This document shows, one piece after another, positions 1 to 25,025 of a stretch of 25,025 nucleotides of DNA (position 1 is the first letter of the stretch; each line of letters begins with the position of its first letter). This stretch comes from a virus. Position numbers and translations under genes: made by a program. Location of the stretch: positions 1 to 25,025 of IMG/VR virus record IMGVR_UViG_3300012985_000027; one strand, 5' to 3'. The notes beneath the pieces were generated by a model. That model was not told the DNA's origin. It ran no database searches and was given only the letters and a program-made list of their open reading frames with translations.

Positions 1-51
1 CCACTCGTAGGACGACCGTGGATGTCACACCCGGCATTCTTGGACGCCTAA
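1..51 (+). CDS. Possible 3' end of an upstream gene (partial)
   Basis: Frame 1 is open from the window edge to a TAA at 49-51, giving a 16-residue tail ending HPAFLDA. The other two forward frames also stop within 60 bases, so this could be chance. No function can be given. The stretch 52-177 that follows holds no gene I can support. Confidence 0.3.
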   Translation, partial: PLVGRPWMSHPAFLDA

Positions 52-177
52 TAGAGTAGAGGGTTCTTCTCTCTGAATGGCGGGGTCGAGCAACTGCGTT
101 CCCTCGCGGCAACACTTTTAGTAAGCCGGAGGCCAGTACAAGCGCCCGCTACTTATTCCCCGGCGAGGAACCAACGT

Positions 178-483
178 ATGGAAGCCATCATCGTCGGCCT
201 CGTCGGCGCAGCATCGGCTCTTGCCGTGCAAGGAGTCGGGTACTACTTCAACCGAAAGAGCGGATTGGCTCCCGTACAGGAAGCGTATCAGGACACTCTT
301 GAAGGTATGAACAAGGCACTCGGCACCAGAGTCACCGAACTTGAGAAGACCGTCTCGACCCTGACCGCTCAGAATGAGAAGTTGGCCGAGAAGGTCACCG
401 ACCTCGAAGCGGAGGTCCGCCGCCTCACCCGTGAGAACTACGACATGGCTCGTGAGTTGCTCAAGGCCGCACAAGGAAAGTAG
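178..483 (+). CDS. Small membrane-anchored coiled-coil protein
   Basis: The protein has 101 residues. Residues 1-25 are hydrophobic and rich in Ala, Gly and Val, which suggests one N-terminal membrane anchor. Residues from about 45 to 95 form a heptad-like coiled coil rich in Glu, Lys and Leu. A GAGGA ribosome site lies at a normal distance before the ATG. It is followed after one base by the membrane protein at 485, so the two are probably co-translated. Small anchored coiled coils beside short membrane proteins occur in phage lysis cassettes (spanin- or holin-like), but no lipobox or endolysin is visible here, so the role is unassigned. Confidence 0.75.
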   Translation: MEAIIVGLVGAASALAVQGVGYYFNRKSGLAPVQEAYQDTLEGMNKALGTRVTELEKTVSTLTAQNEKLAEKVTDLEAEVRRLTRENYDMARELLKAAQGK

Positions 484-484
484 C

Positions 485-793
485 ATGGACCTCTCGTTCC
501 TGAGTATCGTATCTCTGGCAACAGTCATCAGTGCGGTCCTCGGTGGACTCGGGCTCGGGTTCTACCTTGCCGGTGTCAACGGGAACAGGCCATTCATCAC
601 CGATAACGTCAACTCGTTCATGACGATGCTCGTCATTGGCGGGTCCTTCATCCTCCCGCTCATGACCGCCCGTCTCACAGAGGGCAGTCCCACCGCCCTG
701 AACTGGCTCGGTGCCCTCCTACTGTGGGTCATCTTCGCCGCCTCCACCGTGACGGGTAACATTCTCTCCACATCGAGGGGCCGCAGGGAATAG
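485..793 (+). CDS. Small integral membrane protein, copy A of a paralog pair
   Basis: The protein has 102 residues and about three hydrophobic segments (near residues 5-28, 45-62 and 70-92), ending in a basic SRGRRE tail. The ATG at 485 sits one base after the previous stop, with AGGAAAG upstream; the frame is open further upstream, but that part overlaps the preceding gene and is not used. It shares a pattern with the next gene: LGFYLA against LGLYLA, GGSFILPL against GLSFFLPL, TEGSPT against TESPT, then LLWVIFA against LWLAFA. A holin-like role is possible but unproven. Confidence 0.75.
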   Translation: MDLSFLSIVSLATVISAVLGGLGLGFYLAGVNGNRPFITDNVNSFMTMLVIGGSFILPLMTARLTEGSPTALNWLGALLLWVIFAASTVTGNILSTSRGRRE

Positions 794-799
794 AGTCTG

Positions 800-1135
800 A
801 TGGACTTCCTCGCCCAACTCATCGACATCATCGGCGTCTCGTTCTTCGTAGCGGTAGTGACCGGAATGTCGCTGGGCCTCTACCTCGCCGCCATCCACTC
901 GTTCGTTCCTATCCGGAGCCTGCGCCGCAGCCTCATCACGGATGCGGTCATCGGCCTGTCGTTCTTCCTGCCGCTCGCCATCCAGCGCGTGGTCACAGAG
1001 TCCCCGACTCTCGGGCCGGTTGCATGGACGGGCTTCACGGTGCTATGGTTGGCATTCGCCTTCACGGCGGACACGATGAACTACGTCATCTGCCGCTGGA
1101 AGCAGGGTCGCTTCAAGAAGAAGTTGCAAGACTAG
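800..1135 (+). CDS. Small integral membrane protein, copy B of a paralog pair
   Basis: The protein has 111 residues, about three hydrophobic segments and a strongly basic C-terminus (KQGRFKKKLQD) that should face the cytoplasm. It aligns along its length with the product of 485-793, so the two probably arose by tandem duplication. It starts six bases after that gene, and no strong ribosome site is seen, so coupling is likely. Its last codons overlap the -35 element of the promoter that appears to drive the tRNA array. Function is unknown; a membrane-permeabilising or superinfection role is only a guess. Confidence 0.75.
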   Translation: MDFLAQLIDIIGVSFFVAVVTGMSLGLYLAAIHSFVPIRSLRRSLITDAVIGLSFFLPLAIQRVVTESPTLGPVAWTGFTVLWLAFAFTADTMNYVICRWKQGRFKKKLQD

Positions 1136-1153
1136 TAGACTGTGTGATACAGT
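1124..1153 (+). promoter_or_regulatory. Extended -10 promoter for the tRNA array
   Basis: A TTGCAA -35 box at 1124-1129 is followed after 18 bases by TACAGT at 1148-1153, with the extended -10 dinucleotide TG at 1145-1146. The predicted start is near 1160, leaving a 45-base leader with a small hairpin (the CACC and GGTG arms lie around 1173-1186) before the first tRNA. The same architecture recurs at 2024, 2483 and 10920. Confidence 0.6.
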
Positions 1154-1204
1154 CTGCGACAGACCGGACTCCCACCGTAACGGGTGCATAGCGAGGTCTT
1201 CTAT

Positions 1205-1278
1205 CAGGGTATGGTGTAAAGGTTGCGCCGCCGCTTTGGGAGCGGACGATGAGGGTTCGAGTCCTTCTTCCCTGACCA
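1205..1278 (+). tRNA. tRNA-Pro(TGG)
   Basis: Cloverleaf with anticodon TGG at 1237-1239, G at position 37, T loop TTCGAGT and encoded CCA. The acceptor stem has a U.U mismatch at pair 6-67. Confidence 0.9.
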
Positions 1279-1280
1279 AT

Positions 1281-1357
1281 GGTGTTTGAAGTCAAACAGG
1301 TTGAGACACCGGGCTGTGAACCCGGTTAACTGGGTTCGAGTCCCAGCAATCACCCCA
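1281..1357 (+). tRNA. tRNA-His(GTG)
   Basis: Anticodon GTG at 1316-1318. The gene encodes the extra G(-1) at 1281, which faces C73 at 1354; this is the histidine identity pair. CCA is encoded. The acceptor stem has a U.U mismatch at pair 4-69. Confidence 0.9.
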
Positions 1358-1360
1358 ATA

Positions 1361-1435
1361 GCAGGCGGCTAGGTCGGTATCTGGCAAGGCTCATAACCTT
1401 CGCAATCCGAGTTCGACTCTCGGGCACTGCAACCA
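1361..1435 (+). tRNA. Degenerate tRNA with CAT anticodon (Met or Ile2)
   Basis: The anticodon loop with CAT at 1392-1394 and a perfect T arm (CCGAG/CTCGG) are present, and CCA ends at 1435. The acceptor stem pairs only at positions 1-4, an extra A precedes CCA, and the D and anticodon stems are crowded by one missing base. It may be a decaying gene. If active it could be tRNA-Met, or tRNA-Ile that reads ATA after lysidine modification. Confidence 0.55.
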
Positions 1436-1436
1436 T

Positions 1437-1468
1437 GGTCCCTTTCCGTTCTTGGGCGGGTAGGGGCC
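1437..1468 (+). other. Hairpin between tRNAs, possible tRNA relic
   Basis: GGTCCCT at 1437-1443 can pair over seven positions (one G-U) with AGGGGCC at 1462-1468 around 18 bases. The stem has acceptor length and starts, like the tRNAs, right after a CCAT. No anticodon or T arm is seen. Confidence 0.35.
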
Positions 1469-1473
1469 GACAT

Positions 1474-1549
1474 CTCTCTGTAGCACAGCGGATAGTGCGA
1501 GTGTTTCCTAAACACTAGGTCGAAGGTTCGAGTCCTTTCGGAGAGGCCA
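1474..1549 (+). tRNA. tRNA-Arg(CCT)
   Basis: Full cloverleaf, anticodon CCT at 1507-1509 reading AGG. The acceptor stem CTCTCTG pairs completely with CGGAGAG (one wobble). CCA is encoded. Confidence 0.93.
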
Positions 1550-1551
1550 AT

Positions 1552-1637
1552 GGAACCGTGGTGGAATGGTAAACACGCATCGCTGGAAACGATGAGTCCT
1601 CACGGGCGCGCAGGTTCGAGCCCTGCCGGTTCCGCCA
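1552..1637 (+). tRNA. tRNA-Ser(GGA)
   Basis: Class II tRNA with a long variable arm, anticodon GGA at 1585-1587, discriminator G and encoded CCA, all as expected for serine. Confidence 0.93.
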
Positions 1638-1639
1638 AT

Positions 1640-1724
1640 GGATGCTCGTAAAGGAGCACTAAACCGCCTCGAAAGCGGTGATTGCCGAGAGGCAGTAGGG
1701 GTTCGAGTCCCTTAGCATCCGCCA
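1640..1724 (+). tRNA. tRNA-Ser(CGA)
   Basis: Class II tRNA with a long variable arm, anticodon CGA at 1670-1672 reading TCG, discriminator G and encoded CCA. Confidence 0.93.
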
Positions 1725-1725
1725 T

Positions 1726-1810
1726 GGAAGCACCTACTGGTGCAGTTAGCCGATTGCTAATCGGTCAAGTCCGAAAGGGCGTACAGGTTCGAGTCCTGTT
1801 GCTTCCGCCA
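1726..1810 (+). tRNA. tRNA-Ser(GCT)
   Basis: Class II tRNA with a long variable arm, anticodon GCT at 1756-1758 reading AGC/AGT, discriminator G and encoded CCA. One base separates it from each neighbour. Confidence 0.93.
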
Positions 1811-1811
1811 T

Positions 1812-1888
1812 ACGTCCCTAGCGCAACTGGATAGCGCGACCGGCTTCTACCCGGTAGGTTGAGAGTTCGAGTCTCTCGGGATGTGCCA
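1812..1888 (+). tRNA. tRNA-Arg(TCT)
   Basis: Full cloverleaf, anticodon TCT at 1846-1848 reading AGA/AGG. The acceptor stem ACGTCCC pairs with GGGATGT. CCA is encoded. Confidence 0.93.
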
Positions 1889-1889
1889 T

Positions 1890-1965
1890 GGCTCCTTACC
1901 CAAGCGGTTAAGGGCTGCGTCTGCAAAGCGCGTGTTCGTCGGTTCGAGTCCGACAGGAGCCTCCA
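1890..1965 (+). tRNA. tRNA-Cys(GCA)
   Basis: Full cloverleaf, anticodon GCA at 1923-1925, the discriminator is U as in cysteine tRNAs, and CCA is encoded. It is the last tRNA of the first sub-block; a 100-base gap with a promoter follows. Confidence 0.93.
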
Positions 1966-2023
1966 ATAACGACTACCACCGTGTAGGTCAGCCGGACGCG
2001 CGAAGTGCACTTAAATGAGCGGG

Positions 2024-2053
2024 TTGCAGGCATCGGTCGAGTTGTGCTACGAT
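2024..2053 (+). promoter_or_regulatory. Extended -10 promoter inside the tRNA array
   Basis: TTGCAG at 2024-2029, an 18-base spacer, then TACGAT at 2048-2053 with TG at 2045-2046. The predicted start is just before the tRNA at 2066. An inverted repeat (GAAGTGC at 2002-2008, GCACTTC at 2056-2062) brackets the site and could be an operator or a leader hairpin. Confidence 0.55.
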
Positions 2054-2065
2054 ACGCACTTCAAT

Positions 2066-2141
2066 CAGGGATTAGCGCAGTTGGTAGCGCAAGGCACTGG
2101 GGGTGCCGAGGTCGCAGGTTCGAGTCCTGCATTCCTGACCA
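2066..2141 (+). tRNA. tRNA-Pro(GGG)
   Basis: Full cloverleaf, anticodon GGG at 2099-2101 with G37. The acceptor stem CAGGGAT pairs with ATTCCTG. CCA is encoded. Confidence 0.92.
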
Positions 2142-2143
2142 AT

Positions 2144-2229
2144 GGGGCCGTATATCACTAAGGACGTGACCGTGGCTGTAAACCACGCGCCATTCGGCTG
2201 GGTGAGTTCGATACTCACAGTCCCCACCA
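2144..2229 (+). tRNA. tRNA-Tyr(GTA)
   Basis: Class II tRNA with a long variable arm, anticodon GTA at 2178-2180, discriminator A and encoded CCA. The acceptor stem has C.U at pair 5-68 and G.A at pair 7-66. Confidence 0.9.
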
Positions 2230-2236
2230 ATAGGTT

Positions 2237-2311
2237 GCGAACTAATCCGGTGGGACCGGAAGCCGCCTCCAAAGCGGCCAGTTCGGGGTTCGAGTCCTCC
2301 GCTTCCTGCCA
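2237..2311 (+). tRNA. tRNA-Trp(CCA), poorly paired acceptor stem
   Basis: Anticodon CCA at 2269-2271 in a perfect stem (GCCGC/GCGGC), D stem TCCG/CGGA, discriminator G and encoded CCA. Counting back from the D stem puts base 1 at 2237, which gives C.C mismatches at pairs 2-71 and 6-67 and another C.C at 49-65. An alternative 5' strand at 2232-2238 pairs at five of seven positions but leaves seven extra bases before the D arm. Confidence 0.8.
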
Positions 2312-2313
2312 AT

Positions 2314-2388
2314 GCCTTCCTAGCACAATGGTAGTGCAATGCTTTCGTAAAGCATAGGTTCACGGTTCGAGTCCGTGGGTTGGCTCCA
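2314..2388 (+). tRNA. tRNA-Thr(CGT)
   Basis: Full cloverleaf, anticodon CGT at 2346-2348 reading ACG, encoded CCA. The acceptor stem GCCTTCC/GGTTGGC has two adjacent U.U mismatches at pairs 4-69 and 5-68. Confidence 0.9.
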
Positions 2389-2390
2389 AT

Positions 2391-2473
2391 GCCCTTGTGG
2401 TGAAATCGGCAAACACGCTGCGCTCAAACCGCAGTCCGCAAGGTTACAGGTTCGAGTCCTGTCAGGGGTACCA
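2391..2473 (+). tRNA. tRNA-Leu(CAA)
   Basis: Class II tRNA with a variable arm, anticodon CAA at 2425-2427 reading TTG, discriminator A and encoded CCA. TTG is a common leucine codon in the structural genes downstream. Confidence 0.93.
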
Positions 2474-2482
2474 AACAAGCAG

Positions 2483-2511
2483 TTGCAATCTCTAGCCCAC
2501 TGTGCTAGACT
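2483..2511 (+). promoter_or_regulatory. Extended -10 promoter for the RNase P RNA
   Basis: TTGCAA at 2483-2488, a 17-base spacer, then TAGACT at 2506-2511 with TG at 2503-2504. The predicted start, about 7 bases after the -10 box, coincides with the first base of the P1 helix at 2518. That agreement between promoter and RNA structure supports both calls. Confidence 0.7.
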
Positions 2512-2517
2512 GCGCTC

Positions 2518-2854
2518 TAGCAGTTGGAAAGACCGTCGCGCATATCCACCGATGACTTGTCTCGGTAGGTGAGTGAGGAAGGTCGGCGCAACCAGAGCCA
2601 GCCTAGAGGTTAACGGCCTTCCGGGGTGACCCGCGATACGGCAACAGTGACGAACCGACGTAATGGTCGGGTGAAACGGGCGACAGATTAGGTGTTGAAA
2701 GTCGGACAGAGCACACCGAGGCTCGGGTGCTGTCGGTAGACGAAAGAGAGTTGTCGGGTAACCGCCAACCAAGTTGGATGACGGTCCCCTGTTGTGGGAG
2801 GCTAACGCCACTTGAACCACAGGGTGACAGAACGCCGCCTAATGAGAACTGCTA
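2518..2854 (+). ncRNA. rnpB: RNase P RNA (bacterial type A-like, reduced)
   Basis: This is the catalytic RNA that cuts 5' leaders from tRNA precursors. P1: bases 2518-2525 pair with 2847-2854 over 8 pairs. P2: GACCGTC (2531-2537) pairs perfectly with GACGGTC (2780-2786). P3 is a hairpin at 2546-2569. The conserved CR-I block GAGTGAGGAAGGTC (2571-2584) leads into P4, where 2582-2588 with U2583 bulged pairs with 2833-2838 (GG-U-CGGCG region against CGCCGC). CR-V is ACAGAAC at 2827-2833. CR-II is ACAGTGACGAACCG from 2644. P9 is CGGG-GTGA-CCCG at 2622-2633 and P18 is CCAAC-CAA-GTTGG at 2765-2777. GGT at 2735-2737 within GTCGGTAGAC is a candidate for the L15 element that pairs with tRNA CCA. About 337 bases is slightly shorter than usual; P12-P14 and P16-P17 look reduced or missing. 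The protein subunit is not encoded in this window. Confidence 0.9.
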
Positions 2855-2861
2855 ATACGAT

Positions 2862-2936
2862 TACGGAATGGCCAAATGGTAAGGCTTCACGCTCTGAACG
2901 TGAGAACTCTAGGTTCGAGTCCTAGTTCCGTAGCCA
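2862..2936 (+). tRNA. tRNA-Gln(CTG)
   Basis: Full cloverleaf, anticodon CTG at 2894-2896. The acceptor stem TACGGAA pairs fully with TTCCGTA. CCA is encoded. It begins 7 bases after the end of the RNase P RNA, so both may share a transcript. Confidence 0.93.
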
Positions 2937-2938
2937 AT

Positions 2939-3014
2939 GCTCCCGCAGTCTGCGGGTAGGGATGCCACCTTGTCACGGTGGAGTCAGGGGGTTCGAGTCC
3001 CCTCGGGAGCGCCA
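2939..3014 (+). tRNA. tRNA-Asp(GTC)
   Basis: Full cloverleaf, anticodon GTC at 2972-2974, discriminator G as in aspartate tRNAs, encoded CCA. Confidence 0.94.
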
Positions 3015-3016
3015 AT

Positions 3017-3092
3017 ACCTACTTAGCACAATGGATAGTGCATCGCGCTACGAACGCGGGGGTTGGGGGTTCGAGTCCTCTAGTAGGTGCCA
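3017..3092 (+). tRNA. tRNA-Arg(ACG)
   Basis: Full cloverleaf, anticodon ACG at 3050-3052. A34 would be converted to inosine by the host deaminase TadA to read CGT, CGC and CGA. The acceptor stem is perfect and CCA is encoded. Confidence 0.93.
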
Positions 3093-3094
3093 AT

Positions 3095-3170
3095 GCTTGG
3101 GTAACTCAGTTGGTAGAGTGCGGGCTTGAAACACCCGATGCCACAGGTTCGAGTCCTGTCCGAAGCACCA
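3095..3170 (+). tRNA. tRNA-Phe(GAA)
   Basis: Best read with a seven-base loop giving anticodon GAA at 3128-3130; position 31-39 is then C.A. A TGA reading would be serine, but the class II variable arm is absent. G.G mismatch at acceptor pair 5-68. CCA is encoded. Confidence 0.85.
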
Positions 3171-3172
3171 AT

Positions 3173-3247
3173 GGGCTTGTAGTGATATAGGTAGCATGGC
3201 GCACTTGCAATGCGCACGACAGGGTTCGAGTCCCTGCTGGTCCACCA
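3173..3247 (+). tRNA. tRNA-Ala(TGC)
   Basis: Anticodon TGC at 3206-3208. The acceptor stem carries the G3.U70 alanine identity pair, discriminator A and encoded CCA, with a U.U mismatch at pair 6-67. Confidence 0.92.
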
Positions 3248-3249
3248 AT

Positions 3250-3325
3250 ACTGATGTAGTTGCAACGGCTACAACGTCGGCTTGCCAAGTCGAAGGTCCG
3301 GGTTCGACCCCCGGTATCAGTACCA
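3250..3325 (+). tRNA. tRNA-Gly(GCC)
   Basis: Full cloverleaf, anticodon GCC at 3284-3286, encoded CCA. Discriminator is A, where bacterial glycine tRNAs usually carry U. Confidence 0.9.
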
Positions 3326-3326
3326 T

Positions 3327-3400
3327 ACTCGTGTCCTTCAATGGTAGGAGGGGCGGCTGTTAACCGTCTAATCTTGGTTCGAGTCCAAGCGTGAGTGCCA
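3327..3400 (+). tRNA. tRNA-Asn(GTT)
   Basis: Full cloverleaf, anticodon GTT at 3359-3361, discriminator G, encoded CCA. Confidence 0.93.
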
Positions 3401-3402
3401 AT

Positions 3403-3477
3403 CAGAGTGTAGTGTAATGGCTGCATGGCCCGTTCGGGACGGGGCGGTTGCAGGTTCGAGTCCTGCCATTCTGACCA
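3403..3477 (+). tRNA. tRNA-Pro(CGG)
   Basis: Full cloverleaf, anticodon CGG at 3435-3437 with G37. The acceptor stem CAGAGTG pairs with CATTCTG. CCA is encoded. Confidence 0.93.
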
Positions 3478-3479
3478 AT

Positions 3480-3556
3480 GTTCGATTAGCGCAGTCGGTT
3501 AGCGCACCGCCTTGACATGGCGGGGGTCGTGAGTTCGAGTCTCACATTGAACACCA
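3480..3556 (+). tRNA. tRNA-Val(GAC)
   Basis: Full cloverleaf, anticodon GAC at 3514-3516, discriminator A, encoded CCA. Confidence 0.93.
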
Positions 3557-3558
3557 AT

Positions 3559-3634
3559 GCCGCCTTGGCCAAACTGGCAAGGCACCGCCCTCTCAAGGCG
3601 GAAAGTACGGGTTCGAGTCCCGTAGGCGGTACCA
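3559..3634 (+). tRNA. tRNA-Glu(CTC)
   Basis: Full cloverleaf, anticodon CTC at 3592-3594, encoded CCA. Reads GAG only; a second glutamate tRNA (TTC) lies at 4258. Confidence 0.92.
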
Positions 3635-3636
3635 AT

Positions 3637-3711
3637 GGGCCGGTAGCACAATGGTGGTGCAGGTGGTTCTTACCCATCCGGTTGACGGTTCGAGCCCGTC
3701 TCGGCTCTCCA
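3637..3711 (+). tRNA. tRNA-Lys(CTT)
   Basis: Full cloverleaf, anticodon CTT at 3669-3671, encoded CCA. It reads AAG, the lysine codon used almost exclusively by the phage genes in this window; no tRNA-Lys(TTT) is present. Confidence 0.92.
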
Positions 3712-3712
3712 T

Positions 3713-3788
3713 ACTCTTGCAGCACGATGGTTCGTGCAACGCACTGATACTGCGCAGGTTAGAGGTTCGAGTCCTCTCAGGAGTACCA
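3713..3788 (+). tRNA. tRNA-Ile(GAT)
   Basis: Full cloverleaf, anticodon GAT at 3746-3748, discriminator A, encoded CCA. The outermost anticodon-stem pair is A.C. Confidence 0.92.
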
Positions 3789-3790
3789 AT

Positions 3791-3866
3791 GCTCGCGTGG
3801 CGCAATGGTTAGCGCATCTCTTTTACACAGAGAGGGTTCAAGGTTCGAGTCCTTGCGGGAGTACCA
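3791..3866 (+). tRNA. tRNA-Val(TAC)
   Basis: Anticodon TAC at 3824-3826 in a perfect stem, encoded CCA. G.G mismatch at acceptor pair 5-68. Confidence 0.92.
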
Positions 3867-3868
3867 AT

Positions 3869-3953
3869 CTTCGAGTGGTGAAATGGCAAACACGCTAGGT
3901 CGAGAGCCTAGTGCTGAACAGGCTTGTGGGTTCGAGTCCCACCTTGAAGACCA
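3869..3953 (+). tRNA. tRNA-Leu(GAG) with C33
   Basis: Class II tRNA with a variable arm, anticodon GAG at 3902-3904, perfect anticodon stem CTAGG/CCTAG, encoded CCA. Position 33 at 3901 is C instead of the near-universal U. Confidence 0.9.
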
Positions 3954-3955
3954 AT

Positions 3956-4030
3956 GCCCACATAGCACAAAGGCAGTGCACGTCCTTGGTAAGGACGAGG
4001 TTCTGAGTTCGAGTCTCAGTGTCGGCTCCA
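3956..4030 (+). tRNA. tRNA-Thr(GGT)
   Basis: Full cloverleaf, anticodon GGT at 3988-3990, encoded CCA. C.C mismatch at acceptor pair 4-69. Confidence 0.91.
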
Positions 4031-4031
4031 T

Positions 4032-4118
4032 ACCCGTCTGGTGAAACAGGCAAACACACTGGCCTCAGAAGCCAGCGCCCGAAAGGGCTTGAGGGTTCAA
4101 CTCCCTCGATGGGTACCA
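4032..4118 (+). tRNA. tRNA-Leu(CAG)
   Basis: Class II tRNA with a long variable arm, anticodon CAG at 4066-4068, T loop TTCAACT, encoded CCA. Confidence 0.93.
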
Positions 4119-4121
4119 AAT

Positions 4122-4198
4122 GCGGGACTGTTGTTCAACGGTTAGCAATGCTGGCTTCCAACCAGCGAGTACCGGTTCGAGTCCGGTGTCCCGTTCCA
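4122..4198 (+). tRNA. tRNA-Gly(TCC)
   Basis: Full cloverleaf, anticodon TCC at 4157-4159, discriminator U, encoded CCA. Confidence 0.92.
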
Positions 4199-4200
4199 TG

Positions 4201-4255
4201 GGCCTCTGTCCGGCTGGTACCGGGCTCGCGGTGTGAGTCCGCAGGGGCCGCTTCA
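4201..4255 (+). other. tRNA-like element lacking the anticodon arm
   Basis: A 7-pair acceptor-like stem (GGCCTCT at 4201-4207 with AGGGGCC at 4243-4249) encloses a D-arm-like hairpin (CCGG-CTGGTA-CCGG, 4210-4223) and a T-arm-like hairpin (GCGG-TGTGAGT-CCGC, 4228-4242). There is no anticodon arm. The 3' end reads G-CTTCA instead of a discriminator plus CCA, and T precedes the element by two bases. It sits in line between tRNA-Gly and tRNA-Glu. It may be a tRNA whose anticodon domain was deleted, or a retained tRNA mimic. Confidence 0.55.
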
Positions 4256-4257
4256 AT

Positions 4258-4334
4258 GTCGCTTTCGTCTAGTGGTCTAGGATGCCCGACTTTCAATCGG
4301 GAAGACAAGGGTTCGACTCCCTTAAGCGGTACCA
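4258..4334 (+). tRNA. tRNA-Glu(TTC)
   Basis: Full cloverleaf, anticodon TTC at 4292-4294, encoded CCA. The acceptor stem GTCGCTT pairs with AAGCGGT using two wobbles. Confidence 0.92.
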
Positions 4335-4336
4335 AT

Positions 4337-4410
4337 GCACCTATCGTTCAATGGTAGGACAGAGCCTTTGTAACGCTCTGATGCGGGTTCAACTCCTGCT
4401 GGGTGCTCCA
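4337..4410 (+). tRNA. tRNA-Thr(TGT)
   Basis: Anticodon TGT at 4369-4371, T loop TTCAACT, encoded CCA. The anticodon-stem closing pair 31-39 is C.C. Confidence 0.9.
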
Positions 4411-4674
4411 TGCCCGGTGCTTCGTGCTGTAGCGGTTCCAAGCCGCGACCGGGTTACACTACATACGGCTAAGGCTGGGTGCGGAACTCGAACCCCCCGG
4501 CTACGCCCAAGGGCGCAGAAGACCTCCGGGCGACTGCGGGCTCGTGCTGGAAACGGCGGCGATGGTGGACTCCCTACACACCAACTACATTGTGGTACTC
4601 CTGTTGGAGCCAGCGTCAACCGTAACATCGTAGGGTTGGGGCAGCGGCTGTGAAGGTGGGGGGCGGTGCTTAAT
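4411..4674. other. 264-base gap in the tRNA array, structured, no assigned gene
   Basis: No convincing tRNA or protein gene is seen on either strand. Local structure is strong: CCCGGT (4413-4418) pairs with ACCGGG (4448-4453) around an inner GCGG/CCGC hairpin at 4432-4446 whose seven-base loop resembles an anticodon loop, and CGCCC-AA-GGGCG lies near 4506-4517. GCTGG near 4546 can pair with CCAGC near 4611. On the minus strand near 4480-4495 there is a T-arm-like GGTTCGAGTTCC, without a cloverleaf around it. It could be relics of several tRNAs or an unknown small RNA. Confidence 0.4.
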
Positions 4675-4750
4675 CGTTTCTTAGCCAAGTGGTTAAGGCA
4701 GGGGTTTCATACGCCCCCACGCGGTGGTTCGACTCCACCAGAAACGACCA
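4675..4750 (+). tRNA. tRNA-Met(CAT)
   Basis: Full cloverleaf, anticodon CAT at 4708-4710, perfect acceptor stem CGTTTCT/AGAAACG, discriminator A and encoded CCA. Position 1-72 is a C-G pair, unlike the initiator type, so it is an elongator tRNA-Met or a lysidine-type tRNA-Ile. Confidence 0.9.
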
Positions 4751-4751
4751 T

Positions 4752-4820
4752 GGGGCTCCGTACCCAGCGCCTCGGCGCATTGCGGCTTGCAGCGGGGAGG
4801 CAGTCCCGTTGGCCCCTTCA
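4752..4820 (+). other. tRNA-like relic between the last two tRNAs
   Basis: GGGGCT at the 5' end can pair with GGCCCC near 4811-4816, enclosing small hairpins (GCGC-CTCG-GCGC, and CGGGG/TCCCG near the 3' side). It ends in TTCA rather than CCA and has no TTCGA T loop. A decayed tRNA is the simplest explanation. Confidence 0.3.
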
Positions 4821-4824
4821 CTAT

Positions 4825-4899
4825 TCCCCTCTCGTCTAATGGTAGGACGGACGGCTTTGAACCGTTCAGATGTTGGTTCGAGTCCAGCATGGGGAACCA
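4825..4899 (+). tRNA. tRNA-Gln(TTG)
   Basis: Anticodon TTG at 4857-4859, encoded CCA. The acceptor stem has U.U at pair 6-67 and C.A at pair 7-66. It is the last tRNA before the terminator. Confidence 0.91.
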
Positions 4900-4931
4900 A
4901 ATGCACAGGTGAGTCGCTCTCCCTGATTGTT

Positions 4932-4970
4932 ACCCCGCCTCCTGCACCCACAGGACTGCGGGGTTTCTTT
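4932..4970 (+). terminator. Intrinsic terminator closing the tRNA/RNase P block
   Basis: ACCCCGC (4932-4938) pairs with GCGGGGT (4958-4964), with a second stem TCCTG/CAGGA inside and loop CACCCA, followed by TTTCTTT. It separates the RNA block from the head genes. Confidence 0.85.
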
Positions 4971-4985
4971 ATGCCCGGAGAACCA

Positions 4986-5684
4986 ATGGCAGGTATTGAC
5001 ATCGAAGCGAAGAAGCCTGTCACACGAAGGCAGAGCGCATCCTCGACCCAAGGTGCACGAGTCACGAACGGACCCGGTGCTGTGTCCCGCACGCGCAATC
5101 TCACTGGTGAGAAGCGCAAGGCTGGTAGACCGCCCGGTGCGAAGAACAAGCCGAAGTCGATGGTGCCCGCTGAACTGGCCGACGAACTGTTGGTCAAGTT
5201 GCAGGGAACGCTCCCTGACGAGCACTACCAATACCTCAAGGGCGTTGTCAAGAAGGGCGATGCAATCGCCACCGAGAAGGAACTGGACATCCTCATCCTG
5301 CTGCTGGGACGCAACCTGCACCCGGCGCTGATTGAGGAAACGCTGGCCTTCGATGACGACGGTCCCGACGACGATGAAGATGTACTAGAACCACAGCCTC
5401 ACGGAGGCGCGCTCAAGCGCCCCAAGTCTGTGACCTTCTTCCGCAAGGACGTTACCGAACGTCTCAAGGTGCTGAACTCTCTGCTCTCACTGAGGCACCA
5501 GATGGAGAAGACGAAGGACGAGCAGAAGGACGGCAAGCAGCCGCTTATCACCATTGTCGCAGACCGCAACCTCCTTGACGGCGGAAGACTTGGTGTCCTA
5601 CTTGGCGGTGTCCCCGGCCCTGTGGCTGGAAACACTGACGGAGTTGGACGGCCAGCCCTTCCGGCTCGAACCGTATCAGATTAG
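4986..5684 (+). CDS. Putative terminase small subunit
   Basis: The protein has 232 residues. Near residues 43-55 it has a basic RKAGRPPGAKNK stretch, the AT-hook-like GRPxGxKN signature common at the front of phage small terminases, followed by helical segments and an acidic patch DDDGPDDDEDV. GGAG precedes the ATG at a good distance; an in-frame ATG at 4971 overlaps the terminator T-tract and lacks a ribosome site. Position directly before the large terminase supports the call. The last 44 codons overlap the start of the large terminase in another frame. Confidence 0.6.
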   Translation: MAGIDIEAKKPVTRRQSASSTQGARVTNGPGAVSRTRNLTGEKRKAGRPPGAKNKPKSMVPAELADELLVKLQGTLPDEHYQYLKGVVKKGDAIATEKELDILILLLGRNLHPALIEETLAFDDDGPDDDEDVLEPQPHGGALKRPKSVTFFRKDVTERLKVLNSLLSLRHQMEKTKDEQKDGKQPLITIVADRNLLDGGRLGVLLGGVPGPVAGNTDGVGRPALPARTVSD

Positions 5685-6996
5685 GTATCTCAACGACAGG
5701 GCGGTTTTCCGCATTGTCAACAAGTCCCGGCAGATTGGTTTCTCGACCATCCTCGCCGGAGAGGCAACCTTCAACGCGGTAACGAAGCCAGCCTACAAGG
5801 CGAACATCGTTTCCATCAACCAGAAGGAAGCCGCCGACAAGATTGAGATTGCCGCCAACCTGTACCACAGCATTCCCGACGCCTTCATGGAGTCGGACCC
5901 TGTGCTCAAGCCGGTTCTCTGGACGAACGCCAACGACGAAATCTCGTTCCACCGTCCGCCCATCACGTCCAGCATCATCAGCCAGCCCGCCTCGGCGGCT
6001 GTTCGTGGTGGTCGCAAGGACATCTACTTCGATGAGTTCGCGCACATCCGCGATGCCGTCAAGTTGTACCGCGCTGCTATGCCAGCCATCACGAGAGGCG
6101 ACTCTCGGCTGACCATCATCAGCACGCCGCTCGGCCAGAGCGGTCTGTTCTACGACATTGCGTCGAACGAGCAGGCGTACCCTGAGTACAGTCGCCACGC
6201 AGTGCCGTGGTGGGAGTGCTCCGCAATGGTGAAGCCTGAGCGGTACGAGGAAGCCCTCGCACTGGCAGCGGCCATGGACCAAGGCTCCGAGGCTCGGGTC
6301 CTTGAGTACGGCACCGACAAGTTGCGCATCATCTACAACGGCTTCGGTGGGGACCTCATCGGGTTCCAGACCGAGTACGAGGCCACGTTCGCGGACGAGG
6401 CCACAGCCTACTACACTTGGGACCTCATCGTCAACTCGACGGACAGCGAGTTGCCGGTCCTCAAGGAGTGGAACCCTAACTACAAGAGTACCGGCTACAT
6501 GAGCATTGGCATCGACCTTGCTCGTGACCGGGACCAAACCGTGTTCACGGTGGTTGAAACTACGGACGACGGGCACCGCAAGGTCTTGTTCTGCAAGCCT
6601 ACGCAGGACCCGTACAACGAACAGTTCGACTACATGAAGACGCTCATCAACGCAGTCCAGCCAAGCCGCGTTACCATCGACCAGACGGGTGTCGGTCAGA
6701 AGTTCGTAGAGGATGCCAAGCGCCTCATCCCCGGTGTCAACATCGAGGGTACGGTCTTCACCAACGCCAAGAAGGAACGATGGGCAACCACCCTCAAGGG
6801 TGATATGCAGGTTGGCAACGTCAGTTGGCCGAACATCGGGGACCTTCGCCGTCAAATCCACGGCATCAAGAGGACCAAGACAGAAACCAACTTCTACAAG
6901 TTCGCCGGAGCGAAGGACGACTACTTCTGGTCGCTGGCACTCGCCTTGTATGGTGAGGGCAGGCAGCCAGCACGCATCTCCTTCGTCGGCGGGTAG
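5554..6996 (+). CDS. terL: Terminase large subunit (packaging ATPase-nuclease)
   Basis: Powers DNA packaging into the prohead and cuts concatemers. The protein has up to 480 residues, within the family range. Walker A-like NKSRQIGFST lies near residues 56-65, Walker B IYFDEFA near 157-163, and the coupling motif ISTP near 189. The RNase H-like nuclease shows IGIDLARDRDQT near 318-329, VTIDQTG near 374-380 and a late acidic DDYFW near 455. The frame begins at TTG 5554, inside the small terminase gene; no ATG is available, and TTG 5590 or GTG 5593 (after GGAAG) are alternatives, so the start is uncertain. Confidence 0.93.
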   Translation: MSQTATSLTAEDLVSYLAVSPALWLETLTELDGQPFRLEPYQIRYLNDRAVFRIVNKSRQIGFSTILAGEATFNAVTKPAYKANIVSINQKEAADKIEIAANLYHSIPDAFMESDPVLKPVLWTNANDEISFHRPPITSSIISQPASAAVRGGRKDIYFDEFAHIRDAVKLYRAAMPAITRGDSRLTIISTPLGQSGLFYDIASNEQAYPEYSRHAVPWWECSAMVKPERYEEALALAAAMDQGSEARVLEYGTDKLRIIYNGFGGDLIGFQTEYEATFADEATAYYTWDLIVNSTDSELPVLKEWNPNYKSTGYMSIGIDLARDRDQTVFTVVETTDDGHRKVLFCKPTQDPYNEQFDYMKTLINAVQPSRVTIDQTGVGQKFVEDAKRLIPGVNIEGTVFTNAKKERWATTLKGDMQVGNVSWPNIGDLRRQIHGIKRTKTETNFYKFAGAKDDYFWSLALALYGEGRQPARISFVGG

Positions 6997-7009
6997 AGGG
7001 CCTAGAGCC

Positions 7010-7204
7010 ATGCCACAGACCCATCAGGTCAGGTGCCCGTCGTGCGGAACCTTGTTCGGTGTTACCGACGAGGATGGCCGCATCGTCATCAAGCACCGTG
7101 ACCTACTTCGTCTCATTCGTGGCTCCGTCGAAGGTCCCTGCCGAAAGTGCGGCCAGACAGTCCGTTGGCTGTCCCCGACTGACAGTGAGGACGAAGGAGC
7201 CTAA
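7010..7204 (+). CDS. Small zinc-ribbon protein
   Basis: The protein has 64 residues with two CxxC knuckles, CPSC near residue 9 and CRKC near residue 43, as in zinc ribbons that bind nucleic acid or protein. It starts 14 bases after the large terminase and its TAA shares a base with the ATG of the next gene (TAATG), so the two are translationally coupled. Small zinc-binding proteins between terminase and portal occur in phages, but their role here is unknown. Confidence 0.75.
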   Translation: MPQTHQVRCPSCGTLFGVTDEDGRIVIKHRDLLRLIRGSVEGPCRKCGQTVRWLSPTDSEDEGA

Positions 7205-7425
7205 TGGACAGCCGTGACCTCGACCGTCTTGTAACCAAGACCGAACTCAACCCGTTTGTCAAGATGGCACTGCGCCGTGTGCGCAAGGCTATCGAGGAAG
7301 GCGAGGTAGAGTCCTTCGCAATCAACAAGAACTCGTGGTCCGTCCGCGTGTCCAACCCAAAGGGCCTGAGTTGTACTTGGACCTTCACCTTGAGGAAGCC
7401 AGATGGCAGCAGCAACGACAACTAA
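7204..7425 (+). CDS. Small protein of unknown function
   Basis: The protein has 73 residues, with a basic helical first half (LNPFVKMALRRVRKAIEEGEVESF) and a likely beta second half (SWSVRVSN, CTWTFTLRK). AAGGAG lies upstream of the ATG. The start overlaps the previous stop by one base and the end overlaps the portal gene by 23 bases. I do not recognise the family; a structural or packaging accessory is suggested only by position. Confidence 0.7.
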   Translation: MDSRDLDRLVTKTELNPFVKMALRRVRKAIEEGEVESFAINKNSWSVRVSNPKGLSCTWTFTLRKPDGSSNDN

Positions 7426-8830
7426 GACAACTCGTCCGCGCCGCGTAGCCTCCAAGGCACAGGTGTCCGCACCAGTCCCCGGCAAGGTCTTCGCAAACAT
7501 CGGCGTGCTTGGCTTGACCAAGGATGGCTCCGAGATTGTCACTGACCGTTCCCGCAAGGGGAAGTACAAGACCTACTACGAGATGTATCGCCAGCACCCA
7601 ACGGTGCGTGCGGCCATCGAGAAGGTAGCCAAGGTCGCCGTCACCAACGGCTATAGGTTCTCCCCGGAGGAACCGGACGAGGACTTGCCGAAGGAGAAGA
7701 CGAGGGCGCTGCGTGCGTTCTTCCGTGCTTCCAACGGCAGCCAGTTGCTCCGTCTCACATACAAGGACTTGCTCATCTTCGGTGAAGCCTTCTGGCTCAT
7801 CAAGAGGCCCAAGGTCGGCCAGCCTCAACAGGCTATGCGCCTCTCGCCCCAGTACATGGACGAGAAGTTGCAGAACGGCATCCTCACCGGGTGGCGTTTC
7901 GGTCCGGTCGGTCCGTCCGACAAGGCCGTCGAGTACGAGTCCATCGACGTTGTGCAGTTCAAGTTCGATGACCCCGACAACGACATCCGTGGTCTGAGCC
8001 TGCTCGCCTCGCTTGAGTTGACGGTCGCATCCGACCTGTTCGCCATGAAGTTCAACGAGAGGTTCTTCGAGAACTCGGCGCACACCGGCATCATCTTCAA
8101 CATGAAGAACACCAGCCCCGATGAGGTCGAGCGCAACCGTACTTGGTTGGAGCAGAACTACGTCGGTACCGAGAACGCCCACAAGCCGGTGGTTCTCGAA
8201 GGTGACGTGACCATCGAGAAGACCGTCGTCTCGCCTGCCGAGATGCAGTTCATCGAGGGTCGCAAGTTGAACCGTCAGGAAATCCTGTCGGTCCTCGACG
8301 TTGACCCCACCAAGATTGGTGTGGACGAAGACTCCAACCGTTCGACTTCCAAGGAAGCCGACAACACCTTCCGTCAGGAGAACATCGCTCCCTTGCAGTT
8401 GGTCGTTGAGGAAGAAGTCAACAACCATCTCATCCTGCAACTGTTCGGTTGGGACAGCATCCTGTTCCGTCAGAACGACGCATCGAGGCGTGACCTCCTT
8501 GAGATGATGAAGATGTTTGGTGAGGCAGAGCGCATGGGCGTCATGTCTATCAACCAAATCAAGGGTGAACTCGGCCTCGCCAACATTGACGGTGGCGACG
8601 TTCACTTCGTCCAGACCGCAGCCGGGGCCATCCCGGTCGAGTGGCTGGATGACGTAGCAGCAAGACTCATCGGTCCATCGGGCCAGACACTCGGCGGGCA
8701 GGGGACTGCGAACCAGCCTCCGGCCCCCGTCGAGCCTAGCCCCGCAGTACCAGCCGGAACCAATGGCAAGCCACAAGGCGACACCGCTCCCGGCGACAGC
8801 ACCGCTGGCCAAGACCAGACAGACGGGTAA
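7403..8830 (+). CDS. Portal protein
   Basis: Forms the dodecameric ring at the capsid vertex through which DNA passes. The protein has 475 residues, typical for HK97/SPP1-type portals. Characteristic stretches are YYEMYRQHPTVRAAIEKVAK near residue 60, LLIFGEAFWLIKRP near residue 120, and NRQEILSVLDVDPTKIG near residue 290, followed by the helical segment and a Pro/Gly/Thr-rich disordered C-terminus. GAGGAAG precedes the ATG. It lies between terminase and protease as expected. Confidence 0.92.
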   Translation: MAAATTTKTTRPRRVASKAQVSAPVPGKVFANIGVLGLTKDGSEIVTDRSRKGKYKTYYEMYRQHPTVRAAIEKVAKVAVTNGYRFSPEEPDEDLPKEKTRALRAFFRASNGSQLLRLTYKDLLIFGEAFWLIKRPKVGQPQQAMRLSPQYMDEKLQNGILTGWRFGPVGPSDKAVEYESIDVVQFKFDDPDNDIRGLSLLASLELTVASDLFAMKFNERFFENSAHTGIIFNMKNTSPDEVERNRTWLEQNYVGTENAHKPVVLEGDVTIEKTVVSPAEMQFIEGRKLNRQEILSVLDVDPTKIGVDEDSNRSTSKEADNTFRQENIAPLQLVVEEEVNNHLILQLFGWDSILFRQNDASRRDLLEMMKMFGEAERMGVMSINQIKGELGLANIDGGDVHFVQTAAGAIPVEWLDDVAARLIGPSGQTLGGQGTANQPPAPVEPSPAVPAGTNGKPQGDTAPGDSTAGQDQTDG

Positions 8831-8833
8831 GAG

Positions 8834-9979
8834 ATGACCACAGCAAACTTCAAGTACACATTCCCCATCGCTAAGGCCGAGGAACGTCCGGACGGTAACT
8901 ACATCGTCGGCTTCGCCTCCGGCCCTGAGATTGACAGCGACTTGGAGCGCATGGCACCAGAGGCCATCGTTCGCTTCTCGGAGCAAATCAACGCGACCGA
9001 CGATGAGACTCGCCTCGTGTACCGTGACGCCCATGCCAAGGATGGCGTGCTGCGTGACCTTGGCGACATCACGAAGGCGTGGGTCAATGAGCACTTCCAC
9101 CTTGGCATCGAAGTCAAGTTGAACATGGACAACCCCGCTGCTGCCTTCCTGTTCAAGCAGGTTAAGAAGGGCAAGCAGTACGGAATGTCGGTCGCAGGCC
9201 ACGTCGTGGAATACGCCGACGAGTTTGTCGCAGAGGTAGGTAAGAACGTTCTCACCTACAAGAACGTTGTGCTGGATGAAATCTCCAACACGACTCGTCC
9301 CGCATGGTACCCATCCTTTGGGACCGTGCTCGCTAAGTCTGTCAAGGATGCGTCCGAGACGACAGAAGGTGAAGCAATGAGCAAGACGGCTGATGCCGAA
9401 CTCGACACCACGGTCGAGGACGCTACTAAGTCCGACGCGACGACGGAAGTCGTTGACGAGACTGCCAAGGCTGATGACACCGCTGGTGCCGCTGCCGAGG
9501 AAACTGCTGCTGATGAGACGGCCAAGGCCGACGAGACAGTAGTCGAGGAAACCGCCGAGAAGGCAGGACGCAAGTTGTCGGGTGCTACATCCGCCAAGTT
9601 GCTTGGCCTGTTCAACTCTATGCAGGAAGAACTCACATCCCTCGGGGTGATTGAGGCTCCTGCCGCTGCTGATGCAGCAACCACCGAAGGCGAGAAGTCG
9701 GCTTCCGGTGCGGAGGAAGACACCACCGAGAAGACTGCGGAGGCTGCTTCGACGGAAGCCGTCATCACCAAGTCCGACCTCGATGCCCTTGCCTCTGCCC
9801 TTGAGAAGGCAAACGAGCGTATCGCTGAACTCGAAGCACAGCCGCGTGTGGCTGCTCCGGGTGCTATCTCTGACGCAGCCAAGAGTGCAGCAGAGACGGA
9901 CTTTGAGGCAGAACTCGCAAAGGCCAGCCCTGCTGACCGCCTGCGCCTCGCATTCGCCGCTCAGACGAGCGGTCGTTAA
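8834..9979 (+). CDS. Capsid maturation protease fused to scaffold domain
   Basis: Residues 1-170 resemble the HK97 prohead protease (U35 serine protease). His67 in DAHAKDG, Ser119 in YGMSVAGH and Glu149 in LDEISNT are spaced almost as the HK97 triad (65, 114, 148). From residue 175 the protein is rich in Ala, Glu, Thr and Asp with low complexity, then a coiled coil near 315-335, as expected for a scaffold that is degraded during maturation. It starts four bases after the portal stop with only a weak GTAAGAG site. An internal in-frame ATG at 9377 may express the scaffold alone. Confidence 0.88.
   Translation: MTTANFKYTFPIAKAEERPDGNYIVGFASGPEIDSDLERMAPEAIVRFSEQINATDDETRLVYRDAHAKDGVLRDLGDITKAWVNEHFHLGIEVKLNMDNPAAAFLFKQVKKGKQYGMSVAGHVVEYADEFVAEVGKNVLTYKNVVLDEISNTTRPAWYPSFGTVLAKSVKDASETTEGEAMSKTADAELDTTVEDATKSDATTEVVDETAKADDTAGAAAEETAADETAKADETVVEETAEKAGRKLSGATSAKLLGLFNSMQEELTSLGVIEAPAAADAATTEGEKSASGAEEDTTEKTAEAASTEAVITKSDLDALASALEKANERIAELEAQPRVAAPGAISDAAKSAAETDFEAELAKASPADRLRLAFAAQTSGR
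9377..9979 (+). CDS. Possible nested scaffold protein from an internal start
   Basis: In-frame ATG at 9377 within the protease gene, preceded by AGAAGGTGA at ribosome-site distance, would give a 200-residue product MSKTADAEL... containing only the acidic scaffold and coiled-coil part. It begins just where the protease domain ends. Lambda C/Nu3 is a known precedent for this arrangement; here it is inferred from sequence alone. Confidence 0.45.
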   Translation: MSKTADAELDTTVEDATKSDATTEVVDETAKADDTAGAAAEETAADETAKADETVVEETAEKAGRKLSGATSAKLLGLFNSMQEELTSLGVIEAPAAADAATTEGEKSASGAEEDTTEKTAEAASTEAVITKSDLDALASALEKANERIAELEAQPRVAAPGAISDAAKSAAETDFEAELAKASPADRLRLAFAAQTSGR

Positions 9980-10008
9980 CCTGCCAACCGGCAGAGAAGG
10001 AAACCAAC

Positions 10009-10890
10009 ATGGACCAGTTGACTGTGCGTAAGGCACTCGACCTCGCGTCGAGCGGTTCTTACCTCATTCCGGAACTCGTTGACAACGCTATCAGGGACTA
10101 CGCCACACTTGAGCCTGTCCTTGCCAACGTGGTCAACCGCGTTCCTTGGGCAACCAACACCTACTTCATCCGTAGGCGTGATGCCCTCCCGACCGCCTCG
10201 TGGAGCACTGACGGTGGCACCCTCCCGGCTGCCTCGCAGAGCACCTACAAGAAGGTCAGCAAGACCGTGAAGTACCTCTACACTCGTGGAGAGGTCACCG
10301 GTCCGATGCAGCAGGCAGCGGGCTCGCTCTACAACGCTTTGGCGTTGGAGGTCGAGGCTCACTCGCGTGCAGCAGTCGAGCAGTTGTCGGAAGACATCGC
10401 TACCGCCTCTGGTGGTTCCGATGACATCACCGGCATCCTGTACCAGATTGACACCGACGACAGCACGAACTGGGGCTCCACGGGCTCCGGTACGGTTGAC
10501 GCCTCCGGTGCCTATCTGTCCCTCGACATGATTGACGAAGCCATCGACACCGCTCGCGGTGAAGTTGACCTCATCGTCACGTCGCGTAGGGTCCGCCGTG
10601 CCATCAACTCCCTGTTGCAGGCACAGCAGCAGTTCGTGGACAGGACTGAGGTAGCCGCTGGCTTCCGTGTCCTGACGTACGATGGCCTCCCCATCGTCAC
10701 TGACCTCCACTGGGAGACGGACGAGGACATCCTGTTCATCCGTAGGGCAGACGCCAAGTTGCTCATCCATCAGGACTTCACGTTCGAGGAACTCGCCAAG
10801 ACGAAGGACTCGACTGACTTCATGATTAAGGGCTACTTCGGCTTCGCGCTCGAAGGTCGTCCGGTTCACCTTAAGGGCTTCGCCCTCTAA
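10009..10890 (+). CDS. Major capsid protein (HK97 fold)
   Basis: The protein has 293 residues and follows the protease-scaffold gene. It has a short N-arm, no long delta domain (scaffolding is supplied by the upstream gene), a region VPWATNTYFIRRRDALPTASW that fits the E-loop/spine part, and a C-terminal part with LIVTSRRVRRAINSLLQAQQ and GLPIVTD that fits the A-domain pattern of HK97-type shells. AGAAGGAAA gives a strong ribosome site. Confidence 0.9.
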   Translation: MDQLTVRKALDLASSGSYLIPELVDNAIRDYATLEPVLANVVNRVPWATNTYFIRRRDALPTASWSTDGGTLPAASQSTYKKVSKTVKYLYTRGEVTGPMQQAAGSLYNALALEVEAHSRAAVEQLSEDIATASGGSDDITGILYQIDTDDSTNWGSTGSGTVDASGAYLSLDMIDEAIDTARGEVDLIVTSRRVRRAINSLLQAQQQFVDRTEVAAGFRVLTYDGLPIVTDLHWETDEDILFIRRADAKLLIHQDFTFEELAKTKDSTDFMIKGYFGFALEGRPVHLKGFAL

Positions 10891-10919
10891 GGTTGACTTC
10901 GGTCTGAACGCGGGTGGGG

Positions 10920-10948
10920 TTGCTTAACAGCGCCCCACCTGCTACACT
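10920..10948 (+). promoter_or_regulatory. Extended -10 promoter after the major capsid gene
   Basis: TTGCTT at 10920-10925, a 17-base spacer, then TACACT at 10943-10948 with TG at 10940-10941. The predicted start near 10955 is only a few bases before the ribosome site of the next gene. A stem GGTGGGG (10914-10920) with CCCCACC (10933-10939) overlaps the promoter and could halt or slow transcripts coming from the capsid gene. Confidence 0.5.
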
Positions 10949-10963
10949 CAAGGAGACACATAG

Positions 10964-11395
10964 ATGTCCGAGGACACAATCCAACTTCTCAACCCGTTCT
11001 TGAGGCAGGCCCGCATTCGGGTCTTCCACTTCTACGACGGGCGTGCGCCTGTTGAGGGCGGTGTCATCACTATCCCTGCGAACAAGCCGCAGTGGGTACA
11101 GCGTGCATACATCATGGGCTACAACAAGAACATCGACGGTAGCCCCACCACAGTAGCCGAGGCCCTCCGTGGCTTCACCCCAGCCCCCGTGGCTGCAAGC
11201 ACCGAGAGTGCAGGAGAAACGAATGACGAAGGTCTTGATGCTGGGGGACTCCCCGGTGATGGAGACGGGGTTCGGTCGAGTGAACCGGAAGGCCCTGCTG
11301 GCGATGACGAAGGCGGGGATGGAAGTGGCGTCGGTATCGGCGTTGCAGAGGGAAGCGAAGGAGACGACGCTCCCGGTGACGCAGTTCCTACCTGA
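10964..11395 (+). CDS. Small protein with acidic Gly-rich tail, overlaps the glycosyltransferase
   Basis: The protein has 143 residues. Residues 1-75 look folded (FLRQARIRVFHFYDG, GGVITIPANKPQWVQRAYIMGYN); residues from about 85 are Gly/Asp/Glu-rich low complexity. AAGGAG precedes the ATG. The low-complexity tail is exactly the part that overlaps the next gene by 173 bases in another frame, so only the first half is likely under strong selection. I do not recognise the family; a head accessory role is suggested by position after the capsid gene. Confidence 0.7.
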   Translation: MSEDTIQLLNPFLRQARIRVFHFYDGRAPVEGGVITIPANKPQWVQRAYIMGYNKNIDGSPTTVAEALRGFTPAPVAASTESAGETNDEGLDAGGLPGDGDGVRSSEPEGPAGDDEGGDGSGVGIGVAEGSEGDDAPGDAVPT

Positions 11396-12461
11396 ACCCA
11401 ACGACCCGCAGGGGTTGTTCACAGTCATCGACGTAATCGAGAACAAGAAGTTCGAGCCTGATGTCATCTACCTGACCGGCGACCCCGGCTCGGTAGCAGC
11501 ATACGCTTCGGTCATCCCGGCCCGTATCCCGGTCACAGCCTACGTCCCCGTAGAAGGGGAGCCACTCCTGAACGAGGGATGGCGTGCAGTGCTCGGTGCG
11601 ATTGACTTCGCAACCACCACGGAGTACGGCCAGAAGATTGTCAAGCGTGACATGGGCATCGACGTGCCGTACTTCTACCACGGCGTTGACACCGAAGTGT
11701 TCAACCCGCTGACCGACGAAGACCGTGCGGCGTACCGTTCCCGCCTCGGCTGGGACGACAAGTTCGTAGTCGTGTGCGTGGCTCAGAACGTACGCAGGAA
11801 GCAGTTGACTCGTCTCATCGAGTCGATTGCCGTGCTCAAGCACAACTACAACCAGAAGGACATCGTGCTGTACCTGCACACCGTCCCGTTCCAGAACTAC
11901 TGGCTCGAAGGATGGAACCTGCCCGAAGTCGCGGCAGGGATGCGGGTAAGCGACAGCGTGATGTTCAACCCACTGATGTCCGGCTTCGGAAAGTCCGTCC
12001 CCGAACGGGGCGACATGGACGTGCCGGGGCTCCGCGAACTCGTCGGTTCTGCCGACCTGTTCGTACTCCCCTCTCAGGTTGAGGGCTTCGGTCTTCCCAT
12101 CGCGGAGGCAATGGCAGTAGGCACACCGGTCGCCGTCACCAAGTATGCGGCAGGCTGGGAAGTTGCACGGCTCGGGCAAGGCGCTGGCCTCACGGTTAGC
12201 GACTGGGAAATCCACAAGAGCGGTGTTCGCTACGCCAACGTCGATGTGAACGACATGGCCAAGACCATCCTCGGCCTCAAGCGTGACCCACGCAGACTCC
12301 AAAGGATGCGTGCCGCTGGGCTAGCAGCAGTGCCTCAGTTCAACTGGGCAGGTTTCGAGGGGTACATCGTTGAGCAGATTGAAGCGGTCCGCTCCCGGCA
12401 TGAGGCAGGGAGTGGGCTCCCGCAACAGGCACATTCAGGGCGGGAGGAAGCCGGGTCGTAA
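11223..12461 (+). CDS. GT4-type glycosyltransferase (GT-B fold)
   Basis: Would transfer a sugar from a nucleotide-sugar donor. The protein has 412 residues. The N-terminal Rossmann half starts KVLMLGDSPV...GFGRVN; the C-terminal half has FVVVCVAQNVRRKQLTRLIESIAVL near residue 180, then LFVLPSQVEGFGLPIAEAMAVGTPVAV near 280-305, the E-x7-E signature of GT4 enzymes. GGAG before ATG 11223 sets the start. It sits inside the head gene cluster, between capsid and connector, so a virion protein is a plausible acceptor; modification of a host surface sugar is an alternative. Confidence 0.9.
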   Translation: MTKVLMLGDSPVMETGFGRVNRKALLAMTKAGMEVASVSALQREAKETTLPVTQFLPEPNDPQGLFTVIDVIENKKFEPDVIYLTGDPGSVAAYASVIPARIPVTAYVPVEGEPLLNEGWRAVLGAIDFATTTEYGQKIVKRDMGIDVPYFYHGVDTEVFNPLTDEDRAAYRSRLGWDDKFVVVCVAQNVRRKQLTRLIESIAVLKHNYNQKDIVLYLHTVPFQNYWLEGWNLPEVAAGMRVSDSVMFNPLMSGFGKSVPERGDMDVPGLRELVGSADLFVLPSQVEGFGLPIAEAMAVGTPVAVTKYAAGWEVARLGQGAGLTVSDWEIHKSGVRYANVDVNDMAKTILGLKRDPRRLQRMRAAGLAAVPQFNWAGFEGYIVEQIEAVRSRHEAGSGLPQQAHSGREEAGS

Positions 12462-12630
12462 GCCCGGTTACTTCGAGCGCCTTCGCCTTCAAATGGCAGA
12501 TAACCGCAGGGAGTTGTCCCTGCGCTCCAACGGCAAGTTGATTGCCGGTATGCGTCGTGGTGAGTCCCGCTCGGGCTCCATCCTTCGCCGCAAGAAGCGC
12601 AAGCGTAGCCGCTTGTTGAGGAAGACGTAG
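12412..12630 (+). CDS. Very basic small protein
   Basis: From GTG 12412, with GAGG six bases upstream, the product has 72 residues; ATG 12400 or ATG 12493 are alternatives. It is extremely rich in Arg and Lys (GGRKPGRKPG near the start, ILRRKKRKRSRLLRKT at the end). It overlaps the glycosyltransferase end by 50 bases and its stop overlaps the next start (TAGTG). Nucleic-acid binding or a capsid-DNA contact is possible; the family is not recognised. Confidence 0.6.
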   Translation: MGSRNRHIQGGRKPGRKPGYFERLRLQMADNRRELSLRSNGKLIAGMRRGESRSGSILRRKKRKRSRLLRKT

Positions 12631-13181
12631 TGTCCAGTCTCATCACCGCCGATTACTTCAATGAGCAGATGGCCACGTTCGGACTCAAGTCCACGTTCGC
12701 CCCTTCCTCCTACGCTCTGGACACCCTCATCGAGGAAGCGTCCGACTGGGTAGAGGGGTACTGCGACCGCAGGTTCGCCCTTGAGTCTGCAACGCAGGTT
12801 CTCCGTGGACCGAACAGGGTCAACCGCAAGTTGGTTCTGGATGACTACCCGGTGACCGAGGTCACTTCCATTGACTGGGAGGACGGCCTCATCACCGGCA
12901 GCCACAGCCCTTCGGATGTCCGCATCCTTCCGGGCGGCGTGCTTGAGGTCAAGAACGTCGCGCTGTGGGAGTTCATCCCTGAGCGCACCTACACCGTCGA
13001 ATACGAGCGAGGCTTCGCCACCATCCCGTCGAACGTGCAGCGTGCGGTGGGACTCAAGATTGCCAACCTCGTCCAGCCACAGTATCAGGGACCACAGGAC
13101 CGCGAGGTCTTCATGGTCACCAACTTGGACCAGATGATTGTGGACCTTCTCGAACCGTTCAGGCGGGAGAGGCTGGCCTAA
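12630..13181 (+). CDS. Head-tail connector (gp6-like adaptor)
   Basis: The protein has 183 residues. The helical N-terminus with LDTLIEEASDWVEGYCDRRF is the usual signature of the phage connector/adaptor family that docks under the portal, followed by a beta part (NRKLVLDDYPVTEVTSIDW) and a helix (IPSNVQRAVGLKIANLVQPQY). GTG start with GAGGAAG upstream; the first base is shared with the previous stop. Confidence 0.82.
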   Translation: MSSLITADYFNEQMATFGLKSTFAPSSYALDTLIEEASDWVEGYCDRRFALESATQVLRGPNRVNRKLVLDDYPVTEVTSIDWEDGLITGSHSPSDVRILPGGVLEVKNVALWEFIPERTYTVEYERGFATIPSNVQRAVGLKIANLVQPQYQGPQDREVFMVTNLDQMIVDLLEPFRRERLA

Positions 13182-13182
13182 C

Positions 13183-13725
13183 ATGGGCCTTGTCACATTC
13201 AAGTGGCAGATGCACGGCCTTGCAGAGGCGATGCGGGCGGTGGACAACATCAACAAGTTCGTGGAGTCCGACAAGGGGCGCGAGACAATCGCTGTCGCTG
13301 GGCTCCGTGGAGCAGCCGTCCTGTTCGACAGGAACTTTGCCACCGAGGGTGGCGAGGTAGGCGGCTGGGCAGACCTCGCAGACCGTACGGTCGCAGAGCG
13401 TGAGCAACTGGGCTTCGGTGGGGAACACCCCATCCTCGTCCGGTACGGCGACTTGCGGCAGTTGACAGCGACCTCTCTGATGGCCGCTAGTGGGGCTGGA
13501 ACATTCAGTAAGACCGATGCGCAAGGAAAGAGTATCAACGTGTCACTTGTGACTCGCGGGGGTGCTGTGAATGTTGTAGCGTCGGGTGAGAAGTCCATCA
13601 ACCAAGTACCGACCCGGACCGGTAACCCGGCCCGTCCGTACTGGTTCGTTAACAGCGCAGTCAAGGACGCCATCCGCAAGATGGCCGTCAAGGAACTGGC
13701 AGACCAAATCGTGAGGGTCATCTGA
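13183..13725 (+). CDS. Neck / virion morphogenesis protein (tail completion-like)
   Basis: The protein has 180 residues. The segment GGWADLADRTVAEREQLGFGGEHPILVRYGDLRQ is the pattern of the phage virion morphogenesis family (gpS/gp10-like proteins that finish the head-tail joint). Near the end RPYWFVNSAVKDAIRK is also typical. ATG 13183 lies one base after the connector stop; GGAGAGG is about 12 bases upstream. The stop overlaps the next ATG (TGATG). Confidence 0.78.
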   Translation: MGLVTFKWQMHGLAEAMRAVDNINKFVESDKGRETIAVAGLRGAAVLFDRNFATEGGEVGGWADLADRTVAEREQLGFGGEHPILVRYGDLRQLTATSLMAASGAGTFSKTDAQGKSINVSLVTRGGAVNVVASGEKSINQVPTRTGNPARPYWFVNSAVKDAIRKMAVKELADQIVRVI

Positions 13726-14207
13726 TGGAAGACGTAATCGACGCCATCGTGGCCGAACTCACCGAGTTCAAGGACACGACAGCCGCCAATGGCGGTTGCT
13801 CGGACATCCTCACCATCGAGGCGGTCTATTGGGGTGACCCCGGCATCATTCCGGTGAACTCCTATCCTGCGTTTCTGGTGCAGCCCATCAGGGACATTCC
13901 AGACATTGAAACTACGGGGTACGAAGTTCGTGACCTCGAAGTGCTAGTCACCTGTCTTATCGACTCCCGCTCGTACTGGGACGCCACGGCGCTTGAGGCA
14001 ACGGGAGATAGGGCATTGACCCAAGTCATGGAGCGAGTGAGAAACTGGTTCCGCACTGATACGAACCGCCACCTGCAAGGGCTGGACGGGACGAGGGAAG
14101 TGCGTGCCACGAACACGGACTACATGGTACAGGTACGCGGCTCGGTAGTGGCCAAGTCCGCGCAAGTTACGCTCACGGTCAACAAGCAACGTGAGCGTGT
14201 AGCGTAA
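13725..14207 (+). CDS. Tail terminator protein
   Basis: The protein has 160 residues. It starts with a helix (MEDVIDAIVAELTEF), then beta strands with VNSYPAFLVQPI and YEVRDLEVLVTCLI, and ends with strands MVQVRGSVVAKSAQVTLTV, which fits the small alpha-beta terminators that cap the tail tube. Size and location between neck protein and major tail protein agree. The start is coupled to the previous stop. Confidence 0.72.
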   Translation: MEDVIDAIVAELTEFKDTTAANGGCSDILTIEAVYWGDPGIIPVNSYPAFLVQPIRDIPDIETTGYEVRDLEVLVTCLIDSRSYWDATALEATGDRALTQVMERVRNWFRTDTNRHLQGLDGTREVRATNTDYMVQVRGSVVAKSAQVTLTVNKQRERVA

Positions 14208-14221
14208 GCAGAGGAACAAAC

Positions 14222-15163
14222 ATGAGCCTTGGCGCACTGGGCTACGTTGGCTATGGAGTAGAAGTCTCCGAGGGAACATTCGTCGCACCGACGAAGTACC
14301 TCCCGGTTTCTTCGTTCTCGTTCGAGGACTCCAATGACTTCATGACGCCCGACCAGATTAGGCATTCGCGTGACCGTTACATCGCAATGGCGGCTCCGTA
14401 TGCAGTATCGGGCACGATGGAAATGGAACTCATCCCCACGGATGTTGCTTCCCTTCTCAAGTCGGCCTTCGCTGCTACGGTGAACTCGTCGGCGTACACG
14501 GGCTCGGCCTACCAGCACGTCTTCACACCCGGCTCGGCTGAACCCACGTTCACGTTCGAGTCCTCGGCAGCCGATGTCCTCATCATGAGGTACTCGGGTG
14601 TTCGTGTGAACACCATCGAAATCAAGGCAGCGTTCGGTGAAATCGTCACCGCATCGTTCGGCCTTGAAGGCGTGAACCGCCAGAAGCAGGGCAGCGCCTC
14701 CACGCCGTCCTACACCAACGTGGTTCCGTTCCACTTCTCCGGCGTTGACATCAAGGTGGACAGCGGTACTCTCCTGAGCACCGTCAAGGACTTCACCTTT
14801 GGAGTCAACAACAACATCGAGCGTATCGGTACGTTGCGCAAGACTCGTTCTTGGAAGCGTCTCGAACTCGGTATGCGTGAGGTAACGCTGGCTCTGACCA
14901 TCGACTTCACGGACACCGCTGAATACGACAGGTTCCTCACCGAGGACATCTTCGATGTTGACCTGCACTTGCAGGGTCCGGACCAAGGCAGCGACCCGAC
15001 GTACCTCCGCATTCAGGTGCCGAACGTACGTTGGAACAAGGTCGGCGTCCCGCTCTCCGCTGGCGACTTCCTTGAGCAGTCTGTCGAGGCGTTGATTGTT
15101 GCTCCCATCGGTGGCGACATCTTCACCGCAACTCTCGTCAACAACGAGGCAACCGTAGCCTAA
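14222..15163 (+). CDS. Major tail protein (tube subunit)
   Basis: The protein has 313 residues and is beta-rich, with GYVGYGVEVSEGTFVAPTKYLPVSSFSFE at the N-terminus, FTFESSAADVLIMRYSGVRVNTIEIKAAFGEIVTASFGLEG in the middle and LTIDFTDTAEYDRFL near the C-terminus, typical of siphovirus tube proteins. GAGGAA precedes the ATG. It is followed by a hairpin, a palindrome and the chaperone genes. Confidence 0.88.
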   Translation: MSLGALGYVGYGVEVSEGTFVAPTKYLPVSSFSFEDSNDFMTPDQIRHSRDRYIAMAAPYAVSGTMEMELIPTDVASLLKSAFAATVNSSAYTGSAYQHVFTPGSAEPTFTFESSAADVLIMRYSGVRVNTIEIKAAFGEIVTASFGLEGVNRQKQGSASTPSYTNVVPFHFSGVDIKVDSGTLLSTVKDFTFGVNNNIERIGTLRKTRSWKRLELGMREVTLALTIDFTDTAEYDRFLTEDIFDVDLHLQGPDQGSDPTYLRIQVPNVRWNKVGVPLSAGDFLEQSVEALIVAPIGGDIFTATLVNNEATVA

Positions 15164-15180
15164 CAAGGCTACTGATTGAG

Positions 15181-15196
15181 GGGGGCTTCGGCCCCC
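15181..15196 (+). terminator. UUCG hairpin after the major tail gene (possible attenuator)
   Basis: A GGGGGC-TTCG-GCCCCC stem with a stable UUCG tetraloop lies 18 bases after the stop. It is followed by TAATG rather than a U-tract, so it may be a partial terminator, a processing barrier or an mRNA 3' stabiliser that keeps tail-tube message high. Confidence 0.5.
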
Positions 15197-15199
15197 TAA

Positions 15200-15249
15200 T
15201 GTCACATACTCTGTACCATATCGCCGTATAAGGTACAGGGTATGTGACA
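15200..15249. repeat. 18-base inverted repeat
   Basis: The arm at 15200-15217 (TGTCACATACTCTGTACC) is the reverse complement of 15232-15249 apart from one base, which becomes a G-U pair in RNA. The loop is 14 bases. It lies between the major tail gene and the tail chaperone gene. It could be an RNA stem cut by RNase III, an attenuator, or a protein operator. Confidence 0.85.
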
Positions 15250-15281
15250 ACACTAACCCCCATAGTGGGTAGGAGAAACGA

Positions 15282-15617
15282 ATGAGCATCTTCCGCAAGG
15301 CAACCGAGGAAACCAAGCAACTCTCCATTGGCGACGAAGGCGACTTCCTCGTCGTTCGTGCTGACATCAGCAAGCGGGAGTTCAACGCCCTCGCTGCCAA
15401 GATGCCGACCGGTGGTGGGGAGAACATCTCCATCGCGCAGGCCGCTGACTTCACCGCCGTCCTGTTTGACACACTCGTGCTCGCATGGTCGGGTGGCGAG
15501 GGCAAGCCGTCCGGTGAGGACTACCTCAACCTGACAGCCGGTGTCGCAACACTTATCGACGCTGCTCTCTCTGAGCACTTCGCTTCCCTCCTGCCTGACA
15601 GCGCCGAGGGAAAGTAG
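15282..15617 (+). CDS. Tail assembly chaperone, short form (gpG-like)
   Basis: The protein has 111 residues. It helps load tape measure and tube subunits in siphovirus tail assembly. It is identified by position between major tail protein and tape measure and by the frameshift at its end: the final codons GAG GGA AAG TAG contain the slippery heptamer GGGAAAG (15608-15614). AGGAG lies before the ATG. Confidence 0.85.
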   Translation: MSIFRKATEETKQLSIGDEGDFLVVRADISKREFNALAAKMPTGGGENISIAQAADFTAVLFDTLVLAWSGGEGKPSGEDYLNLTAGVATLIDAALSEHFASLLPDSAEGK

Positions 15618-15919
15618 CCTTCGACCTCGCTAGCCAGCACGCTCGTGGGTTCAAGGTAGGCAACACGCTTGCCCGTCACCCACGAGTGGCGCGAGCGTTC
15701 GACCTGTACCTGACTTGCCGCTCGTCCCAACTGTTCAACATGAGGGTCGAGAAGAACAGGGGCAAGACCGTCGAGAACCGAACGGTCGAGTTCGTAACCG
15801 GGTACTCGCAACTCCCCGTTGCTGGCGGGGTGTTGGACCAACCAGTCTGGCTGATGGAGATGTTTGACCATTTCCGCAACGGCGAGAACGCCGCAGCATC
15901 CAAGACTCTTTCAAAGTAG
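15282..15919 (+). CDS. Tail assembly chaperone, -1 frameshift product (gpGT-like)
   Basis: Slipping back one base on G GGA AAG moves ribosomes into the frame that is open from 15614 to the TAG at 15917-15919, adding 101 residues for a 212-residue fusion. The downstream frame has no good independent start. Lambda G/GT uses the same GGGAAAG heptamer. Downstream, CTCGTGGGT (15642-15650) pairs with ACCCACGAG (15678-15686) around an inner GGCAA/TTGCC hairpin, which may act as stimulator although it lies 27 bases away. Confidence 0.85.
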
Positions 15920-15927
15920 GTACGACT

Positions 15928-16023
15928 ATGGGCCATCCAGATAGCATCATCTATTGCGGAACCGCAACACTTGACGCTATCAGGGTGGCCCTTTTCGTCA
16001 TGTCCGGAGTGACCCGTGTCTAA
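15928..16023 (+). CDS. Possible 31-residue leader ORF before the tape measure
   Basis: ATG 15928 follows AGG at about 7 bases and reads 31 residues (MGHPDSIIY...SGVTRV), ending at 16021-16023 and overlapping the GTG start of the tape measure by eight bases. It fills the whole gap between the chaperone and tape measure genes. It could be a coupling ORF that controls tape measure translation, or chance. Confidence 0.3.
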   Translation: MGHPDSIIYCGTATLDAIRVALFVMSGVTRV

Positions 16024-19000
16024 CGACATCAGCGACATCCGACTTGTCATCCAAGTCATTGCGAATACTTCTCAACTCGACAAGTTCGCTGCGTCGATGG
16101 GCAAGGTCAACTCTGCCACCATGGCCGGACAGCGTATGCAGTCTAACGCTGCCGCGCAGGTTGGCGCTGCCTCCCGTGGATGGCAGAAGTTCTCGGAGAA
16201 GTTGGCTGTCACCGAACGTAAGATGGACGCCGTGTTCCGTGCTGGTGTCCACTTGCAGGCCATGGGCCGCGACCTCACGGGCGCAGGCATGGCTCTGTTC
16301 AACTTCGCTGGCGACATCGTATCCCGCTACGCCAAGTACGACTTCATCCTCCGTGCAACCGGAGTCGCCCTCAACACGAACGTTGAGTGGCAGAAGAAGT
16401 TGGACAAGGCCATCCAAGACACGGCCATCACCCTCGGTAAGTACAAGCCAGAGGAAGTAGCCGAAGCCTACAGGCTGTGGGGTGCCGCTACCGGTGACGT
16501 TGTGGACTCGCAAGCGTCCCTCGCCCGTATCACGAAGACCGTTGAGAAGATTTTGATTGCAACCGGCATGGCCGGTGGTACAGTCGAAGGCAACATCAAG
16601 GGTATCTACGGCGTGCTCAAGCAGTACAACATGAGGATGGACGACGCCGGTCACGTCACCGAAGTCCTGTCCGTACTCACAGAGCGTACCGCTGCCAACT
16701 TCGGTGACCTCACCGGAGCCTTCATCTACACAGGTTCCGCCATCGGTAACGTCGGTGGTACCTTCGAGGACACGGCTCAGGTTCTCGGTATCCTCGCAGA
16801 CGCAGGCTACCGTGGCTCCAAGGCTGGTCGTGGCTTGTCCATGGTCTTCGAGGCGTTCCTCTCCCCGTCCACCAAGAAGGCCGAGAAGGCGCTGAACGCT
16901 CTGGCCAAGAGGGCATCGGGCGGCAAGAAGTCGTGGGCCGACCTCATCACTCCAATCAAGAACGGCAAGCGCCACTTCGTCGGTATCCGCAAGACGGTTG
17001 ACGACCTCGCTAAGGCCATGAAGGACATGGGTCCGATTGAGCGCCAGCAGGCCATCAACGCCATCTTCACGAACAACGCTGCTCGTGCTATGCTCCCGAC
17101 CATCAACGCTCAAATCCACCTGTGGGATGAGCAGGCGAAGTCCGGCAAGAAGTTGACCTCCATCTTCGATGAGCAGAAGTACAGCCTCAAGACGGCTTCG
17201 TCCTTCTTCGCTCAGATGTCGGACCAGTTCAAGGGCTCGATGGACTCCCTCATCGGGTCGTTCCAGAACAGCCTGTTCCCAATCATGCAGATGCTCGCAG
17301 TCGAAATCATGAAGATTGCTGGCCCCATCCTCAAGTTCCTGTCCGGTAAGTTCAAGGAACTGGCAGCGTGGCTTGAGAAGAACCCGGCATTGGTCGAGTT
17401 GCTGGTCAAGTTCGGTGCTATTGCGGCCATCATCCTCGTCGTTGTTGGCTCGTTCTTCACCCTGCTCGGTACCATCGCTCTGTTCATGAGCAACATCTTC
17501 CTCGTCGGTGCTGCCCTCATGCCGCTGGTCGCCATCGTGGCTGGCCTCATCGCAGGCATCATCGCGCTGGGCATCGCCTTCATGAACAACACGCACGGCA
17601 TCCGTGACGCCTTCGGCAAGTTGGCCGATGCAGTCAAGAGGTTCTTCGACCTGTTCACTGGTGGCGACAAGGGTCGAACCAAGATGATTGAGGACATCAC
17701 CGGGGCGCTCAAGGACTTGTCCCTGCTCATCCTCGACAAGGTAATCGACATCATGAAGGGCATCACGGATTGGCTGAACAGCCTGTCCCCGGCTGATGTC
17801 GAGAACATCAAGACCTTGGCCATCAACCTCGGCAAGGTACTCGCTGTCCTCCTTGGCTTCAAGGCCGCAACCGCCATCGTGGGAACCGTGTTCGGTATCC
17901 TCAAGGGCGCAGTGATGTTCCTCGCCGGACCCATCATCGGTGTGGTCCGTGGCTTCCTCGCATTCCAAGGCGCGCTCCAAGGCATCATCAGTATCCTTCC
18001 GATGGTCGGTGTGGCCGCTGGCCCCATCTCGTGGATTATCATGGGCATCATCGCGGCTATCGCAGCGTTCGTTGTCGCCTACGAGACGAACTTCATGGGC
18101 TTCAAGGACTTCATCGACGGCATCGTGAACTGGCTGGTCAACACCGCGCTCCCCGCAGTCATCGGGTTCTTCAACCAGATTGCAGCCGTGGTCGGTCCCA
18201 TCCTCGCAGCCATCGGTGACTTCATCACCAACAGCGTCATCCCGGCCCTCAACCAGATTGTCGTCTGGATTGGCGAGACGTTCGGACCCGTCGTAGCGCA
18301 GTTCCTCGATATGTGGAACTCCATCTCGGTGTTCATCGGAGAGGTAGTCAACCAAATCTCCATCTTCTTCGGTCAGTTGGGTGACGCCATCCGTACCTTC
18401 TTCGGCTTCTTCGGGGACTCGACCAACGAGAGCAAGGGCACGGTAGATGACTGGGGTACCACCATTGCGGCCATCATGAAGGGCCTCGGTGACTTCATCA
18501 CGAACGTCGTCCTGCCATACTTCAACGGGTTCTTCAACTTCGTCAAGGGCATCTTCGAGGCCATCGCTACCGTCATCAAGGGAGCCTTCCAGATTATCGA
18601 GGGCATCTTCAAGGTTGCGACCGCCCTGCTCACCGGAAACTGGTCCATGTTTTGGGATGGTATCCACGACATCATCAGCGGTGCGTGGGACATTCTGGTC
18701 GGCGTTGTCAAGGGTATCTTCGGTGCTATCGAGCAGGCCATCCGTACCGCGCTCGGCATCGTAGACGGTATCCTCAAGACCATCTTCGGTGACGGACCCG
18801 GTTCCTTCTACGGCAGCATCAAGGGTGCCATCCAGACCTTCGCTAAGTTCGGTGGCGACCTCATCGGAGGCATCGTCAAGGGTATCGGTGATGCAATCAA
18901 CTGGGCCATCAAGCAGGTTACCGGCTTCATGGAGTCCATCTGGAAGGGCGTCACTGACTTCTTCGGCATCAAGTCTCCGTCCACGCTGTTCGCTGACATC

Positions 19001-19459
19001 GGCAAGAACATCGTGCAGGGACTCTGGAACGGTATCGTCGGCCTCAAGGACTGGATTACGAACAAGATGATGGACTTCATCAAGAGCGTCATCCCCGGTC
19101 CGGTGCTCGACGCCCTCGGCATCCACTCCCCGTCTAGGGTCATGGCTGAACTCGGCGCGTTCGCCGTCATGGGTCTGGCCAAGGGTATCACAGACAACGC
19201 TAACCTCGTCACCGACGCCATGAACGCGGTGACCGGCAGCATGGTGGCAGTTGCAGACTCGGCGGCAGCCAGTGTTACACTGGGTGACTCGACGTTCAAC
19301 AACGTATCCTCGTCCTCGGCCACCAAGGACATCAACCTCAATGTCAACGTCGAGTCTGCTGACGGTTCCGTATCGTCCCTCGACATGAACACCCTTGCTG
19401 ACCTCATCACTGGGTCCAGCATGACACGCGCTCTTGAGCGTATGGCGGCGACTGACTAA
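16016..19459 (+). CDS. Tail tape measure protein
   Basis: The protein has 1147 residues and is the longest of the tail-core genes. It sets tail length and probably assists DNA passage through the host envelope. Early residues are helical; very hydrophobic stretches lie near 460-525 and 605-690, as is usual for this family. Two copies of a family-typical C-terminal motif are seen: GIKSPSTLFADIGKNIVQGL near 983 and GIHSPSRVMAELGAFAVMGL near 1035. GTG start with GGAG upstream. At about 0.15 nm per residue the tail would be near 170 nm (inference). No peptidase or muramidase motif is obvious. Confidence 0.93.
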   Translation: MSNDISDIRLVIQVIANTSQLDKFAASMGKVNSATMAGQRMQSNAAAQVGAASRGWQKFSEKLAVTERKMDAVFRAGVHLQAMGRDLTGAGMALFNFAGDIVSRYAKYDFILRATGVALNTNVEWQKKLDKAIQDTAITLGKYKPEEVAEAYRLWGAATGDVVDSQASLARITKTVEKILIATGMAGGTVEGNIKGIYGVLKQYNMRMDDAGHVTEVLSVLTERTAANFGDLTGAFIYTGSAIGNVGGTFEDTAQVLGILADAGYRGSKAGRGLSMVFEAFLSPSTKKAEKALNALAKRASGGKKSWADLITPIKNGKRHFVGIRKTVDDLAKAMKDMGPIERQQAINAIFTNNAARAMLPTINAQIHLWDEQAKSGKKLTSIFDEQKYSLKTASSFFAQMSDQFKGSMDSLIGSFQNSLFPIMQMLAVEIMKIAGPILKFLSGKFKELAAWLEKNPALVELLVKFGAIAAIILVVVGSFFTLLGTIALFMSNIFLVGAALMPLVAIVAGLIAGIIALGIAFMNNTHGIRDAFGKLADAVKRFFDLFTGGDKGRTKMIEDITGALKDLSLLILDKVIDIMKGITDWLNSLSPADVENIKTLAINLGKVLAVLLGFKAATAIVGTVFGILKGAVMFLAGPIIGVVRGFLAFQGALQGIISILPMVGVAAGPISWIIMGIIAAIAAFVVAYETNFMGFKDFIDGIVNWLVNTALPAVIGFFNQIAAVVGPILAAIGDFITNSVIPALNQIVVWIGETFGPVVAQFLDMWNSISVFIGEVVNQISIFFGQLGDAIRTFFGFFGDSTNESKGTVDDWGTTIAAIMKGLGDFITNVVLPYFNGFFNFVKGIFEAIATVIKGAFQIIEGIFKVATALLTGNWSMFWDGIHDIISGAWDILVGVVKGIFGAIEQAIRTALGIVDGILKTIFGDGPGSFYGSIKGAIQTFAKFGGDLIGGIVKGIGDAINWAIKQVTGFMESIWKGVTDFFGIKSPSTLFADIGKNIVQGLWNGIVGLKDWITNKMMDFIKSVIPGPVLDALGIHSPSRVMAELGAFAVMGLAKGITDNANLVTDAMNAVTGSMVAVADSAAASVTLGDSTFNNVSSSSATKDINLNVNVESADGSVSSLDMNTLADLITGSSMTRALERMAATD

Positions 19460-22400
19460 TGGCTACAGTTACATGGAACGTCTCGAAGGACGCTCGTATC
19501 GCGGATAACGGCTCGAACCTTGGAGCAGGCGCGTCGGACTTCAACCCGACCGGCCTGTACGGTGGCTTCCTTTACCGTACCCTGCTCGGCTTCTCCTACT
19601 CGTTCAGTGGCATGGTATCCATCACCAGCGCCGTCCTGTGGATGAAGTCCTCTACTCAGAACTACGTTGCCTTCGGTTCCGACCCTGACATGACTGTTCG
19701 CCGTCTGTCGTCCTCTTGGTCGGAAGGTTCCTCTGTCGGCCTGTCCGGTTCCAACGCCGTCCACTGGGGCAACCAGCCGGGTGTCACTGGCTCCACCGCT
19801 ACGGGTGACATGACGACATCCGAGTCCACATGGGACAGCATCACCATCACCACCCTCATTCAGGAAGCCTTCGCTGCTGGTGTCTTCTACGGCCTGCGCT
19901 GCTACGCTAACTCTGAGTCTTCGGCAGCCGACGTATGGGAGATGTACTCGAAGGACCAGAGCACGTCCAACGACCCGTACATCGTCGTCACCTACACCAC
20001 AAACACCGCACCGAACGCACCGACATCCCCGACCCCGACTGGCGACACCGTTGTGTCCGGGCTCACCCCGACCTTCTCGGCAACATTCAGCGACCCGGAT
20101 GCCGGTGACCACATGGCCAACGCTCAGGTCATCGTCTACGCTGACGACGGCACCACGGTCATTTGGGACAGCGGTTCGTTCGCCGCTGCTGGCGCTTCCT
20201 TCTCCAAGGTCTACGCTGGCTCGGCTCTGACGGGCAACACCTTCTACAAGTGGAAGGGCCGTACCGCTGACGACGACGGTGCATGGGGCGCGTACACCGC
20301 GCTGCAAAGGTTCAAGGTCAACTCGACCCCGAACGCCCCGACCATCTCGCTGCTTGAGTCCCCGACCTCCGACATCAAGACGCTGACGCCTACGTTCCAG
20401 TTGACGCACTCCGACCCCGACGCATCCGACTCGTCCATGGAAGGCTACCACATCATCCTCGAACTCGCAGACGGCACATCCGTTTGGGACTCGGGTGACC
20501 TGTCGGTTGCTGCCACAGTCTCGAAGTCTCACCTGTACGCTGCTACCGCTCTGTCGTGGCAGACCGCCTACAGGTGGCGTGCACGCACCAAGGACAGCAA
20601 CGGCGTGTGGGGTGCCTACTCGTCTAACGCAACATTCACCACCCACACCACGGGTGCCCCAATCTCGCTCGACCCGACCGGTGGAGCAACCGTTGGTTCG
20701 CTGACCCCGACGTTCGTCGGTAGCCGTGCGACATCCGCTGACTCCCTGACCAACGCACAGATTGAGGTCTACGCCGCTGACGGCACGACCCTCATTTGGG
20801 ACTCGACCTCCTTCTCGTCTGGTGTCACAAGCACCGGCTTCTCGAAGGTCTACGCTGGTTCCGCGTTGTCCGGCGTCACCACATACAAGTGGCGTGCCCG
20901 TGTCATCTCGTCCGTTGGTGGCACATCCGCATGGAGCGCCTTGCAGTCCTTCGTCACCCCGGATACCAGCACGCCTTCGCTGGACTCGCCTGCTGGTTCC
21001 GGTATCACACCGGCTACCAACCTCGGGTTCACCATCACTCGTGCGTCGGCCAACTTCAACATTCACCAAATCTACATCTACTCTGACGCTGGCGGTACCT
21101 CGCTGGTCACGTCCGACACTCCTGTTGCGTATGGCGCAACCGGAACCAAGACGTTCACCTACTCTGGTACACTCTCGTGGAACACAACCTACTACTGGAA
21201 GGCCCGTGTGTCCTCGGACGGTGGCTCCAACTGGTCGCCGTACTCGTCGCTGGTTCCGTTCACGATGGACGCCGCTGGCATCCCGACCCTGAACTACCCG
21301 GCTGACAACGCATGGCTCGGTGCTCCGCGTGTCCTCGATGAGTTCGATGACATCACGTCCGTTACCAACGGCACGTCCGCTACCTCGTCCCTTGAGACGA
21401 CGGCTGGCCTGTTCGTCACCGGCATCGGCGCGCTCAAGTTGGCCATCTCTGGCCTGTCCGCTTCGGGCACGTCGTACTCGTACCGCACCCTTGGAGCAGC
21501 ACTCGACCTGTCCAACATCGGCTCCCTGACACCGGGCTCCATCTCGGTACGCTACTCGTCCAGCACCAACGTCTCGACCCTGCGCCTGCGCTTGGAGTTC
21601 GCAACGTCCTCGGACTATGTAGAGTACGACATCAAGCCGTCCACCACGGGTGTGTTTGAAACCAAGTCGTTCGTCAAGGGAACACCTACCGCAACCGGTG
21701 GCTCTATCGACTGGACTCAGGTCAAGAAGATTGGTGTCCGCCTCGTCGCTACGGGTGGTGGCGCTGTTACCTCGAACGTCTACGTTGACGACCTCAAGTT
21801 CGACAGCACGGCTCCGGCCTTCGACGCTACTACATACAACTCCGAAGTCGTATCTACATTCCGCATCCTCGTATACGCTGCCGACCAGACGACCCTCGTG
21901 TGGGACAGCGGCGACACCGCAGGCTCGGGCACGACCTTCGCCAAGTTGTACGCTGGCTCGACCCTGACCAAGGGCGTCGTCTACTACTGGCAGGCTAGGT
22001 ACGTCAAGAGCACAGGCCCGACCGGTGCCTACTCGGCTCTCCGTGCCTTCACCATCAACGCCGACCCATCCATCTCGACGGGCCTTGTGCCCGCCTCGGG
22101 TGCCGTGCTGGCCGACTCCATCGTGCCGCAGTTCACCGCTGCGTACAACGATGCAGACAAGACGACGCAGGGTGACGCCCCGACCTACATGGAAGTGGAA
22201 GTCTACCGCTCGTCTGACAGCGTGTTGGCCTACCAGTTGATTACGAAGACCGGCCTGATTGGCTCGACCAACACCATCTACGATGGCCTGTCGGGCACCG
22301 TCAAGGTCACGGGCGCTGCTGCTCCTATCGCCTACGAGACAGAGTACAAGTACCGTGTCAGGTACTACGACTCCAAGGGAGCCCGTGGAACGTGGTCCTC

Positions 22401-23400
22401 GTACACAACATTCAAGCCGTCCGTTTCTCCGACAGTGGCAATCTCGTCCCCTTCGGACGGGGGAACCGTTGGTAGCCCGTCCTTCAATGTTACATGGGGT
22501 ATCACGGCGGCAGGCGGCAAGAGCCAGAACTCCTACAAGGTCCGTGTCATCCGCACGTCTGATGACGTGGCCATCATCAACACCGGTCAGGTGTTCTCGT
22601 CCGCTACGACCTACGTCGTGCCGGGTGGCTACCTGACCAACGGCAACGAGTACGACATTGAGGTCACCCTGTGGGATGGCGATGGTCTGGTAACCGTACC
22701 GGACACCAACACCATCACAGCCGACTGGACCGCACCTGACGCCATCCAAGACTTCACGGTCACGGACGACGTGAGCCTGTCCTCCAACGTGCTGCACTGG
22801 ACTGCCTCCAACCTGCTGTCCTCTGACTTCCGTCAGTACGTCATCTACCGCAGGCTGTCCACCGACACCGACTGGACCATCCTCGACACGCTGACCAACC
22901 AGTCTCAGGTTGCGTACTACGACTACACCGCTGCCAACACGAAGTCCTACGAATACAAGATGACCCAGTTCCAGATTGTCCCCGGCGACGTGGACCTTGA
23001 GTCTGGCGACTCGGACATCGGTTCGGCCATCCTCGACACGGACTCGTGGTTCGTCATCGGTGCTGACCGCAACGCAGCGCACATCTTCGAGGTCCCGGTT
23101 GTGGCTGCTCCGTTCAGTGAGCCGGTCCAGCAGGAAGTCTTCGAGCCTCTCGGCACCAGCCGTAAGGTCATCATCCGTGGCCGTGTCATGGGTGCCGAGG
23201 GTACGTTGCAGGGCAAGTGGAACACCACGGAGAGGGACGATGCCCTCGCTCAGGTGCTCTACATCAAGAGCAACGCTGGCCCTCACATCCTCAAGTCGCC
23301 GTTCGGTGACGTGTGGCAGGTAGAGTTCTCGGGTCCGAACAAGGAGTACGAGGCTGGCGGTCACATCACCATCAACATCAACTGGACAGAGGTAGCGTAA
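19459..23400 (+). CDS. Large tail protein with DNRLRE-like head and Ig/FN3-like repeats
   Basis: The protein has 1313 residues, starting at an ATG that shares its A with the previous stop. Residues 1-180 resemble DNRLRE/carbohydrate-binding beta domains (WNVSKDARIADNGSN..., LLGFSYSF, ITSAVLWM, YIVVTY). From about 185 come repeats of roughly 100 residues with the shared pattern YAxDGTTxIWDSG...F.KVYAGSAL....YKWRAR, near 185-287, 287-393, 393-499, 499-600, then a split one at 600-624 plus 785-864, and more divergent copies to about 1165. Residues 625-784 are a separate beta domain (VLDEFDDITS to VYVDDLKF). The last 135 residues form a distinct tail-attachment-like domain. Likely sits at the tail tip or as side fibres and binds host glycans. 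Confidence 0.85.
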   Translation: MATVTWNVSKDARIADNGSNLGAGASDFNPTGLYGGFLYRTLLGFSYSFSGMVSITSAVLWMKSSTQNYVAFGSDPDMTVRRLSSSWSEGSSVGLSGSNAVHWGNQPGVTGSTATGDMTTSESTWDSITITTLIQEAFAAGVFYGLRCYANSESSAADVWEMYSKDQSTSNDPYIVVTYTTNTAPNAPTSPTPTGDTVVSGLTPTFSATFSDPDAGDHMANAQVIVYADDGTTVIWDSGSFAAAGASFSKVYAGSALTGNTFYKWKGRTADDDGAWGAYTALQRFKVNSTPNAPTISLLESPTSDIKTLTPTFQLTHSDPDASDSSMEGYHIILELADGTSVWDSGDLSVAATVSKSHLYAATALSWQTAYRWRARTKDSNGVWGAYSSNATFTTHTTGAPISLDPTGGATVGSLTPTFVGSRATSADSLTNAQIEVYAADGTTLIWDSTSFSSGVTSTGFSKVYAGSALSGVTTYKWRARVISSVGGTSAWSALQSFVTPDTSTPSLDSPAGSGITPATNLGFTITRASANFNIHQIYIYSDAGGTSLVTSDTPVAYGATGTKTFTYSGTLSWNTTYYWKARVSSDGGSNWSPYSSLVPFTMDAAGIPTLNYPADNAWLGAPRVLDEFDDITSVTNGTSATSSLETTAGLFVTGIGALKLAISGLSASGTSYSYRTLGAALDLSNIGSLTPGSISVRYSSSTNVSTLRLRLEFATSSDYVEYDIKPSTTGVFETKSFVKGTPTATGGSIDWTQVKKIGVRLVATGGGAVTSNVYVDDLKFDSTAPAFDATTYNSEVVSTFRILVYAADQTTLVWDSGDTAGSGTTFAKLYAGSTLTKGVVYYWQARYVKSTGPTGAYSALRAFTINADPSISTGLVPASGAVLADSIVPQFTAAYNDADKTTQGDAPTYMEVEVYRSSDSVLAYQLITKTGLIGSTNTIYDGLSGTVKVTGAAAPIAYETEYKYRVRYYDSKGARGTWSSYTTFKPSVSPTVAISSPSDGGTVGSPSFNVTWGITAAGGKSQNSYKVRVIRTSDDVAIINTGQVFSSATTYVVPGGYLTNGNEYDIEVTLWDGDGLVTVPDTNTITADWTAPDAIQDFTVTDDVSLSSNVLHWTASNLLSSDFRQYVIYRRLSTDTDWTILDTLTNQSQVAYYDYTAANTKSYEYKMTQFQIVPGDVDLESGDSDIGSAILDTDSWFVIGADRNAAHIFEVPVVAAPFSEPVQQEVFEPLGTSRKVIIRGRVMGAEGTLQGKWNTTERDDALAQVLYIKSNAGPHILKSPFGDVWQVEFSGPNKEYEAGGHITININWTEVA

Positions 23401-24564
23401 GTGTACGCCGTAACGCCATCCTTCATCACCGCATTGCAGAGCCCCGGCCATGCCATGCGTGTCAAGATGCAAGTGCTCGACACTGACTACAATGTCATCG
23501 AGTCCGGCGAGTTCCACGACATCGCCAATGGCGAGGCTGCCACAGACATCCTCGTTGACGGCAACGTTGACGTGGACACAACCCGCCTGACTCGGCGTAC
23601 CTTCACTACCAACCTGCTGAACCCAGCCGGTGTCTGGTCCCCCGGCTCCGAGTGGGGCGGTACGTTCTACGTCAACAGGCTCATCCGCCTGTGGCGTGGT
23701 ATCGAGTACGGTCCCGGCGCTGTAGAGTACGCACCTGTCGGTACCTTCCTCATCGACCACGCTGACATTGCTGTCGAGCGTGGCATGAGCCTCGTGGTCC
23801 TGACGGGCTCCGACCTCTGGAAGAAGTTTACCAAGAGCACGTTCTCGCGCAACAAGTCGTGGGCTGCGGGCACCAGCATCAACACCATCATCGCCTACAT
23901 TGCTGACCAAGCGGGGGTCACTCGACTCAACCTCGACCCGCTGTCCTCTCGCGCCACTGCCGACAAGCAGGTTGCCAAGACCTTCGCTGTCGAGCAGGGG
24001 GACAATCGTGGTGAGGCCATCGCTAAGTTGTGCAAGGACAATGGCATCGACGTGTTCTTCGACCCGCTCGGTCGCCTGACCACCGAGGACTTGAACACTC
24101 CGGGTTCGAGGGCTGTAGTCTACACCTACGACCCGGATGACAACAACAACCTCATCACGGTCAAGGCGTCCTACACGGACGAGAACCTCTACAACACGGT
24201 GCTCGTGCTCGGCACCAAGAACAAGGATGCCATCATCGTCGCTCGTGTCAGGGACACCGACCCGACCTCGGTCACGTCCGTTGACCGCATCGGTGAGCGT
24301 GTGTTCAAGTACGAGTCCGACAGCATCGACACTCAGGCTCAGGCTAACTCCGTGGCCACCCAGTTGTTCTACAAGCACGTCCTCATCAACGAGGACATCA
24401 CGCTTGAGACAATCTGCAACCCGGCCTACGAGGGCAACGATGTCATCAAGGTCCGTGAGTTGGACTTCTCGGGGCTGAACAAGAACTACCGCCTCAAGGC
24501 TTTCACCATCCCGATGTCCACCAGCCGCCAGTCTATCAGGCTGCTCCGTGAGGTTGCAATCTAA
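23401..24564 (+). CDS. Tail hub / minor tail protein (DUF5047-like N-terminus)
   Basis: The protein has 387 residues. The N-terminus MYAVTPSFITALQSPGHAMRVKMQVLDTD matches the pattern I recall for DUF5047 tail proteins of actinobacterial phages; the middle (GTFLIDHADI, VVLTGSDLWKKF) and later part (LETICNPAYEGNDVIKVREL, YRLKAFTIPMS) fit the gp27-like hub of siphovirus tail tips. GTG start immediately after the previous stop. The next gene's ATG overlaps its TAA. Confidence 0.75.
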   Translation: MYAVTPSFITALQSPGHAMRVKMQVLDTDYNVIESGEFHDIANGEAATDILVDGNVDVDTTRLTRRTFTTNLLNPAGVWSPGSEWGGTFYVNRLIRLWRGIEYGPGAVEYAPVGTFLIDHADIAVERGMSLVVLTGSDLWKKFTKSTFSRNKSWAAGTSINTIIAYIADQAGVTRLNLDPLSSRATADKQVAKTFAVEQGDNRGEAIAKLCKDNGIDVFFDPLGRLTTEDLNTPGSRAVVYTYDPDDNNNLITVKASYTDENLYNTVLVLGTKNKDAIIVARVRDTDPTSVTSVDRIGERVFKYESDSIDTQAQANSVATQLFYKHVLINEDITLETICNPAYEGNDVIKVRELDFSGLNKNYRLKAFTIPMSTSRQSIRLLREVAI

Positions 24565-25025
24565 TGGCTAACCAGTTCCAAGACTCTGACGCAACCCGCA
24601 TCATGCAGGCTATCACAGGCAAGGCACAGCGTCAACTCAAGAACGGCGCACGCACCATGACGACATGGGGCAAGGTGGCTGGCATCTCTGGTGGCGAGGC
24701 GTCGGCCTATCTGTACGACGCTGTGACTCAGGGCTACGAAGCATCCGAGGGCTTCCGCATTCCGGGCTCTCTGGCTGCGGTGCTCCACGTCAACGACATG
24801 GTGAAGGTGGCAATCGACTACGAGACGAGCGAACGCTGGGTACTGGAAGTTGCACCTAAGAGCGGCGACGTGTATCCTCGTATTGCACTCGACATCAAGA
24901 CTGGTGCCATCTTCACGGGCGACGGTACGGTCCAGCCAGCCACAGCGTACAGCCCGTCCGTGCCTGACCCGCTGACGGTGGCCAACCTGACGGTCACCGT
25001 GCTCGGTACGTTCAATGACCTGACC
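24564..25025 (+). CDS. Minor tail protein, 5' part (cut by window end)
   Basis: ATG 24564 overlaps the previous stop (TAATG) and the frame stays open to the window edge for 154 codons. The product begins MANQFQDSDATRIMQAITGKA, has GSLAAVLHVNDMVKVAIDYETSERWVLEV and later DIKTGAIFTGDG, a pattern seen in phage tail-tip proteins where a short helical start leads into beta domains. Function beyond tail tip or fibre base is not visible. Confidence 0.7.
   Translation, partial: MANQFQDSDATRIMQAITGKAQRQLKNGARTMTTWGKVAGISGGEASAYLYDAVTQGYEASEGFRIPGSLAAVLHVNDMVKVAIDYETSERWVLEVAPKSGDVYPRIALDIKTGAIFTGDGTVQPATAYSPSVPDPLTVANLTVTVLGTFNDLT

Follow-up and report, generated by a model that had tools for sequence, protein, structure and literature searches.

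The window, as we term the whole 25,025-base stretch of DNA analysed here, is an entire IMG/VR record and contains on its plus strand, at positions 2518–2854 from P1 to P1′, a full-length type A RNase P RNA with a reduced specificity (S) domain, which by its covariance model match and by covariation in 10 copies is a diverged but unmistakable member of this known family. We consider it probable (roughly 0.8) that this phage gene is functional and supplies the catalytic RNA of RNase P, which would mature the phage's own tRNA transcript together with the RnpA protein of the host. A sequence-only reading of the window had proposed an RNase P RNA at this position and had named Rfam covariance models as the check, and the RF00010 model indeed aligned significantly over its whole length (model positions 1–367) to window positions 2520–2856 (90.5 bits, E-value 2.6e-28). 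Since this score is just under the RF00010 gathering score of 100 bits, the RNA is missed by default Rfam annotation; a scan of the window at gathering level returned tRNAs only, with the RNase P RNA surfacing when an E-value threshold was applied. Ten related records also matched RF00010 with 94–140.5 bits (E-values of about 1e-30 or less, best 6e-47), nine of them above the cut-off. The two lineage copies below the cut-off, those of the window and of record L024, are diverged (about 90–94 bits), and the phage copies score lower than bacterial rnpB, which typically reaches ~300 bits against the same model. Single-sequence thermodynamic folding of 2518–2854 gave no signal (z = −0.97), and the identification rests on the covariance model and on covariation, not on thermodynamic folding.

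The universal sequence blocks quoted in the sequence-only reading were all found in place (GAGTGAGGAAGGTC at 2571–2584, ACAGTGACGAACCG at 2644–2657 and ACAGAAC at 2827–2833), as were the P1 of eight pairs (TAGCAGTT at 2518–2525 with AACTGCTA at 2847–2854) and the P2 of seven pairs (GACCGTC at 2531–2537 with GACGGTC at 2780–2786) that it described. Its P4, with CGGCG/CGCCG around a retained bulged U, was likewise recovered: G2582 and CGGCG at 2584–2588 flank the bulged equivalent of U69 at 2583, and pair with CGCCGC at 2833–2838. P6 is a pseudoknot between GAGCC at 2595–2599 and GGCUC at 2720–2724, the latter located in L17. The specificity domain (2644–2676) was delineated by the RF00010 alignment and consists of CR-II (ACAGUGACGA), a short P12 (2655–2659 with 2666–2670) and CR-III (GUGAAA), and the same alignment places the equivalent of A248 at 2699 in J5/15. 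The sequence further shows a GGU motif at 2735–2737, equivalent to G292–U294, a P18 at 2750–2769 with a GUAA loop of the GNRA type, and a P19 hairpin at 2787–2824. The equivalents of U69, A248 and GGU are hence all present in the window copy; according to PMC11143913, A248 in J5/15 faces N−1 of the pre-tRNA and the GGU motif pairs with the RCCA at the 3′ end of the tRNA. In relatives the GGU motif can be altered, to GAGU in L013, L015, L016 and L017 and to GGAGA in L019 and L020, although all array tRNAs encode CCA.

Comparison of the 10 distinct copies indicates that the phage RNase P RNA is conserved by descent and is under structural selection. Within a set of 50 pairs in P2, P4, P5, P6, P7, P8, P12, P16 and P18, 96.6% of the 500 cells were paired, and 29 of the 50 pairs were changed on both sides. 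The covariation score was 0.492, compared with 0.154 in shuffles, and was reached by none of 500 shuffled sets, while sliding the 3′ strands by 1–3 columns left only 30–46% pairing. P4 was 100% paired in all 10 copies, with two-sided changes at two of its six pairs and the bulged U69 kept, and P6 was also 100% paired, with two-sided changes at three of its five pairs. P6 occurs as GAGCC/GGCUC, GUUGC/GCAAC, GUGAC/GUCAC and GCUGC/GCAGC, all four fully paired, and as covariance models cannot score pseudoknots, this covariation is independent of the RF00010 score. Pairing of P1 (6–9 pairs) and of P9 was seen in every copy, the P9 loop being GNRA in all, and the P18 loops are GUAA or GCAA.

The specificity domain is reduced, and the sequence-only reading had described P12–P14 as lacking. 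This holds for P13 and P14, which are absent from the phage RNA in the RF00010 alignment, but not for P12, which is present as a covarying hairpin of 4–5 pairs across the relatives and of 5 pairs in the window. A short S domain as an invention of the phage was considered and rejected, as the same reduction (ACAGNGACGA, short P12, GUGAAACGGG) was found in the rnpB of many Burkholderiales, some Chloroflexi, Omnitrophota, CPR and other bacteria. Bacterial type A RNase P RNAs without P13 and P14 have been described (PMC8172020), and these helices are therefore not required for type A. The P19 hairpin carries a motif (GUUGUGGGAG / UGAACCAC) that is common to most of the phage lineage, and was not found among 120 bacterial loci with a pattern-selected RNase P RNA.

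The gene for the terminase large subunit (5554–6996, plus strand) marks the window as a tailed-phage fragment. The window further encodes a portal protein and a major head protein and contains a long ORF that resembles a tape-measure gene; a glycosyltransferase gene (phrog_2170, E-value 1e-23) is located at 11169–12461 within the head gene region. With the terminase as query, relatives were detected only in viral contigs (23 close relatives with 58–82% identity and one with 23%), with a profile search returning 48, and none were detected in 84,980 species genomes. Two longer relatives, G023 (111 kb) and G018 (63 kb), both carry genes for an integrase, a DnaG-type primase and ArdC, and G023 additionally for a DnaB helicase and a ribonucleotide reductase, a gene content that points to a possibly temperate lineage.

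In the window and in all 10 related records with an RF00010 match, the RNase P RNA is located between tRNA-Leu(CAA) (2391–2473 in the window, plus strand), identified by ARAGORN and by synteny in relatives, and tRNA-Gln(CTG) (2862–2936, plus strand), whose 5′ processing site is 7 nt past P1′. Records L008 and L009 begin within the RNA, with its 3′ portion retained ahead of tRNA-Gln, which brings the total to 13 records including the window, from many different metagenomes, with L019 and L020 being nearly identical. That at least 12 related records carry this gene in this very position argues for a selected working part rather than an accident, and the RF00010 match, the repeated synteny and the phage terminase together bear out the original proposal of a phage-encoded RNase P RNA embedded in a tRNA array. 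In the close relatives L010 and L011, the region analysed around the terminase is free of tRNA genes and the whole record contains no RNase P RNA, and the distant relatives L205, L219 and L222 have 25–29 tRNAs without an RNase P RNA, which is thus dispensable for having a tRNA array. Judged from this distribution, the RNA would most simply have been gained once, on the branch to the window's clade.

Upstream of P1 we found a candidate promoter, TTGCAA-17-TAGACT (2483–2511, plus strand), with the −10 element ending 6 nt ahead of P1. A TTGACA-17-TAnACT sequence or a close variant precedes all 10 copies and ends 6–8 nt before P1, with a spacing of 18 in one copy. A scan with a generic promoter consensus did not flag the window copy, and the promoter call is based on the kept sequence and distance across copies, from which we infer that a σ70-type promoter drives the RNase P RNA, with transcription starting at the first nucleotide of P1. 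The tRNA array of the window (1205–4899, plus strand) contains 32 tRNAs according to ARAGORN, to which Met(cat) and Tyr(gta) were added at relaxed settings; the relaxed-setting predictions, which also included a Gly(ccc)-like tRNA, are at 1356–1430, 2143–2229 and 4539–4622. All 32 ARAGORN tRNAs encode CCA, and 31 of them are preceded by U at −1, the exception being tRNA-His with G, while U−1 is found in about 60% of E. coli precursors (PMC11143913). Spacers of ≤3 nt make up 24 of the 31 in the window array, compared with a median of 6–7 nt in the wider-spaced arrays of distant related phages that have no RNase P RNA. Among the 46 tRNAs in the array of the 111-kb relative is one with CUA anticodon (L024:1985–2058, designated Pyl by ARAGORN), a possible amber suppressor.

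In the mechanism that we propose, a transcript would start at P1 from the RNA's own σ70-type promoter and read through into the downstream tRNAs, and its RNase P part would fold into the ribozyme core of type A, with the specificity domain reduced. Together with host RnpA, or alone at need, this ribozyme would cut the 5′ ends within the polycistronic tRNA precursor, and since the tRNAs are mostly 1–3 nt apart, with encoded CCA and U at −1, a single RNase P cut per tRNA may suffice to free nearly mature ends on either side of the spacer. Cleavage at tRNA-Gln would, in addition, set the 3′ end of the ribozyme itself. The distance from P1′ to tRNA-Gln is 6–10 nt in eight of the 10 copies, and such self-release would not be general, as it is 113 nt in L019 and 702 nt in L024. 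A search for an RnpA gene (PF00825) was positive in 10 of 14 control genomes and found none in 43 viral records, which are possibly fragments, so that the phage RNA would need host RnpA or act alone. The proposal builds on the identity of the RNA, its selected structure and kept place, the promoter motif, the anatomy of the array and the lack of RnpA in the records searched, and from these we infer transcription, catalysis, the use of host RnpA and self-release. The altered GGU motif in six related records and the tRNA arrays of L205, L219 and L222, which exist without the RNA, count against the proposal.

The main rival to this proposal is a non-catalytic decoy or regulator in the shape of RNase P, which would bind host RnpA or pre-tRNAs and lower host RNase P activity without cutting. 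Such a role would fit with the lack of an encoded RnpA in the records searched, with the divergence of the window and L024 copies and with the rewriting of the catalytic helix P4 described below. However, P4 with its bulged U, the core blocks and P6 are all retained and covary, which a decoy would not require, and the RNA is placed in a dense tRNA array with encoded CCA and spacers favourable to RNase P; we consider this alternative improbable. A decaying remnant without present function, as might be suggested by scores below those of bacterial rnpB, seems hardly credible, being contradicted by the two-sided changes at 29 of the 50 pairs and by the retention of a promoter at a constant distance among divergent copies. 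Chance pickup of a host rnpB, be it a misassembly, a contaminant or bacterial DNA carried by transduction, has parallels in annotated phage records with bacterial-looking DNA (Microcystis phage MaAM05), but is refuted by the repeated synteny, with the same two flanking phage tRNAs in 13 records and a phage terminase nearby. The lack of relatives of this terminase in the 84,980 species genomes and the absence of a close bacterial copy among the bacterial RNase P RNAs compared also speak against it.

RNase P RNA is regarded as belonging to the core genes of cells. The phage RNA shares with bacterial type A rnpB (RF00010) the full-length match, the core helices, the P4 with bulged U, P6, P15–P18 and the core blocks, as well as, in the window copy, the GGU motif, and differs by its location in a tRNA array, its own P19 motif, its non-GUCCR P4 and the lack of a detected rnpA gene, whereas the loss of P13 and P14 is also seen in some bacteria. 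Engineered self-cleaving conjugates of RNase P RNA and pre-tRNA likewise place the ribozyme and its substrate tRNA in the same transcript; in the window the arrangement occurs naturally, with 7 nt linking the RNA to tRNA-Gln and putative cleavage in cis. The tRNA arrays of T4 and many other phages resemble that of the window in being polycistronic and matured by RNase P, and T4 tRNA precursors are classic substrates of the host enzyme (PMC11143913), but T4 depends on host RNase P RNA whereas the phage of the window has its own. The HDV-like theta ribozymes are also phage-encoded ribozymes in tRNA regions, which adjoin phage tRNAs and were proposed to mature these (PMC10879173); they are small and self-cleaving, act once and remove the 3′ trailer, with 5′ maturation left to the cellular enzyme in that study, while RNase P RNA acts in trans on 5′ ends with multiple turnover. 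In the open-access literature, including a study of huge phages (PMC7162821) and two reviews (PMC11143913, PMC4919922), we found no report of a phage-encoded RNase P RNA, subscription papers and preprints being outside this scope. As far as the open-access literature shows, the phage setting, the own promoter, the position in the array and the altered P4 are undescribed. A phage with its own RNase P RNA and promoter, beside tRNAs for nearly all amino acids, would have withdrawn a further step of translation from host control, which bears on why phages carry tRNAs, be it for codon supply or for escape from tRNA-cutting defences, and raises the question whether host RNase P fails during infection.

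The sequence-only reading considered that few phages carry RNase P RNA, which proved to be an understatement. Two pattern scans of IMG/VR gave many further candidates, and RF00010 matches were obtained in 35 of the 50 IMG/VR records tested, 33 of these above the cut-off. Many of these RNAs are inside tRNA arrays, on unrelated and often very large viral contigs of up to 455–463 kb, and phage-borne RNase P RNA in tRNA arrays thus appears to be recurrent. Examples are L043:7064–7438, L093:4030–4350, L056:1102–1400 and L073:1231–1539, with further array-embedded copies in L045, L098, L058, L039, L067, L074, L075, L138 and L139, many of which exceed 100 kb. A diverged terminase of about 700 residues was found in all three large contigs checked (G032, G041 and G064), and no convincing S7 gene was found in 33 records; some of the large contigs could be bacterial. 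A FastTree phylogeny, which with about 300 sites is a sketch only, placed the clade of the window apart from most other viral RNAs, which form several groups.

The phage and bacterial RNAs contrast strongly in the sequence of P4, which is the most conserved helix of the RNA. The 5′ strand of P4 was GUCCR, with a matching 3′ strand, in all 166 bacterial copies in which P4 was found (108 from pattern-scan loci and 58 from two phyla, sets that are biased to high scorers or to the search pattern). None of the 10 copies of the window lineage has GUCCR, with GUCGGCG, GUCCCCG or GUCUCCG in its place, and 15 of the 22 other viral copies in which P4 was found also deviate (GUCGGAG, GUCGGGG, GUCAGGA, GUCGGGA), counts that do not represent independent events, as several viral copies are closely related. 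The deviating viral strands are always matched by a compensating opposite strand. We tentatively suggest, as an idea that is more likely wrong than right, that several unrelated phage lineages acquired an RNase P RNA within their tRNA arrays and rewrote both strands of P4 (GUCG.../...CGC, GUCA.../...UGC and GUCCCC.../...GGGGC replacing GUCCR.../...GGC), yielding a second RNase P distinct from that of the host, perhaps proof against a phage- or host-made factor that disables the host enzyme via its conserved P4, with self-release at tRNA-Gln in the window lineage. Rewriting of P4 in independent phage lineages would amount to a ready-made mutagenesis of the catalytic core.

Blastn with the window copy as query gave no match in 50,697 phage records and 72,556 plasmids. 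RNase P RNAs from three other viral contigs gave few matches in the phage collection. These matches, for the most part bacterial or of bacterial appearance, fell in a Salmonella assembly, in contigs labelled Acinetobacter phage, in a 'Bacteriophage sp.' record without annotation and in Microcystis phage MaAM05. The 'complete genome' of MaAM05 (L408, MW495066.1, 112385–118472) has fabI, engB and mtgA next to the RNase P-like match, and seems to contain bacterial DNA. As to the closest bacterial rnpB, the pattern scan returned mostly Burkholderiales, yet the tree, in which the bacterial reference set is pattern-biased, places the phage clade inside none of these. Among the other viral contigs, the arrays of L043, L093, L056, L073, L045, L058 and L039 are made up nearly exclusively of tRNAs for Ala, Gly, Val, Asp and Glu (GNN codons) and Cys, and tmRNA genes are located near the RNase P RNA in L074, L138, L063, L064 and L077.
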